A DNA stretch of 64,000 nucleotides, taken from positions 1 through 64,000 of the forward strand of contig NZ_JAGGQL010000009.1 in the NCBI RefSeq assembly GCF_018613315.1, given 5' to 3'. Source of the DNA: Bacillus sp. ISL-37. GTDB taxonomy: Bacteria > Bacillota > Bacilli > Bacillales > Cytobacillaceae. Every line of letters starts with the position of its first letter. The stretch's first letter is position 1. The notes beneath the pieces are model-generated. The model ran no database searches, was not told where the DNA came from, and worked only from the letters and a program-made list of their open reading frames with translations. Shown one piece after another: positions 1-64,000 of the stretch. Position numbers and translations under genes: made by a program.

Positions 1-165
<165 letters not shown>

Positions 166-270
166 AAATAGATTACTCATTCTTCTTGAATTCTTCTTAC
201 ACATTATCTAGTTTTGAAGGAATAAAGTTTTTTGCGAAGCAAAATAACTGTCTTTTCCTTAATTAAATAG

Positions 271-386
<116 letters not shown>

Positions 387-394
387 ACTGATGA

Positions 395-422
395 GAACAG
401 CTGTAATGGCTGTTCTTTTTTT
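395..422 (+). terminator. rrn operon terminator
   Basis: A perfect 7-bp stem GAACAGC/GCTGTTC (395-401 with 409-415) and a 7-base loop are followed by seven T residues. It sits eight bases after the 5S gene and is the natural end of the rRNA transcript. Confidence 0.9.
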
Positions 423-518
423 GTATGCAAATTTATAATCTATGCCGGCCGGAACTAGTGCAGCTACTGATAATATGCAGAATAGATTCGGACAGGTTTG
501 GGGTAAAAGCAGGAAAAG

Positions 519-961
519 TTGTCCGAAGTAGGTGCAACTTCGGACAAATTTGGAGGAAAGGTACGAAAAGCTGTCAGAACCTGAAGCAACTTCGGACAAG
601 TTTGGAGGAAAAGAACGAAAAGCTGTCAGAACCTGAAGCAACTTCGGACAAGTTTGGAGGAAAAGAACAAAAAGCTGTCAGAACCTGAAGCAACTTCAGA
701 CAAGTTTGGAGAAAAAGAACAAAAAGCTGTCCGAAGAAGAAGCAACTTCAGACAAGTTTGGAGAAAAAGAACAAAAAGCTGTCCGAAGTAGAGGCCACTG
801 CGGACAAGTTTGGAGAAAAAGCGCAAAAAGCTGTCAGAAGAAGAAGCAGCTTCAGACAAGTTTAGAGGAAAAGAACAAAAAGCTGTCAGAAGAAGAAGCA
901 ACTTCGGACAAATTTAGAGGAAAAGTATAAAAAGCTGTCAGAAGAAGTAACTTCCGACAAG
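519..961. repeat. 52-bp tandem repeat array, nine units
   Basis: Units start with GCTGTC or GTTGTC at 519, 570, 622, 674, 726, 778, 830, 882 and 934, so the spacing is 51 once and 52 thereafter. The last unit is truncated. Each unit contains a GTC(C/A)GAAG arm and a CTTC(G/A)GACAAG arm separated by a few bases, then TTTGGAGGAAAAGAAC. In the first unit the arms are perfectly complementary (TTGTCCGAAG/CTTCGGACAA); later units carry a mismatch. Because 52 is not a multiple of 3, reading frame rotates between units and the short open frames here are not convincing genes. Function is unknown. Confidence 0.9.
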
Positions 962-989
962 TAGGTGCTTGTTGCCTCTAAACTCCTAG

Positions 990-1022
990 TGCGTTGATCC
1001 AAGAAGGATTAACGCATTTTTT
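990..1022 (+). terminator. Intrinsic terminator-like hairpin after the 52-bp array
   Basis: An 11-bp stem TGCGTTGATCC/GGATTAACGCA (one G-T pair) with a 5-base loop is followed by six T residues. No recognised gene precedes it, so it may end a transcript through the repeat array. Confidence 0.65.
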
Positions 1023-1172
1023 GTGGAATTTATTTAACAATCAGAGCACTTTTCTGATCTTCCCAGTTACTCTACGATTATTATAAAGATCTAATTACTT
1101 TTAGTCTTTTTAAAGAGTGATTGGGATACAGGTCAGATTCATTGATATGAAAAGACTAATAGGAGGAACGAA

Positions 1173-1457
1173 ATGAGTAAGCAATTAAATTTTTGGTCAT
1201 TCATCTTTTCACCAATCTTGGTTTCACTATTTTTTATAGTTTCCTCCATAGGGCCTATTGATTACACCATATTAGGCATGCATCCATTCGTTCTGCTTTT
1301 ATATGTAACCTTGCTGACTTTTATAACAGGGCTTACAGGGATGGCAGGTATGGAGGATTGGAAGGATATGGCCAGGAGTTTTTCGACGATCATCATGACT
1401 TTAGGGTTATCTGCATTGTTAGCTATCGTTATATTTTTTGGCAATTTATTAAGTTAG
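1173..1457 (+). CDS. Small integral membrane protein of unknown function
   Basis: This 94-residue protein starts at an ATG preceded by a strong ribosome site (AGGAGG at about 1161). Its sequence is mostly hydrophobic, with three probable membrane segments at about residues 8-27, 33-56 and 70-92. A short polar stretch, GMEDWKDMARS, lies between the second and third. I do not recognise a family. It stands alone between the repeat array and the ctsR promoter, with no clear terminator behind it. The good ribosome site and consistent hydrophobic pattern favour a real gene. Confidence 0.65.
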   Translation: MSKQLNFWSFIFSPILVSLFFIVSSIGPIDYTILGMHPFVLLLYVTLLTFITGLTGMAGMEDWKDMARSFSTIIMTLGLSALLAIVIFFGNLLS

Positions 1458-1750
1458 TGGTAGCACTATTACAGGCACAGGTGAGTTCCTCAGAAAATAA
1501 AATATACCAGCCTTAGCATTTTTCTTGGAAGAATCCTTATGTAATATAGATGAAATTGCTGGTCACATTGCCAATCTAACCAATTAGGCACCGACTCATT
1601 CGCATTAAAGCTGGTCCTGAACAAATTTTTCATTGATGTGTTCAGATACAAGTTTCCACATGTTACAAAATGGGTATAATAACCAACACACCCCTTGTTG
1701 TCAGGTTTTGGCATACATAATTTTGGCGAATATAATTCAGGATGCATTCA
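1458..1750. other. Intergenic region with no recognised feature
   Basis: Between the small membrane protein gene and the ctsR promoter I see no convincing open frame, RNA motif or repeat. An 85-codon minus-strand open frame here has no ribosome site and no recognisable sequence. Confidence 0.5.
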
Positions 1751-1779
1751 TTGCACCAAAAAAAAATTTTTTGTATAAT
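1751..1779 (+). promoter_or_regulatory. Sigma-A promoter of the ctsR operon
   Basis: A perfect -10 box TATAAT (1774-1779) lies 17 bases after a weak -35 box TTGCAC (1751-1756). Transcription would begin near 1786, inside the CtsR operator that follows. Confidence 0.7.
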
Positions 1780-1782
1780 TAA

Positions 1783-1799
1783 AGTCAAATATAGTCAAA
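1783..1799 (+). promoter_or_regulatory. CtsR operator (heptad direct repeat)
   Basis: AGTCAAA TAT AGTCAAA is a perfect match to the known CtsR box, two RGTCAAA heptads separated by three bases. It overlaps the expected transcription start, so bound CtsR would block its own operon. A further partial GTCA follows at 1800-1803. Confidence 0.93.
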
Positions 1800-1819
1800 G
1801 TCAGATTGGGGGAGGTTTA

Positions 1820-2281
1820 GTGAGGAATATATCGGACATCATAGAACATTACCTTAAGCAGGTTTTAGAAATGAGCGATAAGGACATCGTTGAAATCAAA
1901 CGAAGTGAAATCGCCGATAAATTTCAGTGCGTGCCGTCCCAGATCAATTATGTCATCAATACAAGGTTCACGATTGAACGGGGCTATCTTGTTGAGAGTA
2001 AACGGGGTGGCGGCGGCTACATCCGTATCATCAAAGTCCAGGCTTATGATCATGCACATTTGATTGATGATTTACTGTCTTTGATTCAGACACGAATTCC
2101 GCAAAGTAGCGCTGAGCATGTCATTTTCCGACTTGTTGAGGAAGATGTAGTCACTGACCGCGAGGCGAAGATCATGCTGAGTGTGCTTGACAGGTCCGTC
2201 CTGTATATAGAGCTGCCGCAGCGTGATGAGTTGCGTGCGAGAATGTTGAAGGCAATGCTTATGGCATTGAAGTATAAATAA
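1820..2281 (+). CDS. ctsR: Transcriptional repressor CtsR
   Basis: CtsR is the heat-shock repressor of clp genes in low-GC Gram-positives. The 153-residue product has the family's winged helix-turn-helix DNA-binding half with EIKRSEIADKFQCVPSQINY, then the RGGGGYIRI wing loop that acts as the thermosensor in the family. The start is GTG at 1820 (V-R-N-I-S-D), preceded by GGGGGAGG; upstream in-frame codons lack family similarity. It opens an operon with mcsA, mcsB and clpC and carries its own operator at 1783. In the family, arginine phosphorylation by McsB and ClpCP degradation remove CtsR under stress. Length matches B. subtilis CtsR. Confidence 0.96.
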   Translation: MRNISDIIEHYLKQVLEMSDKDIVEIKRSEIADKFQCVPSQINYVINTRFTIERGYLVESKRGGGGYIRIIKVQAYDHAHLIDDLLSLIQTRIPQSSAEHVIFRLVEEDVVTDREAKIMLSVLDRSVLYIELPQRDELRARMLKAMLMALKYK

Positions 2282-2308
2282 TATCAAAGCAGATGAAGAG
2301 GTGAGGGC

Positions 2309-2857
2309 ATGATCTGCCAAGAGTGTAATCAAAGGCCGGCAACGCTGCACTTCACGAATTATTCAAATGGAGAAAAAACGGAATTGCACTTGTGTGAAAT
2401 ATGCGCACAAGAAAAAGGCGAACTGTTTATGATGAACAACGGCCCTGCTTTTTCGATCAATAGCTTACTTGCCGGATTGTTGAATATGGAACCTGCTTTT
2501 CCGGCACAGAAAAAGGAACCCTTTGAAGCTGGGCAAGTTACCCAGTGCCCGCAATGTTCGATGACGTTTCCGCAGTTTGTGAAGGTAGGCCGGTTTGGCT
2601 GTGCGACTTGCTATGATGCTTTTCGTGAACAGCTTACCCCGATTGTAAGGAGGCTCCATAGTGGTAATTCCATGCATAATGGAAAAATCCCTAAAAGAGT
2701 CGGCGGGGACCTTCATGTAAGGAAGACAATCGATCAGCTTAAGCTAACCCTGAAAGACTTAATTTTGGCAGAGGAATTTGAGAAAGCTGCTGAGACAAGG
2801 GACCAGATTAGGGAACTTGAAAGGAAATTGTCAGCAGGTCAAGAGGGAGGGAAGTAG
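2309..2857 (+). CDS. mcsA: McsA, zinc-binding activator of protein-arginine kinase McsB
   Basis: This is a 182-residue protein with four CxxC pairs (C3/C6, C29/C32, C80/C83, C98/C101), two presumptive zinc sites. A UVR domain at about residues 135-175 ([31 protein letters not shown]) is of the type that contacts ClpC. McsA is known to activate McsB and help hand substrates to ClpC. It is the second gene of the CtsR operon, 27 bases after ctsR and 2 bases before mcsB. The ribosome site GAGGTGAGGGC supports the ATG. Confidence 0.95.
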
Positions 2858-2859
2858 CC

Positions 2860-3942
2860 TTGTCATTGGAGAAGTTTATCAATCAGGCTGTCAGCTCCTG
2901 GATGAGTGATGATGGACCTGATTCAGACATTGTCCTTAGCTCTCGTATCCGTTTTGCAAGGAATCTTGATGAATATAACTTTCCGACGCTGTTCACCAAT
3001 GGAGAGGCAGAAGCAGTGGTAGGTACGATCATGGAACGTGCCAGTAATACACCAATAACTGCCTTCGGTCAGTTGGAAATGATCAAAATGGATGAAATTC
3101 CGCCTTTGCAGAAAAGGGTGTTAGTCGAGAAGCATTTGATCAGTCCGAATCTAGCAGAAAACTCCGTTCATGGTGCCGTCTTACTGTCTGAAAATGAAGA
3201 AGTGAGCATCATGATCAATGAGGAAGATCATGTTAGGATTCAGTGTTTATTTCCGGGCTTCCAGCTTAGTGAGGCTCTAGGGGCTGCAAATGAAATCGAT
3301 GACTGGCTTGAGGACTATGTCAATTATGCGTTTGATGAGAAGTTTGGCTATTTGACCAGTTGTCCTACCAATGTGGGCAGTGGCCTAAGGGCATCGGTGA
3401 TGATGCACCTGCCAGGACTTGTGTTGACACAGCAAATGAACAGGATCGTCCCGGCGATTAACCAGCTTGGTTTGGTGGTAAGAGGTATTTACGGCGAGGG
3501 CAGTGAAGCGCTCGGCAATATTTTTCAAATCTCGAACCAAATCACACTCGGAAAATCGGAAGAGGACATCGTAGACGATTTAAAAAGTGTTGTAAGCCAG
3601 ATTATATCTCAGGAAAGGTCAGCGAGGGAAGCATTAGCGAAGACTTCGAACATACAATTAGAAGACAGAGTGTTTCGATCATATGGGACACTTGCCAATA
3701 GCAGGATCATCGAAACGAAGGAAGCTGCCCGCTGCCTTTCTGATTTAAGGCTTGGAATAGATATGGGCTTTATAAAAAATATATCAAAATCGATACTGAA
3801 TGAATTGATGATATTAACTCAACCTGGGTTTTTGCAGCAATATGCGGGAGGACCATTAAGACCGAATGAACGGGATATCCGCAGGGCTGCTTTAATAAGA
3901 GAACGATTGAAAATGGAAACAAAAGACGAGTCAGGAGGATGA
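2860..3942 (+). CDS. mcsB: Protein-arginine kinase McsB
   Basis: This 360-residue enzyme phosphorylates arginines on target proteins, marking them for ClpCP degradation, and inactivates CtsR. It belongs to the ATP:guanido phosphotransferase fold. The nucleotide-binding SSRIRFARN lies at residues 27-35, the NEEDH acidic motif at 120-124, and the cysteine loop [13 protein letters not shown] at 168-180. The start is TTG at 2860, two bases after the mcsA stop, with GGGAGGG upstream; no better ATG fits the family N-terminus. It is followed four bases later by clpC. Confidence 0.95.
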
Positions 3943-3946
3943 TCTT

Positions 3947-6385
3947 ATGATGTTTGGACGATTTACCGAGAGGGCACAAAAAGTATTGGCACTCGCACAG
4001 GAAGAGGCAATCCGCCTTGGACATAACAATATCGGTACAGAACACATCTTGCTTGGCCTTGTGCGTGAGGGAGAGGGCATTGCGGCAAAGGCGCTTTATG
4101 GACTAGGTCTTGGAGCGGAGAAAATCCAGAAGGAAGTTGAAAACCTGATTGGCCGCGGCCAGGAAACTTCCCAGACAATCCATTATACACCTAGAGCTAA
4201 AAAGGTCATCGAGCTTTCCATGGATGAGGCAAGGAAGTTGGGCCATTCCTATGTAGGCACAGAACATATCCTTCTCGGATTGATCCGTGAGGGAGAGGGC
4301 GTGGCTGCAAGAGTGCTGAACAACCTTGGTGTAAGCTTGAACAAAGCACGCCAGCAGGTTCTACAGCTGCTTGGAAGCAATGAAACTTCAGGTCATCAAG
4401 GAGGCGGAACGGCTAATGCCAATACTCCTACACTTGATAGCCTTGCAAGAGACTTAACAGCAATCGCCAGGGAAGGCAGCCTTGATCCGGTCATCGGCCG
4501 TGCTAAGGAAATCCAGCGTGTCATCGAAGTGTTAAGCCGCCGGACGAAGAACAACCCTGTCTTGATTGGGGAGCCTGGTGTAGGTAAAACAGCGATTGCT
4601 GAAGGATTGGCACAGCAAATCGTGAATAACGAGGTACCGGAAATCCTCCGTGACAAGCGTGTCATGACCCTGGATATGGGTACGGTTGTTGCCGGGACTA
4701 AATACCGCGGTGAATTTGAAGACCGCCTTAAGAAGGTAATGGATGAAATTCGCCAGGCCGGAAATATCATTCTTTTCATCGATGAGCTTCATACACTGAT
4801 CGGTGCCGGCGGAGCAGAGGGTGCGATTGACGCGTCCAATATCCTGAAGCCTTCATTGGCTCGTGGTGAACTGCAGTGTATCGGCGCGACCACACTTGAT
4901 GAATACCGCAAATACATCGAAAAAGATGCTGCGCTTGAACGACGTTTCCAGCCGATTACTGTTGATGAGCCAACTGCGGAAGAGTCAGTACAAATTTTGA
5001 AGGGGCTTCGTGACCGATATGAAGCTCACCACCGAGTATCGATTACGGATGAAGCAATTGATGCGGCGGTAAAATTATCTGATCGCTACATCTCCGACCG
5101 TTTCCTACCGGATAAAGCGATTGACTTAATTGATGAAGCTGGTTCGAAGGTTCGCCTGCGCTCTTATACCACTCCGCCAAACCTTAAGGAGCTTGAGGTG
5201 AAGCTGGAGGAAGTACGCAAGGAGAAGGATGCTTCTGTCCAAAGCCAGGAGTTTGAAAAGGCTGCTTCATTAAGAGATACAGAACAGCGTCTTCGCGAAC
5301 AGCTTGAAAATACGAAGAAATCATGGAAAGAAAAGCAGGGCAAGGAAAACAGTGAAGTGACAGTGGAAGACATCGCTCATGTGGTGTCCAGCTGGACGAA
5401 TATCCCTGTTTCTAAGCTAGCGCAAACAGAAACAGATAAACTGCTGAACCTTGAGGAAATCCTTCATTCCCGTGTAATTGGCCAGGATGAAGCAGTCAAA
5501 GCAGTTTCCAAGGCAGTAAGGCGTGCTCGCGCAGGCTTGAAGGACCCGAAACGTCCAATTGGTTCATTCATCTTCCTTGGACCAACAGGTGTTGGTAAAA
5601 CAGAATTGGCGAGAGCATTGGCAGAGTCCATGTTTGGGGATGAAGATGCGATGATCCGCGTCGATATGTCCGAGTACATGGAGAAGCATTCGACATCCCG
5701 TCTTGTCGGTTCACCTCCAGGCTATGTCGGATATGATGAAGGCGGCCAATTGACTGAGAAGGTCCGCAGAAAGCCATATTCCGTCATCCTGCTGGATGAA
5801 ATTGAAAAAGCTCATCCAGATGTGTTCAACATTTTGCTGCAGGTCCTCGAGGATGGACGTTTGACTGACTCCAAGGGCCGGACAGTCGATTTCCGCAATA
5901 CAATCATGATCCTTACATCCAATGTCGGAGCTGAAGCGTTGAAGCGGAATAAATACGTAGGTTTCAATATCCAGGATGGCGAACAGGATTACAAAGATAT
6001 GAAGGGCAAAGTGATGGAAGAGCTGAAAAAGGCGTTCCGTCCTGAATTCCTCAACCGTATCGATGAGATCATCGTCTTCCACGCACTTGAAAAGCCGCAT
6101 TTGAAGGAAATTGTGACATTGATGTCCGATCAGCTTGTGAAGCGCCTGAAAGAACAGGAAATCACACTAGAGCTGACAGAGGCGGCAAAAGAGAAGATTT
6201 CCGAGGAAGGATACGATCCGGAATACGGCGCACGTCCGTTACGCAGGGCGATCCAGAAGCATATAGAAGACCAGCTGTCTGAAGAATTGCTCAGAGGAAC
6301 TGTCCTTACCGGGCAAAATGTCGTCATTGACGTTGAAAATGGCGAGTTCGTCGTCAAGACTCCAGAAGGATCGACAAAAGTTTAA
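3947..6385 (+). CDS. clpC: ATP-dependent Clp protease ATPase subunit ClpC
   Basis: This 812-residue HSP100 unfoldase partners with ClpP and uses McsB or MecA as adaptors. It has the two N-domain repeats (1-145, paired [13 protein letters not shown] motifs), AAA-1 with Walker A GEPGVGKT (208-215), and a UVR/middle segment (about 417-465). AAA-2 has GPTGVGKT (545-552) and the C-terminal D2 small domain. It is full length and very close to B. subtilis ClpC. It begins [11 protein letters not shown] behind AGGAGGATG. It is last in the CtsR operon and is closed by a terminator at 6409. Confidence 0.97.
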
Positions 6386-6408
6386 AATGGCTTAACATGT
6401 TATCAAAA

Positions 6409-6443
6409 GGGGTATACGTACTAAATACGTGTACCCCTTTTTT
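6409..6443 (+). terminator. Terminator of the ctsR-clpC operon
   Basis: The stem GGGGTATACGT/ACGTGTACCCC (one G-T pair) is followed by seven T residues. It separates clpC from radA, which in B. subtilis are often co-transcribed. Confidence 0.88.
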
Positions 6444-6748
6444 TCTAATAACTTATTAATCAATTTGGTTTCATAAGTTTTATTTGCACTTTCCCTCGTA
6501 AGAGCCCCGGTCCCATTTAGGTTGCGGAAGCTGATTTGCAAGAAAACAGCCTTTCTAAAAAAATAGTTGGAATTGCGGCATCTGTATATGAACATAATTT
6601 AATTGAAGAAGTAAACATTTTGGATTCATGACCTCAAATAAGCCTTGTAGAAAAAATTACATAGGTACTTCAGTCGCTATCATTTCTTTTATTACTTGTT
6701 TGGCTTTATTATAAAGATAATAACTTTTTTTATTGAGAGGCTAAGAAA
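6444..6748. other. Intergenic region before radA, no recognised feature
   Basis: This AT-rich stretch lies between the clpC terminator and radA. It must contain the radA promoter, since a terminator precedes it, but I find no -35/-10 pair with good spacing. A short GAAAACAGCC at 6542-6551 resembles the end of the dispersed element at 9387, but nothing else of that element is present. Confidence 0.4.
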
Positions 6749-8128
6749 ATGGCAAAAAGAAAAACAAAATTCATGTGCCAGGAATGCGGCTATGAATCTC
6801 CGAAATGGATGGGGAAATGCCCGGGATGCGGGCAATGGAATAAGATGGTCGAGGAAGTGGAAAGCACTGGCTCGACAAGAAGAGGAGCTTTTGCCAACAC
6901 AGGGAATACGGGTGTTGCCGCAAAGGCGACTCCGATTACAAGTATTGAAACAGTCAGCGAGCCGCGGATTACGACAGACTTGAATGAGTTGAACCGCGTA
7001 CTTGGCGGCGGCGTGGTCAGGGGATCGCTTGTATTAATTGGCGGGGACCCTGGTATTGGTAAATCGACACTATTGCTTCAGGTATCTTATCAGCTGGCCA
7101 AAAAGGCTCATTCAGTCCTATATATTTCAGGTGAGGAGTCGATGAGGCAAACGAAGCTGCGCGCAGACCGTCTTGGAGTCACATCGGATAACCTGCTTGT
7201 TTATTCGGAAACAAATCTACAAGAAATCAGCCTCACGATTGAAAATACTAACCCGGACTTTGTCATTGTGGACTCAATCCAAACCATTTTTCACCCGGAA
7301 GTGACATCTGCTCCTGGGAGCGTGTCACAGGTTAGGGAATGTACAGCGGAGTTAATGAGGATTGGAAAAACAAAGGGGATCGCGATTTTTATCGTTGGCC
7401 ATGTCACAAAGGAAGGCTCTATCGCCGGACCTAGACTGCTGGAGCATATGGTGGATACAGTTCTATATTTTGAAGGGGAAAGGCACCATACGTACAGAAT
7501 CCTCCGGGCTGTCAAAAATCGTTTCGGTTCCACGAATGAAATGGGTATTTTCGAGATGAAGGAAATGGGTCTTGAAGAAGTGGCAAACCCCTCGGAAATT
7601 TTTTTAGAAGAAAGATCCCAGGGAGCTTCGGGTTCAACGGTTGTGGCCTCAATGGAAGGAACACGGCCAGTATTGGTTGAAATCCAGGCGTTGATTTCGC
7701 CGACGAGCTTCGGGAATCCAAGGCGGATGGCTACCGGAATCGACCATAACCGCGTGTCGCTGCTGATGGCGGTGCTGGAGAAGCGTGTCGGGTTGCTGCT
7801 GGCTAACCAGGATGCTTATTTGAAGGTCGCCGGCGGAGTGAAGCTGGATGAACCGGCAATTGATCTTGCGGTGGCTGTCAGCATTGCTTCAAGCTTCAGG
7901 GATAAACCTACCCGCGCTACTGATTGTATCATTGGCGAGGTGGGTCTGACTGGGGAAGTAAGGAGAGTCTCGAGGATTGAACAGCGCGTCCAGGAAGCGG
8001 CGAAGCTTGGCTTTGAAAGAATTATTTTACCGGAGAATAATCTTGGCGGATGGACTCCTCCACGGGGTGTTGAGCTTATCGGGGTATCATCTGTCAGCCA
8101 TGCATTAAAAGTCACCTTGGGAGGTTGA
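6749..8128 (+). CDS. radA: DNA repair and recombination protein RadA/Sms
   Basis: RadA is a RecA-like branch-migration helicase that promotes homologous recombination and transformation. The 459-residue protein has the N-terminal four-cysteine zinc finger (C10, C13, C24, C27) and Walker [11 protein letters not shown] (98-107). The RadA signature KNRFG is at 256-260, followed by a C-terminal Lon-protease-like domain from about residue 290. It starts at an ATG after GAGAGG. disA follows after four bases, so the two are translated together. Length is as in B. subtilis. Confidence 0.97.
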
Positions 8129-8132
8129 TGGA

Positions 8133-9206
8133 TTGGAACACAAAGAGCTTGAAGAAAAAGGGTTAGGTGAAATCCTTCAATTTATTGCTCCAGGTACGCC
8201 TCTAAGGGATGGAATCGATAATGTGCTCCGGGCCAAGACAGGTGGATTGATTGTGTTTGGATACAATGAGAAAGTGAAAAATCTGGTCGACGGTGGTTTT
8301 GAGATCAACTGCAGGTTCAGCCCCAGTTATCTCTATGAACTGGCGAAGATGGATGGCGCAATCATCCTGAATGAGACGGGAAGCAAAATTTTATTCGCCA
8401 ACGCCCAGTTAGCTCCTGATACGGGAGTACCCTCGACTGAGACAGGAATGAGGCACAGGACAGCGGAACGTGTAGCAAGGCAGACGAAGGCACTCGTTAT
8501 TGCAATTTCCCAGCGAAGGAATGTCATTACCTTGTACCAGGGACACCTTCGCTATGCCTTGAAGGAAATTGGTGTCATCTTGACGAAGGCGAATCAGGCA
8601 ATCCAGACGCTGGAAAAGTATAAAGTCGTCCTTGAACAAAGCATTACCAATCTGGGAATCCTCGAATTTGAGGACCTTGTTACCTATAATGATCTGCTTC
8701 AGGTTATCCATCGTTTTGAAATGGTACTAAGGATCAAGACAGAGCTATTGACATATTTGAGTGAGCTCGGACTCGAAGGGCGGCTGATTCGCCTACAAAT
8801 GCAGGAATTATTATCTGAAATGGAAAAAGAAGCATTGCTTGTCATCAAAGATTATTCAGCAGAATCAGAAGTGAAGGCAGAGGATGTGATGGCTCGTTTT
8901 CAGGAGCTTTCAAAGGCCGGTGTAATCGAGGATTCTACCATCCTTAAACTTCTCGGGCATCAGGGATATGTGCATATGGATGAATTCATCTGTCCTCGAG
9001 GATATCGGATGCTGAATAAAATCCCGCGGCTGCCAATGATCATTACTGAGAATTTGATTAAACGTTTCAGCAAATTCACGAATATGATTTCAGCTTCCGT
9101 TGAAGAACTCGATGATGTAGAGGGCATTGGCGAAGTAAGAGCCCGAAAAATCAAAGAAGGCTTTAAACTCATCAGGGACCAGCTGATGGCGGACCGCCAA
9201 ATGTAA
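8133..9206 (+). CDS. disA: DNA integrity scanning diadenylate cyclase DisA
   Basis: DisA makes cyclic di-AMP from two ATP and patrols DNA for lesions, delaying sporulation when it stalls. The 357-residue product has the DAC domain with DGA (74-76) and RHRTAER (from 107). A helical linker and a C-terminal helix-hairpin-helix domain (about 320-345, [11 protein letters not shown]) follow. Translation begins at TTG 8133 behind GGGAGGT overlapping the end of radA; the only nearby ATG is out of frame. Pairing with radA fits the known functional interaction of the two proteins at recombination intermediates. Confidence 0.96.
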
Positions 9207-9232
9207 TCCCAAACATTGGCGGCCTGCTTTTA
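9191..9232 (+). terminator. Probable terminator of radA-disA
   Basis: An imperfect stem GGACCGCCAAATGT/ACATTGGCGGCC spans the disA stop codon and is followed by TGCTTTTA. The pairing is good but the T-run is short. Confidence 0.5.
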
Positions 9233-9386
9233 ATTGACACCTGCATGCCCCGATGCTACTTTAAAGATGAGAATTACTCCTATAGAGATTATGGCAATCT
9301 TGCTGCATTTTTGTCATTTTAATTGTACAAAATACGTAACCTTTGCCAGGGTCAATTCGTATAATCATTTGGGTGTTTATATTTAA

Positions 9387-9570
9387 GGCTCTTTTCTCAA
9401 ACTTTGTTGCTATTTGACTACAAAATAGGATTTAATGACCTATTTTTCTTCGTAAAGTTGAATCTTTTGTGAGAAAAGAGCATGCAAACTTAATACCGAC
9501 CTGCAAACTTGCCTTATATTACGTTAAAATCGGCTTTAGGATTTTAACAACAATCTTTACGAAAACAGCC
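9387..9570. mobile_element. MITE-like foldback element, copy 1
   Basis: This 184-bp non-coding element has imperfect inverted ends (GGCTCTTTTCTCAAACTTTG against GGCTGTTTTCGTAAAGATTG read from the other end). It is flanked on both sides by the 8-bp direct repeat ATATTTAA (9379-9386 and 9571-9578). Inside, GCTCTTTTCTCA (9388-9399) pairs with TGAGAAAAGAGC (9470-9481), AAAATAGG (9422-9429) with CCTATTTT (9439-9446), and GTTAAAATC (9523-9531) with GATTTTAAC (9540-9548). A second copy lies at 61755-61929. GGCTCTT-type ends and an 8-bp duplication recall ISL3-family insertion sequences, which could be the parent (inference). No transposase is present. Confidence 0.85.
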
Positions 9571-9648
9571 ATATTTAAAGAAAATGTTTTCATTACGAGG
9601 GTTTCAAAATTTGGAAGTTGTTTATAATGAGTAAAAGGAGGTGAAAGG

Positions 9649-10746
9649 ATGTTAAGACGTATCATTCAAGCCTGCTTCCTGATCATTGGGGGAACGCTTG
9701 GTATATTCTTAATTCCTGATTTATTATCATTAATGAACGCGGGAGACATGACTCTCATCAATAATCCTTATGTTACTGCTGTTTTGGGCGCACTTATTTT
9801 TTATCTTCTTACTTTTTGGGCCGTAGATCCTGTGACCAATTTTGTGAGGTGGGCTGAAGAGTCGCTGATCAAGGCACCAATTACGGATGTCCTATTTGGC
9901 AGTGTTGGCCTTTTCTTTGGATTGCTGGTGGCATTTTTAGTAGGATTTGCCCTTAATGCAATCCAGGTTCCTGTTGTGAATACAGTCGCACCGACACTAC
10001 TGACACTTTTATTTGGATATCTTGGATTCCAGGTCGGTTTCAAGAAGCGTGATGAACTGCTTGGTTTATTTTCAAAATCAAAGAAAAAAGGCACTGAAGA
10101 AGAAGCGGATAAAGAAAATGAAACTCGTGCAAGAGAGTGGAAGATACTGGATACAAGTGTGATTATTGATGGCAGGGTTGCGGATATCTGCCAGACTGGT
10201 TTCCTTGAAGGCACCATTGTCATCCCGCAGTTTGTCCTCGAAGAATTACAGCATATCGCTGATTCATCTGACGTGTTGAAGCGCAATCGCGGACGACGCG
10301 GATTGGACATCCTTAACCGTATTCAAAAGGAGCTTAAGATCAAGGTTGAAATATATGAAGGTGATTTCGACGACATCCAGGAAGTCGACAGCAAACTTGT
10401 AAAGCTGGCAAAGCTGACAAATGGTGTCGTCGTCACGAATGATTTCAACCTGAACAAAGTATGTGAATTGCAGAAGGTTGCCGTGCTGAATATCAATGAC
10501 CTCGCAAATGCGGTAAAACCAGTTGTCCTTCCTGGAGAAGAATTGAGCATCCAGGTAATCAAGGATGGCAAGGAACATAATCAGGGCATTGCGTACCTTG
10601 ATGATGGCACAATGATCGTAGTCGAAGAAGGCCGCGATTATATCGGAAAGCGTATCGATGTTCTTGTAACAAGTGTGCTGCAAACATCAGCTGGCAGGAT
10701 GATTTTCGCTAAGCCGAAACTATTGGAAAAAAGCATAATCAGTTGA
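9649..10746 (+). CDS. PIN/TRAM domain membrane-anchored protein YacL
   Basis: This 365-residue protein is conserved at this locus in bacilli (B. subtilis YacL). Four hydrophobic membrane segments (about 4-24, 40-58, 83-104, 112-130) lead to a charged linker. A PIN ribonuclease-like domain follows ([10 protein letters not shown] 167-176, with D168 and D174 as candidate metal ligands), and a C-terminal TRAM-like domain ([25 protein letters not shown]). The structure suggests a membrane-tethered RNA-processing or RNA-binding role, not experimentally defined to my knowledge. A strong ribosome site AAAGGAGGTGAAAGG precedes the ATG. A TATAAT at 9623-9628 may be its -10 box. Confidence 0.9.
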
Positions 10747-10774
10747 TCCATCCCCGGATGGACCAAGCCTTTAT

Positions 10775-10838
10775 GGGCAGTTGATTCCCGCTTCCTTCAT
10801 TGACTCATTGAAGGCGTGAAGCAGGGCCTCGACTGCCC
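10775..10838 (+). terminator. Long nested hairpin between yacL and ispD
   Basis: GGGCAGT (10775-10781) pairs with ACTGCCC (10832-10838). Inside it CCCGCTTC pairs with GAAGCaGGG, and CTTCA with TGAAG. The tail is GTTTAT, so the T-run is weak. It may be the yacL terminator or a folded repeat. Confidence 0.45.
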
Positions 10839-10923
10839 GTTTATATGTTAAAGTGTACAAAAAAGACTTGCTGCGATGTTTGATGATTTTTTTTAAGCAG
10901 AAATGAGATAGGAGTTTTTCGTC

Positions 10924-11619
10924 ATGCCTTATCAGGTCATTATTCCGGCTGCGGGTCAGGGAAAAAGAATGGGAGCAGGAAAAAACAAGTTGCTGCTCAC
11001 TTTGGAAGGTGTCCCGATCCTGATCCATACACTTAGGGTGTTTGAAGCAGATGCTGAATGCTCAGGCATCATTCTAGCCATCAACCCGAGTGATGAGCAA
11101 GAGTTTAAATCTTTATTGAAAGAATATGGTATACATAAAGTATCTTCGCTTGTCACTGGCGGCAAGGAACGCCAGGACAGTGTATATAACGGGCTGAGGG
11201 CAGTCCATTCACTCGATGGGATCGTGCTGGTCCATGATGCTGCCCGTCCATTCATCAGACTAGAAACCATCCACAATCTCGTGGAGGCTGCTAGCAAGGA
11301 TGGCGGGGCAATCGTGGCTGTTCCAGTTAAAGATACCATCAAGAAAGCGGACGACGGCAGGGTAGCTGAAACAGTTGAGCGTTCAAGCTTGTGGTCAGTC
11401 CAGACCCCTCAGGCTTTCCGTGCTTCCGTATTGCTTGAGGCCCATAACAAGGCAATGAGGGAGCAATTCATCGGTACAGATGAATCAAGCCTAGTCGAAC
11501 GGATCCCACATCATGTCAGCATCATTGAAGGGGACTATGATAATATTAAGCTGACAACACCAGAAGATTTATATTTTGCCGAAGCGATTCTGCGCAAGCG
11601 GAAGGAATCCGGTGTTTGA
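10924..11619 (+). CDS. ispD: 2-C-methyl-D-erythritol 4-phosphate cytidylyltransferase IspD
   Basis: IspD transfers CMP from CTP to methylerythritol phosphate, the third step of the MEP isoprenoid pathway. The 231-residue protein has the nucleotide-binding loop AAGQGKRMG at residues 9-17 followed by the lysine of KNKLLL. It also has VHDAARPF and the EGDYDNIKLTTPEDL motif near the C-terminus. The gene is 42 bases upstream of ispF, which acts two steps later in the same pathway, so the pair forms a small pathway operon. The ATG follows AGATAGGAGT. Confidence 0.96.
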   Translation: MPYQVIIPAAGQGKRMGAGKNKLLLTLEGVPILIHTLRVFEADAECSGIILAINPSDEQEFKSLLKEYGIHKVSSLVTGGKERQDSVYNGLRAVHSLDGIVLVHDAARPFIRLETIHNLVEAASKDGGAIVAVPVKDTIKKADDGRVAETVERSSLWSVQTPQAFRASVLLEAHNKAMREQFIGTDESSLVERIPHHVSIIEGDYDNIKLTTPEDLYFAEAILRKRKESGV

Positions 11620-11661
11620 TAGAGTATATAAACCCAGCAATTTTAAAAGGAGTAATTCATT

Positions 11662-12144
11662 ATGTTTCGTATTGGACAAGGTTTCGATGTACATCAATTG
11701 ACCGAGGGCAGGCCGCTGATCATTGGCGGGATCACGATTCCATATGAAAAGGGGCTTCTTGGCCACTCTGATGCCGATGTGCTTTTACATACGGTAGCTG
11801 ATGCATGCCTTGGAGCAATCGGCGAAGGAGACATCGGCAGACATTTCCCGGATACTGATCCTGAATTCAAGGACGCTGATTCAGCTAAATTGCTTGAACA
11901 CGTATGGAAGATTGTGAAGGATAAAGGATACGAGCTTGTTAACATAGACTGCACGATTATCGCACAGCAGCCTAAGATGGCACCGCATATCGAAGCCATG
12001 CGTGAAAGGATTGCAGGCTTATTGGAAGGCGCCCCTGACCAGGTGAATGTCAAGGCGACAACAACAGAAAAGCTTGGTTTCCCGGGGCGGGGAGAAGGTA
12101 TCGCTTCCCAGGCAACCGTGTTGTTAAAGCAGATTGAGAAATAA
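11662..12144 (+). CDS. ispF: 2-C-methyl-D-erythritol 2,4-cyclodiphosphate synthase IspF
   Basis: IspF cyclises CDP-methylerythritol phosphate to the cyclodiphosphate in the MEP pathway. The 160-residue trimeric enzyme shows the zinc-ligand motif GFDVHQL at residues 8-14. HSDADVLLH at about 34-42 follows, and the cytidine-binding region [15 protein letters not shown] is near the C-terminus. It is full length and follows ispD with a clear AAAGGAG ribosome site. Confidence 0.97.
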
Positions 12145-12189
12145 ATCTCAGGCAGCTTGATAAGCCACTTCCGCTTTATATATCGATAG

Positions 12190-12198
12190 TGATACAAT
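12190..12198 (+). promoter_or_regulatory. Probable extended -10 promoter of gltX
   Basis: TGATACAAT (TG at 12190-12191, TACAAT 12193-12198) is an extended -10 element 32 bases before the gltX start. No good -35 box is visible, which extended -10 promoters tolerate. Confidence 0.5.
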
Positions 12199-12229
12199 AA
12201 TGGACAGCTATATTAGAGGAGGATTCACT

Positions 12230-13687
12230 ATGTCATCAGATATCCGAGTGCGTTATGCGCCGAGTCCGACTGGACATTTACATATCGGGAATGCCCGTAC
12301 AGCACTATTCAACTATCTATTCGCACGTAACAGGGGCGGAAAGTTCATTATCCGCATTGAAGATACAGATAAAAAACGCAATATAGAAGGCGGAGAGCAA
12401 AGCCAGTTGAAGTACCTTCAGTGGCTTGGAATCGCCTGGGATGAGAGTGTCGATGTTGGCGGCGATTATGGACCGTATCGCCAATCAGAACGAAACCACA
12501 TATATGAAAAGTACAATCAGGAGCTTTTGGAAAAAGGCTTTGCCTATAAGTGTTATTGCACAGAGGAAGAGCTGGAAGCAGAGCGCGAGGAGCAGTCTGC
12601 ACGTAATGAAACTCCTCAATACTCAGGACGCTGCCGAAATCTTACAGCAGAACAGAAGGAACAGTTTGAAAAAGAAGCTCGCCAGCCGAGCCTTCGTTTC
12701 AAGGTGCCTGCAGGCAAAATCCTTAAATTCGATGATATGGTAAAAGGAGAGGTTAGCTTTGAGTCCGACGGGATGGGTGATTATGTCATCGTCAAGAAAG
12801 ATGGCACGCCTACTTATAACTATGCGGTTGTCATCGACGACCATTTGATGAAGATTTCCCACGTACTTCGCGGGGATGACCACATTTCCAATACACCGAA
12901 GCAGCTTGTGATTTACGAAGCGTTTGGCTGGGAGCCTCCGGTATTTGGCCATATGACTTTGATCGTTAATGAAAGCCGCAAGAAGCTGAGCAAGCGTGAT
13001 GAATCAATCATCCAGTTTATCGAGCAGTACGAAGAGCTCGGATATTTGCCAGAGGCTTTGTTCAACTTCATCACGCTGCTTGGATGGTCACCAGCAGGTG
13101 AAGAAGAGATTTACTCTAAGGATGAGTTCATTGAAATCTTTGATCCGGCGAGGCTTTCAAAATCACCTGCGCTCTTTGACCAGCAGAAGCTTGCATGGAT
13201 GAACAATCAATATATGAAAAAAGCTGATCTGGACCGTGTTGTCGAGCTAGCACTGCCGCACCTTGTTAAAGCTGGAAAAGTCAGCGAGAATCGTACAGAG
13301 GAAGAGGATGCATGGGTTCGTGGCCTCATTTCCCTTTACCATGATAAAATGAGCTTCGGAGCGGAAATCGTTGAGATGTCGGATTTATTTTTCCGCGCTG
13401 AGGTAAACTATGATGAAGAAGCAAAAGAGGTCCTTGCAGGTGAACAGGTTCCAGAAGTGCTGAATGCATTCCTTGCGGAGATCGATAAGCTTGAAGAGTT
13501 CAAGGCAGATGGAATTAAGGCAGCGGTCAAGGCAGTCCAAAAAGGAACTGGCCATAAGGGTCAGAAGCTGTTCATGCCAATCCGTGCGGCTGCCACAGGG
13601 CAAACACACGGACCAGACCTGATGCTTGCAATGGAACTGATCGGCAAAGAAAAAGTGATGCAAAGAGTCCAGAAGCTTTTAGGCTAA
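12230..13687 (+). CDS. gltX: Glutamyl-tRNA synthetase
   Basis: This 485-residue class I aminoacyl-tRNA synthetase charges tRNA-Glu and, in bacilli, also mischarges tRNA-Gln for the amidotransferase route (family knowledge). It has the HIGH-type motif HLHIGNART (residues 16-23) and the KMSKS-type loop KLSKR (252-256). A C-terminal anticodon-binding helical domain follows. The ATG at 12230 is preceded by AGAGGAGG; the longer upstream frame is not family-like. The gene is followed by the T-box leader of cysES. Confidence 0.96.
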
Positions 13688-13709
13688 TAACTTTTTTAAG
13701 CTATTTTAG

Positions 13710-13738
13710 TTAACAGAAATACAAAAATGTAATATAGT
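13710..13738 (+). promoter_or_regulatory. Sigma-A promoter of the cysES T-box transcript
   Basis: TTAACA (13710-13715) and TATAGT (13733-13738) are separated by 17 bases, placing the start near 13745, just before the T-box leader. Confidence 0.7.
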
Positions 13739-13757
13739 AAGAGTAATTCTATATAAC

Positions 13758-14012
13758 CAAAGTGTTGAAGAGGAAAAGTAGAAGAATGACGCTTATTAGA
13801 GAGAACCATCACCGGCTGAAAGTGGTTCAGGCCTCTCATTTTTCGAAATGCGCCTCGGAGTCCCTTTGCGAAAAGGCAATCAGTGCCTGAGTAGTATCGG
13901 GCGGGTCCTCCCGTTAACAGGTGAAAGTTGAGGCTATTGCTTAAGGTAGCCTAAACAGAGTGGAACCGCGCATATCAAGCGTCTCTGTCGTATACGACAG
14001 GGGCGCTTTTTT
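13758..14012 (+). ncRNA. T-box riboswitch, cysteine type (cysE-cysS leader)
   Basis: This is a T-box leader: a stem I region, the 14-base T-box AGAGTGGAACCGCG (13957-13970) that pairs with the uncharged tRNA acceptor end, and a terminator. The terminator is AGCGTCTCTGTCG/CGACAGGGGCGCT (13978-14006) with a T-run to 14012. A TGC (Cys) triplet at 13849-13851 in the distal 3' side of stem I is the likely specifier. Uncharged tRNA-Cys would stabilise the antiterminator and allow cysE-cysS transcription, as in B. subtilis. The specifier assignment is by eye. Confidence 0.93.
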
Positions 14013-14070
14013 ATTGTTAAGGAAATTATAAAATTATTTAGGTGTGGATAACTTCATGTGGTTTTCTTAA

Positions 14071-14345
14071 TCCAGCTCCAGCGCCTAGCCCCTCGAGTCG
14101 CTTGTCTAGTGTCGCCTCCTAGAAACTCCGAAACTTCAACTCCGCCGGCAGGGTCGGAGTCTCCAGTTTCTGCGTTTCTGGACAGTCGGCTATACTTTCC
14201 GATTTCGGTCCGCCCATTGAAGTCAAAGAACGACTTCATTGGGCGGCCCTCCGAGGCACAGGACGTGCTAGACCCGCCAGCCACACGATGTGGCGTTTTA
14301 GGCGGGCAGCGCTTGTCGGGGCTGAACGAGGCGCTTGCGCTTTTT
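14071..14345. repeat. Long palindromic dispersed repeat, copy A
   Basis: This repeat begins CCAGCTCCAGCGCCTAGCC and ends CTTGTCGGGGCTGAACGAGG then CGCTTGCGCTTTTT. A second copy is at 19365-19659. Its ends are partly complementary (AGCGCCT/AGGCGCT). It contains a 15-bp arm CCGCCCATTGAAGTC paired with GACTTCATTGGGCGG (14210-14246, one mismatch), an ACTCCG/CGGAGT arm, and an extra nested hairpin near 14270-14308 absent from copy B. Open frames on both strands here are by-products. It lies between the T-box terminator and cysE, lengthening that leader. Confidence 0.9.
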
Positions 14346-14406
14346 GTTCTATGGTGTCTGGCGAGCAAGTTGGATAATGTGCCCGAAAAATGAGGTATCG
14401 CCACTT

Positions 14407-14475
14407 TACGGTCACATAAACAAGGAATATGTGACCGAAAAAGCAGAAAAAGCCACCGTTACGGTCACATAAAGG
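14407..14475. repeat. Inverted and direct repeats of CGGTCACATA before cysE
   Basis: TACGGTCACATAAA occurs at 14407 and again at 14460. The first is also paired with TATGTGACCG (14428-14437) to form a perfect 10-bp stem with a 9-base loop. No T-run follows. Its function is unknown; it could be a protein-binding site or an RNA hairpin in the cysES transcript. Confidence 0.75.
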
Positions 14476-14569
14476 ATTTTGTAAGGCTATATAATCAAAT
14501 TTTAGCTTTATGGGTGCTCACTACTGAGCAAAAGTGCAATAACAATTTATTAAGAAGGAGGATTTCACC

Positions 14570-15256
14570 ATGTTTAAGATGATGAAGGAAGACATAGATG
14601 TTGTTTTTGATCAAGATCCTTCTGCCAGGAGCGTGCTGGAAGTGGTTTTGACATACGCAGGCCTGCATGCGATATGGTCCCATCGTTTGGCACATGCTTT
14701 CTACAAGAGGAAGTTTTATTTTGTCGCAAGGGCCATTTCGCAAATCAGCCGTTTTTTCACGGGAGTTGAAATCCATCCGGGAGCCAAGATTGGCAGACGT
14801 TTTTTCATCGACCATGGAATGGGGGTCGTCATTGGTGAAACGTGTGAGATTGGTGATAATGTAACAGTGTTCCAGGGAGTGACCCTGGGCGGTACTGGCA
14901 AGGAAAAGGGAAAACGCCACCCGACTGTTAACGACAATGCTCTGATTGCCACCGGGGCGAAGGTTTTAGGTTCGATCACGATTGGGGAGAATTCTAAGGT
15001 GGGCGCCGGTTCGGTTGTCCTGAAGGATGTACCTCCGAACTCCACCGTTGTTGGCATCCCTGGAAAAATCGTCATCCAGGATGGCGTAAGAGTCAAGAAG
15101 GACTTTAACCATCGCGATTTGCCTGATCCTGTTGCAGATCGATGCAAGGAAATCGAAATGGAATTGGTTAAATTGAAAAAAGAACTAGAATTAGTCAAAT
15201 TACATGAAGAACTTGAAGTTGCGAAGCAAGGAAGGGGCATGGAAAATGGGAATTAA
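14570..15256 (+). CDS. cysE: Serine O-acetyltransferase CysE
   Basis: CysE acetylates serine with acetyl-CoA to give O-acetylserine, the precursor for cysteine. The 228-residue protein has the short N-terminal helical domain and then the left-handed beta-helix of hexapeptide repeats. [10 protein letters not shown], the loop [14 protein letters not shown], and a charged helical tail ([17 protein letters not shown]) follow. The ATG is preceded by AAGGAGG. The gene overlaps cysS by 11 bases and lies under T-box control, linking cysteine supply with tRNA-Cys charging. Confidence 0.96.
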
Positions 15257-16643
15257 AATCTATAATACACTTACTCGTAACAAGGAAGAGTTTATCCCGC
15301 TAGAAGAGGGAAAAGTGAAAATGTATGTTTGCGGTCCGACCGTCTATAACTATATTCACATCGGAAATGCCCGCCCGGCCATCGTTTTTGATACGGTCCG
15401 CCGCTATCTTGAGTTCCGCGGCTATGATGTAAATTATGTTTCGAACTTCACCGATGTCGATGACAAACTGATCAAAGCAGCAAATGAACTAGGGGAAGAT
15501 GTACCGACAATCGCACAACGATTCATCGATGCTTACTTTGAGGATGTCCATGCACTTGGCTGCAAGACAGCTGATGCACACCCAAGGGTAACGGAAACAA
15601 TGGATTTGATTATCGACTTTATCAGCGCGCTGATTGACAAGGGCTTTGCCTATGAATCAGGCGGAGATGTATACTACCGCACGAGAGAATTCAAAGAATA
15701 CGGCAAGCTTTCCCATCAATCCATTGAAGAGCTGAAGGTTGGAGCAAGGATTCAGGTTGGGGAAAAGAAACAGGATGCGCTTGACTTCGTGCTTTGGAAG
15801 TCGGCAAAGGAAGGCGAGATTTCCTGGGATAGTCCTTGGGGCAAAGGCCGTCCAGGCTGGCATATTGAGTGCTCGGCGATGGCCCGCGAATATCTTGGAG
15901 ATACGATCGATATCCATGCTGGCGGACAGGATTTGGCCTTCCCGCACCATGAAAATGAAATCGCCCAGTCAGAGGCGTTGACAGGCCAGACATTTGCCCG
16001 CTACTGGATGCATAATGGATACATCAATATTGACAATGAAAAGATGTCCAAGTCACTTGGCAATTTTGTCACAGTTCATGACATCATTAAGCAGATTGAT
16101 CCTCAGGTTCTGAGATTTTTCATGATTTCAGTTCATTACCGGAATCCGATCAATTACAGCCAGGAGCTGCTTGAAAAGACAAAGGCTGCTTTCGAGCGCT
16201 TGAAAACATCTTACCAAAATCTGAAGCACCGACTCGGAGCAAGCGCTAATCTTACTGATGACAACCAGGAATGGCTGGATAAAATCGCCGGTCTTCGTGA
16301 GCAGTTTATCAAGGATATGGATGATGACTTCAATACCGCAAATGGCGTTTCCACCCTGTTTGAACTCTCGAAGCTATCCAATCTGTATTTGATGGAAAAA
16401 AACACTTCCGAGGAAGTAATCAACGCATTCATGAAGGAATTCGAGATTTTGTTTGGTGTTCTCGGCCTATCGCTTAAAGATGAGGAATTGCTTGATGAAG
16501 AAATCGAAGCCTTGATTGAAAAAAGAACCCAGGCTCGAAAGGAAAGGGATTTCCAGCTAGCAGATGAAATCCGTGACCAGTTGAAGGACATGAATATCAT
16601 CATCGAAGACACTCCGCAAGGCATCAGATGGAAAAGAGGCTAA
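15246..16643 (+). CDS. cysS: Cysteinyl-tRNA synthetase
   Basis: This 465-residue class I synthetase charges tRNA-Cys. It shows the zinc ligand C29 in [10 protein letters not shown], the HIGN signature at residues 38-41, GWHIECSAM, and KMSKS at 266-270. The ATG at 15246 gives MGIKIYNTL, matching the family; the frame is open further upstream inside cysE but that part is not family-like. AAGGAAGGGG serves as ribosome site within cysE. The stop codon touches the mrnC start, so cysE-cysS-mrnC are tightly coupled. Confidence 0.97.
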
Positions 16644-17051
16644 ATGATGCTGCATTACGAACAAAAAGTAGATGAAAAACAATTGAATAGCCTAGCGCTT
16701 GCCTACATGGGTGATGCCGTATATGAACTGTATGTCCGGCATCACCTGCTGCAAAGCGGCAAGGTTCGGCCAAATAAGCTGCATAAAGAAGCGACCGCTT
16801 ATGTATCAGCAAAATCGCAGGCGAAATACCTCCACAAGCTGATCGAAATGGAGAAGCTGTCCGAAGCGGAAATGACGATTGTAAAAAGGGGCCGGAATGC
16901 GAAGTCAGGATCCGTACCGAGAAACACCGACGTGCAAACTTACCGGTATAGCACAGCATTTGAGGCATTGATCGGTTCTCTATATCTGGCAGGTAATGAG
17001 AAACGGATTGAAGAACTGATTACAACAATATTTGCACTTGCTGAAGAATAG
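16644..17051 (+). CDS. mrnC: Mini-ribonuclease III (MrnC), 23S rRNA maturation
   Basis: Mini-III removes the ends of 23S precursor rRNA in bacilli. The 135-residue protein is a stand-alone RNase III catalytic domain lacking the dsRNA-binding domain. [16 protein letters not shown] carries the catalytic aspartate, and RGRNAKSG and [17 protein letters not shown] carry the catalytic glutamate region. It begins immediately after the cysS stop with ATGATG; either ATG could serve. It lies next to rlmB and rae1, two more RNA-acting proteins. Confidence 0.95.
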
Positions 17052-17068
17052 AAGGGAGGAAAGATTCC

Positions 17069-18052
17069 ATGAGCCAGAAACAAAGCCGGAACAATAGGCA
17101 AAAACCAGTTGATGACAAGAAGCGCAAACCAGCTCGGAACCAGGCGCAAAGACTGGATGATAAGCCAAAGAACAGACCAGCCAGAGGCCAGGACCAGAAA
17201 CATGAGGCAAGGCGTGACCAAAAACACGAGCCAAGACGCGATAGAAAACATGAGCCAAGGCGCGACCAGAAGCACGGACAAAAACCTGACCAGCTTCAAG
17301 AACAAAACGAAAACCAGGATTACATAATTGGTAAAAATCCGGTTATCGAAGCCTTGAAATCGGAGCGTGACATTAACAAAATCCTGATAGCGGAGGGCTC
17401 TCAGAGCGGACAGATGCAACAGGTAATCGGGATGGCGAAGGAAGCCAATGTCATCGTTCAATTCGTCCCGAAAAAGAAAATCGACCAGCTTGCGGATGGA
17501 AATCACCAGGGTGTCATCGCCCAGGTGGCAGCCTATGAATATGCAGAGATCGATGATTTGTTCGCGGTAGCGGAAAAGAAAAATGAGGCTCCTTTCTTTT
17601 TGCTCCTCGATGAAATTGAGGATCCACACAATCTTGGTTCCATCATGAGGACAGCTGATGCCTCAGGGGCTCACGGTATTATCATTCCTAAAAGAAGAGC
17701 TGTTGGGCTGACAACTACAGTTGCAAAGTTATCAACTGGTGCCATCGAATATATCCCGGTTGCGAGAGTCACGAATATGGCGCAGACAATCGATGAGTTG
17801 AAGGAACGCGGTGTCTGGATCGCTGGAACGGATGCATCGGCAGAACAGGATTTTCGTCAAATTGATGGAACTTTGCCTCTTGGTCTGGTGATCGGCAGCG
17901 AAGGAAAAGGAATGGGAAGGTTGATCAGGGACAAGTGTGATTTTCTTTTAAGTCTTCCAATGGTTGGACATGTTACTTCCTTGAATGCATCAGTTGCCGC
18001 GGCACTCTTGATGTATGAAGTTCACCGCAAACGTCATCCGCTAGGGGAATAG
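17069..18052 (+). CDS. rlmB: 23S rRNA (guanosine-2'-O-)-methyltransferase RlmB family, with repeat-rich N-terminal extension
   Basis: This is a SPOUT-class 2'-O-ribose methyltransferase of the TrmH/RlmB family. The core from about residue 87 (DYIIGKNPVIEALKSER) has an L30e-like substrate-binding domain. The trefoil-knot domain carries RTADASGAHG, IGSEGKGMGRL and SLNASVAAALLMYE. The product is 327 residues, about 75 longer than B. subtilis YacO. The extra N-terminus is lysine/arginine/glutamine-rich with eight-residue repeats of the KHEPRRDQ type. The start ATG has GAAGGGAGG upstream. The first methylated position (Gm2251 in E. coli) is family inference. Confidence 0.93.
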   Translation: MSQKQSRNNRQKPVDDKKRKPARNQAQRLDDKPKNRPARGQDQKHEARRDQKHEPRRDRKHEPRRDQKHGQKPDQLQEQNENQDYIIGKNPVIEALKSERDINKILIAEGSQSGQMQQVIGMAKEANVIVQFVPKKKIDQLADGNHQGVIAQVAAYEYAEIDDLFAVAEKKNEAPFFLLLDEIEDPHNLGSIMRTADASGAHGIIIPKRRAVGLTTTVAKLSTGAIEYIPVARVTNMAQTIDELKERGVWIAGTDASAEQDFRQIDGTLPLGLVIGSEGKGMGRLIRDKCDFLLSLPMVGHVTSLNASVAAALLMYEVHRKRHPLGE

Positions 18053-18054
18053 GA

Positions 18055-18564
18055 ATGGATATCCTGCTTGTTGACGGCTACAACATCATTGGCGCATGGC
18101 CGGAGCTGGTCAGTTTGAAGAAGAGAGAACTTTCTGCCGCCAGGGACCGCCTGGTGGAAATCATGGCTGAATACCAGGCATATACCGGCTATCACGTCAT
18201 CATTGTTTTTGACGCCCATTTTGTATCGGGAAACCAAAAGAAATATAAAAATTATAAGGTGGAAGTTATTTTTACAAAAGAAAATGAAACGGCGGATGAG
18301 AGGATTGAGAGACTGGCCATCGACCTCAGTAACCGCAAAACGCAGATTCATGTAGCCACCTCAGACTACACCGAGCAGTGGGCAATTTTTGGACAGGGAG
18401 CCCTAAGGAAATCAGCAAGGGAGCTGCTTAACGAAACAAATTTAATCAGCAAAAAAATCGAGAAAAGCGTGAAAGTGATCCAGGAAAAGAAGCCAAGTGC
18501 CAAGATTCCGCTTACAAAAGAAGTGGCAGAAATTTTTGAAAAATGGCGCAGAGGGGAACATTGA
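18055..18564 (+). CDS. rae1: Ribosome-dependent mRNA endonuclease Rae1 (YacP, NYN domain)
   Basis: This 169-residue PIN-like NYN-domain protein has the opening motif MDILLVDGYNIIGAWPEL, acidic residues at FDAHFVSG and ETADERIERL, and THVATSDYTEQ-like active-site strands. B. subtilis Rae1 enters the ribosomal A site and cleaves mRNA in a translation-dependent way (established for that orthologue). It begins two bases after the rlmB stop, in the same operon, and ends where the sigH promoter begins. Confidence 0.93.
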   Translation: MDILLVDGYNIIGAWPELVSLKKRELSAARDRLVEIMAEYQAYTGYHVIIVFDAHFVSGNQKKYKNYKVEVIFTKENETADERIERLAIDLSNRKTQIHVATSDYTEQWAIFGQGALRKSARELLNETNLISKKIEKSVKVIQEKKPSAKIPLTKEVAEIFEKWRRGEH

Positions 18565-18568
18565 CCTG

Positions 18569-18598
18569 TTGACGCCTTAAAAAAGCCTGCTGTATAAT
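18569..18598 (+). promoter_or_regulatory. Sigma-A promoter of sigH
   Basis: TTGACG (18569-18574) and TATAAT (18593-18598) are 18 bases apart, directly after the rae1 stop. In B. subtilis sigH has a vegetative promoter repressed by AbrB; no AbrB site can be judged by eye. Confidence 0.8.
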
Positions 18599-18632
18599 AT
18601 TTCTAACTGTATGTGCGGGCGGGGGGATCGAA

Positions 18633-19283
18633 ATGAGTGCTGACATCGGGAATCGTTTAAATGAAGCTTATTTGTTGATGGAAGATGAAGAAATTGTAGA
18701 AGCAGTGCACAAAGGAGAAAGTGATGCACTTGATTTTCTGATTCACAAATACAGGAATTTTGTTCGGGCGAAAGCACGGTCATATTTCCTGATTGGAGCA
18801 GATAAAGAGGACATCGTGCAGGAAGGAATGATCGGCTTATATAAAGCGATCCGTGATTTCCGAGAGGACAAGCTAACATCATTCAAAGCATTTGCAGAAC
18901 TATGCATTACCCGTCAGATCATTACGGCCATCAAGACGGCCACAAGGCAAAAACACATCCCGCTTAACTCCTATGTTTCCCTGGACAAGCCGATTTATGA
19001 TGAAGAATCGGACCGGACGCTGATGGATGTTTTATCCGGAGCCAAAGTGATGGACCCCGAAGAGTTATTTATCAACCAGGAAGAGTTTGACCAGATTGAA
19101 GTGAAAATGTCAGAGCTGCTGAGTGACCTTGAACGAAAAGTACTTGCATTATATTTGGACGGACAATCCTACCAGGAAATCTCTGAAGAGCTGAATCGCC
19201 ATGTCAAGTCAATCGACAATGCGCTTCAGCGCGTGAAGCGGAAGCTGGAGAGGTATCTTGAGCTGAGAGAGCTGTCGGTATAA
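18633..19283 (+). CDS. sigH: RNA polymerase sigma-H factor (Spo0H)
   Basis: This 216-residue sigma-70 family factor directs early stationary-phase, competence and sporulation genes. Region 2 contains DALDFLIHKYRNFVRAKAR, DIVQEGMIGLYKAIRDF and the -10 recognition helix FAELCITRQIITAIKTATRQKH. Region 4 contains QSYQEISEELNRHVKSIDNALQ. It is nearly identical to B. subtilis SigH except at the N-terminus. The ATG follows GGGGGGATCG. No clear terminator follows before the long repeat at 19365. Confidence 0.96.
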   Translation: MSADIGNRLNEAYLLMEDEEIVEAVHKGESDALDFLIHKYRNFVRAKARSYFLIGADKEDIVQEGMIGLYKAIRDFREDKLTSFKAFAELCITRQIITAIKTATRQKHIPLNSYVSLDKPIYDEESDRTLMDVLSGAKVMDPEELFINQEEFDQIEVKMSELLSDLERKVLALYLDGQSYQEISEELNRHVKSIDNALQRVKRKLERYLELRELSV

Positions 19284-19364
19284 GGTGAATTGCCGAAAAA
19301 TAGCCGCAAAACTGACTTTTAAATTTGATATCAGAAATTATTGATTTTTAATTTGAATAACTGG

Positions 19365-19659
19365 CCAGCTCCAGCGCCTAGCCAGTTTTCATCCTCGAGA
19401 GGCTTCCTCGAGTATCTTGCGAGAAGCGTTAGCTTTGAGCAGCTCGAGACGCTTGTCTAGTTTCGCCTCCTAGAAACTCCGAAACTTCAACTCCGCCGGC
19501 AGAAGCAAAAAGCGCTTCTTTGTCGGAGTCTCCAGTTTCTGCGTTTCTGGGCAGTCGGCTATACATTTCGCTTTCGGTCCTGCCAATGAAGTCAAAGAAC
19601 GACTTCAATGTCAGGCCCTCCAGTGCATGTCGGGGCTGAACAAGGCGCTTGCGCTTTTC
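19365..19659. repeat. Long palindromic dispersed repeat, copy B
   Basis: This is the second copy of the family seen at 14071. It opens CCAGCTCCAGCGCCTAGCC and closes TGTCGGGGCTGAACAAGG then CGCTTGCGCTTTT. Stem CCTGCCAATGAAGTC (19579-19593) pairs with GACTTCAATGTCAGG (19601-19615) around the same loop AAAGAAC as in copy A. Relative to A, two outer pairs have changed on both arms. Insertions relative to A include an AAGC..GCTT hairpin at about 19501-19523. It lies between sigH and the rpmG promoter. Confidence 0.9.
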
Positions 19660-19664
19660 TATTA

Positions 19665-19693
19665 TTGACACAAGCTATCAGCCATGGTATCTT
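19665..19693 (+). promoter_or_regulatory. Probable promoter of rpmG-secE
   Basis: A consensus -35 TTGACA (19665-19670) is followed 17 bases later by TATCTT (19688-19693). A TATAAT at 19702-19707 is also present but too far from this -35. It begins right after the dispersed repeat ends. Confidence 0.6.
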
Positions 19694-19765
19694 TTTAAAG
19701 ATATAATAGATGGCGGTTTCATGACATCAGATTGGAATCAGCCTGTTGAAGCGGGTGTAGTGTCA

Positions 19766-19915
19766 ATGAACAACAAAGTGACTCTTGCTTGTAAGGAATG
19801 CGGTTCCCGCAATTATTCCACGACAAGCAACAAGCAAACGCAAACAGAACGGCTGGAGCTGAAAAAGTACTGCAGCAACTGCGGTGCCCATACAGTTCAT
19901 AAGGAAACGAAATAA
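19766..19915 (+). CDS. rpmG: 50S ribosomal protein L33
   Basis: This 49-residue L33 has the zinc-ribbon pairs CKEC and CSNC, so it is the zinc-binding (C+) form. Sequence [16 protein letters not shown] fits the family start. The ribosome site is weak (GCGGGTG), and longer in-frame starts at 19721 or 19649 are possible but lack family similarity. It precedes secE and nusG as in B. subtilis. Confidence 0.9.
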
Positions 19916-19966
19916 GGTTTTCAGATAGATCATCATATGGAATCCCGATAAGTTGGAGGTTACAAA

Positions 19967-20149
19967 ATGCAGCGCATCACTAATTTTTTCAGTGAAGTTG
20001 GACGTGAAATGAGAAAGGTCAGCTGGCCTAGACGCAAAGAACTGACTCGCTATACGATTATAGTTCTGTCTACAGTTGCTTTTGCTGCTCTATTCTTCGC
20101 AGTGTTAGACCTTGGTATTTCTGAATTGATTCGCTTAATTCTTGAATAA
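19967..20149 (+). CDS. secE: Preprotein translocase subunit SecE
   Basis: This 60-residue single-span form of SecE, typical of Gram-positives, has an N-terminal amphipathic segment with FFSEVGREMRKVSWPRRKEL. One transmembrane helix (about residues 30-55) follows. It clamps the two halves of SecY in the membrane. The ATG follows TTGGAGG, and the gene lies between rpmG and nusG. Confidence 0.96.
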   Translation: MQRITNFFSEVGREMRKVSWPRRKELTRYTIIVLSTVAFAALFFAVLDLGISELIRLILE

Positions 20150-20172
20150 CCAATACACACTCATGGTATAAT
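20142..20172 (+). promoter_or_regulatory. Promoter of nusG (extended -10)
   Basis: TGGTATAAT (20164-20172) is a consensus extended -10 element. A TTGAAT -35-like box sits 19 bases upstream, overlapping the end of secE. Confidence 0.6.
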
Positions 20173-20198
20173 GGAAAATATAAACGCAGGACAAGTTT

Positions 20199-20222
20199 AA
20201 AAGCCCGGATAACGGGTTTTTT
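20199..20222 (+). terminator. Terminator/attenuator hairpin ahead of nusG
   Basis: A 9-bp stem AAAAGCCCG/CGGGTTTTT with loop GATAA runs directly into T residues. It either ends the secE transcript or attenuates the transcript from the extended -10 promoter at 20164, whose start would lie only about 20 bases upstream. Confidence 0.65.
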
Positions 20223-20329
20223 ATTTGCTTGAAAAAAATTCGCATTCAATGCCTGGGATGCAGTGTTTGGTTAACTGTAATACCCGGTCGTTTGGAAATG
20301 GGGAGGGACGGACGATTTAGTCCTCGATA

Positions 20330-20863
20330 ATGGAAAAGAATTGGTATGTAGTGCATACTTACTCAGGCTACGAGAACAAGGTCAAGACAAATCTTGAAAA
20401 GCGCGTTGAAACAATGGGCATGCAAGATAAGATCTTCCGGGTTATCGTACCTGAAGAAGAAGAAACAGATTTCAAAAATGGTAAAAAGAAAGTTGTTAAG
20501 AGAAAGACGTTCCCTGGCTATGTCCTGGTAGAAATAGTCATGACGGATGATTCCTGGTATGTTGTCCGCAACACGCCTGGTGTAACTGGATTCGTTGGCT
20601 CTTCTGGTGCAGGCTCAAAACCAACCGCGTTATTGCCTGAAGAAGTAACGTTTATCCTCAAGCGCATGGGAGTGGTGGAGCAGAAGGTTGATATCAACTT
20701 CGAACTTGGTGAAACTGTCCAGGTAAGCGAAGGGCCGTTCGCCAACTTCACAGGGACAATTGAAGAAATCGATAAGGACAAGGCGAAGCTTAAAGTTCTT
20801 GTCAATATGTTCGGCCGCGATACTCCGGTAGAGCTCGAATTTTCGCAGATTGAAAAAATATAA
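20330..20863 (+). CDS. nusG: Transcription termination/antitermination factor NusG
   Basis: This 177-residue NusG has the NGN domain (KNWYVVHTYSGYENKV, FPGYVLVEI, VRNTPGVTGFVG) and a C-terminal KOW domain (GPFANFTGTIEEID). It binds RNA polymerase; in bacilli it also stimulates pausing. An in-frame stop at 20318 fixes the start at 20330. The only strong Shine-Dalgarno (GGGGAGGG, 20300-20307) lies over 20 bases upstream. Between them GTCCTC can pair back to GAGGGAC. Confidence 0.95.
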   Translation: MEKNWYVVHTYSGYENKVKTNLEKRVETMGMQDKIFRVIVPEEEETDFKNGKKKVVKRKTFPGYVLVEIVMTDDSWYVVRNTPGVTGFVGSSGAGSKPTALLPEEVTFILKRMGVVEQKVDINFELGETVQVSEGPFANFTGTIEEIDKDKAKLKVLVNMFGRDTPVELEFSQIEKI

Positions 20864-21036
20864 TCTGAAATAGCTTGAAATCAACTTTAAAAAGTGTTAA
20901 TATTTCATAGGTCAGTATGTCTTGGACGATTGACAGATTATATGTCAAGTTCTTTATTTTATATAAAGACTTTTAAAATGAGTGGGAGGGGAAAATCCCC
21001 TATTACCACATCACGGACTTTAAGGAGGTGTGTCTC

Positions 21037-21462
21037 GTGGCTAAAAAAGTAATTAAGATGGTTAAGTTGCAAATCCCTGCTGGTAAAGCCAATCCGGCAC
21101 CACCAGTTGGACCTGCACTAGGTCAAGCCGGTGTTAATATCATGGGATTCTGTAAGGAGTTTAACGCTCGTACAGCTGATCAAGCTGGATTAATCATTCC
21201 TGTTGAAATTACGGTTTTTGAAGACCGTTCATTTACATTTATTACGAAAACTCCTCCTGCTGCAGTTCTTTTGAAGGTAGCAGCTGGAATCCAGTCTGGT
21301 TCTGGTGAACCGAACCGTAATAAAGTAGCAACAGTCAAGCGTGATAAAGTACGTGAGATTGCTGAACAGAAAATGCCTGACCTGAACGCAGCTAGCGTTG
21401 AAGCAGCAATGCGCATGGTTGAAGGTACTGCACGCAGCATGGGAATCACAATCGAAGATTAA
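21037..21462 (+). CDS. rplK: 50S ribosomal protein L11
   Basis: This 141-residue L11 is part of the GTPase-associated stalk base and the RelA/thiopeptide site. It has [21 protein letters not shown] and the C-terminal RNA-binding domain ending EGTARSMGI. The start is GTG at 21037, nine bases after AAGGAGG (21022-21028); an upstream in-frame GTG overlaps the ribosome site. A promoter is not clear; a TTGACA (20930-20935) lies upstream without a good -10. Confidence 0.96.
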
Positions 21463-21483
21463 TTTCTGCTGCAGAGGATTGAT

Positions 21484-21524
21484 AGGTTGCGTAGCTGAAT
21501 TTGATTTCACTCGCAACCTTTTAT
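21484..21524 (+). terminator. Terminator-like hairpin after rplK
   Basis: AGGTTGCG (21484-21491) pairs with CGCAACCT (21512-21519) across a 20-base loop, followed by TTTAT. It would give partial termination at best. Confidence 0.45.
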
Positions 21525-21525
21525 C

Positions 21526-21648
21526 TGTCTGATACGGCGCCTTTAGGGCGCCTTCGCTTTTCGTTGTCTAGCTTAGACGTCATAAGGCGCCTTCGCTTTT
21601 CAACTTGTCTGGCTTTGGCACCTGACAAAGGTGCCTCCGCTTTTCAAA
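21526..21648. repeat. Three tandem ~41-bp hairpin units between rplK and rplA
   Basis: Each unit runs from GTCT to a GG(C/T)GCCT(T/C)CGCTTTTC tail, beginning at about 21526, 21566 and 21607. Unit 1 contains GGCGCC/GGGCGCC, and unit 3 contains GGCACC/GGTGCC, a paired change preserving the stem. The middle unit has GTCTA/TAGAC. The CGCTTTTC tails resemble the right end of the long repeats at 14071 and 19365. Confidence 0.75.
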
Positions 21649-21693
21649 GTGGGAGGTTATTCCGTTAAAACCACAATATAGGAGGAAATTAAA

Positions 21694-22386
21694 ATGGCTA
21701 AAAAAGGTAAAAAGTATCTAGAAGCTGTAAAGCTTGTAGATCGCTCTCAAGCATATACAGTTGCAGAAGCAGTTGATCTTGCTAAGAAGACAAGCACTGT
21801 GAAATTTGACGCTACAGTTGAAGCTGCTTTCCGTTTGGGTGTAGACCCTAAGAAAGCTGACCAGCAAATCCGTGGAGCAGTTGTTCTTCCAAACGGTACT
21901 GGTAAAACTCAACGTGTTCTAGTATTCGCTAAAGGCGAAAAGTTAAAAGAAGCAGAAGCTGCTGGCGCAGACTATGTTGGCGATGCAGAATACATCACTA
22001 AGATCCAGCAAGGCTGGTTCGACTTTGACGTAATCGTTGCAACACCTGACATGATGGGTGAAGTTGGTAAGCTTGGTCGCGTATTGGGACCTAAAGGCTT
22101 AATGCCAAACCCTAAGACTGGCACAGTTACTTTTGATGTAACGAAAGCAGTTAACGAAATCAAAGCTGGTAAAGTAGAATACCGCGTTGATAAGTCTGGT
22201 AACATCCACGTACCTATCGGAAAAGTTTCTTTCGAAGACGGAAAGCTTGTTGAAAACTTCAACACAATCTTCGAAACTATGATGAAGGTTAAGCCAGCTG
22301 CAGCTAAAGGAACTTACATGAAGAACGTTACGATCTCTACTACAATGGGACCTGGCGTTAAAGTAGATCCTTCAACTGTAAAATAA
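21694..22386 (+). CDS. rplA: 50S ribosomal protein L1
   Basis: This 230-residue L1 stalk protein binds 23S rRNA helices 76-78 and helps release E-site tRNA. Family motifs [31 protein letters not shown] and the KAGKVEYR strand are present. AGGAGGAAATTAAA precedes the ATG. It follows rplK after a repeat-containing spacer of about 230 bases, longer than usual for this operon. Confidence 0.97.
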
Positions 22387-22392
22387 TAGTAT

Positions 22393-22421
22393 TTGACAAT
22401 TAAAGAAGCATTAGATATAAT
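22393..22421 (+). promoter_or_regulatory. Consensus sigma-A promoter of rplJL
   Basis: TTGACA (22393-22398) and TATAAT (22416-22421) are separated by 17 bases, a perfect match to the vegetative consensus. It drives the L10 leader and rplJ-rplL. Confidence 0.92.
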
Positions 22422-22439
22422 TCTTCTTGTTGTGAAAAA

Positions 22440-22564
22440 AAAATAACATTTGTACCGCAGACAGCAGGGGCTTATAGCTTAATAACCTGCCGAGGTCATA
22501 CGATAGAGCAACACTTTTACTATTGTATACTTCCTCCGTGTCTGTCCAGATGCGGAGGTTTTTA
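22440..22564 (+). ncRNA. Ribosomal L10 leader (rplJL autoregulation)
   Basis: The leader between the consensus promoter and rplJ has the layout of the Bacillus L10 leader: a structured binding region and then a terminator-like hairpin. That hairpin is CCTCCG (22533-22538) paired with CGGAGG (22553-22558) and a T-run to 22563. In B. subtilis the L10(L12)4 complex binds this leader to reduce rplJL expression. The assignment rests on position and the terminator; I did not fold the binding region in full. Confidence 0.8.
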
Positions 22565-22605
22565 TTTGATCGGTATAAATGCAACAATCTACAGGAGGTG
22601 TAAGG

Positions 22606-23106
22606 ATGAGCAATATCATCGAAGTGAAAAAGCAAATCGTTGACGAGATTGCTGGCAAACTAAAAGAAAGCAAATCAACAATCGTTGTTGATTACCGCGG
22701 ACTTACAGTTTCTGAAGTAACAGAACTTCGTAAAGAGCTTCGTGAAGCTGGCGTAGAATTCAAAGTTTACAAAAACTCTATGACACGCCGTGCTGCTGAA
22801 GCTGCTGAACTTGCTGACTTAAACACATCTTTAACAGGTCCTAACGCAATCGCGTTCAGTACTGAAGATGTAGTAGCGCCAGCGAAGATTCTTAACGAAT
22901 TCGCTAAAAAGCACGAAGCGCTTGAAATCAAGGCGGGCGTAGTTGAAGGCAACATCGTTACAGTAGAGGAAATCAAGGCACTTGCAGACCTACCGTCTCG
23001 CGAAGGTCTACTTTCTATGCTACTCAGCGTACTTCAAGCTCCAATCCGCAATCTTGCTCTTGCTGCAAAAGCTGTTGCAGAACAGAAAGAAGAGCAAGGC
23101 GCGTAA
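22606..23106 (+). CDS. rplJ: 50S ribosomal protein L10
   Basis: This 166-residue L10 anchors the L7/L12 stalk and binds 23S rRNA. It has [31 protein letters not shown] at the N-terminus, and the C-terminal helix [14 protein letters not shown] binds L12 dimers. The ATG at 22606 follows AGGAGGTGTAAGG; the longer frame upstream is leader sequence. It is the presumed autoregulator of its operon. Confidence 0.97.
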
Positions 23107-23164
23107 GTTAAAAATAATTACCGTTTAACAATAAAAAAACTAACCTATTAGGAGGAAACAAATC

Positions 23165-23527
23165 ATGACTCAAGAACAAATCATTGAAGCAGTTAAAAAT
23201 ATGACTGTTTTAGAACTTAACGATCTAGTAAAAGCAATCGAAGAAGAATTCGGCGTAACTGCTGCTGCACCAGTTGCTATGATGGGTGGAGCTGCTGGAG
23301 CTGCTGCTGAAGAACAAACTGAATTTGACGTAGTACTTGCATCTGCTGGCGACCAGAAGATCAAGGTTATCAAAGTTGTTCGTGAAATCACAGGTCTTGG
23401 TCTTAAAGAAGCGAAGGAAGTTGTTGACAACGCTCCTAAAGCTCTTAAAGAAGGCGTTTCTAAAGAAGAAGCTGAAGAAATCAAAGCTAAGCTTGAAGAA
23501 GTTGGAGCTAACGTCGAAGTTAAGTAA
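23165..23527 (+). CDS. rplL: 50S ribosomal protein L7/L12
   Basis: This 120-residue acidic stalk protein recruits translational GTPases. It has an N-terminal dimerisation domain ([21 protein letters not shown]), an alanine/glycine-rich hinge ([18 protein letters not shown]), and a C-terminal factor-binding domain ([24 protein letters not shown]). A strong TTAGGAGGAAAC precedes the ATG, and a terminator follows. Confidence 0.98.
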
Positions 23528-23543
23528 TCAACCTTACAATAAA

Positions 23544-23573
23544 AAGCTCGCTGCTAAAGCGGGCTTTTTTTTC
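23544..23573 (+). terminator. Terminator of rplJL
   Basis: AAGCTCGC pairs with GCGGGCTT (one G-T pair) around a 7-base loop, followed by eight T residues. Confidence 0.9.
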
Positions 23574-23685
23574 GCTTTATTTGTTTCGAATTTTGCTTTT
23601 TATTAATTAAAAGTTTATAATACCGCAGTAGCAATGCAATCCGCGATCGCATTCTTCAAATGAGTCCCCGTGGAGGTGAGAGATT

Positions 23686-24288
23686 TTGTCTGAACATTAT
23701 TACTCCCGCAAACCCAGTACCGAAAGCAATCCTGCGAAATGGCAAAGTGAATTGAAGGGGAATAGCTTCCGCTTTAAGACTGACAATGGAGTTTTTTCGA
23801 AAAAGGAAGTCGATTTTGGGTCAAGATTATTGATCGACACTTTCGAGTTGAATAAAGCTGGTGGATTGATTCTTGATGTCGGCTGCGGCTATGGACCGAT
23901 CGGCCTTTCGTTAGCCAAGGCTTTTCCAGAAGCGATGGTCCACTTGGTGGATGTCAATGAAAGAGCGATTATGCTTGCTGAGGAAAATGCGTCCGAAAAT
24001 AGAGTGACCAACGTGAAAATCTATGAAAGTGACCGGCTGACCGGGGTAGAGGAAAAAGAATTCGATGCAATTCTAACGAACCCGCCGATCCGTGCTGGAA
24101 AAAAGGTCGTGCATGATATTTTCGAACAAAGTTTTCTGCATTTAGCTGAAGGCGGAGAGCTTTGGGTGGTCATCCAGAAGAAACAGGGTGCGCCATCAGC
24201 GATGGAAAAAATGAAAGAGTTATTTGGTGAAGTAGGCATTGCGGCAAAAAGTAAAGGATACTTTATTCTCAAATCTGTTAAATGTTGA
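23686..24288 (+). CDS. Class I SAM-dependent rRNA methyltransferase (RsmC-like, YbxB)
   Basis: This 200-residue methyltransferase corresponds to B. subtilis YbxB at the same locus. It has the SAM-binding motif LDVGCGYGPIGLSLA (about residues 65-79), the acidic post-motif VDVNERA, and the catalytic NPPIRAGK loop typical of N2-guanine methyltransferases. RsmC methylates G1207 of 16S rRNA in E. coli; the target here is inferred. Translation starts at TTG 23686 behind GGAGGTGA. It sits between the rplL terminator and rpoB, as in B. subtilis. Confidence 0.9.
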   Translation: MSEHYYSRKPSTESNPAKWQSELKGNSFRFKTDNGVFSKKEVDFGSRLLIDTFELNKAGGLILDVGCGYGPIGLSLAKAFPEAMVHLVDVNERAIMLAEENASENRVTNVKIYESDRLTGVEEKEFDAILTNPPIRAGKKVVHDIFEQSFLHLAEGGELWVVIQKKQGAPSAMEKMKELFGEVGIAAKSKGYFILKSVKC

Positions 24289-24313
24289 CGTGAGAAAACC
24301 GCTATGTTAATAT
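24285..24313 (+). promoter_or_regulatory. Possible promoter of rpoBC
   Basis: TTGACG (24285-24290) and TAATAT (24308-24313) are 17 bases apart at the end of the methyltransferase gene. A second TATAAT at 24369-24374 has no good -35 box. Confidence 0.4.
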
Positions 24314-24533
24314 TATAAAATGCCAATATATTAGTTTCCTTTTCAATTGCTATTTTCATCGAAAGTTGTATAATTTTGGGCATAAAGGGAAAACTAACAA
24401 AATAATTGTTCGTTGCAGGAAATGTGGTTTTTAGGTGAAAACCCTTTTTCTTTTTGTCTTTTGAAATGGAGGAAACTTCATGGACAAGACAGGGATAGAT
24501 GAATAATAACGCTTGATTTGAGGGGTGAATCAG

Positions 24534-27500
24534 TTGACAGGTCAACTAGTTCAGTATGGACGACACCGCCAACGTAGAAGTTATGCTCGCATCAGTGAAG
24601 TTTTGGAATTGCCGAATTTGATTGAAATTCAAACCTCTTCCTATCAGTGGTTTCTTGATGAGGGCCTCCGTGAAATGTTCCAGGACATTTCACCGATTGA
24701 AGACTTTACTGGTAACTTATCGTTAGAGTTTATCGATTACAGTCTTGGCGAACCGAAATATCCAGTGGAAGAATCGAAAGAAAGAGACGTCACTTACTCC
24801 GCACCATTGCGAGTAAAGGTCCGCCTTGTGAATAAGGAAACAGGTGAAGTAAAGGACCAGGATGTCTTCATGGGCGATTTCCCGCTTATGACAGAAACTG
24901 GCACGTTTGTAATTAACGGTGCTGAAAGGGTTATCGTTTCCCAGTTAGTGCGCTCACCAAGTGTGTACTACAGTGGAAAACTTGATAAGAATGGGAAGAA
25001 AGGGTTCACTGCGACCGTTATTCCTAACCGTGGCGCCTGGTTAGAGTATGAAACAGATGCCAAGGATGTTGTATATGTAAGGATCGATCGTACGAGGAAA
25101 CTCCCTGTTACGGTTCTTTTGCGTGCATTAGGGTTCGGTTCTGATCAAGAAATCATTGATCTGATCGGTGATAACGAATATATCCGTAATACTCTTGAAA
25201 AAGACAATACGGAAAGTACGGAAAAAGCGCTTCTTGAAATTTATGAGCGTCTCCGTCCAGGCGAACCGCCTACAGTTGACAACGCAAAAAGCCTTCTGGT
25301 ATCAAGATTCTTTGATCCAAAGCGCTATGACCTTGCAAATGTAGGGCGTTATAAAATCAACAAAAAGCTTCATATTAAAAACCGTTTATTCGGGCAAAAG
25401 CTTGCTGAAACATTAGTAGACCCAGAAACAGGAGAAATCATTGCCGAGAAAGGCGTCACTTTAGACCGCCGTACACTCGATAAGATCATACCTGCGCTGG
25501 AGAAGAATGTTGGCTTCAAGGATTTCAGCCCATATGGCGGCGTGGTTGAAGAGGACGTAACGCTGCAAAGCATTAAAATCTACTCTCCGAACGATGTTGA
25601 GGGCGAGAAAGAAATTAATGTTTTAGGAAACGCCTATGTCCCTGAACCGATCAAAAACATCACGCCTGCTGATATCATTTCATCCATCAGCTACTTCTTT
25701 AACTTGTTGCATGGTGTTGGCGATACGGATGACATCGACCATTTAGGAAACAGACGCCTTCGTTCTGTTGGTGAACTGTTGCAGAACCAATTCCGTATTG
25801 GTTTGTCCAGAATGGAGCGTGTAGTCCGTGAAAGAATGTCCATCCAGGATACAAATACGATTACACCACAGCAATTAATCAATATCCGCCCGGTAATTGC
25901 GTCCATTAAAGAGTTCTTTGGAAGCTCCCAGCTTTCACAGTTCATGGACCAGACAAATCCGCTGGCTGAATTGACACATAAAAGGCGTCTATCTGCATTG
26001 GGACCTGGTGGTCTTACACGTGAACGCGCTGGTTTCGAAGTGCGTGACGTTCACTATTCCCACTACGGACGTATGTGCCCGATTGAAACGCCGGAAGGTC
26101 CGAACATCGGTTTGATCAACTCACTTTCAAGTTTCGCTAAGGTTAATCGCTTCGGATTCATTGAGACTCCGTACCGCCGCGTTGATCCTGAAACAGGTAA
26201 AGTGACAAGCCATTTTGATTACTTAACAGCTGATGAAGAAGATAACTATGTAGTTGCACAGGCGAATGCTCGTCTTGCTGATGATGGTTCTTTCATTGAT
26301 GATGAAGTAATAGCCCGTTTCCGTGGTGAAAATACAGTCGTCAAACGTGACCGCGTCGATTATATGGACGTATCACCTAAGCAGGTTGTATCTGCAGCGA
26401 CTGCGTGTATCCCGTTCTTGGAAAACGATGACTCCAACCGTGCACTAATGGGTGCGAACATGCAAAGACAGGCTGTTCCGTTAATGCAGCCGGAAGCACC
26501 AATCGTAGGTACGGGAATGGAGCACGTGAACGCAAAGGATTCCGGTGCTGCAGTAATCTGTAAGCATGAAGGAATTGTAGAACACGTTGAAGCTCGTCAA
26601 GTATGGGTTCGCCGTGTTACTGAAGTAGACGGCCAGGAAGTTAAGGGTGACCTTGATAAATACCGCATGCTTAAGTTCATTCGTTCCAATCAGGGTACTT
26701 GTTATAACCAGCGCCCAATCGTAAGCCTTGGTGACCGTGTAGTTAAAGGAGAAATCCTTGCTGACGGACCTTCTATGGAAGCAGGAGAACTTGCACTTGG
26801 CCGCAACGTCCTTGTTGGCTTCATGACATGGAATGGCTATAACTATGAAGATGCCATCATCATGAGTGAGCGCCTTGTTAAAGATGATGTTTATACATCA
26901 ATCCATATAGAAGAATACGAATCAGAGTCCCGAGATACTAAGCTTGGACCTGAAGAAATCACACGCGATATCCCTAACGTCGGGGAAGATGCATTGAGAA
27001 ACCTTGACGAGCGCGGAATCATCCGTGTTGGTGCCGAAGTAAAAGACGGAGATCTTCTTGTCGGTAAGGTAACACCTAAAGGGGTTACTGAATTGACAGC
27101 TGAAGAACGCCTCTTGCATGCAATCTTTGGTGAAAAAGCAAGGGAAGTCCGTGATACATCATTGCGTGTTCCACACGGCGGCGGCGGGATTGTCCTTGAC
27201 GTCAAAGTGTTCAATCGCGAAGATGGCGACGAACTTCCTCCTGGAGTGAACCAGTTGGTCCGTGCTTACATCGTTCAGAAGCGTAAGATTTCTGAAGGGG
27301 ATAAGATGGCGGGACGCCACGGTAACAAAGGGGTTATCTCGAAAATCCTTCCGGAAGAGGATATGCCTTTCCTGCCGGACGGAACACCAGTCGATATCAT
27401 GCTTAACCCACTAGGGGTACCATCACGTATGAACATCGGTCAGGTTCTTGAGCTTCACCTTGGTATGGCAGCACGCTACCTTGGAATCCATGTTGCTTCA

Positions 27501-28097
27501 CCGGTATTCGATGGTGCTCGTGAGGAAGATGTATGGTCAACAATCCAGGAAGCTGGTATGGCCAGAGATGCGAAAACTGTCCTATATGATGGACGTACAG
27601 GTGAACCATTCGATAACCGTGTATCTGTCGGTGTCATGTACATGATTAAGCTTGCTCACATGGTAGACGATAAGCTTCATGCTCGTTCTACTGGACCATA
27701 CTCACTTGTTACGCAGCAGCCACTCGGCGGTAAAGCTCAGTTCGGCGGACAGCGTTTCGGGGAGATGGAGGTTTGGGCGCTTGAAGCATACGGCGCTGCT
27801 TACACATTGCAGGAAATCTTAACCGTCAAGTCCGATGATGTTGTTGGACGTGTTAAAACATACGAAGCAATTGTAAAAGGTGAAAACGTACCAGAACCAG
27901 GCGTTCCTGAATCATTCAAAGTATTGATGAAAGAACTTCAGAGTCTTGGTATGGACGTCAAGATCCTATCAGGCGATGAAAAAGAGATCGAAATGCGCGA
28001 TTTTGATGATGAAGAAGAATTGCAGCATGCAGAAACATTGACAATTGCTCCTGAAACAGAAGAAATGAATTCTGAAAAAGTAGGAATGAAAGAATAG
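24534..28097 (+). CDS. rpoB: DNA-directed RNA polymerase beta subunit
   Basis: This is the catalytic beta subunit, 1187 residues from TTG 24534 (L-T-G-Q-L-V-Q-Y-G), the start used in B. subtilis, with GAGGGGTGA upstream. An in-frame GTG three codons earlier overlaps the ribosome site. The rifampicin-binding region around residues 465-490 reads [20 protein letters not shown], the sensitive wild-type form. Also seen are the conserved [15 protein letters not shown] and [18 protein letters not shown] segments near the C-terminus and an acidic tail. It is followed by a hairpin and rpoC. Confidence 0.98.
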
Positions 28098-28110
28098 GTC
28101 CATCTAATAG

Positions 28111-28160
28111 GCACACGTGAACAAACAGTTGAATAACAGTATTGTCCACGTGTGTTCCTT
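28111..28160 (+). terminator. Hairpin with T-rich tail between rpoB and rpoC
   Basis: CACACGTG (28112-28119) pairs with CACGTGTG (28147-28154) around a 27-base loop, followed by TTCCTTTTTGGG. It may give partial termination or be a processing site that tunes beta/beta-prime ratios. Confidence 0.45.
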
Positions 28161-28210
28161 TTTGGGTGGCCATAAGGGTAAAACCCTAGATTAAAAGGGA
28201 GGTAGGCCCC

Positions 28211-31200
28211 TTGCTAGATGTTAATAATTTTGAGTACATGAAAATTGGCCTCGCTTCACCAGACAAGATCCGTTCATGGTCTTTCGGTGAGGTTAAAAAG
28301 CCGGAAACAATCAACTATCGTACTTTAAAACCAGAAAAAGACGGCTTATTCTGTGAACGTATCTTCGGACCGACGAAGGACTGGGAATGTCACTGTGGGA
28401 AGTACAAAAGAGTTCGCTACAAAGGCGTAGTCTGTGACCGATGCGGTGTTGAAGTAACACGCGCAAAAGTCCGTCGTGAAAGAATGGGACACATCGAGCT
28501 TGCAGCTCCTGTTTCTCACATCTGGTACTTCAAAGGTATTCCTAGCCGTATGGGACTTATCCTTGATATGTCTCCGCGCGCACTTGAAGAGGTTATTTAC
28601 TTTGCTTCTTACGTCGTTACGGAAACTGGCGACACTGCCCTTGAGAAGAAGCAGTTGTTGTCAGAAAAAGAATACCGCGCTTATCGTGAAAAATACGGTA
28701 ATAAATTCCAGGCGGCAATGGGAGCAGAAGCAATCAAAAAGCTGCTTTCAGATATCGACCTTGATAAAGAAGCCGACATGCTTAAGGAAGAATTAAGAAC
28801 AGCACAAGGCCAGCGTCGTACTCGTGCGATCAAGCGTCTTGAAGTAGTTGAAGCGTTCCGTGGTTCAGGCAATGAGCCATCTTGGATGATCCTTGATGTC
28901 CTCCCTGTCATCCCGCCGGAACTTCGCCCGATGGTACAACTTGATGGAGGTCGATTCGCAACTTCCGACCTGAACGATTTATACCGCCGAGTAATCAACC
29001 GTAACAACCGCCTTAAACGTCTTCTTGACCTTGGTGCTCCTAGCATCATCGTTCAGAACGAAAAGCGTATGCTTCAGGAAGCTGTTGACGCGTTGATCGA
29101 TAATGGCCGCCGCGGCCGTCCGGTAACAGGACCAGGTAACCGTCCGTTGAAGTCCCTGTCTCATATGCTTAAGGGTAAGCAAGGTCGTTTCCGTCAAAAC
29201 CTTCTTGGTAAGCGTGTTGACTACTCTGGACGTTCTGTTATCGTCGTAGGTCCTAACCTGCAAATGTACCAGTGCGGTCTGCCTAAAGAAATGGCACTTG
29301 AGCTGTTCAAGCCATTCGTAATGAAAGAATTAGTGCAAAAAGGTTTAGCGCACAACATTAAGTCTGCTAAACGTAAAATTGAGCGCGTTAGCCCTGAGGT
29401 TTGGGATGTTCTAGAAGATGTAATCAGAGAACACCCAGTATTGCTTAACCGTGCCCCAACACTTCACAGACTTGGAATCCAGGCGTTCGAGCCAACGTTA
29501 GTAGAAGGACGCGCAATCCGTCTTCACCCGCTCGTATGTACAGCTTATAACGCTGACTTCGACGGTGACCAGATGGCAGTTCACGTGCCACTTTCTGCTG
29601 AAGCACAGGCAGAAGCACGTCTATTGATGCTTGCTGCTCAGAACATCCTGAACCCTAAGGATGGAAAGCCGGTTGTTACTCCTTCACAGGATATGGTTTT
29701 AGGTAACTATTACCTGACTCTGGAAAGAGAAGATGCTGTCGGTGAAGGCATGGTCTTTAAAGATGCGAATGAAGCATTGATCGCATACCAGAATGGCTAT
29801 GTACATCTTCATACTCGTATTGCTGTTGCCGCATCATCACTTGGCAACCAGACATTCAATGAAGAGCAAAATGGCCAGCTCTTGATCACGACAGTTGGAA
29901 AGCTGATTTTCAATGAAATCCTTCCAGCGTCATTCCCTTACATCAATGAGCCTTCCAAGCAAAATCTTGAGGAGAAAACTCCAGAGAAGTATTTTGTGGA
30001 AAAAGGCGCAGATGTGAAGGAAGTCATCAAGTCTATGCCATTGGTGGATCCGTTCAAGAAGAAAATTCTTGGAAACATCATTGCTGAAGTGTTCAAGAAG
30101 TTCAAAATCACTGAAACATCAAAAATGCTTGACCGTATGAAGGGTCTTGGCTTCACATACTCGACTAAAGCGGGTATTACGGTTGGTGTGGCTGATATCG
30201 TGGTTCTTAAAGAGAAGCAGGAAATCATTTCAGAAGCACAAACAAAGGTAGATAATGTTCTTAAGCAGTTCAGACGCGGTTTGATTACCGAGGATGAGCG
30301 TTATGATCGCGTAATTTCTATCTGGAGCCAGGCGAAGGATAATATCCAGGCTAAGCTGATGAAATCACTAGATAATTCAAATCCTATCTTCATGATGAGT
30401 GACTCCGGTGCCCGTGGTAACGCGTCCAACTTCACACAGCTTGCTGGTATGCGTGGTCTGATGGCCAACCCGGCTGGACGAATCATCGAGTTGCCGATCA
30501 AGTCAAGTTTCCGTGAAGGTCTGACAGTATTGGAGTACTTCATCTCCACTCACGGTGCTCGTAAAGGTCTTGCCGATACAGCACTTAAGACTGCTGACTC
30601 AGGTTACCTGACTCGCCGTCTCGTAGACGTAGCACAGGATGTTATCGTTCGCGAAGACGATTGCGGTACAGACAGAGGTTTATTTATCAAATCACTTAAA
30701 GATGGTACTGAAGTAATCGAACCTCTAGATGAGCGTTTAATTGGCCGTTATGCACGAAAGGCAATCAAGCATCCTGAAACAAAGGCTGTGATTGTACCTG
30801 AAAACGGATTGATTACAGAAGACTTGACTGTTGAAATAGTAGAAGCAGGTATCGAAGAAGTATGGATCCGCTCTGCATTCACATGTAATACACGCCATGG
30901 CGTATGTAAGAAGTGTTACGGACGCAACCTTGCGACCGGCCAGGAAGTCGAAGTTGGCGAAGCAGTCGGTATCATTGCTGCCCAGTCAATCGGTGAGCCA
31001 GGTACTCAGCTTACAATGCGTACATTCCATACGGGCGGTGTTGCAGGAGACGATATCACACAAGGTCTTCCGCGTATCCAGGAATTGTTCGAAGCACGTA
31101 ATCCTAAAGGGCAAGCTGTCATCTCTGAATTGGAAGGTGTCGTAGTCGGCATCAACGAAGGAAAAGATCGTCAGCAGGAAATCGTCATTCAGGGTGAAAT

Positions 31201-31813
31201 CGAAAGCCGCACATACAATGCGCCATATACAGCACGCCTAAAGGTTGCTATAAATGACCATGTAGAACGCGGTCAGGAACTCACAGAAGGTTCGATCGAC
31301 CCTAAGGAACTTTTAAGAGTCAAAGATGTTCAATCCGTGCAGGAATACTTGTTGAAAGAAGTTCAAAAGGTATACCGTATGCAAGGTGTTGAAATCGGCG
31401 ACAAGCACGTAGAAGTAATGGTGCGCCAGATGATGCGCAAGATCAGGGTTATCGACGCTGGTGAAACAGATGTACTACCAGGCACATTGCTTGAAATCCA
31501 TCAGTTCACTGACGCTAACCGCAAAGCACTTCTTGAAGGCAAAATGCCAGCAACAGGACGTCCAGTACTGCTTGGTATCACAAAAGCATCACTTGAGACG
31601 GATTCATTCCTGTCTGCAGCATCCTTCCAGGAAACAACACGAGTGCTTACAGATGCTGCGATCAAAGGCAAGCGCGATGAGCTTCTCGGCCTGAAGGAAA
31701 ATGTTATCATCGGTAAACTCGTTCCAGCAGGAACAGGCATGCAGCGTTACAGAAGAGCTGAGCCGATCTCAATGGAAGAAGAAAATGCCGAAGACGCAAT
31801 TACTGTAGAGTAA
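28211..31813 (+). CDS. rpoC: DNA-directed RNA polymerase beta' subunit
   Basis: This 1200-residue catalytic subunit starts at TTG 28211 ([10 protein letters not shown]) behind GGGAGGTAGG. It has the N-terminal zinc ribbon (CHCG...CDRCG) and the magnesium-binding NADFDGDQM motif, with D449, D451 and D453. The bridge-helix/trigger-loop regions and the second zinc site ([13 protein letters not shown]) also match the family. Length matches B. subtilis. It is closed by a strong terminator. Confidence 0.98.
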
Positions 31814-31824
31814 TAAAATAAAGT

Positions 31825-31866
31825 ACGCGGTGCTTTCCTATCAAGATAGGAAGTGCCGCGTTTTTA
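31825..31866 (+). terminator. Terminator of rpoBC
   Basis: A long stem pairs ACGCGG(tgc)TTTCCTAT with ATAGGAA(gtg)CCGCGT, followed by TTTTT. Confidence 0.9.
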
Positions 31867-31929
31867 AAGAAAAAAGAAAGTTATCTATGAATAAAAGCGA
31901 CATTTAGCGAAAAAAGTTTTTTAATGCTG

Positions 31930-31958
31930 TTGACATACCTTGCGCTAAGTGTTAATAT
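31930..31958 (+). promoter_or_regulatory. Sigma-A promoter of rplGB-rpsL-rpsG-fusA
   Basis: A consensus -35 TTGACA (31930-31935) and TAATAT (31953-31958) are separated by 17 bases, after the rpoC terminator. Confidence 0.8.
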
Positions 31959-31999
31959 TTCAAAGGTGCTCCTATTTACCGGTTACTTTGGAGGATATC

Positions 32000-32771
<772 letters not shown>

Positions 32772-32811
32772 TAAACAAAACTAATTAGCCTTTTTGAAAG
32801 GAGGAAAAAAC

Positions 32812-33282
32812 ATGCCACGTAAAGGTCCAGTTGCAAAAAGAGACGTATTGCCGGATCCGATTTATAACTCAAAGCTTATCACTCGCTTGATCAACAAGAT
32901 GATGATCGATGGCAAGAGAGGTAAATCACAAAAGATCCTTTATTCAGCTTTTGATATCATTCGTGAGCGTTCAGGCAAAGAGCCAATCGAAGTATTCGAT
33001 GCAGCTCTTAAGAACATCATGCCTGTTCTAGAAGTAAAAGCACGCCGTGTAGGTGGAGCTAACTATCAAGTACCAATCGAGGTGCGTGCAGACCGCCGTA
33101 CAACTCTTGGTCTTCGCTGGTTGGTAAACTACTCACGTCTTCGTGGGGAAAAGACAATGGAAGAGCGTCTTGCTAACGAAATTCTTGACGCTGCTAACAA
33201 CACTGGTGCTTCTGTTAAGAAGCGCGAAGATACACACAAAATGGCGGAAGCAAACAAAGCATTCGCTCACTATCGTTGGTAA
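32812..33282 (+). CDS. rpsG: 30S ribosomal protein S7
   Basis: This 156-residue primary 16S-binding protein organises the 30S head. It starts [16 protein letters not shown] at ATG 32812 after AAAGGAGG. Motifs include [15 protein letters not shown] and [10 protein letters not shown]. It is co-transcribed with rpsL and fusA. Confidence 0.98.
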
Positions 33283-33330
33283 TCTTACCTTCAATCTAAA
33301 AACACTTATACTAGGAAGGAGAAAGACCAA

Positions 33331-35409
33331 ATGGCAAGAGAGTTCTCCTTAGAAAAAACTCGTAATATTGGAATCATGGCTCATATTGATGCTGGTAAAA
33401 CAACAACAACTGAGCGTGTTCTTTATTATACTGGCCGTATTCACAAAATCGGCGAAACACACGAAGGTGCTTCTCAAATGGACTGGATGGAGCAGGAACA
33501 AGAGCGTGGTATCACGATCACTTCTGCTGCAACAACAGCTTCTTGGAAAGAACACCGCGTAAACATCATCGATACACCAGGGCACGTAGACTTCACTGTT
33601 GAAGTTGAACGTTCACTTCGTGTACTTGATGGTGCAGTAGCAGTACTTGACGCACAGTCAGGTGTTGAGCCTCAAACAGAAACAGTTTGGCGCCAAGCTA
33701 CAACTTATGGAGTCCCACGTGTAGTATTCGTTAACAAAATGGATAAGCTAGGCGCGGATTTCCTATACTCTGTATCAACTATTCATGATCGTCTCCAAGC
33801 TAACGCTCACCCGATCCAACTTCCGATCGGTGCTGAAGATGAGTTTGAAGCAATCATCGACTTAGTTGAAATGAGAGCAATATTCTATGGTAATGACCTT
33901 GGAACAGAAATCTCTGTTGGGGAAATTCCAGAAGAGTATATGGCTAAAGCTGAAGAATACCGTGAAAAGTTAGTTGAAGCGGTAGCTGAGCTTGACGAAG
34001 AGTTAATGGAAAAATACCTTGGCGGAGAAGAGCTTACAGTCGAAGAGATCAAAGCTGCAATCCGTAAAGGTACTACAAATGTTGAATTCTACCCAGTTAT
34101 CTGTGGTTCAGCATTCAAAAACAAAGGTGTTCAGCTAATGCTTGACGCTGTTATCGACTACCTTCCATCTCCACTGGATGTTCCTGCTATTAAAGGTACA
34201 TTACCGGATTCAGAAGAAGAAGTTGAGCGTCATGCGGACGACAACGAGCCATTCTCTGCTCTAGCGTTCAAAGTTATGACTGACCCTTATGTTGGTAAGT
34301 TAACGTTCTTCCGCGTTTACTCTGGTACTCTTGAGTCTGGATCATATGTTCAGAACTCAACTAAAGGAAAGCGTGAGCGTATCGGACGTATCCTTCAGAT
34401 GCACGCAAACAGCCGTCAGGAAATCTCAAAGGTTTACGCGGGTGATATTGCAGCAGCTGTAGGACTTAAGGATACTACTACAGGTGACACTCTATGTGAT
34501 GATAAGAACCTTGTTATCTTGGAATCCATGCAGTTCCCTGAGCCAGTAATCCAGTTATCTGTTGAGCCTAAGTCAAAAGCTGACCAGGACAAGATGACAA
34601 CTGCATTGCAGAAGCTTCAAGAAGAAGATCCAACATTCCGCGCACACACTGACCAGGAAACTGGACAGGTTATCATCGCTGGAATGGGTGAACTTCACCT
34701 TGACATCATCGTTGACCGCATGAAGCGCGAATTTAAAGTGGAAGCTAACGTAGGTGCGCCTCAGGTAGCATATCGTGAAACTTTCCGCGAATCAGCTTCT
34801 GTTGAAGGTAAATTCGCACGTCAGTCAGGTGGACGTGGTCAATTCGGACACGTTTGGATTGAATTCTCTCCAAACGAAGAAGGAAAAGGATTCGAATTCG
34901 AGAACGGTATCGTCGGTGGTGTAGTTCCACGTGAATACATCCCAGCGGTTCAAGCTGGTCTAGAAGATGCTCTTGATCGCGGAGTTCTTGCAGGATATCC
35001 ACTTGTAGACATCAAGGCAAGACTGTTTGACGGATCTTACCACGATGTTGACTCCTCTGAAATGGCGTTTAAAATCGCTGCTTCAATGGCACTTAAGAAT
35101 GCGGCTTCCAAGTGTAAGCCAGTTATCCTTGAGCCTGTCATGAGGGTTGAAGTTGTTATCCCTGAAGAATACCTTGGAGATATCATGGGTATGATTACTG
35201 CTCGTCGCGGACGCGTCGAAGGTATGGATGCTCGTGGTAACGCTCAAGTTGTTCGTGCGATGGTTCCACTTTCAGAAATGTTCGGTTATGCAACTGCCCT
35301 TCGTTCAAGTACTCAAGGACGTGGTGTATTCTCAATGCACTTCGACCACTACGAAGAAGTTCCTAAGTCTGTTTCTGAAGAAATCATCAAAAAAAATAAA
35401 GGTGAATAA
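33331..35409 (+). CDS. fusA: Elongation factor G
   Basis: This 692-residue translocation GTPase has G1 [11 protein letters not shown]3 DTPGHVDF and G4 NKMDK. The C-terminal domains carry the FDH-like [18 protein letters not shown] end. It is full length with GGAAGGAG before the ATG. A GTGGAATAGG/CCTGTTCCAC hairpin (35459-35482) lies between it and tuf without a T-run. Confidence 0.98.
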
Positions 35410-35533
35410 TTGATTTTCACCTATTAATCAAGTATAACTACTAATGTAAGCATAACGCTGTGGAATAGGTGATCCTGTTCCACGGCACATTAAAATATAC
35501 TTAATTTTCATATATTAAAGGAGGATTTTTCTA

Positions 35534-36721
35534 ATGGGAAAAGCTAAATTCGATCGTTCTAAGCCACACGTTAACATTGGTACAATTGGTCACGTTGACC
35601 ATGGTAAAACTACTCTAACAGCTGCTATCACTACTGTTCTTTCTAAAGTAGGCGGCGGTGAAGCACGCGGATATGACCAAATCGACGCTGCTCCAGAAGA
35701 GCGCGAGCGTGGAATCACAATCTCAACTGCACACGTTGAGTATGAAACTGCAACTCGTCACTATGCACACGTTGACTGCCCAGGACACGCTGACTATGTT
35801 AAGAACATGATCACTGGTGCTGCACAAATGGACGGCGGTATCCTAGTAGTATCTGCTGCTGACGGCCCAATGCCACAAACTCGTGAGCACATCCTTCTTT
35901 CTCGTCAGGTAGGCGTACCTTACCTTGTTGTATTCATGAACAAGTGTGACATGGTTGATGACGAAGAACTTCTTGAACTAGTAGAAATGGAAGTACGTGA
36001 CCTTCTTTCTGAGTACGACTTCCCTGGCGATGACATCCCAGTTATCAAAGGTTCTGCTCTTAAAGCTCTTGAAGGAGAGCCAGAATGGGAAGAAAAAATC
36101 AACGAGCTTATGGCTGCAGTTGATGAGTACATCCCAACACCAGCACGTGACACTGAAAAGCCATTCATGATGCCTGTTGAGGACGTATTCTCAATCACTG
36201 GCCGTGGAACAGTTGCTACTGGTCGTGTTGAGCGTGGAGTAGTTAAAGTCGGTGACGTTATTGAAATCATCGGTATGACTGAAGAACCAAAATCTACTAC
36301 TGTAACAGGTGTAGAAATGTTCCGTAAGCTTCTTGACTATGCTGAAGCTGGAGACAACATCGGTGCACTTCTTCGTGGGGTAGCTCGTGAAGATATCCAA
36401 CGTGGTCAAGTACTTGCTAAGCCAGGTTCTGTTAAGCCACACACAAAGTTCACTGCTGAAGTATACGTTCTTTCAAAAGAAGAAGGTGGACGTCACACTC
36501 CATTCTTCACAAACTACCGTCCACAGTTCTACTTCCGTACAACTGATGTAACTGGTATTTGTAACCTTCCTGAAGGCGTAGAAATGGTTATGCCTGGCGA
36601 CAACATCGAAATGACTGTTGAACTAATCGCTCCAATCGCTATCGAAGAAGGAACTAAGTTCTCAATTCGTGAAGGCGGCCGTACTGTAGGCGCTGGCGTT
36701 GTAGCTTCAATTCAAGAGTAG
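35534..36721 (+). CDS. tuf: Elongation factor Tu
   Basis: This 395-residue GTPase delivers aminoacyl-tRNA to the ribosome. It has [25 protein letters not shown] and NKCDM, and domain II/III sequences typical of bacilli. Codon choice is strongly biased toward highly expressed codons. AAAGGAGG precedes the ATG and a near-perfect terminator follows. Confidence 0.98.
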
Positions 36722-36740
36722 TTTTTAATAAAAACAATGA

Positions 36741-36774
36741 AAGCAGCTGGATGACGATCCAGCTGCTTTTTTGT
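36741..36774 (+). terminator. Terminator after tuf
   Basis: AAGCAGCTGGAT (36741-36752) pairs perfectly with ATCCAGCTGCTT (36757-36768), followed by six T residues. Confidence 0.95.
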
Positions 36775-37190
36775 TCCATATTTTAAAGAGAAGTTTGATA
36801 TTATTACAAATGTAAATTTTAGATTTGGATATATACAGTAATAAAAAAGAATAAAGCCATGATAGAAGAGAATGAAACGAGAGATTGATCACTTAAAAGT
36901 GATAATGTGCGGATAAAAAGGAACCCAGAGAGTTAATCGTCATATATCTAATGTAATCTTTATCAGATTCTCTATAGCCAGATAATCAGACACCAATTTG
37001 AGTTAATGAGCAAGGGTGTAAACATTACTCCCCGGCACACATTATTAAAATCCTTTCAAAACTCAAATGAGTTTCTTCTATAATATAAGTGCAAATCCAA
37101 AACGCTGCATGTATTCTCCGAATTCATGATCCCACGTTCTACAGGAATATTTTTCACCACGTCCAAATAGTTAGAAATCTCTTTCCCTAC
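36775..37190. other. Intergenic region between tuf and the S10 promoters
   Basis: This AT-rich region of over 400 bases has no convincing gene or RNA motif. B. subtilis has ybaC near here; no equivalent is visible. A TATAAT at 37079-37084 could be a further upstream promoter, but its -35 region (TTTCAA) is poor. Confidence 0.5.
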
Positions 37191-37219
37191 TTGTAAAATG
37201 CAGTAGCGACCGCTATAAT
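37191..37219 (+). promoter_or_regulatory. Upstream sigma-A promoter of the S10 operon
   Basis: TTGTAA (37191-37196) and TATAAT (37214-37219) are separated by 17 bases. Confidence 0.65.
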
Positions 37220-37260
37220 AGTAAAAGTGTGTTAAACATAATTAAAAAGCGGAATACTTC

Positions 37261-37289
37261 TTGCATTTGGGTTATGTTTTATGTATAAT
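37261..37289 (+). promoter_or_regulatory. Proximal sigma-A promoter of the S10 operon
   Basis: TTGCAT (37261-37266) and TATAAT (37284-37289) are separated by 17 bases. This would give a leader of about 125 bases before rpsJ. Confidence 0.75.
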
Positions 37290-37295
37290 AGACAA

Positions 37296-37729
<434 letters not shown>

Positions 37730-37766
37730 TAAATAAACATTATAATTCACAGGAGGTGTGACTGAA

Positions 37767-38396
37767 ATGACCAAAGGAATCTTAGGAAGAAAGATCGGTA
37801 TGACTCAAGTATTTGCTGAAAACGGCGACCTTATCCCGGTTACTGTGGTAGAAGCTTCTCCAAACGTAGTGCTTCAAGTGAAATCTGCTGAGACAGATGG
37901 CTACGAAGCAATCCAGCTTGGCTTTGAAGACAAGCGCGAAAAGCTCTCTAACAAACCTGAAAAAGGCCACGTTTCAAAAGCAAACACTGCTCCTAAGCGC
38001 TTCGTAAAAGAATTAAACGGAGTCGATGTAGCAGGATATGAAGTTGGTCAGGAAGTCAAAGTTGATATTTTCGCAGAAGGCGATATCGTAGATGTTACAG
38101 GAATCTCAAAGGGTAAAGGTTTCCAAGGTGTAATCAAGCGCCACGGACAATCTCGCGGACCAATGGCTCACGGTTCTCGTTACCACCGCCGCCCTGGTTC
38201 AATGGGTCCTGTTGCTCCAAACCGCGTATTCAAGGGTAAATTGCTACCTGGACGCATGGGTGGAGAGCAGATCACTGTTCAAAACCTGCAAATCGTTAAA
38301 ATTGACGTAGAGCGTAACCTTCTTCTAATCAAAGGAAACGTTCCTGGTGCTAGAAAAGCCCTTCTAAAAATCAAAGCTGCTGTAAAAGCTAAGTAA
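37767..38396 (+). CDS. rplC: 50S ribosomal protein L3
   Basis: This 209-residue L3 reaches the peptidyl-transferase centre with its [32 protein letters not shown] loop. The start is ATG 37767 ([16 protein letters not shown]), 11 bases after AGGAGG; the in-frame GTG at 37758 overlaps the ribosome site. Confidence 0.97.
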
Positions 38397-38422
38397 TTTT
38401 TACAGGAAAGGAGGAAACAAGA

Positions 38423-39046
38423 ATGCCTAAAGTAGCATTATTTAACCAAGCTGGTTCACAAGTTGGAGAAATCGAACTTAACGATTCAGTATTTGGTATT
38501 GAGCCTAACAACCACGTAATGTTCGAAGCAGTAGTCATGCAGAGAGCTTCATTGCGTCAGGGAACTCATAAAACTAAAATTCGTTCTGAAGTAGCGGGCG
38601 GTGGACGTAAGCCGTGGAAACAAAAAGGAACTGGACGTGCGCGTCAGGGTTCTATCCGTTCTCCACAATGGCGCGGTGGCGGTACTGTATTCGGTCCTGT
38701 TCCACGCAGCTACAGCTATAAATTGCCTAAAAAAGTTCGTCGTTTAGCAATCAAATCTGCTTTATCATCAAAAGTACAATCTGAAAACATCCTTGTTCTT
38801 GAAAGCCTTGCTTTTGAAGCTCCAAAGACAAAGGAATTCAAAAACGTGCTTAGTGGTCTTTCTGTTAACAAGAAAGCCTTGATCGTAACAGCAGGTCTTG
38901 AAGAGAACGTAGCACTTTCAGCACGTAACATTCCTGGAGTAACTGTTGTTACTGCTGATGGAATCAACGTATTGGATGTTCTAAATCATGATAAGCTGAT
39001 CATGACAAAAGCAGCTGTTGAAAAAGTAGAGGAGGTGCTTGCATAA
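38423..39046 (+). CDS. rplD: 50S ribosomal protein L4
   Basis: This 207-residue L4 lines the exit tunnel. It has [27 protein letters not shown], the tunnel loop. It ends TAATG, its stop sharing a base with the rplW start, so the two are translationally coupled. Confidence 0.98.
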
Positions 39047-39330
39047 TGGATGCACGCGATATCATTAAGCGCCCCGTTATTACAGAACGTTCTTCTGATC
39101 TAATGACTGAGAAGAAGTACACTTTCGAAGTTGACACTAGAGCTAACAAAACTCAAGTTAAAGACGCGATTGAAACTATTTTCGGCGTTAACGTTGAAAA
39201 AGTAAACATCATGAATTACAAAGGTAAGTTCAAGCGTATGGGCAAGTTCGGCGGTTATACAAATAAGCGTCGTAAAGCGATCGTTAAACTTACTCAAGAC
39301 AGCAAAGAAATCGAATTCTTCGAAGTATAA
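39046..39330 (+). CDS. rplW: 50S ribosomal protein L23
   Basis: This 94-residue L23 provides the docking site for trigger factor and SRP at the tunnel exit. It has [16 protein letters not shown] and the [12 protein letters not shown] loop. It overlaps rplD by one base and has AGGAGG upstream within rplD. Confidence 0.98.
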
Positions 39331-39341
39331 TAATCCAATAA

Positions 39342-40190
<849 letters not shown>

Positions 40191-40247
40191 CGGGATTGAT
40201 CTACGGTTCGCGGGAACCGTAGGGCAATCACGAAGGGAGGTTCAATC

Positions 40248-40526
40248 ATGGGTCGTAGCTTAAAAAAAGGACCTTTTGTTGATGAGCACTTAATCACAAA
40301 GATCGAAAAGTTAAATGAAACTGAAGCGAAGAAAGTTGTTAAGACTTGGTCTCGCCGTTCAACGATCTTCCCACAATTCATCGGACACACGATTGCTGTC
40401 TACGATGGTCGCAAACATGTACCTGTTTATGTCACTGAAGACATGGTAGGCCACAAGCTTGGAGAATTCGCTCCAACTCGTACTTACAAAGGACATGGTA
40501 ATGACGATAAGAAAACAAGACGTTAA
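40248..40526 (+). CDS. rpsS: 30S ribosomal protein S19
   Basis: This 92-residue S19 of the 30S head starts [16 protein letters not shown] and contains [37 protein letters not shown] precedes the ATG. Confidence 0.98.
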
Positions 40527-40544
40527 TGAGAGGAGGGCATCCAA

Positions 40545-40886
40545 ATGCAAGCTAAAGCTGTTGCAAGAACAGTTCGTATTGCTCCTCGTAAAGCTCGACT
40601 AGTTCTAGATTTAATTCGAGGAAAGCAAGTTGGTGAAGCGGTAGCTATCTTAAACCTTACCCCTAAGGCAGCTTCTCCAATCGTAGATAAAGTGTTGAAA
40701 TCTGCATTAGCAAACGCAGAGCACAACTATGAGATGGATGTTAATAACCTTGTCGTATCGGAAGCTTACGCTAACGAAGGACCAACGTTGAAACGTTTCC
40801 GTCCACGTGCTATGGGCCGTGCAAGTGCTATTAACAAACGTACTAGCCACATTACTATCGTTTTATCAGAAAAGAAGGAGGGATAA
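40545..40886 (+). CDS. rplV: 50S ribosomal protein L22
   Basis: This 113-residue L22 has a beta-hairpin ([18 protein letters not shown]) that lines the exit tunnel near the macrolide site, and no insertion or deletion is visible there. It is followed after three bases by rpsC. Confidence 0.98.
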
Positions 40887-40889
40887 TCA

Positions 40890-42172
<1,283 letters not shown>

Positions 42173-42191
42173 TTGAGAGGAGGTTCTCACA

Positions 42192-42455
42192 ATGAGTGAA
42201 CGCAACCAACGCAAAGTTTATACTGGACGCGTAGTATCTGACAAGATGGACAAAACTGTTACTGTTCTTGTTGAAACATACAAAAAGCATCCTTTATACG
42301 GCAAGCGTGTAAAATACTCTAAGAAATTCAAAGCTCATGATGAGCAAAACGAGGCAAAAATCGGCGACGTAGTACGTATCATGGAAACTCGTCCGCTATC
42401 TGCCACAAAACGCTTCCGCCTTATTGAAGTGGTGGAAAAAGCTGTTATTATCTAA
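42192..42455 (+). CDS. rpsQ: 30S ribosomal protein S17
   Basis: This 87-residue OB-fold primary 16S-binding protein has [19 protein letters not shown] and [27 protein letters not shown] precedes the ATG. Confidence 0.98.
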
Positions 42456-42468
42456 TTGTTCGGATTAA

Positions 42469-42864
<396 letters not shown>

Positions 42865-42898
42865 TCTATTTCAAATGCCTTTAAGGAGGTGCACACAG

Positions 42899-43210
42899 AT
42901 GCATGTAAAAAAAGGTGACAAAGTAATGGTCATCTCTGGTAAGGACAAAGGCAAAACAGGGATCATCCTTGAAGCTTTTCCAAAGCAAAGCCGTGTTCTT
43001 GTAGAAGGAATCAACATCGTGAAAAAACACGCTAAGCCTTCTCAAGTAAATCCACAAGGTGGAATCTTGAACCAGGAAGCACCTATCCATGTATCAAACG
43101 TAATGCCTGTAGATCCGAAGTCTGGCAAGCCAACCCGAGTTGGTTACACTGTCGAGAACGGCAAGAAGGTACGCGTTGCTAAAAAATCCGGTGAAGTTCT
43201 AGATAAATAG
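42899..43210 (+). CDS. rplX: 50S ribosomal protein L24
   Basis: This 103-residue KOW protein is an assembly initiator of the 50S subunit. It starts [21 protein letters not shown] at ATG 42899 after AAGGAGGTG; extra in-frame codons upstream are not family-like. Confidence 0.97.
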
Positions 43211-43236
43211 TCTATTGAAGAAGGGAGGTACAATCG

Positions 43237-43776
43237 ATGAACCGCCTAAAAGAAAAGTTCAACAATGAAATTACTCCTGCTCTTATGAGCAAGTTTAACT
43301 ATAAGTCAATCATGGAAGTTCCTAAACTTGAAAAGATCGTAATCAACATGGGTGTAGGTGACGCTGTTGCCAACGCTAAAGCTCTTGATGTTGCAGTTGA
43401 GGAATTAGCAACGATCACTGGTCAAAAGCCGGTCGTGACTCGTGCTAAGAAATCAATCGCTGGCTTCCGCCTTCGTGAAGGTATGCCAATCGGTGCGAAA
43501 GTAACACTTCGCGGTGAGCGCATGTACGAATTCATCGACAAGTTAATTTCAGTATCTTTACCACGTGTACGTGACTTCCGCGGAATCTCTAAGAAGAGTT
43601 TCGATGGCCGCGGCAACTACACACTTGGTGTTAAAGAACAGTTAATCTTCCCTGAAATTGATTACGATAAAGTAAATAAAGTACGTGGCATGGACATTGT
43701 TATTGTAACGACTGCTAACACTGATGAAGAAGCTCGTGAACTATTAACACAATTCGGAATGCCATTTCAAAAGTAA
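43237..43776 (+). CDS. rplE: 50S ribosomal protein L5
   Basis: This 179-residue L5 binds 5S rRNA and forms part of the central protuberance. It has [25 protein letters not shown] and [26 protein letters not shown] precedes the ATG. Confidence 0.98.
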
Positions 43777-43786
43777 TCTCTAATAA

Positions 43787-43987
<201 letters not shown>

Positions 43988-44017
43988 AACTGAAAGCTCT
44001 GGAAGGAGGTAAATTAA

Positions 44018-44416
44018 ATGGTCATGACAGATCCGATTGCAGATTTGCTAACTCGTATTCGTAATGCGAATATGGTTCGTCACGAAAAACTAGAAGTACC
44101 TGCTTCTAACATTAAAAAAGAAATCGCTGAGATCCTTAAGCGTGAAGGTTTCGTGCGTGACGTTGAATATATCGAAGACAATAAGCAAGGTATCATCCGT
44201 ATCTTCTTGAAGTACGGTGCAAACAATGAGCGTGTTATCACTGGTCTTAAGAGAATCAGTAAGCCAGGTCTTCGCGTTTATGCTAAATCAACTGAAGTAC
44301 CACGCGTACTTAACGGTTTAGGTATTGCTCTAGTATCAACTTCAAACGGCGTTTTAACTGACAAAGAAGCTCGCGCTAAGCAAGTGGGCGGAGAAGTTCT
44401 AGCATACGTTTGGTAA
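44018..44416 (+). CDS. rpsH: 30S ribosomal protein S8
   Basis: This 132-residue 16S-binding protein starts [18 protein letters not shown] and contains [15 protein letters not shown]. It binds its own operon mRNA in E. coli; such control here is unproven. GGAAGGAGG precedes the ATG. Confidence 0.98.
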
Positions 44417-44448
44417 TAGATTTTTCTGAATGAATGGAGGTGCAACAA

Positions 44449-44985
44449 ATGTCACGCGTAGGTAAAAAACCAATTGAAATTCCAGCTGGTGTTACTGTTA
44501 CTCTTGATAACAATCACGTAACAGTAAAAGGACCAAAAGGTGAATTGTCTCGTACTTTTCACTCTGACATCGAAATCAAGATCGAAGAGAACGTAATCAA
44601 CATTTCTCGTCCAACTGATAACAAAGAACATCGTGCATTGCACGGAACGACTCGTGCGGTTCTTGCTAACATGGTTGAGGGTGTATCTAAAGGATTCGAA
44701 AGAGGCCTTGAGCTAGTAGGTGTCGGTTACCGTGCGTCTAAGCAAGGTAACAAGCTTGTACTTAACGTAGGATACTCTCACCCAGTTGAAATCGAGGCAG
44801 AAAAAGGCCTTGAGATCGAAGTTCCAACAAACACTAAGGTGATTATAAAGGGAACTGACAAAGAGCGTGTTGGCGCATTGGCTGCTAACATCCGTGACGT
44901 ACGTCCACCAGAGCCTTACAAAGGCAAAGGTATTCGCTATGAAGGCGAATATGTACGCCGCAAAGAAGGTAAAACAGGTAAGTAA
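44449..44985 (+). CDS. rplF: 50S ribosomal protein L6
   Basis: This 178-residue L6 near the sarcin-ricin loop starts [15 protein letters not shown] at ATG 44449 after ATGGAGGTG. The C-terminal [27 protein letters not shown] is typical. Confidence 0.98.
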
Positions 44986-45017
44986 TGCCGCATAGGTTAA
45001 TGAAAGGAGTGACGTAA

Positions 45018-45377
45018 ATGATTACGAAGGCTGATAAAAACGCTACTCGCCGTAAAAGACACGGTCGTGTCCGTGCGAAACTTAGCGGAACTGAAGCTCG
45101 TCCTCGTCTAAATGTGTTCCGTTCTAACAAGCACATTTATGCTCAACTAATCGACGATGTAAAGGGAGTAACTCTAGCGAGTGCTTCTACTTTAGATAAA
45201 GAAGTTAATGTTGAAGGCAATAACCTGGAAGCAGCAAAGCAAATCGGTGAATTGATCGCTAAGCGTGCTGTGGAAAAAGGTTATAAGTCAGTAGTATTTG
45301 ACCGTGGCGGATACCTCTATCATGGCCGCGTTCAAGCACTTGCTGATGCTGCCCGCGAAAACGGCTTAGAATTTTAA
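45018..45377 (+). CDS. rplR: 50S ribosomal protein L18
   Basis: This 119-residue 5S rRNA-binding protein has [20 protein letters not shown] and [37 protein letters not shown] precedes the ATG. Confidence 0.98.
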
Positions 45378-45380
45378 TAG

Positions 45381-45902
<522 letters not shown>

Positions 45903-45915
45903 GGAGGGAAATCAA

Positions 45916-46098
45916 ATGGCTAACAAATTAGAAATTACCCTCACTCGCAGCCTGATCGGCCGTCCGCAAGATCAGCGCGAAACAGTTAAGGCTCTTGGCT
46001 TACGTAAAATGAATCAAACAGTTGAGCAACAAGATAATGCAGCAATCCGCGGCATGATCAACAAAGTTTCTCACCTTGTTACTGTAAACGAAAAATAA
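45916..46098 (+). CDS. rpmD: 50S ribosomal protein L30
   Basis: This 60-residue L30 has [31 protein letters not shown]. It lies 13 bases after rpsE with AAGGAGGG spanning the rpsE stop. Confidence 0.98.
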
Positions 46099-46129
46099 TT
46101 TATCCTTTTTAAAATAAGGAGGTGCCAAC

Positions 46130-46570
46130 ATGAAACTTCATGAATTAAAGCCTGCAGAAGGTTCCCGTAAAGAACGCAAACGTCTAGGACGTGGTATCGG
46201 TTCTGGCCAAGGTAAAACTGCTGGTAAAGGTCATAAAGGTCAAAACGCTCGTTCAGGCGGCGGTGTACGCCCTGGTTTTGAAGGTGGTCAAACTCCTTTA
46301 TTCCGACGCTTGCCGAAACGCGGTTTCACGAACATCAACCGCAAAGAGTACGCAGTCGTTAACCTTGATGCTTTGAACGTATTCGAAGATGGAACTGAAG
46401 TGACTCCAGAACTTTTAATTGAAACAGGTCTTGTCAGGAAAGAATTAGCGGGTATTAAAGTACTTGCTAAAGGAAGCCTTGAAAAGAAACTAACTGTTAA
46501 AGCTCATAAGTTCTCCTCTGCAGCCGAAGAAGCGATCAAAGCTGCCGGCGGTCAAACTGAGGTGATTTAA
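46130..46570 (+). CDS. rplO: 50S ribosomal protein L15
   Basis: This 146-residue L15 has a glycine/arginine-rich extension ([21 protein letters not shown]) reaching into the 50S core. It ends TAATG, sharing its last base with the secY start, so ribosomal and translocon production are coupled. Confidence 0.98.
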
Positions 46571-47865
46571 TGTTCCAGACAATCTCCAATTTTATGCGCG
46601 TGGGTGAAATTAGAAATAAAATTCTCTTCACCCTTTTAATGTTGATTGTATTTCGTATCGGTACATTTATTCCTGTACCGAGCGTAAATGCAGATATTTT
46701 AAAAGCACAGGATGACATGAGTGTCTTCGGTGTGCTGAATACTTTCGGTGGCGGTGCGCTGCAGAACTTCTCCATCTTCGCGATGGGAATCATGCCGTAC
46801 ATCACCGCTTCAATTATCATCCAGCTCTTACAGATGGATGTTGTGCCAAAGTTTACTGAATGGTCCAAACAAGGAGAAGTCGGACGCCGTAAATTAGCTC
46901 AGTTTACCCGCTATTTCACGATTGTTCTTGGTTTCATCCAGGCACTTGGTATGTCTTATGGCTTTAACAATATGGCAGGCGGATTATTGATCCAGAATGC
47001 CGGTATCGGTACTTACTTGCTGATTGCTACGGTCTTGACTGCTGGAACTGCATTTCTTATGTGGCTCGGTGAGCAAATCACAGCAAAAGGCGTAGGAAAC
47101 GGTATTTCAATCATTATCTTTGCAGGTATCGTTGCTGGTATTCCGACAATGGCCAACCAGATCTATGCACAGCAATTCTCTGATGCAGGGGACGCATTGT
47201 TCCTTCGCATTGTGACTATGCTGCTTATTCTATTGGCTGTTATCGCAATCGTTGTGGGTGTTATCTTCATCCAGCAGGCAACACGTAAAATACCTATCCA
47301 GTACGCTAAACGCATGAGCGCAGGAAACAACGCGGTTGGCGGCCAGAACACTCACCTTCCATTGAAAGTGAATGCTGCTGGTGTCATCCCGGTCATCTTC
47401 GCGATTTCGTTTATCGTTACACCTCCGACAATCGCTCAGTTCTTCGGCACGAATGATGTGACACTTTGGATCCAGAAGACGTTTGATTATACACAGCCGA
47501 TCGGCATGATCGTATATGTGGCATTGATCATTGCGTTCACGTATTTCTATGCGTTCATCCAGGTGAATCCTGAACAAGTTGCCGAAAACCTGAAGAAGCA
47601 AGGTGGATATGTCCCAGGCATCCGTCCGGGCAAAAACACACAGGAGTACCTGACTAGGGTTCTATACCGTCTGACATTCGTCGGCGCGATTTTCCTTTCG
47701 GTAATCTCTGTGCTGCCAGTATTTTTCATTCAATTTGCTGGTCTGCCTCAATCCGTACAGATTGGCGGAACAAGCTTGCTGATCGTGGTCGGCGTTGCGC
47801 TTGAAACGATGAAGCAGCTTGAAGCTCAGCTTGTAAAACGCCATTATAAAGGCTTTATAAAATAA
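46570..47865 (+). CDS. secY: Preprotein translocase channel SecY
   Basis: This 431-residue protein-conducting channel has ten predicted membrane helices. It has the plug/TM2 region near [24 protein letters not shown] and the cytosolic loop with [19 protein letters not shown] that contacts SecA and the ribosome. It starts with one-base overlap to rplO and works with SecE (19967). Confidence 0.98.
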
Positions 47866-48572
<707 letters not shown>

Positions 48573-48573
<1 letters not shown>

Positions 48574-49319
48574 TGATCGTTTGTAAAACCTCTCGTGAAA
48601 TAGAGATTATGCGAGAAGCAGGTCGCATTGTAGCGATGACTCACCAGGAGTTGAAAAAGCATATTGCTCCTGGCATTACAACTAAAGAACTGGATGCAAT
48701 TGCCGAGGATTTCATCCGCAAACAAGATGCAACTCCTTCTTTTAAAGGTTATAATGGTTTTCGCGGCAGCATCTGTGCATCAGTTAATAACGAACTAGTT
48801 CACGGGATTCCTGGCGAACGGGTTCTTAATGAAGGCGACATCATCAGTATTGATATCGGAGCAAAGTACAACGGATACCACGGGGACTCTGCATGGACTT
48901 ACCCGGTAGGAAAGATTGATGAGGAAGCCAAGCGTCTATTGGACGTTACTGAAGAGTCGTTGTTCAGAGGCTTGAAAGAAGCCAAGCCAGGGGAACGTCT
49001 TTCGAACATCTCCCATGCGATTCAAACGTATGTGGAATCAGAAGGCTTTTCTATTGTTCGTGAGTATGTCGGTCATGGAATTGGGCAAGAATTGCATGAG
49101 GACCCGCAAATTCCTCATTATGGACCTCCTAACAGAGGACCTAGGCTGAAGCCTGGTATGGTTCTATGTATAGAACCGATGGTGAATGCAGGAAGCCGCT
49201 ATGTTAATACGTTAGCCGATGATTGGACTGTTGTAACGGTTGACGGTAAAATGTGTGCCCATTTTGAGCATACAATCGCGATCACAGAAACTGGTTTTGA
49301 GATATTAACCAAAGCCTGA
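48573..49319 (+). CDS. map: Methionine aminopeptidase type I
   Basis: This 248-residue metalloenzyme removes N-terminal methionine. The pita-bread fold ligands are recognisable in [19 protein letters not shown] (two aspartates), [12 protein letters not shown] (histidine), CIEPM (glutamate) and HFEHTIAI (glutamate). It overlaps adk by one base. The small KOW gene that follows map in B. subtilis is not present here. Confidence 0.97.
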
Positions 49320-49403
49320 TTAAAGTGATTGACCGTCTGGCTCTGTTGTTAGTCTTTAAATAGGCGGAAATGTGATTTCTATGCGGACGGGATGCCAGCT
49401 TTA

Positions 49404-49412
49404 TGATATAAT
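49404..49412 (+). promoter_or_regulatory. Extended -10 promoter before infA
   Basis: TGATATAAT (49404-49412) is a perfect extended -10 element in the map-infA spacer. It probably supplies infA-rpmJ-rpsM-rpsK-rpoA. No clear -35 box is visible. Confidence 0.6.
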
Positions 49413-49545
49413 CATAAGGTTGAGTATTTCTCAATGTTATTCTCAATTACTTGCTGCTTAGAACGTGTCACAAATAGGAAGCTACATTCCGTCAACGCGG
49501 AGTATTTGATTTAATACGATTTGAATAAAGAAGGGAGACCAGTTT

Positions 49546-49764
49546 ATGGCGAAAGATGATGTAATTGAAATTGAAGGCACAGTATTAGAAACTTTGCCTA
49601 ATGCAATGTTTAAGGTAGAATTAGAGAATGGTCATACAGTGTTGGCTCATGTTTCCGGTAAAATTAGAATGCACTTCATTCGGATCTTGCCTGGAGATAA
49701 AGTAACAGTCGAGCTTTCTCCATATGATTTGACTCGCGGAAGAATTACTTACCGCTTTAAATAA
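49546..49764 (+). CDS. infA: Translation initiation factor IF-1
   Basis: This 72-residue OB-fold factor binds the 30S A site during initiation. It has [30 protein letters not shown] and the [17 protein letters not shown] loop. GAAGGGAGACC precedes the ATG. Confidence 0.98.
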
Positions 49765-49771
49765 ACCGTGA

Positions 49772-49912
<141 letters not shown>

Positions 49913-49935
49913 TATTAAAGGAGGTGCGCATCTAG

Positions 49936-50301
49936 ATGGCACGTATTGCTGGTGTAGATATTCCACGTGAAAAGCGTGTAGTTATTGCTTTAACATACAT
50001 TTACGGAATTGGGAGACCAACTGCTGAAAAGGTTCTAGCTGAGGCTGGTGTTTCTGTAGACACTCGTGTTCGCGATCTTACTGAAGAGGAACTTAACAAA
50101 ATCCGTGAAATCATCGACAAGTTAAAGGTTGAGGGTGACCTTCGCCGTGAAATCTCATTAAACATCAAGCGTCTAATGGAGATTGGTTCATTCCGTGGCT
50201 TGCGTCATCGTCGTGGCTTGCCTGTTCGCGGTCAAAACACGAAGAACAACGCACGTACTCGTAAAGGCCCACGTAAAACTGTAGCTAACAAGAAAAAATA
50301 A
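49936..50301 (+). CDS. rpsM: 30S ribosomal protein S13
   Basis: This 121-residue S13 of the 30S head contacts the 50S subunit and P-site tRNA. It has [26 protein letters not shown] and the C-terminal [33 protein letters not shown] precedes the ATG. Confidence 0.98.
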
Positions 50302-50325
50302 TACGTAAAGGAGGGTAACATTTAA

Positions 50326-50715
<390 letters not shown>

Positions 50716-50891
50716 TTTTTCTGTATAGAATTTGTAGTCCTGTCTATAATGGGATATGATACAAATATTTTCTAGGTATACAGAAATCATTAATCCAGTT
50801 GTTGTGCACAAACGGGAACGTATACATGGGGGAATTTCGGTAAGGTAAAGAACCTGCCGGGGTTTCGACGTTTTGAAGGAGGGTATATTTG

Positions 50892-51836
50892 ATGATCGAA
50901 ATAGAAAAACCAAAAATCGAAACGGTTGAGATCAGCGATGATGCCAAGTACGGCAAGTTTGTCGTAGAACCGCTTGAGCGTGGATATGGTACAACTTTGG
51001 GTAACTCCTTACGTCGTATCCTATTATCCTCACTCCCAGGTGCAGCTGTCACATCGATTCAAATCGATGGAGTACTTCATGAGTTCTCAACAATTGAAGG
51101 CGTCGTAGAAGATGTAACATCAATCATTCTAAACGTTAAGAAATTAGCGTTGAAAATCTACTCTGATGAAGAGAAGACACTTGAAATCGACTTACAGGGT
51201 GAGGGTCCAGTAACTGCAGCTGCAATCACGCATGATAGTGATGTCGAAATCCTTAATCCGGATCTTCATATCGCTACACTTTCAAGCAAAGGTTCATTGC
51301 GTATGCGCTTGAATGCAAGAAGAGGCCGCGGATACAATCCTGCTGTCCAAAACAAGCGGGAAGACCAGCCGATCGGTGTTATTCCAATCGACTCAATCTA
51401 TACGCCGGTTTCACGCGTATCTTATCAAGTAGAAAACACTCGCGTAGGGCAAATGACGAATTATGACAAGCTGGTATTTGACGTTTGGACAGATGGCAGT
51501 ACTGGTCCTAAGGAAGCTATTGCACTAGGTTCTAAAATCCTGACTGAGCACTTGAACATTTTTGTTGGTTTGACTGACGAAGCTCAAAATGCTGAGATTA
51601 TGGTAGAGAAAGAAGAAGACCAAAAGGAAAAAGTTCTGGAAATGACAATTGAAGAGCTTGACCTTTCTGTTCGTTCATATAACTGCTTAAAGCGTGCCGG
51701 TATCAACACTGTCCAAGAGCTTGCTCACAAGACAGAGGAAGATATGATGAAAGTTCGCAACCTTGGCAGAAAATCACTAGAAGAAGTAAAAGCAAAACTA
51801 GAAGAGCTAGGCTTAGGCTTACGCAAAGATGACTAG
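50892..51836 (+). CDS. rpoA: DNA-directed RNA polymerase alpha subunit
   Basis: This 314-residue alpha subunit has an N-terminal assembly domain ([29 protein letters not shown]). A linker and the C-terminal domain ([23 protein letters not shown]) contact UP elements and activators. ATG 50892 is eight bases after AAGGAGGG; a TTG one codon upstream is less likely. The spacer from rpsK is 176 bases and contains a TATAAT (50745-50750) without a good -35. Confidence 0.98.
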
Positions 51837-51891
51837 TTAATGCAGATTAACTAGGCATTTTGCTGTCAGTACTAAAACTGCCGGTTTATGA

Positions 51892-52278
<387 letters not shown>

Positions 52279-52299
52279 TACCATTAAACACACTCAAAC

Positions 52300-52346
52300 A
52301 AGGGCGATGGACAGTTTATACAAACTTGTTTCATCCCCTTTTTTTC
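52300..52346 (+). terminator. Terminator of the alpha operon
   Basis: An imperfect stem pairs AAGGGCGATGGACAG with CTTGTTTCATCCCC(TT), followed by seven T residues. Confidence 0.8.
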
Positions 52347-52353
52347 TTATACT
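52326..52353 (+). promoter_or_regulatory. Possible promoter of the structured ecf leader
   Basis: TTGTTT (52326-52331) and TATACT (52348-52353) are 16 bases apart, overlapping the rplQ terminator. The start would be near 52360. Confidence 0.4.
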
Positions 52354-52621
52354 GAGGCCAAAAGCCTCTGTCGAAAACTGAAAAAAGCAGCACAAGCCAA
52401 AACGAGCGTTATGATGAGCAGGCCACTTGGAAAGAAGAGTTCACTGGCCCCATCGGCCGGTTACTTCAGGACTCTCCTGAATCGTTTAGCGATAGATGCC
52501 TCATCTATTTATAACCGGAGCTGTTCTGCCTGTCTCGTCTAGCTCATGTACCTCTCCCCAGTCCTAATAGGACCTGCAGTTGCGGATCGCTTCCGCCCGG
52601 GGAGAGGTGCAGGCTTTTTTT
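52354..52621 (+). ncRNA. Candidate structured leader RNA (riboswitch-like) of ecfA1-ecfA2-ecfT
   Basis: A chain of perfect helices can be read. GAGGC/GCCTC spans 52354-52368, and GGCCA (52421-52425) pairs with TGGCC (52445-52449). A three-way junction is closed by CCGGTTA (52457-52463) and TAACCGG (52512-52518), enclosing TTCAGG/CCTGAA (52465-52481) and ATAGATG/CATCTAT (52492-52508). TGTACCTCTCCCC (52547-52559) then pairs with GGGGAGAGGTGCA (52599-52611), enclosing GTCC/GGAC and GCGGA/TCCGC. CCTGCA (52573-52578) can instead pair with TGCAGG (52608-52613), next to CTTTTTTT. Competing helices before a T-run suggest a transcriptional switch. It does not match a T-box or the riboswitch consensuses I know. 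Ligand and function are unknown. Confidence 0.65.
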
Positions 52622-52690
52622 ATATACAAAGAAAAAAAAGTAAAAACAAAGAGAAGAGCCAGTTAAGAAGAGTTGAGAGGAGGGGCGGAG

Positions 52691-53530
52691 ATGAGCAAAC
52701 CCTTAGTTAGAATAGAAAATGTATCTTTCAGTTATGAAGGGCAGCATACTCCCGCGTTAAAAAATATCAATTTTGATATTTTTGAAGGAGAGTGGCTGGC
52801 GATTGTCGGGCATAACGGTTCTGGCAAATCTACTCTTGCAAAGCTTTTGAACGGCCTGCAATTTCCGCAGCAAGGTTCGATTGAGGTTTGTGGAGTCACT
52901 TTGTCAGAGGATACTGTATGGGATGTAAGAGGAAATGTAGGAATGGTTTTTCAAAATCCTGATAACCAATTCGTTGGAACAACGGTTCGGGATGATGTGG
53001 CTTTTGGTCTGGAAAATCACGGCATACCTAGAGAAACAATGGTAGAGCGCGTGCAGACTTCACTTGATAAAGTCAATATGGGAACCTTTCTAAATCAAGA
53101 GCCGCACCATCTGTCTGGCGGCCAAAAACAGCGTGTTGCCATTGCTGGTGTCCTGGCACTGCAGCCGTCGATCATTATTTTGGATGAAGCAACATCCATG
53201 CTCGATCCAAGAGGCCGTGCAGAGGTAATCAAAACGGTTCGTGAGTTGAAGGATCGCGAGAACATAACGGTCATTTCGATAACCCATGATCTTGAAGAAG
53301 CTGCGAAAGCGGACAGGATCATCGTCATGAACAAAGGCGAGCTATACCGTGAAGGAACTCCCGAGGAAATTTTTGAAATGGATGAAGAGCTGGTTAAGCT
53401 GGGTCTGGATATTCCCTTCCCAGTAAAAATGAGCAAAATCATGCGAGAAAAAGGAATTGCACTTACAAAATCTTATTTGACAGAAGAAGAGCTGGTGACG
53501 GAATTATGGACATCTCACTCAAAAATGTAG
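52691..53530 (+). CDS. ecfA1: ECF transporter ATPase EcfA1
   Basis: This 279-residue ABC ATPase is one of two that energise energy-coupling-factor vitamin and metal importers shared by many substrate-binding S components. It has Walker [11 protein letters not shown]-loop [10 protein letters not shown], signature LSGGQKQR, Walker [11 protein letters not shown] and H-loop ISITHD. ATG 52691 follows GAGGAGGGGCGG. It overlaps ecfA2 by 25 bases. The structured region at 52354-52621 lies directly upstream. Confidence 0.95.
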
Positions 53531-54375
53531 AATATCGTTACCAGGCAGATTCTCCTTTCGAGCGTCTCGCGATTTCAGATGTATCCATCGATGTCCCTTC
53601 AGGAACGTATCTTGCGGTAATCGGGCATACCGGATCTGGCAAGTCAACTGTGCTGCAGCACCTGAACGCACTATTGAAGCCCACTAAAGGCTCTGTTCTG
53701 ATCGGCAGCAGGGAAATCAAGGCTGGCCGGAAAGAGAAGAACTTGAAGGGTGTCCGCGAAAAGGTGGGTATTGTCTTCCAGTTTCCGGAACATCAGTTAT
53801 TCGAGGAGACGGTCGAAAAGGATATTATGTTTGGCCCGATGAATTTTGGCGTTACAGAGAAAGAAGCGAAGGCACGGGCAAGAGCCGCAATTAATCTGGT
53901 CGGTTTACCAGAAGAAATCCTTGAAAAATCACCGTTCGATCTTTCAGGCGGTCAAATGCGCCGTGTAGCCATTGCCGGAGTGCTGGCAATGGAGCCAGAG
54001 GTCATTGTATTGGACGAGCCTACTGCAGGTCTGGATCCACGCGGACGCAAAGAAATAATGGACTTATTTTATTCACTTCATAAAAAAAGAAATCTATCTA
54101 CTGTACTTGTTACCCACAGCATGGAAGATGCTGCCCGCTATGCGGATGATATAGTCGTCATGCATCAGGGAAAGGTTTTTACAAAAGGGACGCCTAACCA
54201 GATTTTCTCGAATCCTAAGGCTTTAATGGAATTGGGACTGGATGTACCGGAAGTAGTTGGCTTGCAGTTGAAGATCGAAGAAGCCTTCAATACTAATTTC
54301 AGCAAAATCAGCCTTTCCGAGGATGAACTCGCCGAAATGGTGGCAGAGTTTATGGAAGGGGGCGGTCCAAAATGA
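53506..54375 (+). CDS. ecfA2: ECF transporter ATPase EcfA2
   Basis: This second ECF ATPase has 289 residues. It has Walker [11 protein letters not shown]-loop [11 protein letters not shown], signature LSGGQMRR, Walker [11 protein letters not shown] and H-loop VLVTHS. It forms a heterodimer with EcfA1 and docks on EcfT coupling helices. It starts inside the end of ecfA1 and overlaps ecfT by four bases (ATGA), indicating strict co-translation. Confidence 0.95.
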
Positions 54376-55169
54376 TGGAAAAAATGATCTTTGGCCGTTA
54401 TGTACCGGGAGACTCTATCCTTCATCGGATGGATCCGCGTTCCAAGCTGATCATCGTATTCCTTTTTGTGATTGTCGTATTTATCGCAAACAATGTGCTG
54501 ACGTACGGAGTGTTAGCTGCTTATACACTTATTATGGTCGGACTGTCGAGGATTCCGCTGAGGTTCTTATACGGCGGGCTCAAGCCAGTATTTTTTCTGG
54601 TGATATTCACGTTTTTGCTCCATATCTTCATGACAAAAGAAGGCGATGTCATCTTCGAATTGGGATGGCTGCAAATATATGAAGAAGGTCTCAGGCAGGG
54701 TATCTTTATTTCTCTGAGGTTCCTGCTGCTGATTCTAATCACGTCACTATTGACCTTGACCACTACGCCAATCGAAATCACGGACGGACTGGAGACATTG
54801 CTGAATCCTTTAAAGAAATTAAAATTCCCCGTCCATGAGTTGGCATTGATGATGTCGATTTCCCTGAGATTCATTCCGACGCTCATGCAGGAAACTGACA
54901 AAATCATGAAGGCACAAACGGCCAGGGGAGTGGAGTATAACAGCGGTCCGATCAAAGACCGAATCAAAGCGATTGTGCCATTGCTGATTCCGTTGTTCAT
55001 CAGTTCGTTCAAGCGGGCGGAGGAACTGGCAGTCGCAATGGAGGCCCGAGGCTACAAGGGTGGCGAAGGACGCACCAAATACCGCCAGCTGACATGGGGT
55101 ATGCCGGATACTATGATGATTCTGTTCCTGGCTGCAGTCACGGTTCTATTAATAGTTTTAAGAGGGTAA
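54372..55169 (+). CDS. ecfT: ECF transporter transmembrane subunit EcfT
   Basis: This 265-residue membrane scaffold couples the ATPases to the S components. About five to six hydrophobic segments lie in the N-terminal two thirds. The C-terminal coupling helices carry the two ARG-type motifs, QTARGVEYN and MEARGYKGG. It is last of the ecf triplet, with truA starting five bases after its stop. Confidence 0.95.
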
Positions 55170-55174
55170 TCACT

Positions 55175-55939
55175 ATGCCGCGAATCAAATGCACAATTTC
55201 ATACGATGGTACTGGTTTTTCCGGCTACCAGGTGCAGCCTGGCAAAAGGACTGTCCAGGGTGAGTTAGAAAAGGCTTTGGAAAAGATGAACAAGGGTACA
55301 AGCATCAGAGTCAGTGCATCTGGCCGTACAGACGCAGGAGTACATGCCCTCGGCCAAGTTATTCATTTTGACACAACGCTTGAAATTGAGCCTGCCAGGT
55401 GGCACACAGCGCTTAATTCATTATTGCCTGATGATATTGCCGTTAGCTCAGTAGACTTAGCGAAACCAGATTTTCATGCACGCTTTGACGCAGTCGGCAA
55501 GGAGTACCGTTATTTTTTGCTGCTATCAAAGCATCGGGACCCTTTCCAGCGGAACTATGCCTACCAGTTTCAGTATGAACTCGATCATAACGCAATGACG
55601 GAAGCTAGCAAACAGTTGCTAGGGACACATGACTTCACTAGTTTTTGCTCAGCCAAAACAGAAGTAGAAGACCGGGTCAGGACGTTGAAGGAAATCGATT
55701 TTTACGAGGAGAACGGGCTGCTGGTATTCAGGTTTGTCGGTGATGGCTTTCTGTACAATATGGTCAGGATACTTGTAGGAACAATACTAGAGGTAGGGAC
55801 AGGCAGGAGAGCTGCTGACACCATGCTTCAGCTGCTTGCTGACCAGGACCGAACTCTCGCCGGCAAGACTGCCCCTGGTCACGGACTGTACCTGTGGAAG
55901 GTTTTTTATGACGAAGAAGTTTTAGCAATTCAAAAATAA
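55175..55939 (+). CDS. truA: tRNA pseudouridine(38-40) synthase TruA
   Basis: This 254-residue enzyme makes pseudouridine at tRNA positions 38-40 in the anticodon stem. The catalytic aspartate is D53 in [21 protein letters not shown] and [11 protein letters not shown] are family motifs. The start ATG 55175 uses AGAGGGTAAT overlapping the ecfT stop; the longer open frame lies inside ecfT. Confidence 0.96.
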
Positions 55940-55974
55940 ATATTAAAAAAATGATATGACAACTAATCCTGGTG

Positions 55975-56003
55975 TTGACAATCTCTCAACCACAGGTTAA
56001 GAT
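55975..56003 (+). promoter_or_regulatory. Sigma-A promoter of rplM-rpsI
   Basis: A consensus -35 TTGACA (55975-55980) and TAAGAT (55998-56003) are 17 bases apart. Confidence 0.7.
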
Positions 56004-56013
56004 ATCATATGTA

Positions 56014-56060
56014 TGTATTTTAAACCCACGATCAGCCCCGGAAGAGCTTTATCGTGTTTG
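56014..56060 (+). ncRNA. Ribosomal L13 leader
   Basis: CACGAT (56027-56032) pairs with ATCGTG (56051-56056), with an inner AGC/GCT pair and a CCCGGAAGA-type loop. It lies between the rplM promoter and the gene. Position and shape match the L13 leader known from bacilli, thought to be bound by L13. I judged this by eye. Confidence 0.75.
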
Positions 56061-56114
56061 AAAATATACCAACAATGAACTTGATTTTTTTTTGACTATT
56101 TAGGAGGGAAACTC

Positions 56115-56552
56115 ATGCGTACAACGTTTATGGCAAATGCCAACAATATCGAGCGTAAATGGTACGTAGTTGACGCTGCAGGCAAGACTCTTGGTCGCCT
56201 TTCAACTGAAGTTGCAGCTATTCTACGTGGTAAACATAAACCAACTTTCACACCAAATGTTGACACTGGTGATCACGTAATCATCATCAATGCTTCTCAG
56301 ATCGAACTTACTGGTAAGAAATTGACTGACAAAATCTACTACCGCCACACAATGCACCCAGGTGGATTGAAGCAAAGAACAGCTCTTGAAATGCGTACGA
56401 ACTACGCTGAAAAGATGCTTGAACTTGCAATCAAAGGCATGCTTCCAAAGAACTCTCTTGGACGCCAAATGTTTAAAAAGCTTCATGTATATGCTGGTAA
56501 CGAGCATCCACATCAAGCACAACAACCTGAAGTTTACGAACTTCGCGGATAA
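56115..56552 (+). CDS. rplM: 50S ribosomal protein L13
   Basis: This 145-residue L13 is an early assembly protein. It has [25 protein letters not shown] and [19 protein letters not shown] precedes the ATG; a second in-frame ATG lies five codons later but B. subtilis uses the first. It is co-transcribed with rpsI. Confidence 0.98.
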
Positions 56553-56572
56553 TTATTAAGGAGGTAATTAAC

Positions 56573-56965
56573 TTGGCACAGGTTCAATATATCGGTACCG
56601 GTCGTCGTAAGAGCTCCGTTGCGCGAGTTCGTTTAGTACCAGGCACTGGAAAAATTACAATCAATGATCGTGAAATTGAAGACTATATCCCATTCGCAGC
56701 TTTACGTGAAGTAGTTAAGCAGCCGCTTGTTGCTACTGAAACTTTAGGAAGCTACGATATCCACGTTAACGTAAATGGCGGTGGATACACTGGCCAGGCT
56801 GGCGCAATCCGCCACGGTATCGCTCGTGCGTTACTTCAAGCTGACCCAGAATTCCGTCCAACACTTAAGCGTGCTGGACTACTGACTCGTGACGCTCGTA
56901 TGAAAGAACGTAAGAAATACGGTCTTAAAGGCGCTCGTCGTGCACCTCAGTTCTCAAAGCGTTAA
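56573..56965 (+). CDS. rpsI: 30S ribosomal protein S9
   Basis: This 130-residue S9 has a C-terminal tail ([17 protein letters not shown]) that contacts P-site tRNA. It starts at TTG 56573 ([19 protein letters not shown]) after AAGGAGGTAATTAAC. A terminator follows. Confidence 0.98.
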
Positions 56966-56981
56966 TCTTTACGCTTCGGAA

Positions 56982-57014
56982 AGGCTCTCAACCACTGGTT
57001 GGGGGTCTTTTTTA
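56982..57014 (+). terminator. Terminator of rplM-rpsI
   Basis: CTCTCAACC pairs with GGTTGGGGG (with G-T pairs), then TCTTTTTTA. Confidence 0.85.
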
Positions 57015-57080
57015 TTGTTTTGTTTCAGGGAGGTGTGGAGAGGGAGTATCTCCAACTGGAAAAAAACGGGCTGAATTTCC

Positions 57081-57180
57081 AGTTCGCCAATATATTTTGA
57101 TTTTCGCCAATAAAAATTGAAAATCGCCAATAAAATGAAGAAATCGCCAATAAAGTTGTGAAAATCGCCAATAAAATTTT
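57081..57180. repeat. 20-bp tandem repeat array, five units
   Basis: TCGCCAATA starts at 57084, 57104, 57124, 57144 and 57165, a period of 20 with one 21-base step. Units share TCGCCAATAAAA and vary in the A/T-rich remainder. The array lies between two converging transcription units. Function is unknown. Confidence 0.85.
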
Positions 57181-57315
57181 TCGAGTGTTAAAAGCAGTCG
57201 TATACGAGCTGATTAAAATGCAATTATTGTTGTTTTCTTAATGAAAGTAAGTCGGATCCATGAGTAGATTGGTTATTTTGCTGTCCGAAAAGCAAAAAGC
57301 GGTGAGCAACCAGCC

Positions 57316-57347
57316 AAAAAAGCGGAGGCATCATTCTATGCCCCCGC
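57316..57347 (-). terminator. Terminator of the acidic-protein gene
   Basis: Read on the minus strand, GCGGGGGCAT pairs with ATGCCTCCGC (one G-T pair) and is followed by six T residues. It ends the gene at 57357. Confidence 0.88.
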
Positions 57348-57356
57348 CTAAACTCT

Positions 57357-58049
57357 TTAATCCTCATATCCCTGCATAGAATCCATATGGCTTGCGATCA
57401 TCGCGATGATGGTTGGAGCCTCTTCCTTGGTGAAAATAAAGTTCGTTTCGTCTCGAATCATTTCATCATCCTCAGTCCAAATCCGGTTGATGCGGCGAAG
57501 GACTCCGTCACCGGTCTCCTCAACAAGGCCGAACTGGTAGGTAACCTCAACCTCATCCTCTTTTAAAAACGCCGTAACCTCAGGTGTCTCCCACTCAACA
57601 TCGATTTCCTCAAGAATATCGTCTTCGTCTACAAGCTCCGCAACATAAAGCTCATCATCCTCATCGATTCCGTCATCTTCATAATATAATGTGTTGTCAT
57701 CCTCTGTAGCATAAACGACATCGAGCTCGTCCTCATCATCATTTATGTAATCGTGGAATCCTTCGTGAACCGCATCGACAATATCATCGATATCCGAGAG
57801 GATGACACGCGCAGGCTGCTCCAAATCCTCATCAATGGTCTCCGTATAGAATTCTTCATTATGCGGATCAAAATATAATATATAGAAATAGTCTCTTTCA
57901 CCATCATCATAATCCACATAGAACTGTATCCTTGGATGCTTCGAGCCTCTCTCAACCGCCATCTGGCCTTCTTGATCATACTTTTCACAAATAGATTCAA
58001 GATGATCCTGCAACTCTCCAACGACACGATCGAACCATTCCATAGACAT
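57357..58049 (-). CDS. Highly acidic conserved-type protein of unknown function
   Basis: This 230-residue soluble protein is extremely rich in aspartate and glutamate, with runs such as INDDEDELDVVYATEDDN and EDDGIDEDDELYVAELVDEDD. It has no signal peptide or membrane segment. Start MSMEWFDRVVGELQDHL is chosen because AAGGGATGG lies about eight bases upstream; an ATG six codons earlier lacks a ribosome site. A good terminator follows, so it is a real gene. I do not recognise the family. It is the last of three minus-strand genes here and is separated from the nuclease gene by a repeat array. Confidence 0.75.
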   Translation of the reverse strand: MSMEWFDRVVGELQDHLESICEKYDQEGQMAVERGSKHPRIQFYVDYDDGERDYFYILYFDPHNEEFYTETIDEDLEQPARVILSDIDDIVDAVHEGFHDYINDDEDELDVVYATEDDNTLYYEDDGIDEDDELYVAELVDEDDILEEIDVEWETPEVTAFLKEDEVEVTYQFGLVEETGDGVLRRINRIWTEDDEMIRDETNFIFTKEEAPTIIAMIASHMDSMQGYED

Positions 58050-58172
58050 AGAAATCCATCCCTTCATCTGTAGTCAGGTTTAGCTTGCCCTGTTGTCCAC
58101 AATATCCTTGTTAGTAAATTAAAGGAAAATCATATTCGAGGTTGCTGCTTTACAAGCAGGATGAACGCCTGG

Positions 58173-58431
58173 ATTGCCCGGAAATGCGGGAAAGAAGCTA
58201 AAAGGGTAAAAGGAGAGGCGCTGCATTACCCGAAAATGCGAGAATGGAGCCAAAAGAGTAAAGGAAAGCCGTTGCATTGCCCGAAAATGCGAGAATGGAG
58301 CGAAAAGGGTAAAAGGAAAGGCGTTGCATTGCCCGAAAATGTGGGAAAGAAGTCAAATGGGTAAAAGGAGAGGCGCTGCATTGCCCGAAAATGTGGGAAA
58401 GTAGCTAAAAGGGTAAAAGGAGAAGCTCTGC
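58173..58431. repeat. Second 52-bp tandem repeat array, five units
   Basis: ATT(G/A)CCCG starts at 58173, 58225, 58276, 58328 and 58380, with a final partial copy at 58432; spacing is 52, 51, 52, 52, 52. Each unit includes CCCGAAAATG(C/T)GGG, a short CCCG/CGGG palindrome, then AAAAGGGTAAAAGGAGAGGCGCTGC-type sequence. Its sequence is unrelated to the array at 519, although the period is the same. A 67-codon open frame across it is a by-product. Confidence 0.88.
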
Positions 58432-58458
58432 ATTAATAATTTCCTCATACACAAAGAT

Positions 58459-58487
58459 AACCGCCTAAGCACACGCTTCAGGCGGTT
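58459..58487 (-). terminator. Hairpin at the end of the nuclease gene
   Basis: AACCGCCT (58459-58466) and AGGCGGTT (58480-58487) form a perfect 8-bp stem just beyond the nuclease stop. The minus-strand tail ATCTTTG is a weak T-run, so termination is probable but not certain. Confidence 0.5.
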
Positions 58488-58492
58488 TCCTT

Positions 58493-59266
58493 CTATAATC
58501 CAAGCATGTCTCCAGCTAACACAGGAAAATCAATAAAAGGGTTTCGATTACCCTGAAGCTCCTGGATTGCTGTATTTCGATGCTTTTCGTATAGTTTAAC
58601 AGGATATTCGTGATGCCAGCTAAGCAGAAGCTCGAGATTCATCTGTGTATCCATTTTGATAACATCTTTATATCTTATAGCAAAGTAAAAAACAGCTCTC
58701 GCTACAATGCCTTTTCCATATTCGGGTTCGAATTTACCGGCTTCCACCATGCCGCAGCCTGTTCTGATGCCAAAAGCTGCAGGCTCAGGTTCGTAGGACT
58801 GAAAATCGTAATAAGGAAGATTGCTCCTCATGCTATTGCATCCAGGTTCACAGGCAAACAAGTGATGGAGATCGCCTCGCATTGGTTCATCGCCATCAAA
58901 CCAGGATTGGGGCACAACATGTTCGGTATTAAAAAGAAACTCAGAACTGGTTGTAAAGCCTCCTTCGCTCAATGTATTCATGAGCCGCAGATCCTCTTCA
59001 ATCACCTCAACCGGGTCAAGATTCTGCCCGGAGTAAAGGCTCTTCAGCTGCAGGTTCTCCTGTAAGTCCACCCATGGGTAAACATACTCATGCGGCGAAT
59101 ACTTTAAATGGGACGTATGAGTCCGGACCAACAGAGAATGGAGTTCTTCGGACGTAAAAGCAGTATCGCAATAATAATCATTACGAACTCGAGCATCCAG
59201 CTCAGCATCATAATACGTTTTATTCTCGATGTTATGAATATACAGCTCGCTAGCCGACAGGATCAT
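58493..59266 (-). CDS. Endonuclease I family (His-Me finger) nuclease
   Basis: This 257-residue protein has endonuclease I hallmarks. NTEHVVPQSWF (113-123, H116 the likely general base), GDLHHLF (131-137), the asparagine-bearing SNLPYYDF, and the C-terminal NPFIDFP (242-248) are all present. Relatives such as B. subtilis Bsn are secreted nucleases. This protein begins MILSASELYIHNIENKTYY, with no signal peptide or membrane anchor, so it appears intracellular. It overlaps the preceding protease gene by four bases (ATGA) and so is co-translated with it. Target (DNA or RNA) is unknown. Confidence 0.88.
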   Translation of the reverse strand: MILSASELYIHNIENKTYYDAELDARVRNDYYCDTAFTSEELHSLLVRTHTSHLKYSPHEYVYPWVDLQENLQLKSLYSGQNLDPVEVIEEDLRLMNTLSEGGFTTSSEFLFNTEHVVPQSWFDGDEPMRGDLHHLFACEPGCNSMRSNLPYYDFQSYEPEPAAFGIRTGCGMVEAGKFEPEYGKGIVARAVFYFAIRYKDVIKMDTQMNLELLLSWHHEYPVKLYEKHRNTAIQELQGNRNPFIDFPVLAGDMLGL

Positions 59267-60228
59267 ATCGCATCCATGACCATCGTTTTGAAGCTCTGGT
59301 CAAAGATTTCCGCTAGATGTTCCGGTACAGTCAGATAAACGAGACCATTGCCTTCCAGCTTAGGCGAATTGCCGAGCGGCACAGTCCGCTTCACCAGTTG
59401 CGCATACAATTCAGGTTCTGTCAGCTCTCGCTCAAAGTGGGCTTTAGCATATGTCTTAATCAATGCCAGGGCACCCGATACGTGCGGAGCCGCCATCGAA
59501 GTACCGCTCAAGGTCGCATATTTTCCATTCAGGTAGGTTGATGTAATCCGCTCACCTGGAGCGACGACATCAATTTCATTATGTGAGTTGGTAAAGTCAG
59601 ATGATCCTCGTTCAAGGTTCACTGCGCCCACACTGATGACTTCGTTATAAGCACCAGGGTAGGCGAATTCGTTGGTAGCATCGTCGCCATCCCCTTCATT
59701 CCCAGCGGCACAGACGACAAGGATATTCTTTTTTACAGCGGCTTGAATTGCCTCGTGCAATTCAGGAACGTCAGCTGGTCCGCCCAGCGACATAGAGATA
59801 ATATCCGCTTCTTGCTCTATGGCATAATGAATACCTTTGATAATCCACTCATACTTGCCTGAACCAGCCTTGTTCAATACTTTTACAATGAGCAGACCAG
59901 CCTCAGGCGCAACACCGATGACGCCTGCCTCATTTTCCTGGGCGGCAATCGTGCCTGCCACATGTGTACCGTGGCCATTATAGTCAGTATAAAGATCAGG
60001 GTTGCTGCGATCATCATCAGTAAAATTCCTGCCGCCGATAATTCGGTCCTTTAGATCAGGATGTGTAATTTCACAGCCAGTATCCAAAACAGCAACCTTC
60101 ATTCCCTTTCCTTTCGTTTCGTTCCAAAGCTTGGGTGCCTGGATTAGCTCAACACCTTTTGGCACCTCTTTGATTTCGTCAGCTTCATCAATCACGGTAT
60201 AAGGAATAACACGAACACCTTGCTCCAT
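59263..60228 (-). CDS. Intracellular subtilisin-like serine protease (ISP type)
   Basis: This 321-residue S8 protease has catalytic D49 (VLDTG), H86 (NGHGTHVAG) and S244 (GTSMAAPHV), with oxyanion N177. There is no signal peptide. The short N-terminal extension with VIPY near residues 7-10 resembles the LIPY-type inhibitory peptide of Bacillus intracellular subtilisins, removed on activation. Length matches B. subtilis IspA. AAGGAGGGAAAG precedes the ATG on the minus strand. It is the first gene of a two-gene unit with the nuclease. It is absent from this locus in B. subtilis, where IspA lies elsewhere. Confidence 0.92.
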   Translation of the reverse strand: MEQGVRVIPYTVIDEADEIKEVPKGVELIQAPKLWNETKGKGMKVAVLDTGCEITHPDLKDRIIGGRNFTDDDRSNPDLYTDYNGHGTHVAGTIAAQENEAGVIGVAPEAGLLIVKVLNKAGSGKYEWIIKGIHYAIEQEADIISMSLGGPADVPELHEAIQAAVKKNILVVCAAGNEGDGDDATNEFAYPGAYNEVISVGAVNLERGSSDFTNSHNEIDVVAPGERITSTYLNGKYATLSGTSMAAPHVSGALALIKTYAKAHFERELTEPELYAQLVKRTVPLGNSPKLEGNGLVYLTVPEHLAEIFDQSFKTMVMDAI

Positions 60229-60486
60229 TTCTTTCCCTCCTTAGAGATAAAATTGAAGCTAGTTCTAGTTGTAATAATAAGTCTAACAATTCTGACTATT
60301 GTTGAACAGGACCGTTAGTAGGGAATTTACTAGAAATAGAAATCCATAATTGGGTATTTCATCCTAATGACAATGCGGGAATATTATTCAGTAAACGTCT
60401 GAGAAAACTGGAAAAGGAATCGTCGGTCAATATTGCATTACTCCCTTACGAAGGTTGAACACTACTTTCTAAGGGGTGAGATTACT

Positions 60487-60930
60487 TTGAACGTCGTAAC
60501 GACATTTATAGATAAAAGAAAACAAAAACAAGTGAAATATGAGCGATCGATGCTCCGTGAATTATCAATCAACATCCTGCAAGGCAGGGTGAAACAATAT
60601 TTTGGCTCATCAAGGCTGACCTCGAATCTCATCATGAATTCAGGAATCGAAGAAGCTTGTTATGATGTAGCTATAGAAGCATATTTACTGGGCGCAAAGT
60701 TCAGCCGTTTTGGATATTTTGGTGAACCGATAGAGGCGGTTAAGCCCCGCTGTGAAAAAGAAGAGCGGCATTTGATTGACACCTTATATAACTTTTTCCT
60801 TTTTTGGGGGAAGGGTGAAGAGGGAGTAGGTTCAGAAGAGCTTTATTACTTGTGTGAACAGTATGTAGACAGCTGGTGGAGAGAAGGATTCATGAAGGGT
60901 GAAAAGAAATATAAAATGAGGCTGCACTAG
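60487..60930 (+). CDS. ybaK: YbaK-like DUF2521 protein
   Basis: This 147-residue protein matches B. subtilis YbaK by position (before cwlD), length and sequence: IEEACYDVAIEAYLLGAKFSRFGYFGE and the tail VDSWWREGFMKGEKKYKMRL. TTG 60487 is the likely start because AAGGGGTGAG lies seven bases upstream; the longer frame beginning at 60433 has no ribosome site. No membrane segment or catalytic motif is visible. Function is unknown. Confidence 0.85.
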   Translation: MNVVTTFIDKRKQKQVKYERSMLRELSINILQGRVKQYFGSSRLTSNLIMNSGIEEACYDVAIEAYLLGAKFSRFGYFGEPIEAVKPRCEKEERHLIDTLYNFFLFWGKGEEGVGSEELYYLCEQYVDSWWREGFMKGEKKYKMRLH

Positions 60931-61002
60931 CAGAAGTTCTAAACCGTCGACCTGTCCCATATAGTTTATTATCAGGGACTAGCTGGAAGGATGGTTTAGA
61001 AC

Positions 61003-61719
61003 ATGCTGAAGAAACTCAAATTCGGATTATTTGCAGCCGGCCTTGCTGTGCTGTTCCTTATATTGCAGTATGATTTTACCGAACATGACTCTTGGGAATC
61101 CTGGAACCTTCCGCTTTCAGGAAAAATCATCTATCTTGATCCAGGACATGGAGGCGTTGACCCGGGGGCAGGAGAAGAGGAGCCCTTTGAAAAAGATATC
61201 GCGCTTAGCGTTTCCTTGAAATTGCGGGATTACCTACAGCAGCAGGGAGCCCTCGTCATCTTAACTCGCGAGACAGATGTCGACCTAGCGGATAAAGGAC
61301 TCAAGGGCTACAGTAAGCGAAAGGTCCAGGATTTAAAAAGACGACTGGATTTGATAAATGAGTCTGAAGCCGATTTTTTTGCAACGATACACTTGAACGC
61401 GATCCCATCCTCAAAATGGAAAGGGGCGCAAACATTCTACTCCACGAATTACAAGGAAAACAAACGAGCCGCCAAACTGATTCAGGATGAATTACGCCGG
61501 AATCTTGAAAACACAGACCGAGATGCAAAGGCGGCGAATAGTATTTATTTATTGAAGCATACGAATAAACCTGGGGTTTTGGTCGAGATAGGTTTTTTAT
61601 CAAATCCGCAGGAAGCCGCAAATCTGAAAGATGAGGCTTATCAGGAAAAAGTTGCAGGATCAATTTATGAAGGTATGCTCAGATATTTTACAGATGAACA
61701 GAAATTTTGGGAAAAATAA
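61003..61719 (+). CDS. cwlD: N-acetylmuramoyl-L-alanine amidase CwlD (spore cortex)
   Basis: CwlD cleaves peptide side chains during muramic-delta-lactam formation in spore cortex, needed for germination. The 238-residue protein has an N-terminal membrane or signal segment (residues 6-22), then the amidase_3 domain. Zinc ligands are DPGHGG (H49), the glutamate of EPFEKDIALS (E63) and SATIHLNA-type histidine, with the catalytic glutamate in LVEIGFLSN. The ribosome site GGAAGG is about 13 bases before the ATG, rather far. Control by sporulation sigma factors is expected but not readable. Confidence 0.95.
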   Translation: MLKKLKFGLFAAGLAVLFLILQYDFTEHDSWESWNLPLSGKIIYLDPGHGGVDPGAGEEEPFEKDIALSVSLKLRDYLQQQGALVILTRETDVDLADKGLKGYSKRKVQDLKRRLDLINESEADFFATIHLNAIPSSKWKGAQTFYSTNYKENKRAAKLIQDELRRNLENTDRDAKAANSIYLLKHTNKPGVLVEIGFLSNPQEAANLKDEAYQEKVAGSIYEGMLRYFTDEQKFWEK

Positions 61720-61754
61720 AGAGGGGTCCTTGATCCTTCTTTTTCTTTTTGGAT

Positions 61755-61929
61755 GGCTCTTTTCTCAAACTTTGTTGCTATTGAATACAAAATTGGAGTG
61801 AATTATCTATAGTCCTTCGTAAAGTTGACGCTTCTTATGAGAAAAGAGCATGCAAACTTAATACCGACCTGTATATATTACGTTAAAATCGGCTTTAGGA
61901 TTTTAACAACAATCTTTATGAAAACAGCC
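61755..61929. mobile_element. MITE-like foldback element, copy 2
   Basis: This is a 175-bp copy of the element at 9387-9570. It has the same ends (GGCTCTTTTCTCAAACTTTG and the ACAGCC right end), the same GCTCTTTTCTCA/TGAGAAAAGAGC foldback, and GTTAAAATC (61882-61890)/GATTTTAAC (61899-61907). The central loop is diverged. It is flanked by TTTTGGAT (61747-61754) and TTTTGGAA (61930-61937), a target duplication with one changed base. It lies between cwlD and the mrp promoter. Confidence 0.83.
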
Positions 61930-61991
61930 TTTTGGAAAAAATATCTTTCAGAAATGTGTGATAGGTTTAACACTTAGGAATTTTATCAATA

Positions 61992-62000
61992 TGTTATACT
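61992..62000 (+). promoter_or_regulatory. Extended -10 promoter of mrp/salA
   Basis: TGTTATACT (TG at 61992-61993, TATACT 61995-62000) lies about 40 bases before the mrp start and 60 bases after the mobile element. No clear -35 box is seen. Confidence 0.55.
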
Positions 62001-62038
62001 GTCCTTGGAGATAAATTTTTACAGAGGAAGGTGTCATT

Positions 62039-63094
62039 ATGTTAACTGAAGCTAAGGTGCGCGAAAGTTTAAAAGACCTTAAGGAACCATTTTTACATAA
62101 AACACTCGAAGAGATAAATGCAATCGAAGAAATCAAGATTAAAGAAGAGAAGAACCATGTAAGCGTTAAAATAGCTATCGCGAAAACAGGGACTGCAGAA
62201 CAGCTGCAGCTGCAAACGGAAATTGTTAATATCTTAAAAAGCGCTGGAGCGGCATCTGTAGGATTACGTTTCTCTGAACTGCCTGCAGAAGTTCTATCAA
62301 AATTCCAGACAGCGGCTCCTGAAGAAGAGGAGGGCTTGCTGTCTCCTAATAGCCAGACAACATTCATCGCGATCGCGAGTGGAAAAGGAGGAGTAGGTAA
62401 ATCTACTGTTTCCGTTAACCTTGCTGTCTCACTTGCGCGTTTAGGCAAAAAAGTTGGACTTGTTGATGCTGACATCTACGGTTTCAGTGTTCCTGACATG
62501 ATGGGCATCACAAAGCGTCCGGTTGTAAGGGGAGAAAGAATCATTCCAGTAGAAAGACATGGAGTGAAAGTTATCTCTATGGGATTCTTTGTTGAGGATA
62601 ACGCACCAATTATTTGGCGCGGGCCTATGCTTGGCAAAATGTTGAACAGCTTCTTCAATGAAGTCGAGTGGGGAGAACTTGATTATCTTCTGTTGGACTT
62701 GCCTCCTGGAACTGGGGATGTTGCGCTGGATGTTCACACCATGCTGCCATCATGTAAAGAAATCATCGTGACCACTCCGCATCCGACAGCGGCATTCGTT
62801 GCTGCGCGTGCAGGTGCGATGGCTCTTCGTACAGAGCATGAAATCCTCGGTGTCATTGAAAACATGTCTTACTTTAAAAGCAAGCTGACTGAGGAAAAAG
62901 AATTTGTCTTTGGACAAGGCGGCGGTGAAAAGCTGGCTGACGAGCTAAACACTAAGCTGTTAGGCAAACTGCCATTAGGCCAGCCAACCTGGAATGAAGA
63001 AGACTTCGCACCATCCATTTATCAGGAAGACGATAAAATTGGCGCACTTTATACAAATATTGCCCAGCAAGTTGTCCAAATGCTTGGTAAGTAA
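62039..63094 (+). CDS. salA: Mrp/NBP35-family P-loop ATPase (SalA)
   Basis: This 351-residue protein has an N-terminal DUF59/MIP18-like domain (about 1-95) and a deviant Walker A GKGGVGKS (115-122). It also has DADIYGFSVPDMMG and LDLPPGTGDVALD. Relatives carry iron-sulfur clusters, but the CxxC pair expected after ENMSY is absent here (ENMSYFKSKLTEEKEF), as in B. subtilis SalA. SalA there regulates scoC and exoprotease genes. Which role applies here is inference. GAGGAAGGTG precedes the ATG. Confidence 0.92.
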   Translation: MLTEAKVRESLKDLKEPFLHKTLEEINAIEEIKIKEEKNHVSVKIAIAKTGTAEQLQLQTEIVNILKSAGAASVGLRFSELPAEVLSKFQTAAPEEEEGLLSPNSQTTFIAIASGKGGVGKSTVSVNLAVSLARLGKKVGLVDADIYGFSVPDMMGITKRPVVRGERIIPVERHGVKVISMGFFVEDNAPIIWRGPMLGKMLNSFFNEVEWGELDYLLLDLPPGTGDVALDVHTMLPSCKEIIVTTPHPTAAFVAARAGAMALRTEHEILGVIENMSYFKSKLTEEKEFVFGQGGGEKLADELNTKLLGKLPLGQPTWNEEDFAPSIYQEDDKIGALYTNIAQQVVQMLGK

Positions 63095-63100
63095 TAAAAC

Positions 63101-63131
63101 GAGCCTCTCCTATACCAGGAGAGGCTCTTTC
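63101..63131 (+). terminator. Terminator of mrp/salA
   Basis: GAGCCTCTCCT pairs perfectly with AGGAGAGGCTC around ATACC, followed by TTTCATT. Confidence 0.85.
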
Positions 63132-63144
63132 ATTGGAATATCAG

Positions 63145-63187
63145 GTGGGCTTGCTGGTCGGGGCTGACCAAAGCGCCTGTGCTTTTC
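63145..63187. repeat. Fragment resembling the right end of the long palindromic repeat
   Basis: GGTCGGGGCTGACCAAAGCG then CCTGTGCTTTTC resembles the closing segment TGTCGGGGCTGAACAAGGCG then CTTGCGCTTTT of the repeats at 14071 and 19365. The rest of the repeat is absent. Confidence 0.55.
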
Positions 63188-63196
63188 TTGCAATTA

Positions 63197-63838
63197 TTAT
63201 TGACCTCCAGAGCCGCCGCCTTCTTCGGATCCACCGCCGCCGCCGGATCCACCGCCGCCTTCTTCAGATTCGCCTTCCGACTTTTGGGTCGGCATTTCTT
63301 CTGCGGCTTTAACGATCAAAGCCTGTAGTTTCGCCTTGAAAAGCGGGCTTTCAAAGGTCTCGGTCATCACTTTTTGCAGATGTTCCCGATATTCTTTGCT
63401 TTTGAGGACGTTAGTTAATTCCTTTTCAAGTTCAGGATCCTTCATGACTTCAATCATCATGCCTTTATATTCTGGATCCTTCATAAGGTCCTTTAACAAC
63501 TTTTCATTTTCCTTCTTCATGCTTTTTGCGACGCTCTCAGCGAATTTAGGATCCTCGAAGGATTTTTTCCAAAACTCCATGCCTTTTTCGGAGGTCATTG
63601 TCTTTTCGACTGTATCAATTACGACCGGCTGGTCCATTATTAGCTTTTCCTTCATGCCATCGTCACCCATGACTTCCTGAATTGCTTTTTTTCCATCATC
63701 AGTCTTCAGGATGTCGACAACCATTTTCTTTGTTTCCTCGTAATCGACTTGCCCCCCTGCTGACTCGGCTGGAGAAGCGCAGCCGGCAGCTAAAAGTAAA
63801 AAGGTTACAGGGAGTAAAAACTTCATGATCTTCTTCAT
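63197..63838 (-). CDS. gerD: Spore germination lipoprotein GerD
   Basis: GerD is a spore inner-membrane lipoprotein that clusters nutrient germinant receptors. The 213-residue precursor has a signal peptide with lipobox LLAAGC (lipidated cysteine near residue 20). A helical domain carries the conserved YEETKKMVVDILKTDDGKKAIQEV and LKDLMKDPEYKGMM. It ends in an unusual glycine/serine/glutamate tail of about 25 residues. Start ATG 63838 (MKKIMKFLL) follows AAAGGGG; an upstream in-frame GTG adds six residues without its own ribosome site. It is transcribed toward salA. Confidence 0.93.
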   Translation of the reverse strand: MKKIMKFLLPVTFLLLAAGCASPAESAGGQVDYEETKKMVVDILKTDDGKKAIQEVMGDDGMKEKLIMDQPVVIDTVEKTMTSEKGMEFWKKSFEDPKFAESVAKSMKKENEKLLKDLMKDPEYKGMMIEVMKDPELEKELTNVLKSKEYREHLQKVMTETFESPLFKAKLQALIVKAAEEMPTQKSEGESEEGGGGSGGGGGSEEGGGSGGQ

Positions 63839-63986
63839 CTTCCATTCCCCTTTCACATAGACAGCCCTAATTTTAGGATGAGTAAAATGACAAATTGTTA
63901 TTCACGAATAACGACACCTAGATTTTTCAAACCCGCATTGGTACAATCAAATGGTGAAGTTTAATTTTCTTTTGGGGGAAAAAATC

Positions 63987-64000
63987 GTGACAAGCCGTAA
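63987..64000 (+). CDS. kbaA: KbaA, start of gene only (partial)
   Basis: GTG 63987 after GGGGGAA begins V-T-S-R-N and runs off the window. In B. subtilis gerD is followed on the opposite strand by kbaA, whose product begins similarly (M-K-S-R-N) and is needed for KinB signalling. Only five codons are visible. An extended -10 TGGTACAAT lies at 63939-63947. Confidence 0.5.

Follow-up and report, generated by a model that had tools for sequence, protein, structure and literature searches.

An enlarged L17DE variant behind rplQ in Bacillus sp. ISL-37 resembles a branched intrinsic terminator of the alpha ribosomal operon

Introduction

The L17 ribosomal protein downstream element (L17DE, Rfam RF01708) was published in 2010 by Weinberg et al. 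(PMC2864571), who proposed feedback by L17 from the 3′UTR. A later survey states that the encoded protein or another one from the upstream operon could bind L17DE (PMC7247131). In an Enterococcus study, the element is predicted in the ~180-nt 3′UTR of rplQ (PMC7724050). No mechanism for L17DE was found in the relevant sections of a 2024 review (PMC10931766), and no tested function is given in the literature that we found.

Here, we analysed a stretch of 64,000 nucleotides from Bacillus sp. ISL-37 (the window), in which an earlier note had proposed an undescribed, riboswitch-like leader RNA of an ECF transporter operon in the segment between rplQ and ecfA1. Genomes, loci and families of the comparison are referred to by our handles (G, L and f numbers) where they need to be told apart.

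Results

The spacer between rplQ and ecfA1 consists of a terminator hairpin, T1, followed by a densely folded segment (Table 1). The predicted fold of this segment has an energy of -114 kcal/mol, compared with -78.3 +/- 4.8 in 200 shuffles (z -7.4), so its structure is beyond chance. The earlier note had described it as densely folded, and both this description and all the helices that it named were borne out by sequence and folding. They include the helix closing a three-way junction (CCGGTTA at 52457-52463 with TAACCGG at 52512-52518) and the arms of this junction (TTCAGG/CCTGAA within 52465-52481 and ATAGATG/CATCTAT at 52492-52508). The 13-bp stem, which we call P4, is conserved as a stem preceding the U-run. 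The three-way junction is a variable insert: its length differs among genomes of the same genus, five of which (L009-L013) are devoid of the third arm. Neither P4 nor T1 was listed by a simple terminator scan, which allowed loops of 3-8 only.

Table 1. Positions of genes and RNA features around the rplQ-ecfA1 spacer of the window
Feature	Position	Strand	Basis
rplQ (ribosomal protein L17; gene preceding the element)	51916..52278	+	ORF list; L17 protein query
T1, rplQ terminator hairpin and U-run; conserved motif GGRCAG...CUG with asymmetric internal loop	52300..52345	+	
P0 5′ strand AAGCC, partner GGCUU 52612-52616	52394..52398	+	register uncertain: longer folds pair upstream A-run with U-run
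P1 5′ strand GAGC of L17DE core	52404..52407	+	Rfam and core alignments, exact pattern
Core internal loop, 5′ side GUUAU, facing UA	52408..52412	+	alignments of core-bearing loci
P2 5′ strand GAUGAG	52413..52418	+	covariation
Enlarged apex of core arm, with the three-way junction of the earlier note (52457-52518)	52419..52533	+	folding; length variable within genus
P2 3′ strand CUCGUC, loop UA, P1 3′ strand GCUC	52534..52545	+	alignments, exact pattern
P4 5′ strand (terminator stem) TGTACCTCTCCCC	52547..52559	+	folding, P4 search across elements
P4 3′ strand (terminator stem) GGGGAGAGGTGCA	52599..52611	+	folding, P4 search across elements
P0 3′ strand GGCUU merging into seven-U tail	52612..52621	+	sequence, individual folds
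C plus T7 run	52614-52621	+	
ecfA1, next gene downstream, ATG at 52691	52691..53530	+	ORF list, ecfA1 protein query

Querying the segment against Rfam at the gathering threshold returned no family, riboswitch and T-box families included, in agreement with the statement of the earlier note that it lacks the T-box sequence and the TPP, FMN, cobalamin, lysine and SAM consensuses. Six weak matches appeared at E-values up to 10; five were judged to be chance, and L17DE alone made positional sense. This match scored 13.8 bits (E 9.1), compared with a gathering cut-off of 37 bits, and aligned both conserved blocks. While the score by itself is no proof of identity, the core pattern does more: the L17DE core GAGCGUUAUGAUGA...UCGUCUAGCUC is found at 52404-52545, and the pattern GAGCGTTAYGATG-N100-130-GTCTAGCTC occurs in the window only there and in none of 100 shuffles. 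The second core block GTCTAGCTC is present in the window solely at 52537-52545. Where the L17DE model has 18 nt, the window copy has 116 nt, including the three-way junction. We are nearly certain that the segment is L17DE, and since its score is under the Rfam cut-off we class it as an enlarged variant rather than a plain member. The RNA is therefore not undescribed, as it has the core and the position of L17DE (RF01708, PMC2864571), in enlarged form.

An extra exact copy of the first core block, GAGCGTTATGAT, lies at 30296-30307 (+) without GTCTAGCTC and scores 9.5 bits with the core model R1 introduced below. Elsewhere in the window, Rfam matches above threshold were a T-box leader (13756-13989, +), an L10 leader (22437-22573, +), an S10-Clostridia leader (37306-37408, +) and a Bacillaceae-1 RNA (14255-14317, -).

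The Rfam model was also run against other genomes. Among 45 genomes, 18 matched at E-values up to 10, several of these by chance, and only G026 (37.4 bits) and G032 (37.0 bits), both from the window's family, passed the L17DE cut-off, at the same place behind rplQ. When 16 core-bearing or kindred loci were scored against this cut-off, four passed: loci of f53 (76.9 bits), f59 (56.1) and f32 (54.1), and that of G026. The 12 loci below it include core-bearing ones of f27, f28, f30, f37 and f38.

We next determined how widespread the element is. The segment was matched in 19 of 20 genomes of the same genus, the exception (G009) being a 66%-complete draft. We then read the rplQ spacers of 144 genomes, comprising relatives and part of a class-wide draw, from 44 families. 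The core was found in 66 spacers, the T1 motif in its strict pattern in 62 and both in 30, of which 29 are from the window's family. By the patterns used, 12 families have the core, 15 have T1 and 19 have neither; part of the core's constancy derives from the search patterns used in collecting. A core model, R1, was built from 27 segments. In 151 genomes it produced 42 matches, of which we used the 37 strong single matches at >=39 bits and dropped five at 19-20 bits as chance (G048 twice, G080, the second of G120, and G124). All 37 follow rplQ on its own strand, at distances of 18-152 nt. In 398 genomes, R1 had one strong match each in 119. As R1 misses members with long inserts, including that of the window's own genome, 37/151 and 119/398 are lower bounds. 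Its best match in the window (52406-52490, 12.7 bits) has the wrong 3′ partner, and the window copy was located by the exact pattern. Finally, a pattern for the window's family matched 101 stretches in named records, 80 of which are listed by name. The locus includes rplQ in 87 cases, and the full core is present in 85 of these; the remaining 14 stretches are chance matches or lie on truncated contigs.

The element accompanies rplQ. Adding 50 further loci, all 50 with the element behind rplQ, to the 37 R1 matches resulted in 77 distinct genomes, drawn from the 119 with a strong R1 match; in 77/77 of them the element is directly behind rplQ, at 18-173 nt. In the window, the core starts 125 nt past the rplQ stop codon. 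No ecfA1 was found within about 1.4 kb of the element in five lineages: 21 genomes of f53, one of which is cut 233 nt after the element, and one genome each of f72, f74, f59/g177 and f37/g161, where other genes follow or there is no ORF of 80 codons. Conversely, ecfA1 is behind rplQ without the core in all genomes read of f26 (4/4), f35 (4/4) and f44 (5/5). Because the element is kept without ecfA1 nearby and ecfA1 is often behind rplQ without the element, the element tracks rplQ, not ecfA1. We thus found no preferential association with the ecf operon, and the reading as a leader of the ECF module is not supported. The ecf operon is described as an ancestral neighbour of the rplQ cluster (PMC8046335).

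The earlier note had further proposed a switch, in which CCTGCA (52573-52578) pairs with TGCAGG (52608-52613) in competition with P4. CCTGCA is retained in 15 of 20 genomes of the same genus, the window's own included. Shuffled loops, in turn, gave an equal partner in 20/40 cases for the window and in 54% over 135 distinct loops, and the longest rival helix averaged 5.6 observed versus 5.0 shuffled. In the window, the energies are -19.2 kcal/mol for the rival pairing and -38.1 for the main stem, a difference of ~19 kcal/mol in favour of the latter. We therefore rejected this hairpin: in the window's lineage, two mutually exclusive pairings occur at chance level.

A different, local hairpin was found at the place of the rival pairing, in the apical loop of P4, in two other families (AAAGCGC or AGAGCGC/GCGCUUU in f30; AAAGCGUG/CGCGCUUU in f37). 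No more than 8 of 40 shuffles equal it in 7/11 f30 loci and in 4/4 distinct f37 loci; in the four remaining f30 loci, 16-36 of 40 do. Some switching at this hairpin in f30 and f37 is possible. Competition of the local hairpin with P4 for the strand before the U-run was seen in L059, L093 and L261 (f30 or like) and in L125, L154 and L304 (f37 or like). The loop test, named-record loci included, did not find an antiterminator conserved across families. A candidate antiterminator between GAUGAG and the P4 5′ strand was discarded, as by eye it fits some short members only.

These results bear on the view of the earlier note that the segment is a metabolite-responsive attenuator of the ECF operon. 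That the element lies directly before ecfA1 and has a terminator-like end, that ecfA1 comes next in 82 of the 85 named-record loci that have both rplQ and core (in the remaining three, the sequence stops no more than about 500 nt from either of them), and that the local hairpin beats most shuffles in the f30 and f37 loci counted above would all be consistent with it. Considering that the element persists behind rplQ in the five lineages without ecfA1, that f26, f35 and f44 have ecfA1 without the core, and that the switch in the window is at chance level, we find such an attenuator very unlikely. Of the proposed leader, a conserved structured RNA with a terminator-like end that precedes ecfA1 is supported; its novelty, its assignment to the ECF operon and its switch are not.

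Attenuation by a leader peptide was also considered, in which translation of a 42-residue peptide (AUGAGC...UAG) sets the fold. This frame is open in the window, where it begins at the core's second AUG and reaches the UAG within GUCUAG. It is not kept in relatives: the frame ends at this UAG in 7/33 sequences, the UAG is out of frame in 22 and three more are without the start pattern, and by eye no Shine-Dalgarno sequence precedes it. We rejected this explanation, which is hardly tenable.

To describe the architecture, we compared the elements helix by helix. For P2, 16 cells changed on both sides, compared with 4.2 in shuffles, and none of 500 shuffles reached 16; on 67 skeletons there were 33 such changes versus 6.6 in shuffles, where the largest value was 14. 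The number of pairs in the P2 test with any both-side change was three, which is not above shuffles (221/500). Covariation thus supports P2 in terms of cells and score, though not in the count of pairs. P1 hardly varies and is uninformative, and we excluded the P4 pairing counts on skeletons from the covariation evidence, as they arise by selection and mix registers. Of the 67 distinct skeletons, 58 have GUUAY/UA as the core loop and seven others GCAAY/UA; this constancy is in part imposed by the pattern used for collection. In 55 of 66 elements, a search that required a U-run and left out the named-record loci found a P4-like stem close ahead of it; the cases of L110 and L119 appear spurious. 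Three or four bases separate P4 from the U-run in most of these 55 elements.

The 5′ end of the element can pair with this spacer and with the first Us. The resulting helix, which we call P0, has at least five pairs in 24 of the 27 distinct cases. Only two of these comparisons are telling, since the 5′ strand of most elements fits almost any 3′ end: the deviants L138 and L032 pair solely with their own partner (AAACG/CGUUU; AAAUC with GG plus the U-run). Folding from P0 to the U-run resulted in the same junction of P0, arm and P4 in 9/10 sequences, the exception being L032; in L093 the junction formed with P1 in another register. As a control, we shuffled the 5′ segment in 52 elements, leaving out the named-record loci. 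The natural value was matched in 147/624 trials overall, in 0-3 of 12 trials for f30 and f37 and in 2-7 of 12 for the window's genus, where the control is weak because A-rich shuffles also pair with the U-run. L138 fails this control outright and loses P0 once 20 upstream bases are included, and in longer folds of the window an upstream A-run pairs with the U-run in place of P0. P0 is thus supported as a type of helix and less firmly in its exact register in the window.

Taken together, the core (P1, the GUUAY/UA loop and P2) is directly followed by P4 and the U-run, and core-bearing elements are bound to rplQ. In these folding models, the RNA appears to be a branched intrinsic terminator: a three-way junction that carries the core on one arm and is closed at its base by pairing of the 5′ end with the nucleotides ahead of the U-run.

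Other structures were noted around the element. A second terminator-like hairpin (CUCGCC...GGCGAG or similar, with a U-run) lies between the element and ecfA1 in L028, L031, L032 and L037, and f53 has a further terminator-like hairpin beyond the element. A GAUUUAUACGACA stretch is found ahead of the core in the f30 loci L059, L060, L062, L063, L078, L093 and L106, and AUACGACA in L072 of f28.

We next turned to T1, whose motif AAGGGYGRGGRCAG...CUGRUUC...CCCUU is kept in 15 of the 44 Bacilli families read, by a pattern written after the sequences were seen. For two base pairs above CAG/CUG, which itself hardly varies, we counted 19 and 12 both-side changes, in an alignment where the outer stem is misaligned. 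A T1 model matched 47/151 genomes, in 46 of them at 12-73 nt behind rplQ (the exception is G050), and 22 of its matches are from genomes outside the model set, mostly of the same families. Scanning Rfam at the gathering threshold yielded nothing for T1 in the window, nor any match across 12 rplQ loci, of which almost all carry T1, and we found no description of T1 in the open-access literature on L17DE and rplQ-ecfA regions. By sequence comparison, T1 is a second conserved motif linked to rplQ and occurs almost only there. In the window it lies between rplQ and the element, so an rplQ mRNA must read through T1 to contain the element.

This separation might suggest that the element is a stable small RNA in its own right, transcribed and released to act elsewhere. 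Two further observations fit this explanation. In Staphylococcus aureus, Sau-30 and sRNA347 are reported at 348 and 380 nt upstream of ecfA (PMC6102330), and the Rfam family sau-30 (RF02388) overlaps the 3′ part of the element and beyond at L125:154-212, at 27.5 bits and below its threshold of 70. The window segment has no match to this Staphylococcus sRNA. A promoter of the element's own was rejected, as there is no excess over shuffles either ahead of it (6/53 segments vs 4.6) or behind it (13/53 vs 10.5), and a promoter scan found none on the + strand around the window copy. In f53, moreover, the core starts 16 nt past the rplQ stop codon with no intervening terminator. An independent small RNA is therefore an unlikely explanation.

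Discussion

We propose that the element is a protein-sensing terminator of the alpha operon with the core loop as receptor, and give this reading about even odds (a probability of roughly 0.5). The conserved core loop would bind a ligand, for which the most likely candidate is a ribosomal protein encoded in the alpha operon upstream. Such a protein is favoured over a vitamin because the link to rplQ is fixed and independent of the next gene. Folding of the core would then set how well P0 closes, and with it how much transcription ends at the element. In the window's lineage, this may determine the read-through from the ribosomal operon, already thinned by T1, into ecfA1-ecfA2-ecfT-truA and rplM behind. 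The interposed T1, the weak P0 control in the window's genus, the lack of a cross-family antiterminator, the additional hairpin past the element in f53 and the fact that only four of 16 core loci reach the L17DE cut-off count against this explanation.

Some of the same observations would suit a plain terminator or 3′-end protector: a fold that stops the rplQ transcript and guards its 3′ end without any ligand or switching. The P4-like stem before the (required) U-run in 55/66 elements, the lack of a cross-family antiterminator and the constant company of rplQ are in line with this. Still, terminators rarely keep a loop sequence across families, yet GUUAY/UA and GCAAY/UA together recur in the skeletons as counted above. 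We consider a plain terminator the less probable explanation, although it is the likeliest of those set beside a protein-sensing terminator.

The comparison suggests that L17DE is a branched terminator fixed to rplQ and that it is present in Bacillaceae too. This makes the question concrete: which molecule, if any, decides termination? It also removes the ECF riboswitch as a false lead and brings a second conserved rplQ hairpin, T1, to attention. More speculatively, the alpha ribosomal operon of many Bacilli might close with either of two conserved RNAs that act as sensor and terminator at once, to which a protein of the operon would bind and so set read-through into the following genes. Under this doubtful generalisation, T1 would serve in some 15 of 44 families and the branched L17DE terminator in 12, with both in tandem in the window's family, and the feedback site would lie after the coding genes, not before them. 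That 19 of the 44 families have neither motif by the patterns used counts against it.

The closest described system is L17DE itself. The likeness consists of the position behind rplQ on the same strand, the core GAGYGUUAYGAU...GUCUAGCUC, the helices P1 and P2, and an extra hairpin after P1. The window copy differs from the Rfam model in its arm of 116 nt instead of 18, its score under the cut-off and the separate rplQ terminator that precedes it; P0 and the U-run are outside the Rfam model. While the published range of L17DE is Lactobacillales and Listeria, the element was here also found in named Mesobacillus, Neobacillus, Cytobacillus and Niallia records. By analogy, the element also resembles ribosomal-protein leaders, which are proposed to sense proteins. 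Such leaders, for instance the L10 leader (RF00557) that is also in the window, are likewise structured RNAs in ribosomal operons. They sit before their gene, whereas the present element sits behind its gene.
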